Assembly (NCBI GenBank): GCA_036399815.1
Contig: DASWMK010000017.1
Span: 1-49,380, forward strand
Direction: 5' to 3'
DNA: 49,380 bases
Source of the DNA: Acidimicrobiales bacterium
GTDB lineage: Bacteria; Actinomycetota; Acidimicrobiia; Acidimicrobiales; DASWMK01
The position numbers and the translations under genes were made by a program. Positions 1 to 49,380 of the stretch are shown here, piece by piece. Within the stretch, counting starts at the first letter, position 1. Each line of letters starts with the position of its first letter. The notes beneath the pieces were generated by a model. It made no database searches and was not told the origin of the DNA. It saw nothing but the letters and a program-made list of their open reading frames with translations.

Positions 1-399
1 ATGGTCCGCCGGCTGACCCGGGCCGACGTGCCGGCCGTGGACGTGCCCGCCGGCGGGCTCGGGGCGGCGGCGGCCGAGGCCGACCTCGTCCTCCTCGAGG
101 CGAACGCCGTCGGCCCGGCCGAGTTCGCGGCCGTCCCCGGCTCGCGGGCGGCGGCCGCCGTGGCCCGCCACCGGGGCGCGCCGGTGTGGCTCACCGTCCC
201 CAGGGGCCGGCTCCTGCCCGCCCGCCTGTGGGACGCGCTCGCCCGCCGGGTCGACCTGCTCGGCGACCCGTGGGACGCCGAGGTCGAGGTCGTCCCGGTG
301 GACCTCGTGGACCGGGTGGTCGGCCCGGCCGGCGTCGTCGACGTGGCGACGGCGCTGCGGGCCGTCGACTGCCCGGTCGCCCCCGAGCTCACCCGCTGA
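1..399 (+). CDS. C-terminal part of an eIF-2B alpha/beta/delta-like protein (5' truncated)
   Basis: The visible 132 residues look like the C-terminal Rossmann-like half of the eIF-2B/MtnA/ribose-1,5-bisphosphate isomerase family. A segment resembling the family's 'DLVLLEANAVGP' region is followed by a stretch like the family's conserved 'A..A..HG.PVW...P' core. The family is normally about 300 residues or more, so the ATG at the window edge is almost certainly an internal Met and the gene starts upstream. The exact substrate cannot be told from this part. The stop overlaps the next start (TGATG), so the two genes are probably co-translated. Confidence 0.6.
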   Translation: MVRRLTRADVPAVDVPAGGLGAAAAEADLVLLEANAVGPAEFAAVPGSRAAAAVARHRGAPVWLTVPRGRLLPARLWDALARRVDLLGDPWDAEVEVVPVDLVDRVVGPAGVVDVATALRAVDCPVAPELTR

Positions 400-860
400 T
401 GCCGTCCCGGCGGGACCTGATCCGCATGTCGGCCGAGGAGGTCGACGCCTTCCTCGCCGGCCGGCACTCGATGAGCGTCGCCACCGTCGGCCCCGGCGGC
501 GCCATCCACCTCGTGGCCATGTGGTACGGCTTCCTCGACGGCGCGCCGGCGTTCTGGACCTACGCCAGGAGCCAGAAGGTGCGCAACCTGGAGCGCGACC
601 CCCGGTGCACGTGCCTGGTCGAGGCGGGCGAGGCGTACGGCGACCTTCGCGGGGTGGAGCTGGTCGGGCGGGGCGAGGTGCTGGCCGACCGGGCGGCCGT
701 GCTGGCCGTCGGCCGGAGCGTGTGGGAGCGCTACACGGGGCCGTGGGACGACGCCGCGGCGGCCGCCGTCGCCGCCGTGGGGGCCAAGCGGGTGGCCGTC
801 CGCCTGGACGTCGAGCGGGTCGTCTCCTGGGACCACACCAAGCTGGGAGGCACCTACTGA
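399..860 (+). CDS. Pyridoxamine 5'-phosphate oxidase (PPOX)-fold flavin/F420-binding protein
   Basis: The 153-residue protein has the small split-barrel pattern of the PPOX superfamily. Near residues 24-50 an 'MSVATVGPGG...VAMWYGF' strand pair precedes 'FWTYARSQKVRNLERDPR', the family's cofactor-phosphate-binding region. These proteins bind FMN or, often in actinobacteria, F420, and act as small oxidoreductases. The ATG at 399 overlaps the upstream stop by one base. The much longer upstream extension in this frame lies over the previous gene and is rejected. The substrate is unknown. Confidence 0.8.
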   Translation: MPSRRDLIRMSAEEVDAFLAGRHSMSVATVGPGGAIHLVAMWYGFLDGAPAFWTYARSQKVRNLERDPRCTCLVEAGEAYGDLRGVELVGRGEVLADRAAVLAVGRSVWERYTGPWDDAAAAAVAAVGAKRVAVRLDVERVVSWDHTKLGGTY

Positions 861-868
861 GCCGGGAG

Positions 869-874
869 TAGGGT
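869..874 (+). promoter_or_regulatory. -10 element TAGGGT for a leaderless mRNA
   Basis: TAGGGT matches the actinobacterial TAnnnT -10 and lies 7 nt before the ATG at 882. Transcription would therefore start at or next to the start codon. No convincing Shine-Dalgarno lies between. Confidence 0.5.
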
Positions 875-881
875 CGGCGCC

Positions 882-1565
882 ATGGGTGAGATCGTCGAGT
901 TCGCGAGCAACGGCGGGACGGCGTCGGGCTACCTGGCCCGGCCCGAGGGCGCAGGTCCCGGCCTCGTCGTCATCCAGGAGTGGTGGGGGCTCGTGCCCCA
1001 CGTCAAGGACGTGTGCGACCGGTTCGCGGCCGAGGGGTTCACCGCCCTCGCCCCGGACCTGTACCGGGGCCGGAGCACGACCGAGCCGGACGAGGCCGGG
1101 AAGCTGATGATGGCGATGAACATCGGCGAGGCGGCGAAGGACATGTCGGGCGCCGTCGACTACCTGCTCGGGAGCGACGCCGTGCGGGGCGAGGGCGTCG
1201 GCGTCGTCGGGTACTGCATGGGCGGCGGCCTGGCCCTGGTGCTGGCCTGCCACCGGCCCGACGCCGTGCGGGCCTGCGTGCCGTACTACGGGCTGATCCC
1301 GTGGGAGGGCGCCCAGCCGGACTGGTCGCAGCTGCGGGCCCACGTCCAGGGCCACTACGCCGGGAAGGACGAGTTCTTCACGCCGGACAAGGCGAGGGCG
1401 CTGGAGGAGACCCTCCGCGGGCACGGCGTGGACGTCGAGTTCTTCATCTACCGCGACGCCGACCACGCCTTCTTCAACGACGATCGGCCCGAGGTCTACG
1501 ACCCGGACGCGGCGGGCGAGGCCTGGTCCAGGACGCTCTCGTTCCTGCGTGAGCACCTGGGCTGA
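882..1565 (+). CDS. Dienelactone hydrolase family protein
   Basis: This 227-residue alpha/beta hydrolase has the dienelactone hydrolase signature. The nucleophile elbow reads GYCMGG (Cys nucleophile near residue 111). The acid follows in 'YAGKDEFF' and the His in 'DADHAFFND', giving the Cys-Asp-His triad typical of carboxymethylenebutenolidases. 'VIQEWWGL' near residue 30 is the usual oxyanion-side motif. Length matches the family (about 230). Such enzymes open lactone rings in aromatic degradation, but many homologues act on other esters, so the substrate is open. Its stop overlaps the next start by one base. Confidence 0.88.
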   Translation: MGEIVEFASNGGTASGYLARPEGAGPGLVVIQEWWGLVPHVKDVCDRFAAEGFTALAPDLYRGRSTTEPDEAGKLMMAMNIGEAAKDMSGAVDYLLGSDAVRGEGVGVVGYCMGGGLALVLACHRPDAVRACVPYYGLIPWEGAQPDWSQLRAHVQGHYAGKDEFFTPDKARALEETLRGHGVDVEFFIYRDADHAFFNDDRPEVYDPDAAGEAWSRTLSFLREHLG

Positions 1566-2776
1566 TGGCGCCCACCGCCGACCCGGTCGTCCGCTACCTC
1601 GAGCTCGGCCTCGCCCTCGGCCGGCACGTCGACGGCCTGGTCGACGCCTACTACGGCCCGCCCGACCTGGCCCGCCGGGCCGAGGCCGAGCCGCCCCACC
1701 CGCCCGACGCGCTCGCCGCCGAGGCGGCCCGGCTGGTGGCCGACCTCGACGCCGGCGTCGACCCGGACCCGCCGGCCGACCCGCTGACGCCGGCCCGCCG
1801 GGCCTGGCTGCGGGCCCAGGTCGTCGGCCTGCACACGACGGCCGGGAAGCTGTCGGGCGAGGACATCGGCTATGAGGACGAGGTCGAGCGGTGCTACGGC
1901 GTCCGCCCCCGCCGCGTGCCGGAGGAGGACCTGGCCGCCGCCCACCGCCGCCTCGACGAGGCCCTGCCCGGCACCGGCCCGCTGGCCGAGCGGTACATCG
2001 CCTGGCGGGAGTCCCAGGTGGTGCCGCCCGACCGGCTCGACCCGGCGATCCGGTCCCTCGCCGAGGACCTGAGGGAGCGCACCGACCGCCTGTTCGGCCT
2101 GCCCGAGGGCGAGCACGTGGAGTTCGAGCTCGTCACCGACCAGCCGTGGTCGGGGTTCAACTACTACCTCGGCGACCTCCGCAGCCGGGTGGCCATCAAC
2201 GTCGACCTGCCGGTGCTGTCGACCAGCCTCGGCCACCTCGTCGCCCACGAGGCCTACCCCGGCCACCACACCGAGCACAGCCGCAAGGAGGTCGGGCTCG
2301 TCCGGCGGCGGCGGTGGCTGGAGGAGACGATCGCGCTCGTCGGCACCCCGTCCTGCCTGATGGCCGAGGGCCTGGCCGACCTCGGCCTCGAGGTGGTCGT
2401 CGGCGAGCGGCCCGAGCCGGTGGTGGCCGAGCACCTGCGCCCGCTCGGCATCCCCTACGACGCCGAGGTGGTGGCCGCCGCCGCCGAGGCCGGCGACGCC
2501 ATGTCCGGGGTCCGGGGGAACGTCGCCCTCCTGCTCCACGCCGACGGGGTCGGCGAGGAGGAGGCCGTCTCGTACGCCGAGCGTTGGGGGCTGCTGCCCC
2601 GCAACCGGGCCGAGAAGCTGGTGCAGTTCCTCACCGACCGGACCTGGCGGGCGTACATGACCTGCTACGTCGAGGGGCTGCCGCTGTGCCGGCGCTACGT
2701 GGCCGGCGACCCGGCCCGCTTCGAGCGCCTGATCACCGAGCAGCTCACCCCGGCGGACCTCCAGGCCGCGGCCTGA
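1565..2776 (+). CDS. DUF885 family protein, probable zinc metallopeptidase-like
   Basis: The 403-residue protein carries the DUF885 hallmark HEAYPGHH (near residue 225), a gluzincin-like zinc motif. A glutamate-bearing helix about 40 residues later ('LMAEGLADLGLEV') could supply the third metal ligand. DUF885 proteins are usually 400-600 residues, so this is a short member, with no signal peptide. Start ATG overlaps the dienelactone hydrolase stop, which suggests one operon. Peptidase activity is inferred from the motif. Confidence 0.8.
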   Translation: MAPTADPVVRYLELGLALGRHVDGLVDAYYGPPDLARRAEAEPPHPPDALAAEAARLVADLDAGVDPDPPADPLTPARRAWLRAQVVGLHTTAGKLSGEDIGYEDEVERCYGVRPRRVPEEDLAAAHRRLDEALPGTGPLAERYIAWRESQVVPPDRLDPAIRSLAEDLRERTDRLFGLPEGEHVEFELVTDQPWSGFNYYLGDLRSRVAINVDLPVLSTSLGHLVAHEAYPGHHTEHSRKEVGLVRRRRWLEETIALVGTPSCLMAEGLADLGLEVVVGERPEPVVAEHLRPLGIPYDAEVVAAAAEAGDAMSGVRGNVALLLHADGVGEEEAVSYAERWGLLPRNRAEKLVQFLTDRTWRAYMTCYVEGLPLCRRYVAGDPARFERLITEQLTPADLQAAA

Positions 2777-2779
2777 CCG

Positions 2780-3436
2780 GTGGACGAGGCCGACCTCCGG
2801 GCCCGCAACGCCACCTACCGGCGCTTCGTCGAGCTCGGCCGGGCCCCGTCACCGGCGGAGGTGGCGGCCGAACTGGGGACGGGGGAGGCCGAGGTGGCCG
2901 CCGCCTGGCGCCGCCTCCACGACGGGCACGCCCTCGTCCTCGACCGCGCCGGCGGGCTGCTCATGGCCCACCCGTTCTCGGCCGTGCCCACCGCCTACCG
3001 GGTGCAGGCGGCCGGCCGGTCGTGGTTCGCCAACTGCGCCTGGGACGCGTTCGGCGTGTGCGCCGCGCTGCACGCCGACGGGGACGTGGAGTCGGCCTGC
3101 CCGGACTGCGGCGACCCGATCGCCTTCGGCGTCCGCGACGGCCGGCCGACGGACGGGTCCCTGCGGTTCCACTGCCTCGTCCCGGCCGCCCACTGGTGGG
3201 ACGACATCGTCCACACCTGACGGACCATGCTGCTCTTCCGGTCGGAGGAGCACGTGGAGCGCTGGCTGGCCGGGCGGCCGCCGGGGGTGACGACGCCGGT
3301 CGGCACGCTCGCCGCGCTGGCGCAGGGGTGGTGGCACGACCGGCTCTCGCCCGACTGGCGGCCCCACACGAGGGAGCAGAACCAGGCCATCCTCGAGGCG
3401 GTCGGGCTGACGGGGGACTTCTGGCGCCTGCCCTAG
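2780..3436 (+). CDS. MerB-like organomercurial lyase homologue, predicted selenoprotein (TGA = Sec147)
   Basis: Two in-frame segments flank one TGA (3218-3220); joined they give 218 residues, close to MerB (212). The N-terminal part has a winged-helix-like start, then 'NCAWDAF' with C86 and D89, the spacing of MerB catalytic Cys96 and Asp99, and C107/C110 near MerB Cys117. After the TGA, 'MLLFRSEEHVERW' continues the MerB C-terminal pattern 'HVHFFASVPTAEDW'. Counting back 15 residues from the shared Trp puts the TGA exactly on catalytic Cys159. A 9-bp hairpin with loop GGTC follows 10 nt after the TGA. MerB cleaves carbon-mercury bonds with two Cys and one Asp; a selenolate here would be chemically apt. 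GTG start, 3 nt after the DUF885 stop. Alternatives are a nonsense pseudogene, a sequencing error, or two separate genes; the last lacks a ribosome site at the ATG at 3227. Confidence 0.72.
3231..3252 (+). promoter_or_regulatory. Candidate bacterial SECIS hairpin (MerB-like gene)
   Basis: TGCTCTTCC pairs with GGAGGAGCA (9 bp, one G-U) around the tetraloop GGTC at 3240-3243. The loop begins 20 nt after the TGA. In E. coli fdhF the SECIS apical loop also reads GGUC and starts 19 nt after its UGA. The 5' strand has a U in a U-G wobble at the fourth pair below the loop, where fdhF has its bulged U. Folding was done by eye; hairpins are common in GC-rich DNA, so this supports but does not prove recoding. 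Confidence 0.55.
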
Positions 3437-3452
3437 CGGGTAGGGCGCCGTC

Positions 3453-3728
3453 ATGTCCGACGACTCCACGCCGCAGCCCATCACGCCGAACCAGATCGTC
3501 GTCCGCGACGTCACCCACTACCAGTTCACCTGGACCGAGTCCGCGCCAGGCGAGGACGGCGTGTGGACCTGCCAGCTCATCCTCGACCAGGGCGCCGACG
3601 AGTACGTCCTCCGCCTGAGCGAGGACGACGCCGACAACCTCCAGGACCTGTTCGCCTCGGCCGGCCGGGTCACCTTCGACCTCGAGCGGCGGGTGCTGAT
3701 GTTCGGCACGCGACCCGTCGGCAGCTGA
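3453..3728 (+). CDS. Conserved-looking hypothetical protein, 91 aa
   Basis: I do not recognise this 91-residue acidic protein. It has no signal peptide or membrane segment. Alternating polar and hydrophobic stretches ('WTCQLILDQGADEYVLRLSEDDADNL', here split by ends) suggest a small mixed alpha/beta fold, ending in 'RVLMFGTRPVGS'. The ATG at 3453 follows TAGGGC by 6 nt, so a leaderless start is plausible. It lies just behind the MerB-like selenoprotein but has its own possible promoter, so a functional link is not established. Confidence 0.65.
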   Translation: MSDDSTPQPITPNQIVVRDVTHYQFTWTESAPGEDGVWTCQLILDQGADEYVLRLSEDDADNLQDLFASAGRVTFDLERRVLMFGTRPVGS

Positions 3729-3775
3729 CGCCGGGGGCGGGCTCCGGCAGGTGGCGGGCGCCGGGCCGGGCTTCG

Positions 3776-3781
3776 TAGGCT
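3776..3781 (+). promoter_or_regulatory. -10 element TAGGCT for a leaderless mRNA
   Basis: TAGGCT lies 7 nt before the ATG at 3789, with the same following bases (CGGCGCC) as the promoter before 882. The repeated arrangement supports a real promoter class. Confidence 0.5.
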
Positions 3782-3788
3782 CGGCGCC

Positions 3789-4733
3789 ATGTCCGCCCGC
3801 ACCCGTGAGATGCCCCGCCGCTCGTGCCTGTCCGTGCCCGGCTCCAGCGAGCGGTTCCTCGCCAAGGGCCCGAGCGTCCCGGCCGACATGACCTTCCTCG
3901 ACCTCGAGGACTCGGTGGCGCCGCTCGAGAAGGAGGGGGCGCGGGCCAAGGTCGTCGACGCCGTCAAGAACCTGGACTGGGGCGACCGGGTGCTGTGCGT
4001 GCGGGTCAACGCCTGGGACACGAAGTGGACCTACGCCGACGTCATCGAGGTCGTCGGCGGGGCCGGCGAGCGCCTCGACGAGGTGATGCTGCCCAAGGTG
4101 CAGACGGCCGCCGAGGTCGTCGCCCTCGACCTGCTGCTCACCCAGGTGGAGGAGAACGTCGGCCTGCCCGCCGGGCACATCGGCATCGAGGCCCAGATCG
4201 AGACCACGCGCGGCCTCATCAACGTCGAGGAGATCTGCGCGGCGTCGCCCCGGCTCGAGACGATCATCTTCGGCCCGGCCGACTTCGCCGCCAGCATGGA
4301 GATGCCCGTCCTCACCGGCGGGGTGGCCATCCCCGAGTACCCGGGCGACCACTTCCACTACGTGTTCTCGAAGATCCTGATGGCCGGGCGGGCCAACGGC
4401 CTCCAGGTCATCGACGGCCCGTTCCTGAAGGTGCGGGAGCCCGACGCCTTCCGGGAGTACTGCCAGCGGACGAGGACGCTCGGCTACGACGGCAAGTGGG
4501 CCCTGCACCCGGACCAGGTGACGATCCTGAACGAGGTGTACTCGCCGACCCAGGAGCAGTTCGACCGGGCCTGGGACATCCTCGAGGCCTACCGCGAGGC
4601 CACCGAGGGCGAGGGCGAGCGCAAGGGCGCGGTCATGTTCGGCGACGAGATGATCGACGAGGCCTCCCGCAAGATGGCGGCGAAGTTCGTGGCGAGGGGC
4701 GAGCGGGCGGGTCTGCGGCGCTCCGCCGGGTAG
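3789..4733 (+). CDS. HpcH/HpaI-type CoA ester lyase (malyl-CoA lyase-like)
   Basis: The 314-residue TIM-barrel protein belongs to the citrate-lyase-beta/malyl-CoA lyase family. 'RSCLSVPGSSERFLAK' opens the barrel, 'DLEDSV' carries acidic metal-site residues, 'EAQIETTRGL' gives the metal-binding Glu, and 'GPADFAAS' and 'ALHPDQV' are family signatures. The C-terminal 'GAVMFGDEMIDEASRKMA' matches L-malyl-CoA/beta-methylmalyl-CoA lyases rather than citrate lyase. These enzymes reversibly cleave malyl-CoA or beta-methylmalyl-CoA with Mg2+. Catalytic residues look intact; the natural substrate is inferred. Confidence 0.85.
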   Translation: MSARTREMPRRSCLSVPGSSERFLAKGPSVPADMTFLDLEDSVAPLEKEGARAKVVDAVKNLDWGDRVLCVRVNAWDTKWTYADVIEVVGGAGERLDEVMLPKVQTAAEVVALDLLLTQVEENVGLPAGHIGIEAQIETTRGLINVEEICAASPRLETIIFGPADFAASMEMPVLTGGVAIPEYPGDHFHYVFSKILMAGRANGLQVIDGPFLKVREPDAFREYCQRTRTLGYDGKWALHPDQVTILNEVYSPTQEQFDRAWDILEAYREATEGEGERKGAVMFGDEMIDEASRKMAAKFVARGERAGLRRSAG

Positions 4734-4743
4734 TGGACCGCCC

Positions 4744-5442
4744 GTGAGGGCGATCGCCGGCACCGCGCCGATCGACGTGGTGATGCCGGCCAGGAACGAG
4801 GCGCCCACGGTCGCGGCCAACGTGGCCGCCGCCCTCGGGTGCGCCTACGTCCGCGAGGTGCTCGTCGTCGACGACGGCTCCACCGACGGCACCGGCGACG
4901 TGGCGGCCGCGGCCGGCGCCAAGGTGCTGCGCCGCGACGCCCCCGCGGGCTCGAAGGCCCACGCCATGGCCGCCGGGGTCGCCGCCAGCGACGCGCCGGC
5001 CGTCCTGTTCGTGGACGCCGACTGCACCGGCCTCACGTCCGTCCACCTCGACGACATCTGCCGGCCCTTCGTGGAGGGCCGGGCCGTCATGTCGCTCGGG
5101 GCCTTCGACTACGGCCGGTTCTGGAACCCGTTCGTGCTGCGGTGGCCGCCGCTGTCGGGCGAGCGGGTCGTGCCCCGCTGGGTGTTCGAGGCGATCCCGC
5201 CCGGGAAGCTCGACGGCTACACCATCGAGGTCAGGATCAACGAGGTGATCGCCGAGGGTCGCCTGCCGACCGTGGCCCGCACCATGCGGGGGGTGTCCCA
5301 CCGCACCAAGCGCGACAAGTTCGGCCGGCTCGACGGCCTCCGGCGGACGTGGTGGATGTACCGCGACCTCCTGTCGCTGCTGCTCGGCAAGGTCCGCTGG
5401 CGGACCTACTGGTACTACCTGCGGGGATTGACCGTGGAGTAG
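4744..5442 (+). CDS. Family 2 glycosyltransferase
   Basis: The 232-residue protein has the GT-A pattern: 'VVMPARNEAPTV' near residue 12, 'VVDDGSTDGTG' near 42, and the nucleotide/metal motif 'VDADCTGL' (DxD) near 92. The C-terminal part is basic and aromatic ('RTYWYYLRGL') without a clear membrane helix and may contact the membrane. It starts at a GTG 10 nt after the lyase stop. It resembles short actinobacterial GT2 enzymes that use a nucleotide sugar; acceptor unknown. Confidence 0.8.
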   Translation: MRAIAGTAPIDVVMPARNEAPTVAANVAAALGCAYVREVLVVDDGSTDGTGDVAAAAGAKVLRRDAPAGSKAHAMAAGVAASDAPAVLFVDADCTGLTSVHLDDICRPFVEGRAVMSLGAFDYGRFWNPFVLRWPPLSGERVVPRWVFEAIPPGKLDGYTIEVRINEVIAEGRLPTVARTMRGVSHRTKRDKFGRLDGLRRTWWMYRDLLSLLLGKVRWRTYWYYLRGLTVE

Positions 5443-5455
5443 GGGTGGGGCCGTC

Positions 5456-5461
5456 TACGCT
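5456..5461 (+). promoter_or_regulatory. -10 element TACGCT for a leaderless mRNA
   Basis: TACGCT lies 8 nt before the GTG at 5470. This supports the GTG start and a leaderless transcript for the CapA-like gene. Confidence 0.45.
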
Positions 5462-5469
5462 CCGCGGGC

Positions 5470-6699
5470 GTGGGGGGTTGCCGGCCGGGCGCGCGCCTGG
5501 CCGCCGTGGTCGTCGCGCTGGTGCTGGCCGCCGCCTGCTCGCGCGGCACCCCGCCGTCGGCCGCCCTCCGGGAGGCGGGCGGCGCCCCGTCGACCGGCGA
5601 GGGCGACGGCGCCGGCGCGGGCGTCGAGGCCACCGGCGCCACCACCACGACGGCGCCGCCGGTCGAGGTCACCATGGCGTTCACCGGCGACGTGCTGGCC
5701 CACGCCCCGATCTCCCGCCAGGCGGCCGCCTACGGCGGGGCGTCGGGCGTGGCCTACGACTACGGCCCCATGTTCGCCAGGGTGGCGCCGATCCTGTCGG
5801 CCGCCGACGTCGCCGTGTGCCACCTGGAGACGCCGCTGTCGCCCGACGACACGAACCTCAGCACCTACCCCGTCTACAACGTGCCCCACGAGGTGGCGAC
5901 GGCGCTGGCCGGGGCCGGCTGGGACGGCTGCACGGTCGCGTCCAACCACGCCATGGACGCCTGGGACCGCGGCGTGCACGCCACCCTGGACCTGCTCGAC
6001 GCCGCCGGCCTGCGCCACTCGGGCACGGCCCGCAGCGCCGAGGAGGCCGCCGCGCCGACCATGTACGAGGCCAGGGGGGTGACGATCGCCAGCCTGTCCT
6101 ACACCTACGGGCTGAACGGGTTCACCCTGCCCGACGACCAGCCCTGGCTGGTCAACCTGATCGACCCCGACCGCATCCTGGCCGACGCCGCCGCCGCCCG
6201 GCAGGCCGGGGCCGACCTCGTCGTCGTCCACCTGCACTGGGGCGAGCAGTACCTGACGGCGCCGACCGCCGACCAGTCGGCGCTCGCCCGCCGGCTGCTG
6301 GCCTCGCCCGACGTCGACCTGATCGTCGGCGCCCACGCCCACGTCGTCCAGCCGGTGGAGCAGATCGACGGGGAGTACGTCGTCTACGGGCTCGGCAACT
6401 TCCTCTCCAACCAGTCGCCCGAGTGCTGCGCGCCCGGCGCCCAGGACGGCGTGATCGTGACCGCCCAGGTCCGGGCCCCGGCGGACGGGCCGGCCACGGT
6501 GACCGGCCTGGTCGTCACGCCGACCTGGGTCGACCGCTCGGACTACACGGTGCTGCCCGTCGCCGCCGCCCTCGACGACCCGGCCACCGAGGCGTGGATG
6601 CGGCCGACGCTCGAGGCCTCCTGGGACCGCACGATCTCGACCCTCGTGTCGATGGGCGCCCCCGGGATCCTGGCCTCGGACTACCCCGGCCCCGGCTAG
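5470..6699 (+). CDS. CapA family (PGA_cap) metallophosphatase-like lipoprotein
   Basis: The 409-residue protein has a lipoprotein signal: basic start, hydrophobic stretch, then lipobox 'LAAAC' around residue 22. A low-complexity Thr/Ala-rich linker leads to the CapA domain. 'FTGDVLAHAPI' (metal ligand Asp), 'VCHLETPLS', 'SNHAMDAWDRG' (Asn-His) and 'VVHLHWGEQY' with 'IVGAHAHVVQP' are the conserved blocks of this calcineurin-like fold. Family members take part in poly-gamma-glutamate capsule synthesis, but most actinobacterial homologues are uncharacterised. It is predicted to act at the outer face of the membrane. Confidence 0.86.
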   Translation: MGGCRPGARLAAVVVALVLAAACSRGTPPSAALREAGGAPSTGEGDGAGAGVEATGATTTTAPPVEVTMAFTGDVLAHAPISRQAAAYGGASGVAYDYGPMFARVAPILSAADVAVCHLETPLSPDDTNLSTYPVYNVPHEVATALAGAGWDGCTVASNHAMDAWDRGVHATLDLLDAAGLRHSGTARSAEEAAAPTMYEARGVTIASLSYTYGLNGFTLPDDQPWLVNLIDPDRILADAAAARQAGADLVVVHLHWGEQYLTAPTADQSALARRLLASPDVDLIVGAHAHVVQPVEQIDGEYVVYGLGNFLSNQSPECCAPGAQDGVIVTAQVRAPADGPATVTGLVVTPTWVDRSDYTVLPVAAALDDPATEAWMRPTLEASWDRTISTLVSMGAPGILASDYPGPG

Positions 6700-6708
6700 A
6701 ACCAGGGG

Positions 6709-7824
6709 GTGACCGAGCGCTGGGACGCCATCGTGGTCGGCGCGGGCGCCATGGGGTCAGCCACGGCGTGGTGGCTGGCCCGGCGGGGGCGGTCCGTCCT
6801 GCTCCTCGAGCGGTTCGAGCAGGGCCACGGGCGGGGGTCGTCGCACGGCGGGGCCAGGATCTTCCGCTTCGCCTACCCGGACGTCGACTACGTCCGCCTC
6901 GCCCAGCAGGCCCTGCCCCTGTGGCGGGAGCTGGAGGACGAGGCCGGCGTGCCCCTCGTGGACCAGCTCGGCGGCGTGGACCACGGCCGCCCGGACGCCG
7001 TGCAGGCGGTGGCCGACGCCCTCGCCGCGGCGGGCACGCCGGGGGAGTGGGTGCCGTCCGCCGAGGCCGAGGAGCGCTGGCCGGGGTTCCGCTTCGAGGG
7101 GCCGGTGCTGTTCTCGGCGAGCGGCGGTCGGTGCCGGGCCGACGACGCCGTCCGCGCCCTCCAGGACCGGGCCGCGGCCCACGGGGCCGACGTGCGCTTC
7201 GGCGAGGGGGCCGAGTCGGTGCTGGCCGGCCCGGGCGGGGACGAGGCCGTCGTCCGCACGGCGGCCGGCGAGCACCGCGCCCCGGTCGCCGTCGTCACGG
7301 CCGGCTCGTGGGTGGCCAAGCTGCTCGGCGCCTCCGTCCCCCTCCCGCCGACGGTCGTCACCCGGGAGCAGCCCGTCCACTTCCCGGCGGCCGACCCGGC
7401 GGCCGAGCCGACCTGGCCGAGCTTCATCCACCACCGCGAGCCGTGGACCTACGGGTGCGCCACGCCGGCCGAGGGGGTCAAGGTCGGCCTGCACCACACC
7501 GGCCCGCTGGTCGACCCGGACGAGCGGGACTTCGAGGTCGACGCCCCCCTGGTGGCGAGGGTCGTCGAGTACGTCGAGCGCTGGCTGCCCGGGCTGCGGC
7601 CCGAGCCCCGGTTCCCGACCACCTGCCTCTACACGACGACCCCGGACGAGGACTTCGTGCTCGACCGCAGGGGCCCGATCGTCGTCGCCTCCCCGTGCTC
7701 GGGGCACGGGTTCAAGTTCACCCCGGTGATCGGGCGCATCCTCGCCGACCTGGCCGATGGCCGGCCCGGCCCGGGCGGGCGGTTCAGCCTGCCGGCACCC
7801 GCTCCAGCAGCCGGCGGGCGATGA
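6709..7824 (+). CDS. Monomeric sarcosine oxidase / N-methyltryptophan oxidase-like FAD enzyme
   Basis: The 371-residue protein opens with a dinucleotide fold ('VVGAGAMGSATAWWLARRG') and 'GSSHGGARIFRFAY', the FAD/substrate segment of MSOX enzymes. Near the C-terminus 'SPCSGHGFKFTPVIG' holds the Cys that covalently binds FAD in this family and the conserved Lys. It would oxidise a secondary or tertiary N-methyl amine, releasing H2O2. The GTG start lies 10 nt after the CapA-like stop. Its last 41 nt overlap the convergent acyl-CoA dehydrogenase gene, so the last residues of both are unusual. Confidence 0.88.
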   Translation: MTERWDAIVVGAGAMGSATAWWLARRGRSVLLLERFEQGHGRGSSHGGARIFRFAYPDVDYVRLAQQALPLWRELEDEAGVPLVDQLGGVDHGRPDAVQAVADALAAAGTPGEWVPSAEAEERWPGFRFEGPVLFSASGGRCRADDAVRALQDRAAAHGADVRFGEGAESVLAGPGGDEAVVRTAAGEHRAPVAVVTAGSWVAKLLGASVPLPPTVVTREQPVHFPAADPAAEPTWPSFIHHREPWTYGCATPAEGVKVGLHHTGPLVDPDERDFEVDAPLVARVVEYVERWLPGLRPEPRFPTTCLYTTTPDEDFVLDRRGPIVVASPCSGHGFKFTPVIGRILADLADGRPGPGGRFSLPAPAPAAGGR

Positions 7825-9385
7825 CCTTCAGGCACAGGGTCTCGTCGGCGCCCTCGAAGATCGACAGCACCCTCGCGTCGACGAAGTAGCGGCTGACCGG
7901 GTACTCCTCGGCGTAGCCGAACCCGCCGTGCACCTGCATGGCCTCCCTCGTCACCCACTCGGCGGCCCGGCACACGTAGGCCTTGACCATGGACGCCTCG
8001 AGCGCGCCCTGGCCCTTGGCCATCATCCGGGCGACCACGTAGGCGAACTGGCGGGCCGCCTGGGTGACGACGGCCATGCGGGCCAGCTTCGCCCTGGTGA
8101 GCTGGTAGGAGGCGATCGGCGCGCCGAACACGACCCGGTCGGCGGCGTAGCTCCTGGCCGCCTCGAACGCCGCCTGCATCACGCCGACGGCCCTGGCCGC
8201 CGTCTGGAGCCGGCCGTTCTCGAACCCCTCCATCTGCGAGTAGAAGCCGCGGCCGAGGCCGGCCTCGCCGCCGACCAGGCAGTCGCCGGGCACGACCCAG
8301 CCGTCGAAGGCGATCTCGTAGGAGTGCATGCCCCGGTAGCCGATCGTGTCGATCGGCCGGCCCTCCATGCGCCCGCCCCCGTCCTGGGTGAACAGGAACC
8401 CGCCGGCGTCGCCCCTCGGCTTGGGCACGACGAACAGGCTGAGGCCGCGGTGGCCCTTCCCCCGGTCGGGGTCGGTGCGGGCCAGCAGCATGAGCACGTC
8501 GGCCCTGGCCCCGAACGTGCACCACGTCTTCACCCCGTTGACGGCCCAGCCGCCGTCGACCGGCGTGGCCGTCACCTTGAGGTTGGCGACGTCGGAGCCG
8601 AAGTCCGGCTCGGTGACGGCGACGGCGGCCATGACCTCGGCCGACGCCAGCTTCGGCAGCCAGTGCCGCTTCTGCTCCTCGGTGCCGCCCTTCACGAGCG
8701 CCCTCGTCAGGATCTCCGGCCGGGTGATGAGCGACCCGCCGGCGCCGAGCGACGCCCTGGCCAGCTCCTCGGTGGCGACGACCATGGCCAGGTAGTCGCT
8801 CTCGCCGCCCGATGCGAACCCGCCGTACTCCTCGGGCACCGACAGGCCGAAGCCGCCCAGCTCGGCCAGCCCGGAGATGACCTCCTCGGGGATGTCGGCG
8901 TTGGCCCGGTGGACGTGCTCGGCGACCGGCGCGATGCGGTCATCGGCGAAGCGCCGGAACGTGTCCCGCACGAGCTCGAAGTCCTCGTCCAGGTGGCGGG
9001 GGCCGCCGTCGGCCACCAGGTCGGCCAGCGAGGCGAGGAAGGCGGGGTCGCGGTGGGCGACGACGAACGGGTGGCAGATCTCGAGCGGGTCGGAGGCGAG
9101 CCCCCAGTCGGCCTCCCTGCCCCACACCCTGGCGACCAGGTCGGCGACCGCGTCGGCCACGAACGCGCACGCGATCGCCGCCTCCACGTCGCCCTTGGCG
9201 CCGTAGTCGAGCAGCGCCCGCCCGGTCTCGACGGCGGCCGCGGCGTGGGCCAGGTCGTAGGCGACGACCTGGTTGGCGTCGACCCCGCCGTGCCCGGCGA
9301 GGTGGCGGGCGGCTCGTTCGACGACGTGCTCGGCCCGCTCGATGGCGGTCGCGGCACCGGCGAGGTCGGGGACGGGGGCGGTCAT
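7784..9385 (-). CDS. Acyl-CoA dehydrogenase (N-terminally extended)
   Basis: This 533-residue flavoenzyme of fatty-acid or related acyl-CoA oxidation has 'MAAVAVTEPDFGSDVANL' for FAD/substrate binding, 'FEGADETLCL' and 'QVHGGFGYAEEYPVSRYF' at the C-terminal helical domain. About 130 residues precede the usual N-terminal helical domain and form an alpha-helical extension ('AIACAFVADAVADLVARVWG'), an arrangement seen in large ACAD subfamilies. I chose the ATG at 9385; an in-frame ATG 13 codons upstream would add an unlikely 'AADPGRSLRWAA' leader. It converges with and overlaps the MSOX-like gene. Confidence 0.85.
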   Translation of the reverse strand: MTAPVPDLAGAATAIERAEHVVERAARHLAGHGGVDANQVVAYDLAHAAAAVETGRALLDYGAKGDVEAAIACAFVADAVADLVARVWGREADWGLASDPLEICHPFVVAHRDPAFLASLADLVADGGPRHLDEDFELVRDTFRRFADDRIAPVAEHVHRANADIPEEVISGLAELGGFGLSVPEEYGGFASGGESDYLAMVVATEELARASLGAGGSLITRPEILTRALVKGGTEEQKRHWLPKLASAEVMAAVAVTEPDFGSDVANLKVTATPVDGGWAVNGVKTWCTFGARADVLMLLARTDPDRGKGHRGLSLFVVPKPRGDAGGFLFTQDGGGRMEGRPIDTIGYRGMHSYEIAFDGWVVPGDCLVGGEAGLGRGFYSQMEGFENGRLQTAARAVGVMQAAFEAARSYAADRVVFGAPIASYQLTRAKLARMAVVTQAARQFAYVVARMMAKGQGALEASMVKAYVCRAAEWVTREAMQVHGGFGYAEEYPVSRYFVDARVLSIFEGADETLCLKVIARRLLERVPAG

Positions 9386-9413
9386 GGCCGCCCAACGTAG
9401 CGACCGCCCCGGA

Positions 9414-10103
9414 TCAGCGGCCACGCCGGGCGAGGCGGCGCATGGCCTCGACCTCGCCCGGGTGCAGGTTGCCGTCCTTCGCCTTCCACTCGACGACGGC
9501 GGGCACGGCGGCCATGGCGGCCCGGCGGTCGAGCCCGGCGACGACGAGCTCCGCGAAGCGGGCCTGGAAGGCGGCGACCACGACCCGGGCGGCGCCCTCG
9601 ACGGGGGCCTGCGCGGCCCGGCACAGCAGCCAGGTCATGGCCACGTCGGCCGCCGGCGCGCCCCGCCCGGCGTTGGCCCAGTCGACCACGACCGGGCCGG
9701 CGGGGGACATGAGCACGTTGGCCGGGTGGAGGTCCATGTGGACGATGGCGTCGCCCGGCACGCCGGCTGGGGCGAGCGCCATGCCCTCGGGGGCGGCGAC
9801 GTCGTGGAGGCGGCCGAGCAGCGAGGCGAGCGTCCTGGCGTGGCGGCGGGCCCGCCACGGCCGCCGGGCGAGGTCGTCGAGCATCGTCGGCCCCTCGACC
9901 CGCTCCATCACGAGCGAGCCGTCGGGGAGGACCTCGTCGACGCGGGGCACCGGGTAGCCGGTGGCGTGGACGGCGGCCATCACCGTCGCCTCGCCGGCCA
10001 GGGACCGCCCCGACCGCGGCCGGCGGAGCACCCGCCCGCCGCCCACGTCGAAGATCTCCGAGTCCCGCCCCGAGGCCAGCAGCGGTCCCGGCGCGTCGCC
10101 CAC
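9414..10103 (-). CDS. Aminoglycoside phosphotransferase (APH)-family kinase
   Basis: The 229-residue protein has the APH kinase core. 'LVMERVEGPTMLDDL' marks the hinge, 'IVHMDLHPANVLM' is the catalytic loop (Brenner motif with Asp and Asn), and 'PVVVDWANAGRG' replaces the usual DFG-like 'IDWE' metal-binding Asp. The N-lobe is short. Substrates range from aminoglycosides to sugars and small metabolites; nothing here shows resistance. Start is the GTG at 10103; an open frame continues upstream but over the neighbouring gene. Confidence 0.82.
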   Translation of the reverse strand: MGDAPGPLLASGRDSEIFDVGGGRVLRRPRSGRSLAGEATVMAAVHATGYPVPRVDEVLPDGSLVMERVEGPTMLDDLARRPWRARRHARTLASLLGRLHDVAAPEGMALAPAGVPGDAIVHMDLHPANVLMSPAGPVVVDWANAGRGAPAADVAMTWLLCRAAQAPVEGAARVVVAAFQARFAELVVAGLDRRAAMAAVPAVVEWKAKDGNLHPGEVEAMRRLARRGR

Positions 10104-10129
10104 GCCCGCCGACCGTACCCGGCCGCCGC

Positions 10130-10987
10130 TCAGAGCACGGCCTGCGGCGCCCGGTGGACGGCGCCGAGCGCCTTCACCCGCTCGGCGGTGACGTCGACCG
10201 CCGCGACCACGTACCGGGTGAACCCGTAGGCCGGCAGCACCTCGGTCGAGGTGACCGCCGAGAACGCCCACACCGGCACGAGGTAGCCCTGGGCCTCCTG
10301 CGGCGGTAGGGCCAGGTACCCGAGGGCGGCGTCCGTCACCTCGACGGTGGCGTCGTCGCCGAGGTCGGCGAAGGCGTGGTCGGCCGTGAACACCTCGTAG
10401 GCCCGGTCGGCGGGCAGGACGGGCACGAGGTCCTCGGCGACGGCGTCCCGCCAGAAGCGGTACCACCCGACGATCTCGCCGCCGTCGCCCACCGTCACCT
10501 GCGCCTTGGCGCCCGGGCCGAACACGGGGACCCCGGCGAGCTCGTAGGAGAAGCACACCTGTCGGGCGACGGTGACGGCGACCGGCTCGCCGCCGCGCTC
10601 GGCCCTGAGGGCGACCGACCGGGCGACGGTCGGCTCCCGGAGGGCATCGGACGCGAGGTCGTGGTCGGCGAGGAACGACCGGGCGATGCGCGCGGCCTCC
10701 CCCTCGTCCGGCAGTTGCGGCTCGGCCCCGCGGGCCTCGCCGTCGTGGGCGTCGAGGGTCCAGCGCAGCGACCCGCTGGCCCGGAACACCTCGAGGGAGG
10801 AGCGCTCGTCGCGGACGACGACGAAGCGCCCGTCGTCCCTCGGCGACGCGCCGATGCCGAGCCGCCGGGCGAGGCGCGACGCCTCGCCGACGTCGATGCT
10901 CGGGGCGGGGGTCCGCTGGAGCGGGAGCGCCCTGCGGTCGTCGGACAGGCGGACGCGCCGGTCGTCGATGCGGAAGTCGGCAGGCAT
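10130..10987 (-). CDS. Propeptide/PepSY-like protein paired with the DUF6345 gene
   Basis: This 285-residue protein has no signal peptide. Its middle ('YELAGVPVFGPGAKAQVTVG' followed by 'GEIVGWYRFWRD') resembles the FTP/PepSY propeptide pattern of thermolysin-type peptidases, 'GVPVfG.G..v.V...GEIVG..r.wR', followed by 'LPADRAYEVF'. I infer an inhibitor or chaperone-like role for a partner enzyme. It starts 11 nt downstream of the stop of the DUF6345 gene and is very probably co-transcribed with it. No catalytic residues are recognisable; similarity was judged by eye. Confidence 0.6.
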   Translation of the reverse strand: MPADFRIDDRRVRLSDDRRALPLQRTPAPSIDVGEASRLARRLGIGASPRDDGRFVVVRDERSSLEVFRASGSLRWTLDAHDGEARGAEPQLPDEGEAARIARSFLADHDLASDALREPTVARSVALRAERGGEPVAVTVARQVCFSYELAGVPVFGPGAKAQVTVGDGGEIVGWYRFWRDAVAEDLVPVLPADRAYEVFTADHAFADLGDDATVEVTDAALGYLALPPQEAQGYLVPVWAFSAVTSTEVLPAYGFTRYVVAAVDVTAERVKALGAVHRAPQAVL

Positions 10988-10998
10988 GTCGGCCCCTC

Positions 10999-11676
10999 TC
11001 AGCACGCGCCCCGCGCGTACGCGAGGACGGTCGGGTCGTCGGGGTCGGCGCTGACCGTGCCGGCGCCCCACCAGTGGTCCTCGTAGGTGTCGGTGCCCGG
11101 CGCGTCGGCCCGCAGGTAGGCCCACTGGGTGCCGGACGGCTCGGTGTCCTGGGCCGCCCTGATCCACGCCTGGCGCACCGTCCACCCGGCGTTCAGGTAC
11201 TGCGCGAAGTAGCGGCCCCGCTTGCTCTCGTCGGCGCAGGTCGTGTGGAACCCGCACATCACGTGGAGGCCGGCGAACACGCCCCAGCCCCAACGGTCGA
11301 AGACCCCCGACTCCTGGAGCACCTCGCAGGCGTCGACGGCGATCCACTCGAGGTCGCCGTCGCCCCAGCGGACGTCGCCCGGCCGGGTCGTGCCGTCGTC
11401 CGAGGTCGCCACCCCGAACAGGAGGCCGGTCGACGAGCCGTGGCCGGAGAAGAAGGCGATGTCGACGTCGTCGATCCAGGTGGTGTCCGTCCCGGCCGAC
11501 GGCGATCCCTTGCCCGACGACTCGAAGTCCTGGTCCCAGGCGAGGTCGTCGCCCCAGTTGAAGGCGCGGACGCCGTTCAACGTGTTGTAGAAGCCCTCGG
11601 CCTGGGCCCTGGTGTTGCTCAGGTCGTTGGCCCTGCCGTGGTACTGCTGCACCCACTCGATCCCGATGCGCGCCAT
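10999..11676 (-). CDS. DUF6345-type protein with caspase-like His-Gly / Asp-Ala-Cys motifs
   Basis: The 225-residue protein resembles the DUF6345 family. It contains 'IAFFSGHGSSTGLLFG' (near residue 70) and 'EWIAVDACEVLQES' (near residue 115). A hydrophobic strand ending in HG, and a later one ending in (D/A)C, are the catalytic His and Cys arrangement of clan CD cysteine peptidases (caspases, gingipains, legumains). I therefore infer a caspase-like fold. No signal peptide is visible, so it is probably cytoplasmic. The ATG at 11676 was chosen because 'ARIGIEWVQQYHG' begins the conserved part. The downstream propeptide-like gene could encode its inhibitor. Confidence 0.68.
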   Translation of the reverse strand: MARIGIEWVQQYHGRANDLSNTRAQAEGFYNTLNGVRAFNWGDDLAWDQDFESSGKGSPSAGTDTTWIDDVDIAFFSGHGSSTGLLFGVATSDDGTTRPGDVRWGDGDLEWIAVDACEVLQESGVFDRWGWGVFAGLHVMCGFHTTCADESKRGRYFAQYLNAGWTVRQAWIRAAQDTEPSGTQWAYLRADAPGTDTYEDHWWGAGTVSADPDDPTVLAYARGAC

Positions 11677-11740
11677 GGCGCCCCCCGTTGTCGGTGACCT
11701 CGGGTGGACGAGCGCGCCCGGGCCGGGCGTGATACGTCGG

Positions 11741-12283
11741 TCAGGCCCTGCGGACGGCGGCGACCAGGTCGTCGACCGGCGGGCGGTCGGCCGGGCCGCC
11801 CGAGCGGTGGACCATGACGACGCGCCCGTCGCGGCCGACGACCACGTCGCCGCCGAGCTGGAGGGTGTCGCCACCGACCCGCTGGAGGCGGCGGCCCCGG
11901 CGGAGCAGCTGCCCGTACCGGCGCAGCGTGGCCGGCCCCCACACCCGCCACCACGGGCCCCGCCCGAGCCCGTAGGCCCGGTACACCGCCCGGTCCTCGT
12001 CGCTCAGCACGGGGTAGGGCAGGCCGAGCCTGGCCCGGTGGCCGCGGAGGACCCGCTGGGGCGCGAACGTCACGAGGGCGACGGCGGCGTCGCCGAGGTC
12101 GTCGAGGCGGTCGCGCACGGCGACCGCATGCTCCTGGCAGGGCAGTCAGGCGAGGTGGCGGTGGAAGATCAGCACCACCGGCCGGCCGAGGTGGTCCGCC
12201 AGGCGCCACCGGCCGCCGGCCCAGTCGGGCAGGTCGACGTCGGGCGCCGGGTCACCGCAGTTCGGGGGCACGGGCGCCAGCAT
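11741..12283 (-). CDS. Peroxiredoxin-like (PRXL2/SelU-type) redoxin, predicted selenoprotein with UxxC motif (TGA = Sec46)
   Basis: Reading through one in-frame TGA (12148-12146) gives a 180-residue thioredoxin-fold protein. Before the TGA: 'PNCGDPAPDVDLPDWAGG' and 'GRPVVLIFHRHLA'. After it: 'LPCQEHAVAVRDRL', then 'ALVTFAPQ', 'GLPYPVLSDEDRAVYRAYGL' and 'LQLGGDVVVGRDGRVVMVHR'. These match the PRXL2-type redoxins, whose active site is CxxC right after the 'FxRH' strand; here it reads U46-L-P-C49. Without readthrough no usable start is upstream of the active site, so the fold would lose its first strands. A perfect 8-bp hairpin follows. Vertebrate SelU of this superfamily also uses Sec here. The start at 12283 overlaps the GGDEF/EAL gene by 32 nt; a GTG at 12271 is an alternative. 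Likely a thiol-dependent reductase or peroxidase in the cytoplasm. Confidence 0.75.
12107..12127 (-). promoter_or_regulatory. Candidate bacterial SECIS hairpin (redoxin gene)
   Basis: On the minus strand GCGGTCGC pairs perfectly with GCGACCGC (8 bp) around the loop CGTGC, which begins 26 nt after the TGA. Known bacterial SECIS elements have a G in the first two loop bases and a UGA-to-loop distance of roughly 16-37 nt; both hold. A weaker alternative puts GGTC in a loop 20 nt after the TGA, closer to the fdhF geometry. Folded by eye. Confidence 0.5.
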
Positions 12284-14975
12284 GCCCGACGGTGGCCTCG
12301 GTGGCCTCGGCGGCCTCCTGCTCCCGCGCCCGCAGGTCGGCGAGGAACTCGGCCCCCGGCCGGGGCGCGCCGAGCAGGAACCCCTGGGCCCGGTCGCAGC
12401 CGAGCTCGGTGAGCCGGCGCAGCGCCACCTCGTCCTCGACGCCCTCGGCCACGACCCGCAGGCCGAGGTTGTGGCCGAGGTCGATGATCGAGCGGACGAT
12501 GGTGGCGTCGCTCTCGTCGCTGCTCATCGTGGCCACGAACGACCGGTCGATCTTGATCTCGTCGAGGGGCAGGTGCTTCAGGTAGGACAGCGACGAGTAG
12601 CCGGTGCCGAAGTCGTCCACGCTCGACGCCACGCCCAGCTCGCTCACCTCCCGCAGCACGGAGAGGGCGAGCAGCGGGTCGTCCATCAGGTGGCTCTCGG
12701 TGATCTCGAGGGTCAGCCGGCCGGTGGGCAGGCCGGTCCGCCGCAGCAGCCGGGCCAGCCACGGCGCCAGCTCCGGCTCGTAGAGGTTGCGCACCGAGAG
12801 GTTGACGGCGACGCCGAGGTCGAAGCCCTCGCCGGCCCACCGGCAGCACTCCTGCACGGCCCGCTCGATCACCCACCGGGTGAGCGGCTGGATCAGGCCG
12901 GACAGCTCGGCCAGCTCGATGAAGTCGCCGGGGGCGACGAGCCCGTCGCGGGGGTGCTCCCAGCGCACCAGCGCCTCGGCCCGCACCACCCGCCCGGAGC
13001 GGAGGTCGACGAGCGGCTGGAAGTGGAGGGTCAGCTCCTCGTCGGTGAGCGCCCGCCGCAGCTCGCCGAGCAGGGTGAGCCGCCGCACGCTCGACTTGTC
13101 CTGCTCGGCGGCGTAGGTGGCGAAGTCCCACCCGCTGCGCTTGGCGAGGTACATGGCCACGTCGGCCCGCTGCACGAGCTCGTCGGCGTGGTCGGCGTGC
13201 TCGGGGTAGTGGGCGATGCCGATGCTGGCGCTCGACTGGAGGCGCAGCCCGTCGATGCTGAACGGCTGCTCCAGCGCGTTGGTGATCTTGCGGGCCACCA
13301 CCTCGGCCCCGGCCCGGGACACGTCGGTGGTGAGGAGCACGGCGAACTCGTCGCCGCCCAGGCGGGCGATCGTGTCGCACTCCCGCAGCACGTCCTCGAG
13401 CCGCCGGGACAGGGCGACGAGCAGGCGGTCGCCGTGGTGGTGCCCGAGGGCGTCGTTGACCTCCTTGAAGGCGTCGAGGTCCATGACGAGCAGGGCGACG
13501 GCCGACCCCTCGCGGTTGGCGGTGACGAGCGCCTGCTGGAGGCGGTCGAGGAGCAGCACCCGGTTGGGCAGGCCGGTGAGGTCGTCGTGGGTGGCCTGGT
13601 GGCGGAGCAGCTCGGCCGACCGGGTCGCCGCGGTGACGTCGTCGAGGGAGACGCCGACGGCGTCGCCGGGCAGCGGGAAGGCCCGCACCGAGAACAGCCG
13701 CTCCTGGTCGACCGGCCACTCGACGGCGAAGGCCCGGTGGGTGCGGACGACGCCGGCCAGCCGGCGGGGGAGCACGGTCTTCACCAGCGAGGGGAAGGCC
13801 TCGACGACCAGCCGGCCGACGAGGTCGGCGGGGTCCCGGCGCAGCAGGCGCCCGGCCTCGGGGTTCACCGCCACGATCCGCAGCGACCGGTCGTCGTCCC
13901 GGTCGTCCAGGCGGACGACGAACAGGCCGACGGCGATGTTCTCGACGATGTCGGCGAACTGCCGGACCCCCTCCTCGGCCTGCCGCCTGGTGGTGACGTC
14001 GACCATCAGGCCCCGGACCCGCACGGGGCGGCCGTGCCGGTCCCGCTCGATGCGGACCACGTCGTGCACCCAGGCGGTGGTGCCGTCGGCCCTCACCATC
14101 CGGTACTCGAGCTCGTGGTCCCTGCCCTCCTCCTCGGACTGGAGGCAGTAGGCGATCACGGCGTCGCGGTCCACGGGGTGGAGGTGGCGGGGCCAGAACT
14201 CCGGGTCGTCGACCCAGTCGGCGGCCGAGTAGCCGAGCAGGCTCTCGGCCCGCCCGGAGATCCAGCGGATCGACGCGCTCCCCGGGTCGCTCTCCCAGAC
14301 GACGGCGTCGAGCCCGGCGACCAGCTCGGCGTAGCGCTGGCGGAGGATGCGCTCCAGGGCGACGACCGAGGTGACGGTGAGGACGACGACGGTGCCGGAG
14401 ATGGCGAGGCCGAACACGCCGACGATGCCCTGGGGCGGCTGGGAGACGATCACGGCGACCGACATGCCGGCCACGGCCACGGCCAGGCTGCCGACGGCCT
14501 GGCGGCGGCCGAAGGCGACGGCCGTGAGGGCGAGGTCGGAGATGGCGACGATCAGGGTGGCGACGAACGTTCGGGGCTCGACGGCCGTGAAGGCGGCGGC
14601 GAGGAACGGGCTGCTCCACACGAGCGCCGTCGGGAGCCGCCGGGTGCGCCGCCAGAGCAGGTGCAGGCCGACCTCGTAGGGGAGGACGAGGGTGACCATG
14701 GCGGCCGCGATCCACAGGCGGTGCGGGCCGATGGCCGGGACCAGCGCGGCGGCCAGCGCCAGGGCGACGACGCCGGCGTGACGGGCGAGGAAGACGCGGG
14801 ACCAGAGCAGCTCGCGCCAGATGACCGCCTCCGGCACCTCGAGGCCGTGGTCGCCCGTCGGCTGGAGGTGCAGGGGCGCGTCGTCGTGCTCGGGCGCGGC
14901 GACCACGTCCCCCCGCCGGGGGGCGCCGACGATCACGCCCGTCCCGCTAGGGGGCGGGGTCCGCACGTTGTGCAC
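12252..14975 (-). CDS. Membrane-bound PAS-PAS-GGDEF-EAL cyclic-di-GMP enzyme
   Basis: A 907-residue protein. An N-terminal tail leads to about six hydrophobic helices (roughly residues 65-225), then two PAS-type segments ('VWESDPGSASIRWISGRAES' begins the first; 'GVRQFADIVENIAVGLFVV' the second). The GGDEF domain is intact ('ARLGGDEFAVLL') with a product-inhibition I-site RxxD ('RECD') just before it. The EAL domain is intact too: 'RAEALVRWEHP', 'NLSVRNL', 'LEITESHLMDD', 'DDFGTGYSSLSYLK', 'KIDRSFV'. It could both make and break c-di-GMP. Start GTG at 14975 is chosen because GAAAGGA lies 8-9 nt upstream; a minus-strand TACGCT at 15051-15046 may be its -10. Confidence 0.92.
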   Translation of the reverse strand: MHNVRTPPPSGTGVIVGAPRRGDVVAAPEHDDAPLHLQPTGDHGLEVPEAVIWRELLWSRVFLARHAGVVALALAAALVPAIGPHRLWIAAAMVTLVLPYEVGLHLLWRRTRRLPTALVWSSPFLAAAFTAVEPRTFVATLIVAISDLALTAVAFGRRQAVGSLAVAVAGMSVAVIVSQPPQGIVGVFGLAISGTVVVLTVTSVVALERILRQRYAELVAGLDAVVWESDPGSASIRWISGRAESLLGYSAADWVDDPEFWPRHLHPVDRDAVIAYCLQSEEEGRDHELEYRMVRADGTTAWVHDVVRIERDRHGRPVRVRGLMVDVTTRRQAEEGVRQFADIVENIAVGLFVVRLDDRDDDRSLRIVAVNPEAGRLLRRDPADLVGRLVVEAFPSLVKTVLPRRLAGVVRTHRAFAVEWPVDQERLFSVRAFPLPGDAVGVSLDDVTAATRSAELLRHQATHDDLTGLPNRVLLLDRLQQALVTANREGSAVALLVMDLDAFKEVNDALGHHHGDRLLVALSRRLEDVLRECDTIARLGGDEFAVLLTTDVSRAGAEVVARKITNALEQPFSIDGLRLQSSASIGIAHYPEHADHADELVQRADVAMYLAKRSGWDFATYAAEQDKSSVRRLTLLGELRRALTDEELTLHFQPLVDLRSGRVVRAEALVRWEHPRDGLVAPGDFIELAELSGLIQPLTRWVIERAVQECCRWAGEGFDLGVAVNLSVRNLYEPELAPWLARLLRRTGLPTGRLTLEITESHLMDDPLLALSVLREVSELGVASSVDDFGTGYSSLSYLKHLPLDEIKIDRSFVATMSSDESDATIVRSIIDLGHNLGLRVVAEGVEDEVALRRLTELGCDRAQGFLLGAPRPGAEFLADLRAREQEAAEATEATVGHAGARAPELR

Positions 14976-15045
14976 CCACGTCGTCCTTTCGGCCGATCGG
15001 TCCCGGAGTTCAGCCCCGCCTCTCGTCGTGACCGTCGGCCCGCAC

Positions 15046-15051
15046 AGCGTA
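15046..15051 (-). promoter_or_regulatory. Possible -10 (TACGCT) of the GGDEF/EAL gene
   Basis: TACGCT on the minus strand would give a leader of about 65 nt with a Shine-Dalgarno. The surrounding 148-bp gap also holds the opposite-strand TACGAT at 15088, so it looks like a divergent promoter region. Confidence 0.35.
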
Positions 15052-15087
15052 TGCGTCGCGGCTCGACGCGTGAGGCCGCCCCGGGCG

Positions 15088-15093
15088 TACGAT
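15088..15093 (+). promoter_or_regulatory. Possible -10 (TACGAT) of the 15124 gene
   Basis: TACGAT fits TAnnnT (4 of 6 bases of TATAAT). It lies 30 nt before the ATG at 15124, which has GGGAGG about 10 nt upstream, so this transcript would carry a short leader. Confidence 0.35.
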
Positions 15094-15123
15094 TCGCGCA
15101 CGGCGCGTCGGGAGGTTCGGGCG

Positions 15124-15273
15124 ATGAGCGACCAGGGCGATCCTCGGGAGGGCATCCCGACGAGCAACGAGGTGAAGCGAACGCCGGATCCCGGGTTCGA
15201 GTTCGAGCGGGACCCGCGCGACGTCCCCGATGTCGGCGGCGAGCCCGAGCCCGACGACGGCGTCGAGCCGTAG
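15124..15273 (+). CDS. Small acidic hypothetical protein, 49 aa
   Basis: Short unrecognised protein, rich in Asp, Glu, Pro and Gly ('DVGGEPEPDDGVEP' at the end), probably disordered. Coding is supported by a Shine-Dalgarno (GGGAGG), a possible -10, and close spacing (4 nt) to the membrane protein gene that follows. It may be an accessory of that protein, but there is no direct evidence. Confidence 0.5.
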   Translation: MSDQGDPREGIPTSNEVKRTPDPGFEFERDPRDVPDVGGEPEPDDGVEP

Positions 15274-15277
15274 CGCC

Positions 15278-15856
15278 ATGTCCGACGCGCCGACGGGCCC
15301 GGTCGCGCCCGCTGTGCCGCCGGCAGGGCAGGCGACGGCTGCGCCCGCCGGGGCAGCGGGCGAGCCGGCGGGGCACAAGACCTACCTCGCCTACGTCGAG
15401 GGGCTGGTGAAGGGCCAAGACGAGCGCAAGGGGTCGATCGAGTCGCGCGGGCTGTCGGTCGTGACGACCTCTGGCGTCCTCGTGTCGCTCCTGTTCGGCC
15501 TCGTCGCGCTCGTCTCCGATGCCGAGGGGTTCGAGCTCCCGAGGCGCGCCCATGGCCCGCTCGCGGTCGCGCTCGTCCTGTTCGTCGTCTCGGCCGTCCT
15601 GGCGCTGCTCACGAACCTCCCGCTGCTCTACCGGAACGTCACCGAGGAAGGGCTCAACACCGTCCTCGACAGGTGTTCGAACGACGACGAGCGCGCCGCG
15701 AACGTGCGCGTGGCGTCGACCCTCGTGACCGTCTTCGGCCGGGCGCGCGCCGTCAACTCGGTGAAAGGCTGGTTGCTCGTGGCAGCCATGGTGTTCGAGG
15801 TCGCCGCCGTCGTCTGCGTCGCCGTGGCCGTCGGCGAGATCCTCCGCGCCGCATAG
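15278..15856 (+). CDS. Small membrane protein with three predicted helices
   Basis: The 192-residue protein starts with a Pro/Ala-rich tail, then a charged amphipathic stretch ('YLAYVEGLVKGQDERKGSIE'). Hydrophobic helices follow near residues 60-80, 93-118 and 165-190. A charged loop with 'DRCSNDDERAANVRVAST' lies between helices two and three. This layout resembles small actinobacterial membrane proteins of unknown function and, loosely, the membrane effector modules of nucleotide-signal defence systems. No partner cyclase is adjacent, so I assign no function. ATG at 15278 was chosen over one 16 codons upstream that overlaps the 49-aa gene. Confidence 0.7.
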   Translation: MSDAPTGPVAPAVPPAGQATAAPAGAAGEPAGHKTYLAYVEGLVKGQDERKGSIESRGLSVVTTSGVLVSLLFGLVALVSDAEGFELPRRAHGPLAVALVLFVVSAVLALLTNLPLLYRNVTEEGLNTVLDRCSNDDERAANVRVASTLVTVFGRARAVNSVKGWLLVAAMVFEVAAVVCVAVAVGEILRAA

Positions 15857-15863
15857 GCCGTCG

Positions 15864-15869
15864 TAGGGT
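15864..15869 (+). promoter_or_regulatory. -10 element TAGGGT for a leaderless mRNA
   Basis: TAGGGT lies 6 nt before the GTG at 15876, matching the arrangement before 882 and 3789. Confidence 0.5.
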
Positions 15870-15875
15870 CGGGGC

Positions 15876-16400
15876 GTGACGACCCACGACCGCCCGTTCG
15901 GCCGCCACCTCGAGGACTTCGAGGTCGGCGACGTGTACCGGCACTGGCCGGGCAAAACGATCACCGAGTACGACGACCACCTGTTCTGCATGGTCACGAT
16001 GAACCACCACCCGCTCCACACCGACGCCTGGTTCGCGGAGCATGGGACCGTGCACGGGCGCAACGTGGTCGTCGGCAACCTCGTGTACTCGGTCGTCCTG
16101 GGGATGAGCGTGCCCGACGTGAGCGGCGCGGCGATCGCCAACCTGGAGGTGGAGACGCTCAGCCACAAGCGCCCGACCTTCCACGGCGACACGATCTACG
16201 CGGAGACCAGGGTGGTCGACCGCCGGGAGTCGTCCTCCAAGCCCGACCGGGGGGTGGTGACGGTCGAGACGAAGGGGTTCAACCAGCGGGGCGAGGAGGT
16301 GTGCTCGTTCCGCCGCAAGGTGCTCGTGTGGAAGCGGGACGCGGCGCCGGCCCGGCAGCGGCCCTACGGCGACGACGTGTGGGACGGCGGCGCGGGATGA
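15876..16400 (+). CDS. MaoC family hydratase/dehydratase (hotdog fold)
   Basis: The 174-residue protein has 'FEVGDVYRHWPGKTITEYDD' at the start and the hydratase motif region 'MNHHPLHTDAWFAE', where family members place the catalytic Asp/His pair, followed by 'VVVGNLVYSVVLGM'. Related enzymes hydrate enoyl-CoA or mesaconyl-CoA. Together with the malyl-CoA-lyase-like gene at 3789 this would fit C4/C5 CoA-ester chemistry, but the genes are 11 kb apart and the link is speculative. Its stop overlaps the methyltransferase ATG (ATGA). Confidence 0.85.
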   Translation: MTTHDRPFGRHLEDFEVGDVYRHWPGKTITEYDDHLFCMVTMNHHPLHTDAWFAEHGTVHGRNVVVGNLVYSVVLGMSVPDVSGAAIANLEVETLSHKRPTFHGDTIYAETRVVDRRESSSKPDRGVVTVETKGFNQRGEEVCSFRRKVLVWKRDAAPARQRPYGDDVWDGGAG

Positions 16401-17152
16401 CCGTCCACCCCACCGCCGAGAAGGGGTTCACCGACGGGGTCGGGGCCTACGAGCGGGCCCGCCCCGGCTACCCGCCCGAGGTCGTCGACCTCCTCGCCGC
16501 CGAGCTCGGGCTCGGGCCGGGGCGCACGGTGGTCGACCTCGGCGCCGGCACGGGCAAGCTGACCCGGCTGCTGCCGCCGACCGGGGCGAGGGTCGTCGCC
16601 GTCGAGCCCGTGGCCGCCATGCGGGACACGCTGGCCCGCCTCGTGCCCGAGGCGGAGGTCGTCGACGGCACGGCCGAGGCCATGCCCCTGGAGGACGGCT
16701 CGGCCGACGCCGTCACCGTCGCCCAGGCCTTCCACTGGTTCGACGCGCCGGCCGCCCTCGCCGAGCTGGCCAGGGTGCTGCGGCCGGGCGGCGGCCTCGC
16801 CCTCCTCTGGAACACGAGGGACGAGAGCGAGCCGTGGGTGGCCGAGCTGTCCCGGCTGATCCACTGGCACGACTCGCCCATCCCCACCTACGACCGCGAC
16901 CGGGACTGGCCCGGGGTCGTCGCCGCCTCGGGCCGGTTCACCCCGGTCGAGCACCGCCGCTTCCACCACGACCAGGAGATGGGCGCCGACCTGCTGGTGG
17001 AGCGGGTGCTGTCGACCAGCTACATCGCCGCCAAGCCGGCCGGGGAGCGGGAGCGGATCGCGGCCGACGTCCGCGGCCTGGTCGACGGCTTCCCCGAGCG
17101 GTTCCCGCTGCCCTACGTCACCGACGTGTACTGGTGCCGCCGGGACGGCTGA
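16397..17152 (+). CDS. Class I SAM-dependent methyltransferase
   Basis: The 251-residue protein has 'VVDLGAGTGKLTRLL' (motif I, SAM binding), 'VVAVEPVAAM' with the acidic residue of motif II, and 'VTVAQAFHWFD' followed by 'VLRPGGGLALLWN'. This is the UbiE/Methyltransf_11 type. Substrate is unknown. It overlaps the MaoC gene by 4 nt, suggesting translational coupling, and the MutY gene starts inside its last codons. Confidence 0.87.
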   Translation: MTVHPTAEKGFTDGVGAYERARPGYPPEVVDLLAAELGLGPGRTVVDLGAGTGKLTRLLPPTGARVVAVEPVAAMRDTLARLVPEAEVVDGTAEAMPLEDGSADAVTVAQAFHWFDAPAALAELARVLRPGGGLALLWNTRDESEPWVAELSRLIHWHDSPIPTYDRDRDWPGVVAASGRFTPVEHRRFHHDQEMGADLLVERVLSTSYIAAKPAGERERIAADVRGLVDGFPERFPLPYVTDVYWCRRDG

Positions 17153-18000
17153 GCCCGGCCCTGCTGGCCTGGGGCGAGGCCGCCCGGCGGGACCTGCCCT
17201 GGCGGCGGACGCGGGACCCGTGGGCCGTGCTGGTGAGCGAGGCCATGCTCCAGCAGACCCAGGTGGCGCGCGTCGCGCCCCGGTGGGCGGCGTTCCTCGC
17301 GCGCTTCCCGACCCCGGCGGCCTGCGCCGCCGCGCCCGTCGGCGACGTGGTGCGCGAGTGGGCGGGGCTCGGCTACAACCGCAGGGCCGTCGCCCTCCAC
17401 CGGGCGGCCACCGCCGTCGTCGAGCGCCACGGCGGGCGGCTGCCGGCGTCGCTCGACGCGCTGGTCGCGCTGCCCGGCATCGGCCCGTACACGGCGCGGG
17501 CGGTGCTGGCGTTCGCGTTCGGGGCCGACGTCGGCGTCGTCGACACCAACGCCGCCCGGGTGCTCGCCCGGGTCGCCGGCCGGCGGCTCGGGGCGGCCGC
17601 CGCGCAGGCCGCGGCGGACGCCGCCGTGCCGGCCGGCCAGGGGTGGGCCTGGAACCAGGCCGTCCTCGACCTCGGCGCCACCGTCTGCGTGCGCCGCTCG
17701 CCCTGGTGCGGCGCCTGCCCGGTCGTCGCCGACTGCGCCTGGGCCGCCGCCGGCCGGCCGCCCCCCGACCCGGCCGACGGGTCGGCCGGGGTCGGCCGGG
17801 GTCAGGCCCGGTTCGCCGGCTCCGACCGGGAGGGCCGGGGCCGGCTGGTCGCCGCCCTGCTCGACGGCCCCGTCCCCCTCGACGCCATCGCCGCCACCGC
17901 CGGCTGGCCGTCGGACCCGGCCAGGGCGAGGCGGGCGGCCGACGGGCTGGTGGCCGACGGCCTCGCCGTCGTCGCCGCCGGCGCGCTGCGCCTCCCCTGA
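17134..18000 (+). CDS. mutY: A/G-specific adenine glycosylase MutY
   Basis: MutY removes adenine opposite 8-oxoguanine. The 288-residue protein has 'SEAMLQQTQVARV' (catalytic Glu), helix-hairpin-helix 'LPGIGPYTARAVLAF', and 'GVVDTNAARVLARV' with the catalytic Asp, in the VDTN form usual in actinobacteria. The 4Fe-4S ligands follow as C-x6-C-x2-C-x5-C from 'CVRRSPWCGAC'. The C-terminal part looks like a small winged helix and there is no full NUDIX-like oxoG domain, as in other actinobacterial MutY. The start GTG at 17134, inside the methyltransferase gene, is the nearest usable one. Confidence 0.9.
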   Translation: MPPGRLSPALLAWGEAARRDLPWRRTRDPWAVLVSEAMLQQTQVARVAPRWAAFLARFPTPAACAAAPVGDVVREWAGLGYNRRAVALHRAATAVVERHGGRLPASLDALVALPGIGPYTARAVLAFAFGADVGVVDTNAARVLARVAGRRLGAAAAQAAADAAVPAGQGWAWNQAVLDLGATVCVRRSPWCGACPVVADCAWAAAGRPPPDPADGSAGVGRGQARFAGSDREGRGRLVAALLDGPVPLDAIAATAGWPSDPARARRAADGLVADGLAVVAAGALRLP

Positions 18001-18101
18001 GCCGGCGGGTGTGACCGACGGCCGCGAGTTGCCCACGGACGGCGCGCCCCGAGCGGGCCGGCCTGGGTACCCTGTCCGCCGATCACCGGGGGAGGCCGAC
18101 A

Positions 18102-18941
18102 CTGCTGAACGTCACGTTCTACGGGGTGCGGGGCTCGACACCCTGCCCGTGCGACGCCAACCGCCGCCACGGCGGGAACACCGCGTGCGTCGCGCTCGAG
18201 GTCCCCGGCGAGGACCCGATCGTGCTCGACCTCGGCACCGGCCTCCGCTTCTGGGGCGCCACCCAGCCCACCGACGGCAGCTTCCGGGGCACCGCCCTCG
18301 TCACCCACCTCCACTGGGACCACGTGCAGGGCCTGCCCTTCTTCGCCCCGGCCGACCGTCCCGGCGCCGTGTTCGACATCTACGGCCCGGCCCCCGAGGG
18401 GATGGGCCTCGCGGCCGCCTTCGACGAGTTCATGCGGGCGCCCTACTTCCCGATCTCGGTCGCCGACCTCCGGGGCGAGATCCGCTTCCACGACGTGGCC
18501 GCCGGCGACCTGGCCGTCGGGCAGGCCAAGGTGAGGGTCCGGCCCGTGCCCCACGTCGGGCGGACCAACGGCTACCGGATCGACTGGGGCGGCGCGTCCG
18601 TCGCCTACGTCAGCGACCACCAGCAGCCGGTGGACGACCCCGGGCGGGTGAGCGACGACGTGCTCGACCTGTGCGACGGCGTCGACCTCCTGATCCACGA
18701 CGCCCAGTTCACCGGCGAGGAGTTCTCGGAGCGGGCCCACTGGGGCCACTGCACGGTCGAGTACGCCGTGGAGGTGGCTCGCCGGGCCGGCGCCCGTCGC
18801 CTCGCCCTGTTCCACCACGACCCGGCCCACGGCGACGACGTCGTCGACCGCCTGCTCGGCGACGCCCGGCGGGCGGCGGAGCGCTCCGGCGTCGAGGAGG
18901 TGCTGGCCGCGGCGGAGGGCCTGACGGTCGCGTTCGGATGA
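18102..18941 (+). CDS. MBL-fold metal-dependent hydrolase, probable CTG start
   Basis: The metallo-beta-lactamase fold is clear: 'THLHWDHVQGLPFF' (HxHxDH), 'PVPHVGRTNGYRI', 'YVSDHQ' and a late 'ALFHHDPAHGD'. Homologues start with a strand like 'NVTFYGVRGSTPCP', coded here from 18108. The first ATG/GTG/TTG in frame is the GTG at 18126, inside that strand and so too late. No ATG, GTG or TTG occurs upstream before the stop at 18012. A strong GGGGGAGG lies 7 nt before CTG 18102, which I take as start (279 residues). TACCCT at 18068-18073 may be the -10. Substrate unknown; related proteins include phosphodiesterase-like enzymes. Confidence 0.82.
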   Translation: MLNVTFYGVRGSTPCPCDANRRHGGNTACVALEVPGEDPIVLDLGTGLRFWGATQPTDGSFRGTALVTHLHWDHVQGLPFFAPADRPGAVFDIYGPAPEGMGLAAAFDEFMRAPYFPISVADLRGEIRFHDVAAGDLAVGQAKVRVRPVPHVGRTNGYRIDWGGASVAYVSDHQQPVDDPGRVSDDVLDLCDGVDLLIHDAQFTGEEFSERAHWGHCTVEYAVEVARRAGARRLALFHHDPAHGDDVVDRLLGDARRAAERSGVEEVLAAAEGLTVAFG

Positions 18942-18959
18942 CCCGCTGACCGTGCCCTG

Positions 18960-19466
18960 ATGAGCAACCCGTTCGACCCCGAGTGGACGGCGTCGTTCGA
19001 CTCGGCCCGGTTCCGCCAGGTGCTCGGCCACTTCCCGACCGGGGTGACCGTCGTCACCGCCATGAGCACCGACGGGCCGATCGGCCTGTCGATCGGGTCG
19101 TTCTCCTCGCTGTCGCTCGACCCGCCGCTCGTGCTGTTCTGCGCCGGCCGCACGTCGACCACCTGGCCCCGCATCCGCGACGTCGGGGCGTTCTGCGTGA
19201 ACATCCTCGCCGAGGACCAGGAGGACATCTGCCGGGTCTTCGCCGGGCGGGGCACGGACAAGTTCGCGGGGATCGGGTGGCGGCCGTCGCTCGTCGGCGC
19301 CCCCCAGCTCCACGGCTGCCTGGCGTCGCTCGACTGCCGGGTCGACGAGGTCCACGAGGGCGGCGACCACGACATCGTGATCGGCCGGGTGCTCGACCTC
19401 GAGCTGCACCGCCAGGGCGGTCCGCTGGTGTTCTTCCGCGGCGGGTACGGCCGGTTCGCGCCGTAG
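18960..19466 (+). CDS. Flavin reductase family (DIM6/NTAB) protein
   Basis: The 168-residue protein has the FMN-binding split barrel: 'FPTGVTVVTAM', 'IGLSIGSFSSLSLDPPLVLFC' and 'FCVNILAEDQEDICRVFAG' are conserved blocks. Members supply reduced flavin to two-component monooxygenases. Its usual partner is not adjacent; the luciferase-like gene at 38735 is a distant possibility. It ends just before a hairpin at 19482. Confidence 0.87.
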   Translation: MSNPFDPEWTASFDSARFRQVLGHFPTGVTVVTAMSTDGPIGLSIGSFSSLSLDPPLVLFCAGRTSTTWPRIRDVGAFCVNILAEDQEDICRVFAGRGTDKFAGIGWRPSLVGAPQLHGCLASLDCRVDEVHEGGDHDIVIGRVLDLELHRQGGPLVFFRGGYGRFAP

Positions 19467-19481
19467 GCGGCGGTTCGGACG

Positions 19482-19499
19482 ATGGGCCGGTCGGCCCAT
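19482..19499 (+). terminator. Hairpin ATGGGCC-GGTC-GGCCCAT with a following T-rich run
   Basis: A perfect 7-bp stem with a 4-base loop lies 16 nt after the flavin reductase stop. It is followed by TGACTTTTCTC, so it probably ends that transcript. It could also be an operator for the AAA protease gene, since TTGACT (-35-like) overlaps its 3' end. Confidence 0.55.
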
Positions 19500-19597
19500 T
19501 GACTTTTCTCGCGCGCAGAGGGTTCACCGACCGCGCTGTGCGGTAATGTGCCACGCAGCGGGCACACAGGGCGGCCCGGTGACACGGAGTGTGGCCG

Positions 19598-21433
19598 ATG
19601 GGCGTGGAACACCTCTGGCAGGGAAGTGTCCTCGGGCAGGCGCTGGCCGACGTCGCCGCGACCAGGGAGCGCACCCGGCTGAGCCGGATCAAGCGGCTCA
19701 CCGTCGTCCTGGCCGCCCTCGCCGTGTGGATGGGCTGGCGCCAGTTCGTGGCCGGCGACCCCGTCCAGCCCGGCCTCCCGCCCATGCTGGCCGAGCTCGG
19801 CCCGATGCTGATCATCGTCGTCCTGCTGGCGGCCGTGCTGCTCGTCCCCCTCGTCGGCGCCGGCAAGTCGCCCCACGTGCTCTACCGGGCGAGCGAGATC
19901 GACGTCGGCCTCGACGACGTGAAGGGCCTCGGGGCGGTGCGGGACGAGGTCGTGAAGACCCTCAACCTGTTCCTCGCCCACAAGACGTTCCAGGACCACA
20001 TGGGCGGCACCCCCCGCAGGGCGATCCTGTTCGAGGGCCCGCCCGGCACCGGCAAGACCTACATGGCCAAGGCCATGGCCAAGGAGGCCGGGGTGCCGTT
20101 CCTGTTCGTCTCCTCGTCGGCCTTCCAGTCCATGTACTACGGCCAGACCAACCGCAAGATCCGCAGCTACTTCCGGGCGCTGCGCCAGGCCGCCCGCCAG
20201 GAGGGCGGGGCCATCGGGTTCATCGAGGAGATCGACGCCATCGGCGCGGCCCGCAAGGGGATGGGCTCGCACAACACCGACGGCATCACCGGCGTCGTCA
20301 ACGAGCTGCTGATCCAGCTCCAGTCCTTCGACGAGCCGACGAGGACGGGGAGGGCGTGGGGCGCGGTCGTCGACCAGGTGAACCGCCTGCTCCCGCCCCA
20401 CCGCCACCTCCGCAAGCCGCCGTCGAGCCGGGCCAACATCCTCGTCGTCGGGGCCACCAACCGGGCCGACGACCTCGACCCCGCCCTGCTCAGGCCCGGC
20501 CGCTTCGACCGGACCATCCACTTCGACCTGCCCAACCGGGCCGACCGGCGGGAGATCATCGACTTCTACCTGGACCGCAAGGCGCACGCCCCCGAGCTCG
20601 ACGACCCGGTCCGCCGGGACCAGCTGGCGGCCATGACGTTCGGCTACTCGCCGGTCATGCTCGAGCACCTCTTCGACGAGTCGCTCGTGTGGGCGCTGCG
20701 GCGGGGCGCCGACCGGCTCGACTGGCACGACGTCCAGCAGGCGAAGCTCACCGAGGAGCTGGGGCTCAAGCAGCCGGTCGAGTACACCGAGCGGGAGCGG
20801 CGGACGATCGCCACCCACGAGTCGGGGCACGCCACCGTCGCCTACCTCGTGTCCAAGGCCGGCGCCGACGGGTCCGGCGCGGCCCGGGCGACCCGCAAGC
20901 TCGAGGTGCTCTCGATCATCAAGCGGCGCGAGGCGCTCGGCCTCCTGGCCCACAGCGACCCCGAGGAGCGGTTCACCAACACCCGCTCGGAGGTCTACGC
21001 GCTGGTGCTGATCGCCATGGGCGGGCTGGTGGCCGAGGAGCTGGAGTTCGGCGAGTTCGGCACCGGGCCGGCCGGCGACCTCCAGAGCGCCACCAGCATC
21101 GTCGCCCACATGGTCGGCTCGTACGGGATGGCCGGGTCGCTCGTCAGCTACGAGGCGGCCGCCGTGCAGGGCGCCGGGAACCTCGTGGCCAAGGTGCTCG
21201 GGAACGAGGAGGGCAGGGCGGCGGTCGACCGCATCCTCCAGGAGGCCAAGGCCGACGCCGAGGTCATCGTGGCCGAGCACCGCCACATCCTCCACGCCCT
21301 CCGCGACGCCCTCCTCGAGCGCGACGAGCTGATCGACGGCGAGATCCTCGACGTCATCCACCGCGCCGAGGCCGCCCACGGCGCCGCCACCTCGACCATC
21401 GACCTCCGCGAGCTCCCCGTCGTCGGCGACTGA
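19598..21433 (+). CDS. Divergent FtsH-like membrane AAA+ metalloprotease
   Basis: The 611-residue protein has two N-terminal hydrophobic helices (near residues 32-50 and 70-92) with a short segment between, then an AAA+ domain: Walker A GPPGTGKT, Walker B-like 'IGFIEEIDAIG', second region of homology 'GATNRADDLDPALLRPGRFD'. The protease domain has HESGH instead of FtsH's HEAGH, and 'GPAGDLQSAT' with the third zinc ligand Asp. The Walker B reads FIEEID where FtsH has FIDEID. An insertion near residue 250 ('WGAVVDQVNRLLPPHRHLRK') is absent from FtsH. Membrane protein quality control is the likely role; it is probably not the housekeeping FtsH. ATG chosen with GGAG 8 nt upstream. Confidence 0.85.
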   Translation: MGVEHLWQGSVLGQALADVAATRERTRLSRIKRLTVVLAALAVWMGWRQFVAGDPVQPGLPPMLAELGPMLIIVVLLAAVLLVPLVGAGKSPHVLYRASEIDVGLDDVKGLGAVRDEVVKTLNLFLAHKTFQDHMGGTPRRAILFEGPPGTGKTYMAKAMAKEAGVPFLFVSSSAFQSMYYGQTNRKIRSYFRALRQAARQEGGAIGFIEEIDAIGAARKGMGSHNTDGITGVVNELLIQLQSFDEPTRTGRAWGAVVDQVNRLLPPHRHLRKPPSSRANILVVGATNRADDLDPALLRPGRFDRTIHFDLPNRADRREIIDFYLDRKAHAPELDDPVRRDQLAAMTFGYSPVMLEHLFDESLVWALRRGADRLDWHDVQQAKLTEELGLKQPVEYTERERRTIATHESGHATVAYLVSKAGADGSGAARATRKLEVLSIIKRREALGLLAHSDPEERFTNTRSEVYALVLIAMGGLVAEELEFGEFGTGPAGDLQSATSIVAHMVGSYGMAGSLVSYEAAAVQGAGNLVAKVLGNEEGRAAVDRILQEAKADAEVIVAEHRHILHALRDALLERDELIDGEILDVIHRAEAAHGAATSTIDLRELPVVGD

Positions 21434-21474
21434 CGTCACGGACGCGTCCGCCCCGAAGTGGGTAGGACGACGCC

Positions 21475-22728
21475 GTGCGCCGCGTACCCTTCGTCGCCCT
21501 CGTCGTCGTCGCCACCCTCCTCGCCGGAGCGGGCCGGGCCGGCGCGCTCCAGACCGCCAGCGCGCTGACCGACGCGGCCGACGCGCTGCGGAGCCGGCCC
21601 GTCTACGTCGCCCCCGACGCCGAGCGGGCCATCGACGAGGCGGCCGCCGCCGACCTGGCCGCCCAGGTGGCGGCGAGCGGCCACGCCATGTTCCTCGCCG
21701 TCCTGCCGGCCTCGGCCGCCGACGCCACCGGCGGCGACGTCGACGCCGTGCCGGCCGCCCTCGCCGAGGCGACCGGCCTGGCCGGGACCTACGGCGTGGT
21801 CGTCGGCGACAGCTTCAGGGCCGTCGGCCCCGGCAACGCCGGCGAGCTGGCCACGGCCGCCTTCCAGGCGAGCGGGGCCGAGGGCACCGAGGCCGTCCTG
21901 GCCGACTTCGTCGGCCGGGTGGCCGCCTCCCAGGGCACCGGCTCCGGTGACGGCGGCCTGGTCCCCGGCCCCGGCGGCACCACGGCCACCGACCCCGGCG
22001 CCGCCACCGACGAGGGCGGGGAGGGCGGCGGGGTGTCGAACCTCGGGCTCCTCGGCCTGCTCGCCGCCGGCGGCGGCGGGCTGTTCCTCTGGTCCCGGTC
22101 CCGGCGCCGGCGCCTGGAGGCCGAGCACAAGGTCGAGATCGACGCCGACCGCCAGCTCCTGCTGGCCGAGCTGTCCGTGCTGGGCGACGACGTGATGGGC
22201 CTCGAGCCCCAGGTCACCCTCCACCCCGAGGCCAGGCCCGACTACGACGCGGCCGTGAGCCGCTTCCGGGCCGCCCACGCCGCGCTCGACTACGCCCGCG
22301 ACGACGTCGACCTCGTCCGGGTCGAGCGGGTGATCATCGAGGGGCAGTACGCGATGGCCAGGGCCAGGGCCACCGTCGAGGGCCGGGAGGCGCCGGCCCC
22401 GCCGCCCGAGCTGACCCGCAGGGGCCGCCACGACGAGCCCGCCCTCGACCTCGACGAGTACGGCCAGCCCGTCTACGTCGGCTACGGCACCCCGTTCTAC
22501 GGCGGCGGCTGGTTCGGCGGGGGCGGCGGCCTGTTCAGCGGCCTGCTCCTCGGCTCGATGCTGTCCCCGTTCGGCTGGGGCGGCATGTGGGGCGGTGGCG
22601 GCGACGTGTACGTCGACAACGACGGCGGCGGCTGGGGCGACGGCGGCGGCGGGTTCGGCGGCGACGTGGGCGGCGGGGACTGGGGCGGCGGCTTCGGCGG
22701 CGACGTCGGCGGCGGCGACTGGGGCTGA
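21475..22728 (+). CDS. Secreted/membrane protein with glycine-rich C-terminal tail
   Basis: The 417-residue protein starts with a signal peptide ('VALVVVATLLAGAGRAGA'). An alpha/beta domain of about 140 residues ('VYVAPDAERAID...GTYGVVVGDSFRAV') resembles TPM-like periplasmic domains. One membrane helix follows ('LGLLGLLAAGGGGLFLWS', near residue 190), then a charged helical cytosolic part. The tail is almost pure Gly/Asp/Trp/Phe with repeated 'GGGDWGGGFGGDVGG' units. Similar layouts occur in bacterial TPM/YgcG-type proteins with Gly-rich ends. Start GTG at 21475, with TAGGAC 6 nt upstream. Confidence 0.7.
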   Translation: MRRVPFVALVVVATLLAGAGRAGALQTASALTDAADALRSRPVYVAPDAERAIDEAAAADLAAQVAASGHAMFLAVLPASAADATGGDVDAVPAALAEATGLAGTYGVVVGDSFRAVGPGNAGELATAAFQASGAEGTEAVLADFVGRVAASQGTGSGDGGLVPGPGGTTATDPGAATDEGGEGGGVSNLGLLGLLAAGGGGLFLWSRSRRRRLEAEHKVEIDADRQLLLAELSVLGDDVMGLEPQVTLHPEARPDYDAAVSRFRAAHAALDYARDDVDLVRVERVIIEGQYAMARARATVEGREAPAPPPELTRRGRHDEPALDLDEYGQPVYVGYGTPFYGGGWFGGGGGLFSGLLLGSMLSPFGWGGMWGGGGDVYVDNDGGGWGDGGGGFGGDVGGGDWGGGFGGDVGGGDWG

Positions 22729-22750
22729 CCGGTCCGACCCGGCCGGCGGC

Positions 22751-24832
22751 CTACGCCAGGCCGAGCTGCCAGAGGACGAAGGCCTGGGTCTCGGCCTCCT
22801 CCCTCCACAGGTCGTAGCGGCCCGACGGGCCGGCGTGGCCGGAGCCCATCTCGGTGCGCAGCAGCAGCGGGCGGTCGTCGGTCTTGGTCGCCCGCAGCCT
22901 GGCCACCCACTTGGCCGGCTCCCAGTACTGCACCCGCGGGTCGTTCAGCCCGGCGGTGACGAGCATGGCCGGGTACGCCTTGGGCTCGACGTTCTCGTAG
23001 GGCGCGTAGGCCTTCATGGCCTCGTAGAAGTCGGGGTCCTTCGGGTTGCCCCACTCCTCGAACTCGACCACCGTCAGCGGGATCGTCTCGTCGAGCATCG
23101 TGTTGATCACGTCGACGAACGGCACCTCGGCGACGACGGCCCTGAACAGCTCGGGCGCCAGGTTCACGACCGCGCCCATCAGCAGGCCGCCGGCGCTCCC
23201 GCCCCTGGCGACGAGGCGGTCGGGCGACGTGAAGCCGAGGTCGACGAGGTGGCGGGCGCAGGCGACGAAGTCGGTGAACGTGTTGCGCTTCGCCAGGAAC
23301 TTGCCCTGCTCGTACCAGCGCCGGCCCATCTCGCCGCCGCCCCGCACGTGGGCGATGGCGAAGGCCACCCCCCGGTCGACGAGGTTGAGCCGGGGGATCG
23401 AGAACACCGGGTCGGTGGAGATCTCGTAGGAGCCGTAGCCGTACAGCAGGCAGGGCGCCGGCCCGTCGCCGGCGCCGTCCCGCCGGCGGACGAGCGAGAT
23501 CGGGATGCGGGTGCCGTCCTCCGCCGTCGCCCACTCCCGCCAGGTCTCGTAGTCGTCGGGGTCGAACCCGCCGAGCACGGGCTGGCGCTTGACGAGGGTG
23601 TCCTCCCCGCCGTCGAAGCGGTGCTCGTAGACCGACCGGGGGGTGACGAGCGACGTGTAGCCGTAGCGGACGGCGTCGACCTCGTACTCGGGGTTCTGCT
23701 CCAGCCAGACGCTGTGCACCGGCTCGGGATGCGTGACGGCCCTCACCTCGGCGCCGTCGGGGTCGAGCACCCGGAGGCGCTGCATCCCCTGGTGGCGCTC
23801 GGAGGCGACGAGGTGGCCGGCGAAGCAGGCGACCTCGTCGAGCTTCACGTCGTCGCGGTGGGGGATGAGGTCCTCCCACGACGACCGGCCCGGCGCGTCG
23901 ACCGGGGCGGCGACCAGCTTGAAGTCGACGGCGCCGTCGGCGTTGGTGGTGATGACGAAGCGGTCGCGGTCGGCCTGGTGGTCGACGTCGTACTGGACGC
24001 CGGTCTCCCGCTCGGCGACGACCCGGAAGCGGGCGCCGGGGTCGTCGGCGTCGAGGACGTGGACCTCGCTCGTCATCTTGCTCTCGAGCCCGACGACGAC
24101 GAAGCGCTGGCTCCTGGTCTTGCCGACGCTCACCCAGAAGCGCTCGTCCGGCTCCTCGAGGAGGCACTCGTCCTCGTCCACGGGGGCGCCGAGCACGTGC
24201 CGCCACACCCGCCAGGGCCGGTGGGCGGCGTCGAGGGTCGTGTAGAAGACCGACCGGTTGTCGTTGGCCCAGGTGGCGCCGTAGTAGGCGCCGGTGATCT
24301 CGTCGGCGTGGTCCTCGCCGGTCGCCAGGTCCCGCACCCGCAGGGTGAACACCTCGCCCCCGGTCGTGTCGGTGCCGTAGGCGAGCATCGTGTGGTCCGG
24401 CGACACGGAGAAGGCGCCGAGCCGGAAGTAGTCGAGGCCCTTCGCCATCTCGTTCTCGTCGAGCAGCACCTGCTCGGCGCCCTCGTCGTCCTCGGCCGTG
24501 CCGACCGGCCGGCGGCAGTGGACGCCGTACTGGAGGCCCTCGTAGGTCCTGGTGTAGTACCACCACGGCCCCTTGCGGACCGGCACCGACACGTCGGTCT
24601 CCTGGGTCCGCCGGCGGATCGCCTCGAACAGCTCGTCCCGCAGGGCGCTGGTCGGCGCCAGCACGGCCTCGGTGTACGCGTTCTCGGCCTCGAGGTAGGC
24701 GATCACCTCGGGGTCGTCGCGGTCCCGCAGCCAGTGGAAGTCGTCGGTGACGGTCTCGCCGTGGACGGTGCGCGAGTGCGGGCGACGCTCCGCGGACGGG
24801 GGCGTGGTCGGCACAGCTGACGAGGCGGTCAC
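22751..24832 (-). CDS. ptrB: Oligopeptidase B (S9A prolyl oligopeptidase family)
   Basis: The 693-residue length matches oligopeptidase B. The N-terminus 'HGETVTDDFHWLRDRDDPEV' is typical, followed by a beta-propeller. The catalytic domain has 'LVARGGSAGGLLMGAV' (Ser), 'VTAGLNDPRVQYWEPAKW' (Asp), and 'EMGSGHAGPSGRY' (His). It cleaves small peptides after Arg or Lys in the cytoplasm. Start is a GTG at 24832; the open frame continues upstream but overlaps the next gene in another frame. Confidence 0.93.
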   Translation of the reverse strand: MTASSAVPTTPPSAERRPHSRTVHGETVTDDFHWLRDRDDPEVIAYLEAENAYTEAVLAPTSALRDELFEAIRRRTQETDVSVPVRKGPWWYYTRTYEGLQYGVHCRRPVGTAEDDEGAEQVLLDENEMAKGLDYFRLGAFSVSPDHTMLAYGTDTTGGEVFTLRVRDLATGEDHADEITGAYYGATWANDNRSVFYTTLDAAHRPWRVWRHVLGAPVDEDECLLEEPDERFWVSVGKTRSQRFVVVGLESKMTSEVHVLDADDPGARFRVVAERETGVQYDVDHQADRDRFVITTNADGAVDFKLVAAPVDAPGRSSWEDLIPHRDDVKLDEVACFAGHLVASERHQGMQRLRVLDPDGAEVRAVTHPEPVHSVWLEQNPEYEVDAVRYGYTSLVTPRSVYEHRFDGGEDTLVKRQPVLGGFDPDDYETWREWATAEDGTRIPISLVRRRDGAGDGPAPCLLYGYGSYEISTDPVFSIPRLNLVDRGVAFAIAHVRGGGEMGRRWYEQGKFLAKRNTFTDFVACARHLVDLGFTSPDRLVARGGSAGGLLMGAVVNLAPELFRAVVAEVPFVDVINTMLDETIPLTVVEFEEWGNPKDPDFYEAMKAYAPYENVEPKAYPAMLVTAGLNDPRVQYWEPAKWVARLRATKTDDRPLLLRTEMGSGHAGPSGRYDLWREEAETQAFVLWQLGLA

Positions 24833-24846
24833 CCGCCGGAGCGTAC

Positions 24847-27213
24847 CTAGACCGGTTCGGGCTCGGGCTCCAGCAGCAGCACGCTGGCGTCGGTGGCGCG
24901 CCGCCGGCCCCAGGCCGTCACGTACGGGTCGTCGGTCAGGTAGACGAGCTGCACCCGCTCCGACAGGCGCAGGAGCATGTCGAGCAGCTCCCACTTCCGC
25001 TCGGCGGGGATGCGGAGGAACGGCTCGTCGAGCAGCACCGGCACCCGCTCGCGGTCGCCGCCCGGGTGGCTGGCGGCGGTGAGGTGGGCGAGCAGCTCCT
25101 GCTGGACGTCGGCGACGAGCGAGGCGAGCGCCGCCTCGCCGGACCCGCCGTGCTGGGCCTCCAGGGCGGCGACCCGGCGCTCCAGGGCGCCGTGCCGGTC
25201 GGCCAGGCGCTCGGCCTCGGCCTCCATGGCCCTGGCCCGCTCCAGCTGGGCCCGCAGCTCGGACCGGCGGTGGGCGAGCTCGGGCGACGCCACCGGCGCG
25301 GTCGCCTCGGACGCCGTCACCGTCGTCCACTCCGGCCGGCGCAGCCGGCGGGCCTCGGTCTGGAGGCGGACGAGGTCGTCCTCGATGACCTCCCTGGGCC
25401 TGGCCCTGGTCCTCGCCTCCTGGCGCTCCTCGGCCCGCTGGACGGCCCAGTCGAGCGCGCCCACCCGCTCGGCCAGGTCGCCCTCGGCGATGCCGACCCG
25501 GTCGAGCAGCCCGCCCAGGTCGGCGGCCAGCGCGGCCTCCTCGGCCTCGGTCGCCTCGAGCTCGGCCTGGAGGCGGGCCAGGCGCCCGAGCGCGATGCGG
25601 TCCCGCACCTCCTCGAGGGCGACGGCCACGTCCTCGACGCCGAACGGGGTGACGGCCCGGAGCACGGCCTGGCGGGCGGCGGCGAGGGCCGGCTCGGCCC
25701 GCCCGGTGAGGTCGTCGCGGAGGGCCTCGATCTCCTCGGCCGCGCCGCCGAGGCTCGACAGCGCCCTCGCGTACGACCGGACCTCCTCGGCCAGCCGGGT
25801 GGCCACGTCCGGGCTGACCGGCCCGGCGACCCGGTGCCAGGCGTCGAGCGCGGTGCGGTGGTCGAGGGTGGCGAGGTCGAGGCGCTTGCGGGCCTCGGGG
25901 TCGACCGAGGCCTCCACCCGCCGCATCTGGTAGGCGAGGTAGCTCGGGATCTCGGCCCGTTCGAGCACGGCCTGCTCGGCGGTCAGCGCCCGGCGCAGCC
26001 GGGCCCTCGGCAGGACGAGCAGCCAGAGGGCCACGGCGGCGGCCGCCCCGAGCACGAGGACGGCGAGGCCGAGCGCCACCTCCGTGGCGAGCAGCGCGGC
26101 GACGGCGCCGAGGCTGGTGCCGAGGATCCCCCGCTGCCAGCCGCCCTCGACGTCGCGCTCGGCCTCGTCGACCCGCTGGTGGGCCGCCTCCAGCTCGGCG
26201 ACGAGCGCGGTGCCGCTGGCCGGGCCCAGCCCGCCCATGGCCACCTGCGCCTCCTGGAGGCGCCTGGCCGTCTCGGCGACCTTGCGGTGGGCGTCCCACA
26301 GCACGCCCTGCTCCGCCCTGGCCAGCTCCGACACGGTCGGCGACGACGGCTCGGGCAGGCGGGAGGCGGCGAGGTCCTTCAGCCGCAGCGACAGGGTGTT
26401 GCGCTCGGCCTGCGCGGCCTCGAGGTCGGCGACCAGGCCGGGGAGCTCGGTCGGCATCCGCTCGGGGTAGGTCAGGGCGGCGGCCACGTCGGCGGCCGCC
26501 AGCCGGTCCCGGTCCCCGAACCGCCGCCGAAGGTCGGCCAGCCGGTCGGACACGGCCCGCCACCGCTCGGCCACGCCCCTCGCCTCGGTCGCCGCGGCCA
26601 GGAGGTCGCGGTCCTTCTCGACCCCGGCCGAGCCGCCCTGGAGGGCGGCGGCCTCGGCCCGCACCCGCTCCAGGTCGGCGAGCACCTGGGCGTACTCGCG
26701 CCGGGCCACGCCGTCCTCCGCGCCCCGCAGGGTGGCCTCGATCCCGGCCAGCTCGGCCCTGACCTCCTCGGCCACCTTCGACGCCGCCATCGCCTCGTCC
26801 AGCTGCTGGGACAGGGCCCGCAGCATGGCCCTGGCCTCGGCCAGCTCGGGCGGGTCGTCGGTCCTCGGCCGGCCGAGGGTCATCCCGAGGTCGGCCGCGT
26901 GCAGCAGCATCAGGCTCCGCAGGGCCTCGACGTCGGGCGCGACCGTGCCCAACAGGACCGGCGCGGGGGAGCCGTCGTCGTCGTAGGTCGCCACCAGCCG
27001 CCCGCCCGACGACACCGCCCTGGCCCGCCGCCCGACGCCGTCCCGGTAGGTCAGGGTGGTCGCCTCCGCCCGCCCGGACAGCGCGCCCACGATGCTCTCC
27101 GCCAACGCCTGACGCTCGAGCACGCCGATCCCGCTCAGCACGGTCAGCTGGGGGTGGAAGCGGACGCGGAGCTCGTCGCCGGGGATGCGGAGGACCAGCT
27201 CTTCCAGTTGCAC
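24847..27213 (-). CDS. YhaN-like coiled-coil protein with transmembrane hairpin and degenerate P-loop
   Basis: The 788-residue protein has the Rad50/SMC-like plan: head, long coiled coil, two hydrophobic segments in the middle ('LGAVAALLATEVALGLAVLV' and 'AAAAVALWLLVLP', near residues 375-410), second coiled coil, tail. The tail has a Walker B-like 'RVPVLLDEPFLRIP' and 'LVYLTDD'. Where the Walker A should be, after the first strand 'LTVLSG', the sequence reads 'IGVLERQALAESIV' with no GKS/T. The ABC signature is not visible either. YhaN has the same topology with an intact P-loop. I infer a catalytically weak or dead relative. Start GTG at 27213 follows GGAGG; a GTG 12 codons upstream is possible. 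Confidence 0.75.
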   Translation of the reverse strand: MQLEELVLRIPGDELRVRFHPQLTVLSGIGVLERQALAESIVGALSGRAEATTLTYRDGVGRRARAVSSGGRLVATYDDDGSPAPVLLGTVAPDVEALRSLMLLHAADLGMTLGRPRTDDPPELAEARAMLRALSQQLDEAMAASKVAEEVRAELAGIEATLRGAEDGVARREYAQVLADLERVRAEAAALQGGSAGVEKDRDLLAAATEARGVAERWRAVSDRLADLRRRFGDRDRLAAADVAAALTYPERMPTELPGLVADLEAAQAERNTLSLRLKDLAASRLPEPSSPTVSELARAEQGVLWDAHRKVAETARRLQEAQVAMGGLGPASGTALVAELEAAHQRVDEAERDVEGGWQRGILGTSLGAVAALLATEVALGLAVLVLGAAAAVALWLLVLPRARLRRALTAEQAVLERAEIPSYLAYQMRRVEASVDPEARKRLDLATLDHRTALDAWHRVAGPVSPDVATRLAEEVRSYARALSSLGGAAEEIEALRDDLTGRAEPALAAARQAVLRAVTPFGVEDVAVALEEVRDRIALGRLARLQAELEATEAEEAALAADLGGLLDRVGIAEGDLAERVGALDWAVQRAEERQEARTRARPREVIEDDLVRLQTEARRLRRPEWTTVTASEATAPVASPELAHRRSELRAQLERARAMEAEAERLADRHGALERRVAALEAQHGGSGEAALASLVADVQQELLAHLTAASHPGGDRERVPVLLDEPFLRIPAERKWELLDMLLRLSERVQLVYLTDDPYVTAWGRRRATDASVLLLEPEPEPV

Positions 27214-27304
27214 AGGGCCTCCCACCTCCTCAGGGACCGCTATCGGCACGGGCCAGGTCGGGCTGTAGGCCGCCCCGGGGGATGATCGCCGGGGAGGCAG
27301 TTGT

Positions 27305-27310
27305 TACTAT
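27305..27310 (+). promoter_or_regulatory. Possible -10 (TACTAT) of the sufB operon
   Basis: TACTAT fits TAnnnT and lies 44 nt before the sufB ATG, in an AT-richer patch of the 141-bp divergent gap. No clear -35 was seen. sufB has AGGA 8 nt before the ATG. Confidence 0.4.
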
Positions 27311-27354
27311 CGCCGTAGGAGAAATCCCCGACCGCACGGGACAGGACGCACCGC

Positions 27355-28758
27355 ATGGCCGACACCGACCTCGCCATCGACCTCAGCCGGTACAAGCTCG
27401 GCTGGAGCGACGAGGAGAACTACGTCTTCAAGCCCAAGAAGGGCCTGAACGACGAGATCATCCGCGAGATGTCGTGGATGAAGGGCGAGCCCGACTGGAT
27501 GCGCGACCTCCGCCTCCGGTCCCACCGGTACTTCCGCCGCCGCCCAATGCCGAGCTGGGGCGGCAACCTCGCCGGGCTCGACTTCGACGACATCTTCTAC
27601 TACATCAAGCCGACCGCCCAGCAGGTCGACGCCTGGGACGAGCTGCCCGAGTCGGTCAAGCGCACCTACGAGAAGCTGGGCATCCCCGAGGCCGAGCGCA
27701 AGTACCTCGCCGGGGTCACGGCCCAGTACGAGTCCGAGGTCGTGTACCACCGCAACCGGGACGACCTCGCCGCCCAGGGCGTCCTGTTCACGGACATGGA
27801 CACGGCCCTCCGGGAGCACCCCGAGATCGTGAAGCGCTGGTTCGGCAAGGTGATCCCGCCGAACGACAACAAGTTCGCGGCGCTGAACTCGGCCGTCTGG
27901 TCCGGCGGGTCGTTCATCTACGTGCCGCCCGGCGTCGAGGTCTCGATGCCGCTCCAGGCCTACTTCCGGATCAACGCCGAGAACATGGGCCAGTTCGAGC
28001 GGACCCTGATCATCGCCGACGAGGGGTCGAAGGTGCACTACATCGAGGGCTGCTCGGCCCCCGTGTACACCACCGACTCGCTGCACTCCGCGGTCGTCGA
28101 GATCGTCGTGCGCCCCGGCGCCCACGTCACGTACACGACCATCCAGAACTGGTCGAACAACGTCTTCAACCTCGTCACCAAGCGGGCCAGGGTCGAGGCC
28201 GAGGGCCACATGGAGTGGATCGACGGGAACATCGGGTCGCAGCTGACCATGAAGTACCCGGCCGTCTACCTGATGGGCCCGAAGGCCACCGGCGAGGTGC
28301 TCTCGGTCGCCTACGCCGGCGCCGGCCAGCACCAGGACACCGGGGCGAAGATGGTCCACGCCGCTCCGGAGACGTCCTCGAAGATCGTCTCGAAGTCGAT
28401 CTCGAAGGACGGCGGCCGCACCAGCTACCGCGGCCTCGTCCGGGTCGAGGAGGGCGCCTACGGCTGCCGCAGCCACGTCCAGTGCGACGCCCTGCTGCTC
28501 GACGAGCACAGCCGGACCGACACCTACCCGTACCAGGAGATCGGCGAGCGCGACGCCCGCATCGGCCACGAGGCCACCGTGTCGAAGGTGGCCGACGAGC
28601 AGCTGTTCTACCTGCGCAGCCGGGGCCTGACCGAGGAGCAGGCCATGGGCATGGTCGTGAACGGCTTCATCGAGCCGGTCACGAGGACCCTGCCCATGGA
28701 GTACGCGGTCGAGTGGAGCCGCCTGATCGAGCTCCAGATGGAGGGCTCGGTCGGCTGA
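27355..28758 (+). CDS. sufB: Fe-S cluster assembly scaffold SufB
   Basis: SufB is the scaffold of the SufBC2D complex that builds 4Fe-4S clusters. The 467 residues match the family. Diagnostic stretches include '[20 protein letters not shown]', '[11 protein letters not shown]' and '[13 protein letters not shown]'. '[20 protein letters not shown]' carries the conserved Cys region near the cluster site, and '[20 protein letters not shown]' holds the conserved Glu and His. It is first in a five-gene operon with a cysteine-bearing small protein, sufD, a Rieske ferredoxin and sufC. There is no sufR/csoR-type regulator directly upstream. Confidence 0.96.
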
Positions 28759-28768
28759 GGCCGAGGTG

Positions 28769-28795
28769 ACGGGCCGGTCCCCGGGACCGGCCCGT
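28769..28795 (+). terminator. 13-bp perfect inverted repeat after sufB
   Basis: ACGGGCCGGTCCC and its exact complement are separated by one base, making a very stable hairpin 10 nt after the sufB stop. No T run follows and the last base is the T of the TACACT -10 before the next gene. It may attenuate, protect the sufB 3' end, or act as an operator. Confidence 0.5.
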
Positions 28796-28800
28796 ACACT
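28795..28800 (+). promoter_or_regulatory. -10 element TACACT for a leaderless mRNA
   Basis: TACACT lies 8 nt before the ATG at 28809 and directly follows the hairpin, suggesting an internal promoter in the suf operon. Confidence 0.4.
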
Positions 28801-28808
28801 TCCCGGCC

Positions 28809-29144
28809 ATGCCGATGCGGCAGGACTGCAAGCAGTTCGAGAGCCGGACCTACCCGAACGGCGAGGCCGTCCGCAAGTGCAACCTCGACCTCGCGCCCGA
28901 GGCGCCGTGGCGCTGCCCGGAGGACTGCCCGAGGTACGAGCGGCGGCTGGCCGACGTGAACTGGAGCTACGGCACCCTCGTCACGCCGCCGACGCCGGCC
29001 CGCCCCGACGCGCCCGACGTCGCCGCCGTCCTGGACGAGGCCGAGGACATCGTGAACGCCGCCGGCCCGCAGATCCTCGCCGAGATCGAGGAGGAGCGCC
29101 GGCGCCGCCCGTTCTGGAAGCGGGTCTTCGGCCGCGGGCGCTGA
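28809..29144 (+). CDS. Small cysteine-bearing hypothetical protein within the suf operon
   Basis: Unrecognised 111-residue protein. The N-terminal half has four Cys (near residues 7, 24, 36 and 40: 'QDCKQFE', 'RKCNLDL', 'WRCPEDCPRYE'), a pattern suited to binding a metal or Fe-S cluster. The C-terminal half is an acidic helix ('VLDEAEDIVNA') ending in a basic aromatic patch ('RRRRPFWKRVFGRGR') that could touch membrane or nucleic acid. Its place between sufB and sufD suggests a role linked to Fe-S assembly or delivery, which is inference. Confidence 0.7.
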   Translation: MPMRQDCKQFESRTYPNGEAVRKCNLDLAPEAPWRCPEDCPRYERRLADVNWSYGTLVTPPTPARPDAPDVAAVLDEAEDIVNAAGPQILAEIEEERRRRPFWKRVFGRGR

Positions 29145-29179
29145 TCCCGGCTCGGGGCCGGGGCGCCGCCGGCCGCCGG

Positions 29180-29185
29180 TAGGCT
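29180..29185 (+). promoter_or_regulatory. Weak -10 (TAGGCT) before sufD
   Basis: TAGGCT lies 11 nt before the sufD GTG, a little farther than in the clear leaderless cases. It may be a secondary promoter. Confidence 0.25.
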
Positions 29186-29196
29186 GGCCGGTCGCC

Positions 29197-30453
29197 GTGC
29201 CTGGACCGTTCACCATCGACGCCGCCGCCGCCCTGCCGGGCCCCGGCTGGCTGCGCGACCGGCGGGCGGCCGCCGCCGAGCGCTTCGCCGCCGCCAGCCT
29301 GCCGTCGACCGACGAGGAGGTGTGGCGCTACAGCCGCATCGCCGACCTCGACCTCGACGCCTACCGGCTCGACGGCCCCGCCCCCTCGGGCATCCCCGCC
29401 GGGCTGGCCGAGCTGGGCGAGTCCGTCGCCGAGCGGTCCGCGCTGGTCGTCACCGTCGACGGGCGCGTCGTCCACCGGGAGGTCGACCCGGCGCTGGCGG
29501 CGAAGGGCCTCGAGGTCGGCCCGGCCGGCGAGGGCGACCTCGGCGCCGTGGCCGAGCGCCCGACCGACGTGTTCGCCGAGATGAACGACGCGTTCGCGGC
29601 CGAGCCCATCGTGGTCCGGGTGCCGAGGGGCATGACCGTGGACCGGCCCGTCGTCGTGGCCACCTGGCTGTCGACGCCGGGCCTGGCCACCTTCCCCCGC
29701 GTCGTGGTCAGGGCCGGCGAGGACAGCGACGTCACCGTCCTCGGCTACACCGGGTCCGACCCGGTCGCCGGGCTCGTCGTCCCGGTCGTCGAGCTCGACG
29801 CCGCCCCCGCCGCCCGCCTCCGCTGGCTCGGCGTGCAGGACCTCGGCCTCGCCGTGTGGCAGGTCGGCTCGCTGGTCAGCCGGGTCGACCGGGACGCCAG
29901 CCTGCTCGCCTGCACGGCGGCGCTCGGCGGTGACTACGCGCGGCTGCGCACCGACTGCCGCATGGAGGGCCGGGGCGCGAGCGGCGACCTCCTCGCCGTC
30001 TACTTCGGCGAGGCCGACCAGACCCTCGACCTGCGCACCTTCCAGGACCACGCCGCGCCCGACACGACGAGCGACCTGCTGTTCAAGGGCGCGGTCGGCG
30101 GGCGGTCCCGCTCCGTCTACACGGGCCTCATCCGGGTCGAGAAGGTGGCGCGGGGCACGAACGCCTTCCAGACCAACCGCACGATCAAGCTGTCCGAGCA
30201 CGCCTGGGCGGAGTCGGTGCCGAACCTGGAGATCGAGAACAACGACGTGCGCTGCAGCCATGCCTCGGCCATCGGGCCGATCGACGAGGACCAGCGCTTC
30301 TACCTGGAGAGCCGGGGCGTGCCGCCGGCCATCGCCGAGCGGCTCGTGGTCGCCGGGTTCTTCGACGAGGTGCTGGCCCGGCTGCCGGTCCCGCCCGTCG
30401 TCGCCGCCCTGCGCCGCCGGGTGGCGACCAAGCTCGAGCGGAGGGCGGGCTGA
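29197..30453 (+). CDS. sufD: Fe-S cluster assembly protein SufD
   Basis: The 418-residue partner of SufB has the SufB/SufD beta-helix core and C-terminal helices. 'STDEEVWRYSRIADLDLDAY' at the start and 'RTFQDHAAPDTTSDLLFKGA', 'GLIRVEKVARGTNAFQTNR', 'IENNDVRCSHASAIGPIDED' are SufD signatures, with the His and Cys used at the SufB-SufD interface in E. coli. The start is a GTG. The stop overlaps the Rieske gene start by one base (TGATG), so the two are translationally coupled. Confidence 0.94.
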   Translation: MPGPFTIDAAAALPGPGWLRDRRAAAAERFAAASLPSTDEEVWRYSRIADLDLDAYRLDGPAPSGIPAGLAELGESVAERSALVVTVDGRVVHREVDPALAAKGLEVGPAGEGDLGAVAERPTDVFAEMNDAFAAEPIVVRVPRGMTVDRPVVVATWLSTPGLATFPRVVVRAGEDSDVTVLGYTGSDPVAGLVVPVVELDAAPAARLRWLGVQDLGLAVWQVGSLVSRVDRDASLLACTAALGGDYARLRTDCRMEGRGASGDLLAVYFGEADQTLDLRTFQDHAAPDTTSDLLFKGAVGGRSRSVYTGLIRVEKVARGTNAFQTNRTIKLSEHAWAESVPNLEIENNDVRCSHASAIGPIDEDQRFYLESRGVPPAIAERLVVAGFFDEVLARLPVPPVVAALRRRVATKLERRAG

Positions 30454-30770
30454 TGGCGACCGAGGTCCGCCTCTGCTCGGTCGACGACGTCGAGCCCGGC
30501 TCGGCCCGCCGCTTCGACGTGAACGGCCACCGGGTCGCCGTCGTGCGGATCGACGACGACTTCTACGCCATCGGCGACCGCTGCACCCACGCCGACATCT
30601 CGCTCGCCGAGGGCGAGGTCTACGCGGACACGAAGGAGATCGAGTGCTGGAAGCACGGCAGCACGTTCTCCCTCGTGACCGGCCGGCCCAACACGCTGCC
30701 CGCCACGAAGCCGACCCCGGTCTACGCCGTCCGCGTCGACGGGACCGACGTGGTCGTCCGCCTGCCGTGA
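30453..30770 (+). CDS. Rieske-type 2Fe-2S ferredoxin (non-haem oxygenase ferredoxin-like)
   Basis: The 105-residue single-domain protein has both Rieske cluster boxes, 'CTHADISLAEG' (CxH) and 'CWKHGSTFSL' (CxxH). Length and order match small soluble ferredoxins of ring-hydroxylating oxygenases. In actinobacteria such a gene is often placed inside the suf operon, where an electron-donor role in cluster assembly is supposed. Here it sits between sufD and sufC and overlaps sufD by one base. Confidence 0.92.
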   Translation: MATEVRLCSVDDVEPGSARRFDVNGHRVAVVRIDDDFYAIGDRCTHADISLAEGEVYADTKEIECWKHGSTFSLVTGRPNTLPATKPTPVYAVRVDGTDVVVRLP

Positions 30771-30803
30771 GGGCTCACGGGTCCTGTCAGGCGGGGGCCC
30801 CGT

Positions 30804-30826
30804 CCCGGCCCCTGGTCGGGGCCGGG
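30804..30826 (+). other. 9-bp GC hairpin between Rieske gene and sufC
   Basis: CCCGGCCCC and GGGGCCGGG enclose the loop TGGTC; flanking G and C runs can extend the pairing. It lies 33 nt after the Rieske stop in a 124-bp gap that holds no gene. It may reduce read-through into sufC or stabilise the upstream mRNA. Confidence 0.45.
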
Positions 30827-30868
30827 CCCCACCCCTTCCTGCCACCCGCTCGCGGGCCGAGAAGCAGA

Positions 30869-30885
30869 GTCGGCCTTCGGCCGAC
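30869..30885 (+). promoter_or_regulatory. Hairpin GTCGGCC-TTC-GGCCGAC just upstream of the sufC start
   Basis: A perfect 7-bp stem ends 9 nt before the sufC ATG, where a Shine-Dalgarno would be expected and none is seen. It could limit sufC translation or mark a regulatory site. Confidence 0.4.
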
Positions 30886-30894
30886 GCCGGTCGC

Positions 30895-31629
30895 ATGACG
30901 ACGCTGGAGATCCGCGGCCTGCGGGCCGGGGTGCGGGGCCAGGAGATCCTCCGGGGGATCGACCTCACCGTGGCGAGCGGCGAGGTGCACGCCGTCATGG
31001 GCCCGAACGGGTCCGGCAAGTCCACCCTGTCCCACGTGATCATGGGCCGCCCCGGCTACGAGGTGACGGGCGGGACGGTGACCCTCGACGGCGCCGACGT
31101 GCTGGCCATGGAGCCGTGGCAGCGGGCCCAGGCCGGGCTGTTCCTCGCCATGCAGTACCCGACCGAGGTGCCCGGCGTGGCCGTGGAGGACGTGGTGGCC
31201 GAGGCGCTGGTCGCCGCCGGCCGCGACCCGTCGGTGGTCGTCACCCGGATGCGGGAGGAGGCCGACCGCATCGGCCTCGACCGGTCGCTGCTGCGCCGCT
31301 CGCTGAACGTGGACCTGTCAGGCGGCGAGAAGAAGCGCAACGAGACCGTGCAGCTGGCCGTGCTCGAGCCCCGCATCGCCATCCTCGACGAGCTCGACTC
31401 CGGCCTCGACATCGACGCCCTCCGGGCCGTCAGCCGCCGCATCGAGCAGGCCACCCACGAACAGCAGCTGGGCGTGCTGGCCATCACCCACTACAGCCGC
31501 CTCCTCCACGAGCTGCGCCCCGACCGGGTGCACATCCTCGTGAAGGGCGAGGTGGTGGCCTCCGGTGGCCCCGAGCTGGCCGCCGAGCTGGAGACGACCG
31601 GCTACGCGGCCTACGCCGCCCACGCCTAA
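30895..31629 (+). CDS. sufC: SufC-type ABC ATPase of the Fe-S assembly complex (copy 1)
   Basis: The 244-residue ATPase has Walker A GPNGSGKST, the SufC-specific signature 'LSGGEKKRNE' and 'ILDELDSGLDIDALR' with Walker B and D-loop, then 'ITHYSRLLHEL' with the switch His. It drives SufBC2D conformational change. It ends the first suf operon. A second SufC is coded at 42738-43481; the two differ clearly in sequence, so this is not a recent duplication. Confidence 0.93.
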   Translation: MTTLEIRGLRAGVRGQEILRGIDLTVASGEVHAVMGPNGSGKSTLSHVIMGRPGYEVTGGTVTLDGADVLAMEPWQRAQAGLFLAMQYPTEVPGVAVEDVVAEALVAAGRDPSVVVTRMREEADRIGLDRSLLRRSLNVDLSGGEKKRNETVQLAVLEPRIAILDELDSGLDIDALRAVSRRIEQATHEQQLGVLAITHYSRLLHELRPDRVHILVKGEVVASGGPELAAELETTGYAAYAAHA

Positions 31630-31651
31630 GACGGGGGCGGTACAAGCTCGT

Positions 31652-32563
31652 CTACCGTGGGCCGGCTGGTGTGTTCCTCTCGCTTAACACGTCGGCGAGG
31701 CGGATCGTGGCGAGATACCAATGGAAGACCCAATCGAGGAAGGCGTCATCGTAGTGGCATCGTTGGTTTACGCCGCGATGGCGCAGGTCGTAGTTGTTCG
31801 CGATGTTGAAGAGCGCCTGTTCGTCGCCCGTGAAGAGCTCTCGCTTGAGCAGCTGACGGCGATCCTCCAGTAGGCGGGCGAGTGCGATCACAGCCGACCG
31901 TCTCGCGTTGCGTCCCGCTCCCCGCGATCGGTACATCGCAACTGCGTGCCTCAACTCATCTCGATCGGGGGCGTTCGACTCCGAGGCATAGGACTCGAGT
32001 TCGGCTAGCGCAGGCGGCGTGACGCGCACCATGCGCCCGATGTCTTCTCCATCGGTCGCCATTCTGAGACCGAGGGAGGTGTTGGCGAGCTCCTCGTTGA
32101 CTCGCCAGCGGTATAGCGCCTGCCCCGACCGCTTCGAGTACGCCGTCGGGTGCCAACCGCAGTTACAGAAATCGTGCTCCCATCCACGAGTCGGGCGCGA
32201 GGCCATGTCATGGAACACCTCAAGGAAGTCGCAGAGGTCGTCTGCACTCCACGCCTCGTCGGCGACGTCGAGCAAGTGCGCCTTCCGCACGCGCCGCTCA
32301 AGCTCGGTCGCTGCGCTCGTGTCGCTGCGTCCATTCCCGTCGACGCACTCGAACCCGAGTGCTTCCGAGAACAAGTGCTCGCGCTCGAGTTCATCGATGA
32401 GCCGCCGAACTCGGCGAACGACCGCAGGCAGACGGACCTCGACTCTCGAATGATCAAGCGACGACCTCTGTGACCAGTACGGTCGCCGTTCGTTGGCATT
32501 CGGAAACACCGGCGCAGATTCGGCCAGCTGCTCCAGCCAGTTCACGGCTCTTTGGGCACCCAT
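31652..32563 (-). CDS. Unknown protein with HEPN-like C-terminal motif, on a lower-GC islet
   Basis: The 303-residue protein is not clearly assigned. 'WEHDFCNCGWHPTAYSKRSG' in the middle has a CxCxxH-like cluster. Near the C-terminus 'FNIANNYDLRHRGVNQRCHY' and 'DWVFHWYLATIRLADVL' match a pattern I associate with uncharacterised HEPN-like families whose conserved Arg/His could be RNase residues. Its codons are visibly less GC-rich than the neighbours, suggesting acquisition. A one-base gap separates it from the 82-aa gene upstream. A toxin or defence role is inference only. Confidence 0.6.
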   Translation of the reverse strand: MGAQRAVNWLEQLAESAPVFPNANERRPYWSQRSSLDHSRVEVRLPAVVRRVRRLIDELEREHLFSEALGFECVDGNGRSDTSAATELERRVRKAHLLDVADEAWSADDLCDFLEVFHDMASRPTRGWEHDFCNCGWHPTAYSKRSGQALYRWRVNEELANTSLGLRMATDGEDIGRMVRVTPPALAELESYASESNAPDRDELRHAVAMYRSRGAGRNARRSAVIALARLLEDRRQLLKRELFTGDEQALFNIANNYDLRHRGVNQRCHYDDAFLDWVFHWYLATIRLADVLSERNTPAGPR

Positions 32564-32564
32564 A

Positions 32565-32813
32565 CTAGAACGGCTCCTCGTTCGGGTCATAGACGGGGTA
32601 CGAGGCCGGTTGCGAGTCCAGTGCCCTCTCAAATTCCTGAACCGGAACGTCAGAAGGAAACGCTTGCCGGAGGAGCACAATCACTTCCTCCCGCCAGTCA
32701 TAGGTGGCGCCCCACTGCCGTGCAGCACGAACGAGGCGCAGTACCTCCTCTCGAAACAAGTCGGCGGGCCATCGGAGTGCGTACTCGGGATCGTGGCGAT
32801 AGTCAGTCACCAT
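32565..32813 (-). CDS. Small acidic hypothetical protein, partner of the HEPN-like gene
   Basis: Unrecognised 82-residue protein, rich in Asp, Glu, Trp and Arg ('TDYRHDPEYALRWPADLF'), probably helical, ending 'YPVYDPNEEPF'. It lies one base upstream of the HEPN-like gene and shares its lower GC, so the two form an operon. A small upstream partner would fit an antitoxin or accessory, without direct evidence. ATG at 32813 chosen; an ATG 15 codons further up gives an unlikely basic leader. Confidence 0.55.
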   Translation of the reverse strand: MVTDYRHDPEYALRWPADLFREEVLRLVRAARQWGATYDWREEVIVLLRQAFPSDVPVQEFERALDSQPASYPVYDPNEEPF

Positions 32814-32882
32814 GGCGCTCCTGCGTATGCATCGGGATCCCCAACGCTGGGACACCAAATTACACCACTGTCGTCTGGACGC

Positions 32883-32917
32883 GAGAGGGGCGGCCGCACG
32901 CGGCGGCCGCCCCTCTC
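32883..32917 (-). terminator. 15-bp perfect hairpin downstream of the FG-GAP/RTX gene
   Basis: GAGAGGGGCGGCCGC and its exact complement surround the loop ACGCG, 17 nt beyond the stop of the minus-strand FG-GAP gene. The stem is extremely stable but lacks a T tract. It also separates this gene from the lower-GC islet. Confidence 0.6.
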
Positions 32918-32933
32918 TCCGGTCCCGGCGCGG

Positions 32934-35753
32934 TCAGGGGATGTTGATCCTGACCTCGCACTCGCTGGACTGGTCGCGGTCGGCGCCGCCGTTGCAGCGG
33001 TCCCGGCCGCGGCCGCCGTTCAGGACGTCGGCGCCCTTGCCGGCGACCAGCGTGTCGACCCCGGCCCCGCCGTTCAGGCGGTCGTTGCCGGTGCCCGACG
33101 TCAGCCGGTCCCGGCCGGCGTCGCCGTCGAGGCGGTCGTTGCCGTCGATGGCCAGGACGACGTCGTTGCCGTCGCCGCCGGACACGAAGTCCTTCCCGGT
33201 GCCGACGTCGATGGTGTCGTCGCCGGCGCCGCCGAGGACCCGGTCGTTGCCGGCCCCGGTGAGGATGACGTCGTTGCCGCCCCGGCCGTTGATGGTGTCG
33301 TTGCCCTCGAAGGTGCAGATGATGTCGGCCAGCGGGGTCCCGGTGAGGTTGTCGTCACCGCTCCCGCCCCTGACCGTGCACTCCGGGTTGCCGTCGTTGA
33401 GCACGACCGACACGCCGTTCGGCGCGGCCGCGAGCGCCGACACCGACGCCTCGGCCGACGCGGACGCCGTGGCGGACCGGGCCGTGGCCGCCGCCCCGAC
33501 GGCGGCGGTCGTGTTGGGCACGGCCACGTCGAGGAGCCCGTCGCCGTCGAAGTCGGCCAGCTCGATGTCGGACAGGTCGGCGTTCATGCCGTAGTGCAGC
33601 GGCAGCGGGTCGAAGGAGCCGTCGCCGTTGCCGAAGTAGACGCCGACGTCGTTGCCGGACCGGTTGGCGACGGCGATGTCGAGGAACCCGTCGATGTTGA
33701 CGTCGCCGATGTCGACGGCCACGCCGTTCAGCAGGTTGCCGATGGCCTCGCCCTGGTACGTGGTGATCGTGTAGGTGACGCCGTCGCCGGTGTTCAGGAA
33801 CACCGTCATCGTGTTGTCGAAGTCGACGGCCGCGATGTCGAGGTCGCCGTCCCCGTCGAGGTCGGCGGCGTCGATCTCACGGTGCCCGGTCCCGCTGTCG
33901 ATCTCGACGTGCGGGGCGAACTCCCGGCCGCCGAGGTTCAGCGCGACGGACAGGTCGCCGCCGTTGCCGGTCGGGTGGGCGCTGACGACGTCGTTCAGGC
34001 CGTCGCCGTCCACGTCGGCCCCGATCGCCTGCTGCGGGGCGAACTCCACGCCGGCGGCGAAGGGCGTGCCGAACGTGCCGTCGCCGTTGCTCGGCAGGAT
34101 CGTCACCGTCTGGCCCTGCACGCAGCCGGTCCCGAAGCCCTGGCCGCTCTCGTCGGCGATCAGGATGTCCGGGTCGCCGTCGTCGTCCATGTCGGCCGTG
34201 GTGACCTGGCCGGGCAGGCACTCGTTGACGTCGATGAGGACGGCGTCGCCGAAGGTCCCGTCGCCGTTGCTGAAGGCCACGCCGACCTCCTCGAACCGGC
34301 CGCCGAGGAGCTGCCAGACGAGGTCGTCGTCGCCGTCGAGGTCGAAGTCGGCGGCGTCGACCGACTGGGGCAGGCCGCCGGCCGGGATGCTCTCGGCCGG
34401 GACCAGCGTGCCGGCGCCGTCGTTCAGGAGCACCTGGATGACCTGGCTGTTGGCCGAGCCGCCGTTCACGCTGGCGGCCACGTCGGTGTCGCCGTCGCCG
34501 TCGAGGTCGCCGGTGGTGATCTTGAACGGCGGGGCGAACAGCGGCTGCTGGTCCGGCTGCTCGAAGGTGCCGCCGGGGCCGCCCGGGTGGATGACGCCGA
34601 GGCCGCTGCCGCGGTTGGCGGCGGCGATGTCGAGGTCGCCGTCGATGTCGAAGTCGGCGAGGTCGAGGCCCATCGGCTGGTGGCTCGAGATCAGCGTCTC
34701 CGGGGCGACCGTGGCGTCCCCGGCGTTGCGGAACACGGTGACGTCGCCGGTGAAGCTCGAGCCGAACGTCGCGCTGACCGCGTCGACGTCGCCGTCGCCC
34801 TCGAGGTCGGCCAGCTCGACGTCGCCGGAGTTGAACCCGGCGCTCGGGACCGGCTCGGCCGTGTAGTCGCCGGTGCCGTCGTTGACGAACAGGAAGTGGG
34901 ACTCGCCGAACCCGCCGGCGAACAGGTCCTCGTCGGTGTCGCCGTCGAGGTCGGCCGCGTCCAGCACGATCTGGCTGCCCGTCCCCGAGAACGTGAGCGG
35001 GGCCGCCGGCGTGAACGTGCCGTCGCCCGCGTTCACGAGCCGGTTCAGCGCGAACTCCGAGAAGTCGGCGCCGTTGGCCGCGACCACGAGGTCGAGGTCG
35101 CCGTCACCCTCGAGGTCCGAGGCGACGATGCCGTAGGCGCCGTCGTTCACCGGGTAGGTGGCCTCCGGGGCGAACGTCCCGTCGCCGGCGTTGATGAGCA
35201 CGCTGACCGTCGGGACGGTGCCGGTGTTGGTCATGGCCAGGTCGTCGTCGCCGTCGCCGTCGAGGTCGGCCGCGACCACCTGGTTCGGGGCGTGCCCGCC
35301 GGGGGTCGTCGTCCTCGTGAAGTCGCCGGTGCCGTCGCCCAGGTACAGGTCGACGACCTCGTTGTCGAACCCGTTGCCCCTGGCCACGACCACGAGGTCG
35401 ACGTGGTCGTCGCCGTTCAGGTCGGCGACGGTGCCGTCGGTCGACTGGTCGGTGGCCGGGATGGGGACGGGGTCGTCGAGCGTGCCCTCGCCCAGGTTGA
35501 GCGTGATGGCGATGGACGGCTCGAAGAACTCGTTCCTGACCCAGGCGACGTCGGGCGAGCCGTCCTCGTCGAAGTCGCCGGCCAGCGCCTCGATCGGGGC
35601 CCGTCCGACCTGGTAGCCGGTCCACGTGTCGAACCGGGCGCTGTCGCCCGGCTCGGCGGCGCCGGCCGGGGCGACCGGTGCCACGAGGACTGCCGTCGCC
35701 GAGACGAGCAGGCCCGCGACGGCACCGGCCGCCCGCTTCCCAAACCTCTGCAT
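32934..35753 (-). CDS. Secreted FG-GAP/VCBS repeat protein with C-terminal RTX calcium-binding repeats (paralogue A)
   Basis: The 939-residue protein has a Sec signal peptide ending near 'VAPAGAA'. About a dozen FG-GAP/VCBS-type repeats follow, each with a calcium-loop-like 'DLDGDGDxDL' or 'DFDEDGSPDVAW' and 'NAGDGTF', predicting a beta-propeller. An Ala/Ser-rich linker precedes RTX-like repeats ('GGSGDDNLTG', 'GGRGGNDVIL'-type, 'GGAGDDTIDVG'), then 'CNGGADRDQSSECEVRINIP'. Such proteins are secreted Ca2+-binding adhesins or polymer-binding proteins; no enzymatic domain is seen. GGAGGGG lies 3 nt before the ATG. Paralogous to the next gene upstream. Confidence 0.88.
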   Translation of the reverse strand: MQRFGKRAAGAVAGLLVSATAVLVAPVAPAGAAEPGDSARFDTWTGYQVGRAPIEALAGDFDEDGSPDVAWVRNEFFEPSIAITLNLGEGTLDDPVPIPATDQSTDGTVADLNGDDHVDLVVVARGNGFDNEVVDLYLGDGTGDFTRTTTPGGHAPNQVVAADLDGDGDDDLAMTNTGTVPTVSVLINAGDGTFAPEATYPVNDGAYGIVASDLEGDGDLDLVVAANGADFSEFALNRLVNAGDGTFTPAAPLTFSGTGSQIVLDAADLDGDTDEDLFAGGFGESHFLFVNDGTGDYTAEPVPSAGFNSGDVELADLEGDGDVDAVSATFGSSFTGDVTVFRNAGDATVAPETLISSHQPMGLDLADFDIDGDLDIAAANRGSGLGVIHPGGPGGTFEQPDQQPLFAPPFKITTGDLDGDGDTDVAASVNGGSANSQVIQVLLNDGAGTLVPAESIPAGGLPQSVDAADFDLDGDDDLVWQLLGGRFEEVGVAFSNGDGTFGDAVLIDVNECLPGQVTTADMDDDGDPDILIADESGQGFGTGCVQGQTVTILPSNGDGTFGTPFAAGVEFAPQQAIGADVDGDGLNDVVSAHPTGNGGDLSVALNLGGREFAPHVEIDSGTGHREIDAADLDGDGDLDIAAVDFDNTMTVFLNTGDGVTYTITTYQGEAIGNLLNGVAVDIGDVNIDGFLDIAVANRSGNDVGVYFGNGDGSFDPLPLHYGMNADLSDIELADFDGDGLLDVAVPNTTAAVGAAATARSATASASAEASVSALAAAPNGVSVVLNDGNPECTVRGGSGDDNLTGTPLADIICTFEGNDTINGRGGNDVILTGAGNDRVLGGAGDDTIDVGTGKDFVSGGDGNDVVLAIDGNDRLDGDAGRDRLTSGTGNDRLNGGAGVDTLVAGKGADVLNGGRGRDRCNGGADRDQSSECEVRINIP

Positions 35754-35781
35754 GTGCCCCTCCGGGGGGTCGATCGTGACT

Positions 35782-35803
35782 GGCGCCCGTACGTACGGGC
35801 GCC
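35782..35803. terminator. 22-bp perfect palindrome between the two FG-GAP paralogues
   Basis: The arms GGCGCCCGTAC and GTACGGGCGCC abut with no spacer in the 55-bp gap between the paralogues. It lies 6 nt after the stop of the upstream paralogue and 28 nt before the ATG of the downstream one. Terminator or operator are both possible. Confidence 0.5.
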
Positions 35804-35808
35804 GGGCA

Positions 35809-38622
35809 TCAGGGGATGTTGACTCGGACCTCGCAGCTGGTGGACTGGTCGCGGTCGGCGCCGCCGTTGCAGCGGTCGTGCCCGCGCCCGCCGTTCAGGA
35901 GGTCGAGGCCCTTGCCCGCGACCAGCGTGTCGACGCCGGCCCCGCCGTACAGGCGGTCGTTGCCGGTGCCGCTCGTCAGCCGGTCGCGGCCGCCGCCGCC
36001 CTCGAGGCGGTCGTTGCCGTCGATGGCGAGGACCGCGTCGTCGCCGTCGCCGGCGAGCACGTAGTCCCGGCCGGTGCCGACGTCGATGGTGTCGTCGCCG
36101 TCCCCGCCGAGGACCCGGTCGTCGCCGGCGCCGGTCACGATCACGTCGTTGCCGCCGCGGCCGTTGACCGTGTCGTTGCCGGCGAAGGTGCAGATGATGT
36201 CGGCCCTGGGCGTGCCGGTGACGTCGTCGTCGCCGGTGGAGCCCCTGACCGTGCACTGCGGGGCGCCGTCGTTGAAGGCCACGCTGACCCCGTTCGGGGC
36301 GGCGGCCACCGCCTCGGCCCGCACCGCGCCGGCCTCGGCCGCCCTGGCGGACGTCCTGCCCGCCGACGCCATCGTGGTGGCGTTGGCCTGGGTGTTCGGG
36401 GTGGCCACGTCGACCAGGCCGTCGCCGTCGAAGTCGGCGAGCTCGAGGTCGGTGATGGCGGTGTTCATGCCGTAGTGGATGGCCCGGGGCGAGAACGTGC
36501 CGTCCCCGTGGCCGTACCAGACGCCGACGTCGTTGCCGGTCCAGTTGGCGACGGCGATGTCGGGCACGCCGTCCACGTCCACGTCGCCGATGTCGATGGC
36601 GACGGCGTTGAGGTAGCCGTTGACGGTCTCGCCGTCGTACACCTCGGTGGTGAAGGCCACGCCGCTGCCGTCGTTCAGGAACACGGTGATGCCGTCGTCG
36701 GTGTCCACGCCGGCCACGTCCACGTCGCCGTCCCCGTCGAGGTCGGCGGCCGCGATCTCGCGGTGGCTGCGGCCGGTGTCGATCTCCACGTGCTGGGCGA
36801 ACGTGCCGTCGCCGTTGTTCAGCGCCACGGCGAGGTCGCCGCCGTTGCCGGAGAGGTGGGCGGAGACCACGTCGTTCAGCCCGTCGCCGTCCATGTCGGC
36901 GCCGAGCGCGTGCTGGGGCAGGGCCTCGGTCTCGACCCGGATGCCGTTGCCGAACGTGCCGTCGCCGAGGCTCGGGATGATGGTGACGGACTGGCCCTGG
37001 ACGCAGTCGGACCCGAACTCGCCGCCGCCCTCGTCGGGCATCACGATGTCGGGGTCGCCGTCGCCGTCCATGTCGGCCGTGCTGATCTGGCCGGGGGCGC
37101 AGTCGTTCTCGCGGATGGCGAACGCGTCGGCGAACGTGCCGTCGCCGTTGCTGAGGGCCACGCCCACGTCGGGCTGGGAGTAGCCGGCCAGCTGCCACAC
37201 GAGGTCGTCGTCGCCGTCGAGGTCGAAGTCGGCGGCGTCGATCGAGAACGGCCGGCCGAGGGCGGGCACCGTGCCGCTCGGCACGAGCGTGCCGGTGCCG
37301 TCGTTCAGGAGCAGCTGCACGACCTGGTCGGACGTGGAGAAGCCCTGGATGCTGGCGGCCACGTCGGTGTCGCCGTCGCCGTCGAGGTCGCCGGTGGTGA
37401 TCTTGAACGGCGGGGCGAACAGCGGGGCCTGCGGCGGCTGCTCGAAGGTGCCGCCGGCGCTGCCCGGGTGGATGACGCCGAGGCTGCTGCCCCGGTTGGC
37501 GGCGGCCACGTCGGGGTCGCCGTCGAGGTCGAAGTCGGCCACGTCGATGCCCATGGGCTGCTGGCTCGAGGTGAGCGACGCCGTGGTGAACGTGGCGTCG
37601 CCGGCGTTGCGCAGGACGGTGATGTCGCCGCTCTGGCTCGACCCGAACGTCGCGCTCACGGCGTCGAGGTCGCCGTCGGGCTCGAGGTCGAGGACCTCGA
37701 TGTCGCCGGAGGAGAAGCCGCCGGGGATCTGGTCGGTGGTGAAGGTGCCGTCGCCGCCGTTGCGCAGAAGGGTGGTGCCGTCGCTGCGGATGCCGGCCGT
37801 GAGGTAGTCGAGGTCGCCGTCGTCGTCGAAGTCGCCGCCGGCGAGGACGGGGGACTCGGCCAGGCCGGGGAACGGCACGGGGTCGCCGGGCGTGAAGTCG
37901 CCGGTGCCGTCGCCGAGGAGCGGGTAGAGCGCGAGCTCGCCGCCGCTGAACCCGCCGGCGGCCACGACGAGGTCGAGGATGCCGTCGGCGTCGAAGTCGG
38001 TGGGCACGATGCCGCCGGGCCGCTCGCCGACCGGGTAGACGGTCTCGGCGCCGAAGGTGCCGTCGCCGGCGTTCAGCAGCACGCTCACGCTGGCGCTGAA
38101 GAACGAGTTGGTCATGGCGAGGTCGGCGTCGCCGTCGCCGTCGAGGTCGGTGGCCACGACCTGGGCCGGGTCGTCGCCGCCCGGCGTCGTGGCGTGGGTG
38201 AACGCGCCGGTGCCGTCGCCGAAGTAGAGGTCGACGGTCGAGGAGAAGTCGGCCACGACGACGGCGTCGAGGTGCCCGTCGCCGTTCAGGTCGGCGAGGT
38301 CGCCGTCGGTGGAGGACTCGTTGGCCGGGTACTCGACGGGGTCGTCGAGGGTGCCCTCGCCCAGGTTCAGGGTGACGCTCAGCGTGTTCTCGAAGAAGTC
38401 GTTGCGCACCCAGGCGACGTCGGGCGAGCCGTCCTCGTCGAAGTCGCCGGCGAGCGCTTCCACCGGATAGCGGTTGACCTCGTAGCCGGCCCACGTGTCG
38501 AACCGCTGGCTGTCGCCCGGCTCGAGCGCCGACGCCGGCCCCGCCGGCATCGTGACGGCTGCCGTCGCCCCCAACAGCGCGGCCGACAGCATGACGGCGA
38601 GACGCCGTCCCCCAGCTCGCAT
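35809..38622 (-). CDS. Secreted FG-GAP/VCBS repeat protein with C-terminal RTX repeats (paralogue B)
   Basis: The 937-residue protein aligns with paralogue A from 'LEPGDSQRFDTWAGYEV' to the C-terminal 'CNGGADRDQSTSCEVRVNIP', including the same order of FG-GAP and RTX repeats. They are therefore tandem duplicates. Signal peptide: 'LAVMLSAALLGATAAVTMPA'. Divergence is greatest in the linkers and in several blades, while stretches such as 'FAPPFKITTGDLDGDGDTDV' are nearly identical in DNA. It should be exported and bind Ca2+. GGGGGAG precedes the ATG closely. Confidence 0.88.
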   Translation of the reverse strand: MRAGGRRLAVMLSAALLGATAAVTMPAGPASALEPGDSQRFDTWAGYEVNRYPVEALAGDFDEDGSPDVAWVRNDFFENTLSVTLNLGEGTLDDPVEYPANESSTDGDLADLNGDGHLDAVVVADFSSTVDLYFGDGTGAFTHATTPGGDDPAQVVATDLDGDGDADLAMTNSFFSASVSVLLNAGDGTFGAETVYPVGERPGGIVPTDFDADGILDLVVAAGGFSGGELALYPLLGDGTGDFTPGDPVPFPGLAESPVLAGGDFDDDGDLDYLTAGIRSDGTTLLRNGGDGTFTTDQIPGGFSSGDIEVLDLEPDGDLDAVSATFGSSQSGDITVLRNAGDATFTTASLTSSQQPMGIDVADFDLDGDPDVAAANRGSSLGVIHPGSAGGTFEQPPQAPLFAPPFKITTGDLDGDGDTDVAASIQGFSTSDQVVQLLLNDGTGTLVPSGTVPALGRPFSIDAADFDLDGDDDLVWQLAGYSQPDVGVALSNGDGTFADAFAIRENDCAPGQISTADMDGDGDPDIVMPDEGGGEFGSDCVQGQSVTIIPSLGDGTFGNGIRVETEALPQHALGADMDGDGLNDVVSAHLSGNGGDLAVALNNGDGTFAQHVEIDTGRSHREIAAADLDGDGDVDVAGVDTDDGITVFLNDGSGVAFTTEVYDGETVNGYLNAVAIDIGDVDVDGVPDIAVANWTGNDVGVWYGHGDGTFSPRAIHYGMNTAITDLELADFDGDGLVDVATPNTQANATTMASAGRTSARAAEAGAVRAEAVAAAPNGVSVAFNDGAPQCTVRGSTGDDDVTGTPRADIICTFAGNDTVNGRGGNDVIVTGAGDDRVLGGDGDDTIDVGTGRDYVLAGDGDDAVLAIDGNDRLEGGGGRDRLTSGTGNDRLYGGAGVDTLVAGKGLDLLNGGRGHDRCNGGADRDQSTSCEVRVNIP

Positions 38623-38702
38623 GGCTCCCCCTTCGATCCCCAGATGTGCCGATGGGACCGTACCGGCGGCCCCGTTAAGGCATTCTCAAATCGTCGGGAA
38701 GT

Positions 38703-38716
38703 TGACCCGCGGGTCA
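38703..38716. promoter_or_regulatory. 14-bp palindrome TGACCCGCGGGTCA at the LLM gene promoter
   Basis: The perfect palindrome sits 4 nt upstream of the TACGCT -10 (38721) and covers the -35-like TTGACC (38702-38707). It is well placed as a repressor operator for the 38735 operon. The regulator is not in the adjacent sequence. Confidence 0.5.
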
Positions 38717-38720
38717 GGGT

Positions 38721-38726
38721 TACGCT
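38721..38726 (+). promoter_or_regulatory. -10 element TACGCT for a leaderless mRNA
   Basis: TACGCT lies 8 nt before the GTG at 38735. The same hexamer and spacing occur before 5470. Confidence 0.5.
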
Positions 38727-38734
38727 GCCGCGCC

Positions 38735-39901
38735 GTGCGCTTCTTCAGCTTCCACCTGATGCCGTACCCGGGCCTCCCGGCCGACTACGACGGGCCGGCG
38801 TGGGTGACGGTGCCGAACCGCCTGTACGACCCGGCGATCGGCTCCGAGCTGTACGACCGCTACCTCGACGAGCTGGTGTACGCCGAGGAGCTCGGCTTCG
38901 ACGGCGTGTGCGTGAACGAGCACCACCAGAACGCGTACGGGCTGATGCCGTCGCCCAACCTGATGGCCGCCGCCATCGCCAGGGAGACGTCCAGGGTCCG
39001 CATCGCCGTGGTCGGCAACGCGCTGCCGCTGTACGACCCGCCGACCAGGGTGGCCGAGGAGTTCGCCATGCTCGACAACCTGTCGGGCGGCCGGCTCATC
39101 GCCGGGTTCGTGGTCGGCGGCGGCCCGGAGTACTACTCGTTCTCGATCAACCCGGCCCACGCCCGGGAGCGCTTCGCCGAGGCCCACGACCTGATCATCA
39201 AGGCCTGGACCGAGGACGGGCCCCAGGAGTTCATCGGCCGGCACTACCGGCTCCGGTTCCTCAACACCTGGCCGAAGCCCGTGCAGCGGCCCCACCCCGA
39301 GGTGTGGATCCCGGGCGCCGGCTCCCTCGAGACGATGGACTTCGTCGCCCGCCACCGGTACGCCTACATGGGCATCCCCTACTTCCACATCGACGTCTTC
39401 GACCGCCAGTTCCGGCTGTTCCGGGAGGCGTGCGAGCGGGCCGGCTACACCTACGACCCCCGCCAGGCCGGCTGGCTGACGCCGATCTACGTGGCCGAGA
39501 CCGACGAGCGGGCGAGGGCCGAGTTCGAGGAGCACTGGTGGTACTTCGTCCGCCGGCTCCTCCCCGGCATCGACATCTCGCCGCCCGGCTACACGTCGCT
39601 GCGGTCCATGGAGCACATTGTGAAGGCCCACGGCACGTTCGCCGCGAGCCTGTCGAGCTGGGAGGAGACCCTGGCCGGCCAGTACGTGATCGCCGGGTCG
39701 CCCGAGACCGTCTACGAGCGGCTCGTCGCCAACCTCGAGCGCCTCGGGGCCGGCAACCTGCTCGGGCTGTTCCAGCTCGGCACCCTGCCGGCCGACCTGA
39801 CCAGGCGGAACCTCGAGCTGTTCGCCGCCGAGGTCATGCCCCGCCTGCGCGAGCGGTTCCCCGAGGGGCGGCCCGTCCTGCGCGACCCGGCGGCCGCGTG
39901 A
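38735..39901 (+). CDS. LLM-class (luciferase-like) flavin/F420-dependent oxidoreductase
   Basis: The 388-residue TIM-barrel protein opens 'RFFSFHLMPYPGLP'. 'GFDGVCVNEHHQNAYGLMPS' and 'NLSGGRLIAGFVVGGGPEYY' are luciferase-like monooxygenase signatures; 'EVWIPGAGSLET' follows. Homologues use FMNH2 or F420; the cofactor cannot be settled by eye. It is first in an operon with an alpha/beta hydrolase (one-base overlap) and a pterin dehydratase, suggesting degradation of some organic compound. GTG start supported by the -10 position. Confidence 0.87.
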   Translation: MRFFSFHLMPYPGLPADYDGPAWVTVPNRLYDPAIGSELYDRYLDELVYAEELGFDGVCVNEHHQNAYGLMPSPNLMAAAIARETSRVRIAVVGNALPLYDPPTRVAEEFAMLDNLSGGRLIAGFVVGGGPEYYSFSINPAHARERFAEAHDLIIKAWTEDGPQEFIGRHYRLRFLNTWPKPVQRPHPEVWIPGAGSLETMDFVARHRYAYMGIPYFHIDVFDRQFRLFREACERAGYTYDPRQAGWLTPIYVAETDERARAEFEEHWWYFVRRLLPGIDISPPGYTSLRSMEHIVKAHGTFAASLSSWEETLAGQYVIAGSPETVYERLVANLERLGAGNLLGLFQLGTLPADLTRRNLELFAAEVMPRLRERFPEGRPVLRDPAAA

Positions 39902-40716
39902 TGGGCGCCGTCACCGTCGAGCGGGTCGCCACCGACCTCGGCGCCGTCGAGGTCCGCAGGGGCGGTGACGGCCCGCCGCTCGTCTACCTCCACTCGGCGG
40001 TGGGGGAGGGCGACGGCCTCGCCCTGCTCGACCTGCTGGCCGACGAGTTCGCCGTCGTGGCCCCCATGTTCCCCGGCTTCGGCGGCAGCGAGGGCATCGA
40101 GCAGGTCGACGACATGGACGACGCCGTGTTCCACCTCGTCGACCTGTGGGACCGGCTCGGCCTGCGCGACCCGGTCGTCGTCGGCCTCTCGCTCGGCGGG
40201 TGGATGGCCGTCGAGCTGGCCGTCCGCCACCCCGGCCGGGTCGGCCGGCTCGTGCTCGTCAACCCCGTCGGCCTGTACCTGAAGGGCGCGGAGATCGGCG
40301 ACATCTTCGGCCGCCGGCCCTGGGAGCTGGTCGACGACCTGTTCGCCGACCCCGACTTCCCGATGGCCCAGGTGGCGAGGGGCCTCCGCCACGTCGCCCC
40401 CGGCCAGCTCGACTTCGCCGTGCTCCGCCCGATGCTGCAGCACCAGGCGGCGACCGCCCGGCTCGGGTGGAACCCGTACCTGCACGACCCGAAGCTGCCC
40501 CGCCGCCTCCACCGGGTCAGCGCCCCGACCCTCGTCGTCAGGGGAGCCCAGGACACGCTCGTGCCGCCGGCCCACGCGGACGCCTACGTCGCCGGCATCC
40601 CGGGCGCCCGGCTGGAGGTCCTCGACGGCGCCGCCCACCTGCTCGCCGTCGAGCGGCCCGACGCGCTGGCCGGGCTGGTCAGGGCGTTCGCCCGGCCTGG
40701 CACGATGTCGGCATGA
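39901..40716 (+). CDS. Alpha/beta hydrolase
   Basis: The 271-residue protein has 'PLVYLHSAVGEGDGL' (oxyanion region), 'PMFPGFGGSEG', the nucleophile elbow 'VGLSLGGWMAVE' (Ser), 'VRGAQDTLVPP' (Asp) and 'DGAAHLLAVERP' (His). The complete Ser-Asp-His triad and length fit C-C or ester hydrolases that act after ring-opening or Baeyer-Villiger oxygenases, consistent with the upstream LLM enzyme. Start ATG overlaps that stop; its own stop overlaps the next ATG (ATGA). Confidence 0.88.
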   Translation: MGAVTVERVATDLGAVEVRRGGDGPPLVYLHSAVGEGDGLALLDLLADEFAVVAPMFPGFGGSEGIEQVDDMDDAVFHLVDLWDRLGLRDPVVVGLSLGGWMAVELAVRHPGRVGRLVLVNPVGLYLKGAEIGDIFGRRPWELVDDLFADPDFPMAQVARGLRHVAPGQLDFAVLRPMLQHQAATARLGWNPYLHDPKLPRRLHRVSAPTLVVRGAQDTLVPPAHADAYVAGIPGARLEVLDGAAHLLAVERPDALAGLVRAFARPGTMSA

Positions 40717-41003
40717 GCGACCCGACCGTCCTCGCCGACGACGACGTCCGCGCCCGCCTGCCCGAGGGCTGGGACCTCGTGGACGGCAAGCTCCACCGCA
40801 CGCTCGAGTTCCCGTCCTTCGTCGACGCCTTCGGGTTCATGACGATGGTGGCGCTCGTGGCCGAGAAGCGGAACCACCACCCGGACTGGTCCAACAGCTG
40901 GAACACCGTCCGCATCGACCTCGTCAGCCACAGCGCCGGCGGGGTCACCGACGCCGACCTCACGTTCGCGGCCGAGATCAACACGACCCTCGGCGAGGGC
41001 TAG
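40713..41003 (+). CDS. Pterin-4a-carbinolamine dehydratase
   Basis: The 96-residue protein has the family motif 'EKRNHHPDWSNSWNTVRIDL' with the catalytic His pair and the C-terminal 'HSAGGVTDADLTFAAEIN'. It dehydrates 4a-hydroxytetrahydrobiopterin or related pterins; homologues also act in molybdopterin or unknown pathways. No aromatic amino acid hydroxylase is adjacent. Its last 4 nt overlap the convergent sufU gene. Confidence 0.9.
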   Translation: MSDPTVLADDDVRARLPEGWDLVDGKLHRTLEFPSFVDAFGFMTMVALVAEKRNHHPDWSNSWNTVRIDLVSHSAGGVTDADLTFAAEINTTLGEG

Positions 41004-41488
41004 GAGGACGCCACCGTCCCGTCCGCCGCCACCTCGGCGACGGCCTGGGACAGCGTGTGCCACGGCAGGGTGGCGCACTTGATCCGCACGGGGAACTTCA
41101 CCACGCCCCGGAGCGCCTCGAGGTCCCCGAGCTTCAGGTCGGCGGCGGCCACCTCGTCCTCGCCCTCGCCGTCGAGGGCCTGCTCGTGGATCGACATCAT
41201 CCCCTTGAAGGCCCGGTCGAGGGCCCGGACCTCGCCGAGCGTCCTGCCCTTCACCGCCGCGGCCATCATCGACGCCGACGACTGGCTGATCGAGCAGCCC
41301 TGCCCGCTCACCCGCACGTCGCGGACGGTGTCGCCGTCGACGTCGAGGAACACGACGACCTCGTCGCCGCACAGCGGGTTGAACCCCTCGGCCCGGTGGG
41401 CGGGCGGCACCGGCAGCTCGCCCCGGTTCCGCGGGTTCCGGTAGTGGTCGAGGATGATCTCCCGGTAGAGGTCTTCGAGCTGGGGCAC
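41000..41488 (-). CDS. sufU: SufU-type Fe-S assembly / sulphur-transfer protein
   Basis: The 162-residue protein has 'LEDLYREIILDHYRNPRNRG', 'GFNPLCGDEVVVFL' (Cys and Asp), 'GCSISQSSASMMA' (Cys) and 'VRIKCATLPWHTL' (Cys), the zinc-ligand set of SufU. SufU accepts persulphide from SufS. The insertion 'GEGEDEVAAADLKLGDLEAL' before the last Cys is normal for SufU and absent from IscU. Start is a GTG. It is last in the sufC-sufS-sufU operon. Confidence 0.93.
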   Translation of the reverse strand: MPQLEDLYREIILDHYRNPRNRGELPVPPAHRAEGFNPLCGDEVVVFLDVDGDTVRDVRVSGQGCSISQSSASMMAAAVKGRTLGEVRALDRAFKGMMSIHEQALDGEGEDEVAAADLKLGDLEALRGVVKFPVRIKCATLPWHTLSQAVAEVAADGTVASS

Positions 41489-41508
41489 GGTCGGGCTCCT
41501 CCGGCGGG

Positions 41509-42737
41509 TCAGGCGAAGAAGGTCGCGGTCGCGTCGAGGGCGTCCGCCAGCGCCTCGACGTCGGCCTCGTCGTTGTAGAGGTAGAACGAGGCGCGGGCGG
41601 TGGCGCCCACGCCGAGCTCCCGCATCAGCGGCTTGGCGCAGTGGTGGCCGGCCCTGACGCACACGCCGTGCTGGTCGAGCACCTGCGACACGTCGTGGGG
41701 GTGCAGGTCCCGGAAGGTGAACGACAGCACCCCGCCCCGCTCGGCCGGCTCGGACGGGCCGTGGACGGTGAGGTCGTCGCCGAAGCGCTCGGTCAGGGTG
41801 CGCAGCGCGCCGGCCACGAGGCGGACCTCGTGCTCGCGCACGTTGTCCATGCCGACGGCGTCGAGGTAGTCGACCGCGGCGCCGAGGCCGACGATCTCGG
41901 CCACCGGCGGCGTGCCGGCCTCGAACTTCCACGGCAGCTCGTTGCAGGTGAACCCGTCGAGGCGGACGTCCCGGATCATCTCGCCGCCGCCGAGGAACGG
42001 GGGCATGGCGTCGAGCAGGGCGGCCCGGCCCCACAGCACGCCGACCCCGGTCGGGCCGCACATCTTGTGGCCGGAGAAGGCGAGGAAGTCGACGCCGAGG
42101 TCGGCCACGTCGGTGGGCAGGTGGGGCACGTACTGGCACCCGTCGGCCAGCACGACGGCGCCGGCGGCGTGGGCCGCCTCGGCGATGCGGGCCACCGGGT
42201 TCAGCGTGCCGAGCACGTTCGACATGGCGGTGAGGCCGACGAGCTTCACGCCGTCGAGCAGCCGGTCGAGGTCGCTGAGGTCGAGGTGCCCGTCCGGCCC
42301 GATCGGCACCCAGCGCAGCTCGAAGCCCCGCTCGGCGGCGAGGATGTGCCAGGGCACGATGTTGCTGTGGTGCTCCATCACGGTGAGGAGCACGGCGTCG
42401 CCCGGGCCGAGGTTGGCCCGGCCCCACGTGTGGGCGACGAGGTTCATCGCCTCGGTGGCGTTCTTCGTGAACACGATCTCCGAGGACGACCGGGCGCCGA
42501 CGAAGCGGGCCACCCGCTCCCTCGCCGACTCCATGCGGCTCGTCGCCTCCTCGGCCAGGCCGTAGACCCCCCGGTGGACGTTGGCGTTCGCCGTCTCGTA
42601 GAAGTCGGCCATGGCGTCGAGCACGGCCTGGGGCTTCTGCGACGTGGCCGCCGAGTCCAGGTAGACGAGCGGGCCGTCGTGGCGGGCGAGGAGCGGGAAG
42701 TCGCGCCGGAGGCCGGCGACGTCGAGCGGGTCGGCCG

Positions 42738-42747
<10 letters not shown>
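41509..42747 (-). CDS. sufS: Cysteine desulphurase SufS
   Basis: This PLP enzyme takes sulphur from cysteine (and, in many homologues, selenium from selenocysteine). The 412 residues include 'YLDSAATSQKPQAVLDA', 'EHHSNIVPWH', 'FSGHKMCGPTG' with the PLP Lys, and 'CVRAGHHCAKPLMREL' with the catalytic Cys. The helix after PLP binding reads 'DGCQYVPHLPTDV' where most SufS have DGAQ. Its GTG start overlaps the end of sufC copy 2 by 10 nt, so the genes are coupled. A selenium-supplying side role would be relevant to the two predicted selenoproteins, but is only inference. Confidence 0.94.
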
Positions 42748-43480
<733 letters not shown>

Positions 43481-43481
<1 letters not shown>

Positions 43482-43508
43482 GCCGGCAGTGTATTAGCAC
43501 TACCGGCA
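43481..43508. promoter_or_regulatory. Imperfect palindrome covering the sufC2 promoter and start codon
   Basis: TGCCGGCAGTG and CACTACCGGCA (10 of 11 paired) flank TATTAG. The repeat begins at the first base of the sufC2 start codon and covers its -10. Position suits a repressor of the SUF operon, such as a SufR-type Fe-S sensor, though no regulator gene is in the window. Confidence 0.55.
43488..43493 (-). promoter_or_regulatory. -10 element TACACT for leaderless sufC2 mRNA
   Basis: On the minus strand TACACT is followed by 6 nt and then the ATG at 43481. It lies wholly inside the palindrome at 43481-43508. Confidence 0.5.
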
Positions 43509-43553
43509 TAGGGGAAATGTCGAACGTGCCCCCCGGCGGGCCGGGAGCGTGGG

Positions 43554-43559
43554 TAACGT
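43554..43559 (+). promoter_or_regulatory. -10 element TAACGT for a leaderless mRNA
   Basis: TAACGT lies 8 nt before the GTG at 43568 and favours that start over the ATG at 43517. Confidence 0.45.
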
Positions 43560-43567
43560 CACCGCGC

Positions 43568-45718
43568 GTGTCCCAGTGGTGGTCGCCACCCTCAGGGCAG
43601 CCGGGCGGTCCGGGAGCGGCGCTCGACCCCCTGGCCGTCACCCTCGTCGAGGGGCCGGCCTTCTGCATCTCCCGCCGCTCGGGGGACGTCGTCCCCGGCG
43701 GCGCCGACGGCGTGTGGCTGCGCGACACCCGCTACCTCTCCCGCCTCGAGGTCCGCCTGAACGGCGAGGTGCCCGAGCCGCTGGCCGCCGTCGGCGGCGA
43801 GCCGTTCACGGCGATGTTCGTCGCCCGCTCGCCGGCCCCCGTCGGCACCGACAGCACCCTGCTCCTGCGGCGCAACCGCTACCTCGGCCTCGGCCTCCGG
43901 GAGGACCTCGAGGTCAGGAACTTCGCCGAGGAGCCGGCCTACTGCGAGGTCGAGGTCCTCCTCGCCGCCGACTTCGCCACGGTGGCCGAGCTCCGGGCCG
44001 GTCGCCCCCCGCGGTCGGAGCCGTGGGCCGAGGTGGTCGACGGGCGGATCGAGGTGCACTACCGGCGGGGGGACAACCGCCGCGTCGTCCGCCTCACGCT
44101 CGCCGGCGAGGGCGCGGCGCGCGTCGCCCCCGGGTCGGTCACCTACGAGGTCATCATCCCGCCCAAGGGCGCGTGGCGGGCCTGCCTCGAGGTCGCCTTC
44201 GTGCTGGAGGGCGAGGAGATCGAGCCGCGGTGGCGGTGCGGCAGCCCGATCGAGCGGTCCGAGGCCGTCGAGCGGCTGGAGTCGTGGCGCCGCGACGTGC
44301 CGACGGTCGTGAGCGACCACCCGGCCCTCGACGTGATCGTCACCCGCAGCACCGAGGACCTCGCCGCCCTGCGGGTGTTCGACCCCGAGTACCCGGAGCG
44401 GGCCGTGGTGGCCGCCGGCGCCCCGTGGGCGATGAGCCTGTTCGGGCGGGACTCGCTGCTCACCGCCTACCTCGCGCTCCTCGCCGACCCCGGCCTCGCC
44501 CTCGGCGTGGTCGAGACCCTGGCCCGCTTCCAGGGCGAGGACGTGGACGCGCGGTCGGAGGAGGAGCCGGGCCGCATCCTCTACGAGCTGCGGTTCGACG
44601 CGTCGGCGTCGCTGTCGTTCGGCGGGTTCGTCTCCTACGCCTGCGTGGACGCCACCCCGCTGTTCGTCATCCTCCTCGGCGAGCTGCGGCGCTGGGGGCT
44701 CGCCCCCGAGGTGGTCGACCGGCTGCTGCCCCACGCCGACCGGGCGCTCGCCTGGATCGAGGAGTTCGGCGACCGCGACGGCGACGGCTACGTCGAGTAC
44801 CAGCGGGCGAGCGACCGCAGCCCGCACAACCTCTGCTGGAAGGAGACCGAGGGCGCCATCCGCTTCGCCGACGGCCGGCCCGGCGTGGCCCCGCTCGCCG
44901 TCGCCGAGGTGCAGGCCTACGTCTACGCCGCCTACGTGGCGAGGGCCCACTTCGCCAGGGAGTCCGGCGACGCCGAGGGCTACGAGCGCTGGGCGGCGAA
45001 GGCCGGGAAGCTGCGGGCCGCGTTCAACCGGGACTTCTGGATGGACGACCGGGGCTGGCTGGCGATGGCCCTCGACCGGGACAAGGTGCCGGTCGACGCG
45101 CTCGCCTCGAACGTCGGGCACTGCCTCTGGACCGGCATCCTCGACGAGGACCGGGCGTCGATGGTGGCCAAGCAGCTCACCAGCCCCGAGCTGTTCAACG
45201 GCTGGGGGGTGCGCACGCTCGGCCGGTCGATGGCCGGGTGGAACCCGCTCAGCCACCACCTCGGCTCCGTGTGGCCGCACGACACCGCCCTCGCCGCCGC
45301 CGGCCTCATGCGCTACGGCTTCGTGGACGAGGCCCACCGCCTGATCGGCGGCATGCTCGACGCCGCCGCCGCCTGCGGTGGCCGCCTGCCCGAGCTGGTC
45401 AGCGGCATCGACCGGGACGAGCTCCCCGTGCCCGTCGCCTTCCCGGGCACGTCGGCGCCGAAAGCCCTGTCCGCCGCCGCGCCGCTCATGTTCCTGCGCA
45501 CCCTGCTGCGCATCGACCCGTGGATCCCGGCCGGGAAGCTGTGGCTGGCGCCGGCGCTCCCGCCCGACATCCGCCGCCTCCGCATCGAGCGCATCCCGAT
45601 CCTCGGCGGCCGCATCACCGTCCAGGTCGACGGCGACGACGTCTCCGTCGAGGGCCTCCCCCCGGAGGTCACGCTGATCAAGTCGCCTCGCCGCCCGATA
45701 ACGGCGACCTCGTCCTGA
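43568..45718 (+). CDS. Amylo-alpha-1,6-glucosidase-type / glycogen debranching family glycosidase
   Basis: The 716-residue protein has the N-terminal beta domain of the glycogen-debranching family ('VWLRDTRYLSRLEVRLNGE' near residue 53) and a C-terminal (alpha/alpha)6 barrel: 'GAPWAMSLFGRDSLLTAYLA', 'FGDRDGDGYVEYQR', 'NLCWKETEGAIRF', 'GWGVRTLGRS' and 'HLGSVWPHDTALAAAGL'. Asp and Glu at the barrel mouth fit an inverting glycosidase acting on alpha-glucans. No signal peptide, so glycogen or an internal oligosaccharide is likely. An ATG 17 codons upstream (43517) gives a Gly/Pro-rich leader not expected in the family. Confidence 0.86.
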   Translation: MSQWWSPPSGQPGGPGAALDPLAVTLVEGPAFCISRRSGDVVPGGADGVWLRDTRYLSRLEVRLNGEVPEPLAAVGGEPFTAMFVARSPAPVGTDSTLLLRRNRYLGLGLREDLEVRNFAEEPAYCEVEVLLAADFATVAELRAGRPPRSEPWAEVVDGRIEVHYRRGDNRRVVRLTLAGEGAARVAPGSVTYEVIIPPKGAWRACLEVAFVLEGEEIEPRWRCGSPIERSEAVERLESWRRDVPTVVSDHPALDVIVTRSTEDLAALRVFDPEYPERAVVAAGAPWAMSLFGRDSLLTAYLALLADPGLALGVVETLARFQGEDVDARSEEEPGRILYELRFDASASLSFGGFVSYACVDATPLFVILLGELRRWGLAPEVVDRLLPHADRALAWIEEFGDRDGDGYVEYQRASDRSPHNLCWKETEGAIRFADGRPGVAPLAVAEVQAYVYAAYVARAHFARESGDAEGYERWAAKAGKLRAAFNRDFWMDDRGWLAMALDRDKVPVDALASNVGHCLWTGILDEDRASMVAKQLTSPELFNGWGVRTLGRSMAGWNPLSHHLGSVWPHDTALAAAGLMRYGFVDEAHRLIGGMLDAAAACGGRLPELVSGIDRDELPVPVAFPGTSAPKALSAAAPLMFLRTLLRIDPWIPAGKLWLAPALPPDIRRLRIERIPILGGRITVQVDGDDVSVEGLPPEVTLIKSPRRPITATSS

Positions 45719-45721
45719 CCC

Positions 45722-46093
45722 TCAGCCGGCGTCCCGGAGGGCCTCCTTCCAGGTCCTGAACCTGGTGTGGGTCGCGCCGTCGGGGGCGTCGCCCTCGCCG
45801 GTGCCGTCGGGGAACAGGCGGAACGTCCAGTGCCGGTCGAGGTCGTCGGCGGCGACGGCGAGGTACCGGGCGTCGCCGTGGGTGGGCGGGCCCGACCGCC
45901 ACAGCAGCCACCGCCCGATCCGGCGCAGGTAGGTCGGCTCGGCGGTGCCGAGGTCGTCGCCGAGGTGGACGAGGGCGGCGGGCGCCTCGACCCAGGCGGA
46001 GGCCGGGATGCGGCGGTCCCGCTGGGGGAGGGCCGGCAGGTCGTCGGTGTGGAGCGGCGTCGGGTCGATCGGCCGCTCCTCGTGGGTGGTCAC
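45722..46093 (-). CDS. Hypothetical protein, 123 aa
   Basis: Unrecognised protein with several Trp and Arg residues. 'YLRRIGRWLLWRSGPP' and 'ARYLAVAADDLDRHWTFRLF' suggest two beta strands around a basic patch; the end is 'HTRFRTWKEALRDAG'. No signal or membrane helix. It starts at a GTG overlapping the stop of the MBL gene by 4 nt, so both are co-translated. Confidence 0.65.
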   Translation of the reverse strand: MTTHEERPIDPTPLHTDDLPALPQRDRRIPASAWVEAPAALVHLGDDLGTAEPTYLRRIGRWLLWRSGPPTHGDARYLAVAADDLDRHWTFRLFPDGTGEGDAPDGATHTRFRTWKEALRDAG

Positions 46094-46695
46094 CAGCCCC
46101 GGTCGACCCACTCCTGGAGGTGGGGCCGCTCCCGCCCGATCGTCGTGTCGTCGCCGTGGCCGGGCATGACGATCGTCTCCGCGGCCAGCGGCGAGAACAG
46201 CTTCTCGTCGATCGAGCGGATGATCGTGGGGAAGTCGCCGCCGTACTTCGTCGCGCCCGGGCCGCCGGGGAACAGCGTGTCGCCGCTGAACAGCACGGGC
46301 GAGCCCTCGAGCAGGAAGCACATCGAGCCGGCCGTGTGGCCCGGCGTGTGGATCGTCCGCAGCCGGAGCCGGCCGACCTCGACGACCGAGTCGTCCTCCA
46401 GCACGAAGTCGTAGGACGGGAGCATGGAGGCGTCCTCGGCGGTGACGCCGACCTCGTAGCCGGCATCGCGGACGGCCGGGACGGCCTGGATGTGGTCCCA
46501 GTGCCCGTGCGTCTCGAGCACCCGGCGCACGTTCAGGCGCCGGCAGAGGTCGAGGAGCCGCTCGTGCTCGTTGGCCGCGTCGAGCAGCACGGCCTCGCCG
46601 GTGGCGCGGCACCGCAGCACGAACACGTTGTTGTCCATCGGGCCGACCACGACCTTGTGGATCTCGGCCTGCTCGTCCTGGTAGTGCGTTGTCAT
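46090..46695 (-). CDS. MBL-fold hydrolase (glyoxalase II/ETHE1-like)
   Basis: The 201-residue protein has 'VLETHGHWDHIQAVPAV' (HxHxDH), 'IHTPGHTAGSMCFLLEG', 'LFSGDTLFPGG' (bridging Asp) and 'VMPGHGDDTTIGRE' (last His), the full dizinc site of the glyoxalase II-like branch. It would hydrolyse a thioester or oxidise a persulphide, substrate unknown. It is transcribed divergently from an acyl-CoA dehydrogenase over a gap with an inverted repeat. Confidence 0.88.
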   Translation of the reverse strand: MTTHYQDEQAEIHKVVVGPMDNNVFVLRCRATGEAVLLDAANEHERLLDLCRRLNVRRVLETHGHWDHIQAVPAVRDAGYEVGVTAEDASMLPSYDFVLEDDSVVEVGRLRLRTIHTPGHTAGSMCFLLEGSPVLFSGDTLFPGGPGATKYGGDFPTIIRSIDEKLFSPLAAETIVMPGHGDDTTIGRERPHLQEWVDRGW

Positions 46696-46698
46696 CTT

Positions 46699-46718
46699 GA
46701 CCGTCCGGTCTAGTAGAC
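46699..46718. promoter_or_regulatory. TetR-type operator candidate in the divergent promoter
   Basis: GACCG-TC-CGGTC (46699-46710) is an inverted repeat with 5-bp arms, overlapped by GTCTA-G-TAGAC (46708-46718). Both lie between the divergent MBL and acyl-CoA dehydrogenase genes, directly next to the MBL start. Acyl-CoA dehydrogenase genes in actinobacteria are often controlled by TetR repressors with such sites. Confidence 0.45.
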
Positions 46719-46759
46719 AAGGAGTGCCGCTGGTTGTCTACCGCCCTCGGGGGGTCGCC

Positions 46760-47875
46760 GTGAACTTCGCGTTCAGCGAGGAGCAGGAAGAGCTGCGCCG
46801 GGTGGTCCGGCAGTTCCTCGAGGCCAAGTCCGACGAGCCCACGGTGCGTCGCCTGATGGAGACCGAGGCCGGCTACGACGAGGGCGTCTGGCGGCAGATG
46901 GCCGAGCAGCTCGGCCTCCAGGGGCTCGTCGTCCCCGAGGAGTTCGGCGGCTCCGGCTACGGCTACGTCGAGCTGATCGTCGTCCTCGAGGAGATGGGCC
47001 GGGCGCTGCTGCCGGCCCCCTACTTCTCGACCGTCGCCCTCGCCGCCAACGCCCTCCTCCACTCGGGCGACGACGCCGCGAAGAAGGAGCTCCTGCCCGG
47101 CATCGCCGGCGGGGAGACGATCGCCACCCTCGCCTTCACCGAGCCGAGCGGGCGGTGGGACGAGGCCGGGATCACCATGCGGGCGACGCGGGACGGCGAC
47201 GGCTGGTCGCTCGCCGGCACCAAGTCGTTCGTGCTCGACGGCCACACCGCCGGCCTCGTGCTCGTGGCCGCCCGCACCGACGCCGGCGTCAGCCTCTTCG
47301 CCGTGCCGGGCGACGCCGACGGGCTGACCCGCACGCCGCTGTCGACGATGGACCAGACCCGCAAGCAGGCCAAGCTCGACTTCGACGGCACGCCGGCCCG
47401 CCTCGTCGGCACCGACGGCGAGGGCTGGGCCGTCCTCCAGCGGGTGCTCGACCTCGCCGCCGTCGCCCTCGCCGCCGAGCAGGTCGGCGGCGCCCAGCGG
47501 TGCCTCGAGATGGCGGTCGAGTACGCCAAGGTGCGGGTCCAGTTCGGCCGGCCCATCGGCTCGTTCCAGGCCATCAAGCACAAGTGCGCGGACATGCTCC
47601 TCGAGGTGGAGTCGGCCAAGTCGGCGGCCTACTACGCCGGCTGGTGCGCGTCCGAGCTGAACGACGAGCTGCCGGCCATGGCCAGCCTCGCCAAGGCGTA
47701 CTGCTCCGAGGCCTACTTCCACGCCGCCGCCGAGAACATCCAGATCCACGGCGGCATCGGCTTCACCTGGGAGCACCCGGCCCACCTGTACTTCAAGCGG
47801 GCCAAGTCCTCCGAGCTGCTCTTCGGGGACCCGACGTACCACCGCGAGCTGCTCGCGCAGCGCATCGGCATCTAG
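46760..47875 (+). CDS. Acyl-CoA dehydrogenase
   Basis: The 371-residue flavoenzyme has 'NFAFSEEQEELRRVVRQFL', 'LVVPEEFGGSGYGYVE', 'LAFTEPSGRWDEAGITM' and the C-terminal 'IQIHGGIGFTWEHPAHLYFK' of acyl-CoA dehydrogenases. The pattern is close to small actinobacterial ACADs that pair with a second subunit; no partner is adjacent. Substrate could be fatty acyl or steroid-derived CoA esters. The GTG at 46760 was chosen because family similarity begins at its second residue. Confidence 0.88.
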   Translation: MNFAFSEEQEELRRVVRQFLEAKSDEPTVRRLMETEAGYDEGVWRQMAEQLGLQGLVVPEEFGGSGYGYVELIVVLEEMGRALLPAPYFSTVALAANALLHSGDDAAKKELLPGIAGGETIATLAFTEPSGRWDEAGITMRATRDGDGWSLAGTKSFVLDGHTAGLVLVAARTDAGVSLFAVPGDADGLTRTPLSTMDQTRKQAKLDFDGTPARLVGTDGEGWAVLQRVLDLAAVALAAEQVGGAQRCLEMAVEYAKVRVQFGRPIGSFQAIKHKCADMLLEVESAKSAAYYAGWCASELNDELPAMASLAKAYCSEAYFHAAAENIQIHGGIGFTWEHPAHLYFKRAKSSELLFGDPTYHRELLAQRIGI

Positions 47876-47894
47876 CGCGGCGGGGGGCCGGCGG

Positions 47895-48368
47895 GTGGCC
47901 GTCGTCGTCGTGGTCGCCGTGCTCGTCGGCCTGGTCGTGTTCGCCATCGCCGCGGCCGCCGTCGGGCGGGAGGCCGGGCGGCTGGGCACGGCGCCGCCCC
48001 GGGCCGTCGTCGACCTGGAGGCCGCCGTCGACTACGTCGCCGAGCACGTCCCGTTCGAGGTGAGCGCCTCGCTCAGCCACGACGACGTGCGGGCCCTGCT
48101 CCGCCTCCACCTGCTGCACTTCGACGCGAAGGGCGTCCCGACCGACGTCGACGCGGCCGTGTCGGGCGCGCCCGTCGTGGTCGGCGACGAGGAGGCCAGG
48201 CCGTGGGTGCTGGAGCGGGCGGCGGCGGAGGGGCTCGAGGTGACGCCGGCCGAGGTCGACGCCGTGCTCACCGCCCACCTCGACTACCTGGTGGCCATCG
48301 GCGCCGTCGGCCGGCCCGTCGAGGGGCCGGACGAGCCGACCGGGTCCGGTGACGATCGTCATACGTAG
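47895..48368 (+). CDS. Membrane-anchored hypothetical protein, 157 aa
   Basis: One N-terminal hydrophobic helix ('VVVVVAVLVGLVVFAIAAAA') anchors a soluble, acidic helical domain ('LEAAVDYVAEHVPFEVSASL', 'VRALLRLHLLHFDAKGVP'). Not recognised. It follows the acyl-CoA dehydrogenase by 19 nt and may be co-transcribed. Start GTG. Confidence 0.65.
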   Translation: MAVVVVVAVLVGLVVFAIAAAAVGREAGRLGTAPPRAVVDLEAAVDYVAEHVPFEVSASLSHDDVRALLRLHLLHFDAKGVPTDVDAAVSGAPVVVGDEEARPWVLERAAAEGLEVTPAEVDAVLTAHLDYLVAIGAVGRPVEGPDEPTGSGDDRHT

Positions 48369-48465
48369 ACGGTGACTACGTCGCGCAATACGGCGACCTG
48401 TCGATGTGGCGCACTGGTTCAGGGGCGCATCCTGTGATGGACGAGAACCACCAGGAGGAGCAGTG

Positions 48466-48654
48466 ATGCCGCACCCCATCCACAGCGCCACCATCGCCGA
48501 CGACCGGAGCCGGGCCCTCCTGTCCGAGGCGGCCGAGCGCCGGTCGGCCCCCCGCCTCCGCCGGCGTCTGGTCGTCCCGAGCATCGTGCCCGCCGACCTC
48601 ATGGAGCTGCCGGTGGCCCCGGCGATGGCCGCCGAGCCCTGCCAGGCCGCCTGA
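48466..48654 (+). CDS. Small basic hypothetical protein, 62 aa
   Basis: Unrecognised 62-residue protein with a central basic patch ('RRSAPRLRRRLVVPS') and hydrophobic end ('MELPVAPAMAA'). Coding is supported by an excellent Shine-Dalgarno (AGGAGG, about 8 nt before the ATG) and a hairpin about 65 nt after the stop. Confidence 0.55.
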   Translation: MPHPIHSATIADDRSRALLSEAAERRSAPRLRRRLVVPSIVPADLMELPVAPAMAAEPCQAA

Positions 48655-48718
48655 CCCCACCCCCCACGCCGCCCGGCCCGCGCCAGCGGCCGCCCGGCCC
48701 GACCCGTACCCCTTCCCG

Positions 48719-48750
48719 CCGAGCGCCGGCCCCCCGTGGGCGGCGCTCGG
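48719..48750 (+). terminator. 10-bp hairpin after the 62-aa gene
   Basis: CCGAGCGCCG and its exact complement CGGCGCTCGG enclose a 12-base loop. There is no T tract; still a likely transcription end. Confidence 0.45.
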
Positions 48751-48780
48751 TGCGCGTCCGACGCCCGGCGCCCGGCGCCA

Positions 48781-48868
48781 CACCCCTCGGGGCGCGGCTG
48801 GTCGTCGCGTCGGCTTGCGAGGCCGTCGTCCGGCGCCGGCGTGCAGGCCGCTGCACCCCTCGGGGCGC
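48781..48868. repeat. 15-bp direct repeat CACCCCTCGGGGCGC (48781-48795 and 48854-48868)
   Basis: Two exact copies 73 bp apart; each contains the self-complementary CCCCTCGGGG, so each could form a small hairpin or bind a regulator. Confidence 0.5.
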
Positions 48869-48964
48869 TGGCGCTCGCCTCCTCCGCCCGCCCGCCCGGG
48901 TCCTCTGACGACGGCGCCCACCGGGGCGGTCCACCTGGTCCGGGAGGCTGTCACACCCCGCCGG

Positions 48965-48970
48965 TACGCT
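48965..48970 (+). promoter_or_regulatory. -10 element TACGCT for a leaderless mRNA
   Basis: TACGCT lies 6 nt before the ATG at 48977. Confidence 0.45.
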
Positions 48971-48976
48971 CGTCCC

Positions 48977-49380
48977 ATGCTCGTCGGTCGGTCCGGATTG
49001 AGCCCGGTGATGGTCGGGCGCTCTGCCGAGCTGGGTCGCCTGGCGTCGCTGCTGTCCACCCTCAAGGCCCCCGAGGTGGCGCTGATCAGCGGCGAGGCCG
49101 GGATCGGCAAGACCCGGCTCGTGCAGGAGCTGGTCGAGGCCGTCCCCCCGGGCACCCCCGTGCTCGCCGGCCAGGCCGACCCCGGCTCGCTCGGCCGGCC
49201 CTTCGAGCTCCTGCTCGACGCCCTGGGCGACGTCGTGCCCGACGCCGCCGCCCTTCCCGGCGCCTTCCGCGACCTCGCCGCCGGCCGCCTCCCGCTCGAC
49301 GGGCCGGTCGGGCAGGCGCTGGCCGGCGCCACCGGCCCGCCGGGGCGGGCCCCGGTCCCCCAGGAGCTCATCCGCCTCGG
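48977..49380 (+). CDS. N-terminal part of a LuxR-type/AAA signal-transduction ATPase (3' truncated by the window)
   Basis: The open frame runs to the window end (134 residues seen). 'VMVGRSAELGRLASLLSTL' followed by 'LISGEAGIGKTRLVQELVEA' (Walker A GxxGxGKT) and 'LAGQADPGSLGRPFELLLDA' is the start of the large ATPase regulators (AAA_16 domain), which usually end in tetratricopeptide-like repeats and a LuxR helix-turn-helix. The end, ligand and targets are not visible. Confidence 0.8.
   Translation, partial: MLVGRSGLSPVMVGRSAELGRLASLLSTLKAPEVALISGEAGIGKTRLVQELVEAVPPGTPVLAGQADPGSLGRPFELLLDALGDVVPDAAALPGAFRDLAAGRLPLDGPVGQALAGATGPPGRAPVPQELIRL

Follow-up and report, generated by a model that had tools for sequence, protein, structure and literature searches.

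A SelL-related redoxin gene of an Acidimicrobiales bacterium with an internal TGA probably read as selenocysteine

Peroxiredoxin-like (Prx-like) selenoproteins with a UxxC site were already catalogued by 2005 and are known from Sargasso Sea and GOS aquatic metagenome surveys (PMC1088965, PMC2398784); the family is also listed in a 2026 review (PMC13188914). SelL, likewise Prx-like, has a UxxU motif and a diselenide, and within the Actinomycetota an AhpC selenoprotein has been described from Blastococcus (PMC5330540). Among the papers searched, no description was found of NF040769, the NCBIfam model for SelL-related redox proteins, or of selenoproteins from Ilumatobacter or the Acidimicrobiia, and none treats the UxxC family in Acidimicrobiia. 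Here we describe a redoxin gene in a 49,380-nucleotide stretch of an Acidimicrobiales genome (the window) that we judge, with a probability of roughly 0.96, to be a genuine SelL-related selenoprotein gene in which an internal TGA is read as selenocysteine (Sec). Its features are collected in Table 1.

Table 1. Coordinates within the window of the redoxin gene and its features.
Feature	Position	Strand	Basis or remark
Full selenoprotein gene, SelL-related redoxin (probable)	11741..12283	-	180 aa, Sec = residue 46; alternative start GTG 12271
Sec codon TGA, first residue of U-L-P-C (probable)	12146..12148	-	column comparison of 94 distinct loci
TGC codon of Cys49, UxxC partner residue	12137..12139	-	invariant in relatives' alignment
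Terminator TGA of redoxin gene	11741..11743	-	direct reading
Bacterial SECIS hairpin GCGGTCGC-CGTGC-GCGACCGC	12107..12127	-	meets published bSECIS constraints; pairing conserved across relatives

The preliminary description of this DNA had placed an in-frame TGA between the residues FHRHLA and LPCQEH, at the site of the first Cys of the usual redoxin CxxC, and had read it as Sec to give U-L-P-C. The sequence bears out the frame and its positions, and the Sec reading is supported by Cys homologues, a conserved SECIS, Sec machinery and a conserved N-terminus. Translated with TGA as U, the open reading frame runs from ATG to terminator with the motif FHRHLA-U-LPC; without read-through the called ORF is only 125 aa (GTG 12118..11741), which is the piece that a pipeline had been expected to report. 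Standard gene calling thus shortens a gene that the present analysis recovers as that of a probably intact selenoenzyme. Global reassignment of TGA was considered and rejected because this same gene ends at TGA and the Sec column holds Cys in relatives.

The residues upstream of the TGA had been said to encode the missing N-terminal strands behind a good ATG. The strands are indeed present in the AlphaFold2 model (E17-20, E25-27, E36-40), but the start is less definite: several relatives (L028, L030, L036, L060) have Met at the position of window residue 5, which corresponds to GTG 12271, so translation of the redoxin may begin at either ATG 12283 or GTG 12271. A PAS-GGDEF-EAL protein is encoded upstream (window 12252-15167, minus strand) and overlaps the possible ATG start by ~32 nt; this neighbor in the window gives no hint as to the substrate or reductant of the redoxin.

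Comparison of the Sec column among homologues carries much of the argument. Among 395 genomes of the same class that were searched, the closest homologues lie in 11 other genomes (E < 1e-40), ten of which have TGA at the site and the eleventh Cys, and a scan of ~85,000 species genomes yielded 71 further loci. One of the two scan patterns spelled Cys at the Sec site, and the locus set was therefore not selected for TGA. After duplicate removal the 94 distinct homologous loci show TGA (86), TAG (1) or Cys (5) in this column, which is uncovered in the other 2, such that a stop codon occupies it in 87 of the 92 distinct relatives covering the site. The Cys that the preliminary description anticipated here among relatives is thus found in 5 of 94 loci. 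TGA loci span phyla and include a single-contig genome (G027) and the isolates Ilumatobacter nonamiensis (L092), Actinomycetospora cinnamomea and Pseudonocardia nigra. A different account would make the TGA a true stop, produced by sequencing error or nonsense mutation, and the gene either the 125-aa ORF from 12118 or a pseudogene; the locus does lie on a draft-genome contig, and default gene callers do return the shorter piece. It is opposed by the recurrence of the same TGA in 86 of the 94 distinct loci, across phyla and in isolates, and the occurrence of that codon in isolates and in a single-contig genome excludes both a private nonsense mutation and the base-call error at 12146-12148 that had been named as a possible refutation. 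Furthermore, in the alignment to relatives (residues 10-180) residues 10-45 are 47-75% identical, higher than residues 47-180 in every pair, indicating that both flanks of the TGA have been selected as one protein. The concern that relatives might lack the first 46 residues is thereby removed, these being conserved at least as well as the rest and supplying three strands of a model with pLDDT 95. We give a genuine stop at this position next to no credence.

Several homologues depart from the common UGA-encoded UxxC form. In Modestobacter sp. DSM 44400 (L115) a SelL-related homologue has TAG in place of TGA at the Sec column, in agreement with the UAG-Sec decoding reported in Geodermatophilaceae (PMC5330540), and a homologue from a Myxococcales MAG (L125) has two in-frame TGA codons, giving U-L-A-U, a SelL-type UxxU. 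Further removed are redoxin families within the Acidimicrobiia (L038, L041-L055) with the motifs FLRHFG-U-L[HL]C and AIRYYG-U-IPC; most of their members likewise show TGA in this column, and a hairpin follows at nearly constant spacing.

The hairpin downstream of the Sec codon agrees with its earlier description as a perfect 8-bp stem with loop CGTGC beginning 18 nt past the TGA. The published bSECIS model calls for 3-9 loop nucleotides, a G being among the first two, a stem of 4-16 bp, a UGA-to-loop distance of 16-37 nt and an energy <= -7.5 kcal/mol (PMC13188914). The window hairpin, with a 5-nt loop, G at the second position, 8 bp, an apical loop 26 nt past the TGA and -14.9 kcal/mol, falls within all of these bounds, and the SECIS prediction suggested as a check therefore comes out positive. 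Single-sequence folding of the region gives a z-score of -0.59, which is not significant, so that the SECIS claim rests on comparison across relatives. In 48 distinct Sec relatives the unbroken pairing that starts at the loop has a mean length of 4.83 bp; when codons are redrawn synonymously the mean is 2.06 +/- 0.23, and 0 of 2000 redraws reach the observed value. Sliding one arm against the other gives fewer pairs. Compensatory changes leave all 8 pairs in L030 and L031 and 6 in L027; the Cys homologue L028 was examined and has no hairpin of this kind. In some Sec relatives (e.g. L029, L033) the hairpin is less strong or departs from the standard model, and a subset of bacterial SECIS elements falls outside that model according to the review (PMC13188914). 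Part of the loop conservation could be explained by a Val codon of the protein.

Most of the machinery for Sec insertion is present in the draft genome (287 contigs), though not all of it. A tRNA-Sec with anticodon TCA (67.6 bits; UCA in the RNA) and selD (331 bits) were found, along with the C-terminal end of selB, within whose C-terminal domain contig C24 (L018 1-200) starts; as queries, neither the family model nor a relative's protein brought up selA in the draft. The earlier suggestion that the Sec reading would fail for want of machinery is thus answered by tRNA-Sec and selD and left standing for selA and, the fragment aside, for selB. The assembly is rated 96.7% complete, yet it lacks selA and most of selB. 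Genes following the selB fragment match in order the genes downstream of selAB in a related genome (G064), and since selA immediately precedes selB there, an assembly gap is the likely reason for its absence here. Tracing the Mrp-like gene that precedes selA in G064 led to contigs C136 and C51; neither contig reaches selA, so the selB fragment is the sole ground for the gap explanation.

Genomes around this one give a more complete picture. tRNA-Sec and selA occur together in all ten close TGA relatives, and among the nearest relatives every further genome that has a TGA match also has selA. Of the 395 class genomes, 66 have a TGA-bearing match, and tRNA-Sec and/or selA is present in 63 of these versus 241 of the 329 others (p = 1.3e-5, a value that serves only as a guide since the genomes are related), and the three exceptions, having neither gene, are 68-79% complete. 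The genome itself also contains a candidate second selenoprotein, judged from its sequence: a formate dehydrogenase alpha subunit (L151, contig C168:33587-34954) in which a TGA lies in frame at the position of Sec (NQARI-U-HS), with the hairpin GTCCCC-GGTCT-GGGGAC, loop GGTCT, after it. These observations bear on whether the redoxin TGA might instead specify Cys or some other amino acid, through a suppressor tRNA or a tRNA-Sec that is otherwise charged, as the missing selA would permit. Such decoding sits poorly with the presence of selD, with a selB fragment at a contig end whose counterpart in G064 has selA directly upstream, with selA in all ten close TGA relatives, with the SECIS and the formate dehydrogenase Sec site in this genome, and with the use of TGA as terminator of the redoxin gene, which speaks against any global reassignment; we consider it very improbable. 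Under the selenoprotein reading, SelB carrying Sec-tRNA(UCA) would bind the hairpin just 3' of the UGA and Sec would be inserted at that codon.

AlphaFold2 predicts a thioredoxin-type fold over the full length of the protein (pLDDT 95.4) and places the U-L-P-C motif at the N-terminal end of helix 1. In structure the model comes closest to peroxiredoxins of the PrxQ/BCP and AhpE types (TM-score 0.70-0.75), and ResA also matches. Alignment with PrxQ proteins puts Cys49 at the position of the peroxidatic Cys and Sec46 at the Thr of TxxC. The PrxQ/BCP and AhpE matches and the position of Cys49 would suit a selenoprotein that acts as a true, peroxide-reducing peroxiredoxin, but the replacement of the motif Thr by Sec46 and the additional match to CxxC oxidoreductases of the ResA type tell against this role, which we consider possible though rather unlikely. 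We lean instead towards a thiol/disulfide oxidoreductase, with fair though by no means full confidence. In its catalytic cycle the Sec46/Cys49 pair would alternate between reduced selenol/thiol and selenylsulfide, the redoxin reducing disulfides and/or peroxides and presumably being re-reduced by a cellular thiol system.

These results carry a family familiar from aquatic surveys into a wide range of Actinomycetota. Tentatively, and on balance doubtfully, Acidimicrobiia and other Actinomycetota may hold a SelL-related subfamily that uses Sec by default and Cys rarely, possibly with a dedicated partner thiol or substrate, whose Sec codon changed from UGA to UAG in Geodermatophilaceae in the wake of the tRNA anticodon. 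The Sec, Cys, UxxU and UAG homologues together provide a clean set for testing what selenium contributes to thioredoxin-fold chemistry.

Comparison with established families places the redoxin most firmly with NF040769, which it matches at 144.8 bits against a curated cut-off of 120 (residues 12-176), as do all 12 aligned relatives; no difference was met in this comparison, and by its sequence the protein is SelL-related and a member of an already catalogued bacterial selenoprotein family. The proposed membership of the joined 180-aa protein in the redoxin families is further upheld by AhpC-TSA (PF00578, 63.3 bits). AhpC-TSA_2 (PF13911) is matched at 40.3 bits over a cut-off of 27, for residues 78-160 only, and human PGF synthase is among the fold matches, both being points in common with PRXL2/SelU and prostamide/PGF synthase; the redoxin scores higher with PF00578 and NF040769, however, and on this sequence evidence the PF13911 match is insufficient for SelU membership and does not show SelU identity. 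Eukaryotic SelU has its SECIS in the 3' UTR. SelL proper shares the NF040769 relation and the thioredoxin-like motif but has a second Sec where the redoxin has Cys49, so that U-L-P-C is not a UxxU site. The classical peroxiredoxin motif PxxxTxxC is not retained either, its Thr aligning with Sec46 and its Pro being replaced in the HRH segment. The Blastococcus AhpC selenoprotein is likewise of AhpC/TSA type, from Actinomycetota and equipped with a bSECIS, but its Sec codon is UAG whereas that of the redoxin is UGA (PMC5330540). Closest in kind is the Prx-like UxxC family, to which we liken the redoxin by description: both are distant Prx homologues with PF00578 and with UxxC in place of TxxU, the one from aquatic metagenomes (PMC1088965, PMC2398784) and the other from Acidimicrobiia. 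The redoxin opens no new mechanism and joins this known Prx-like UxxC kind.
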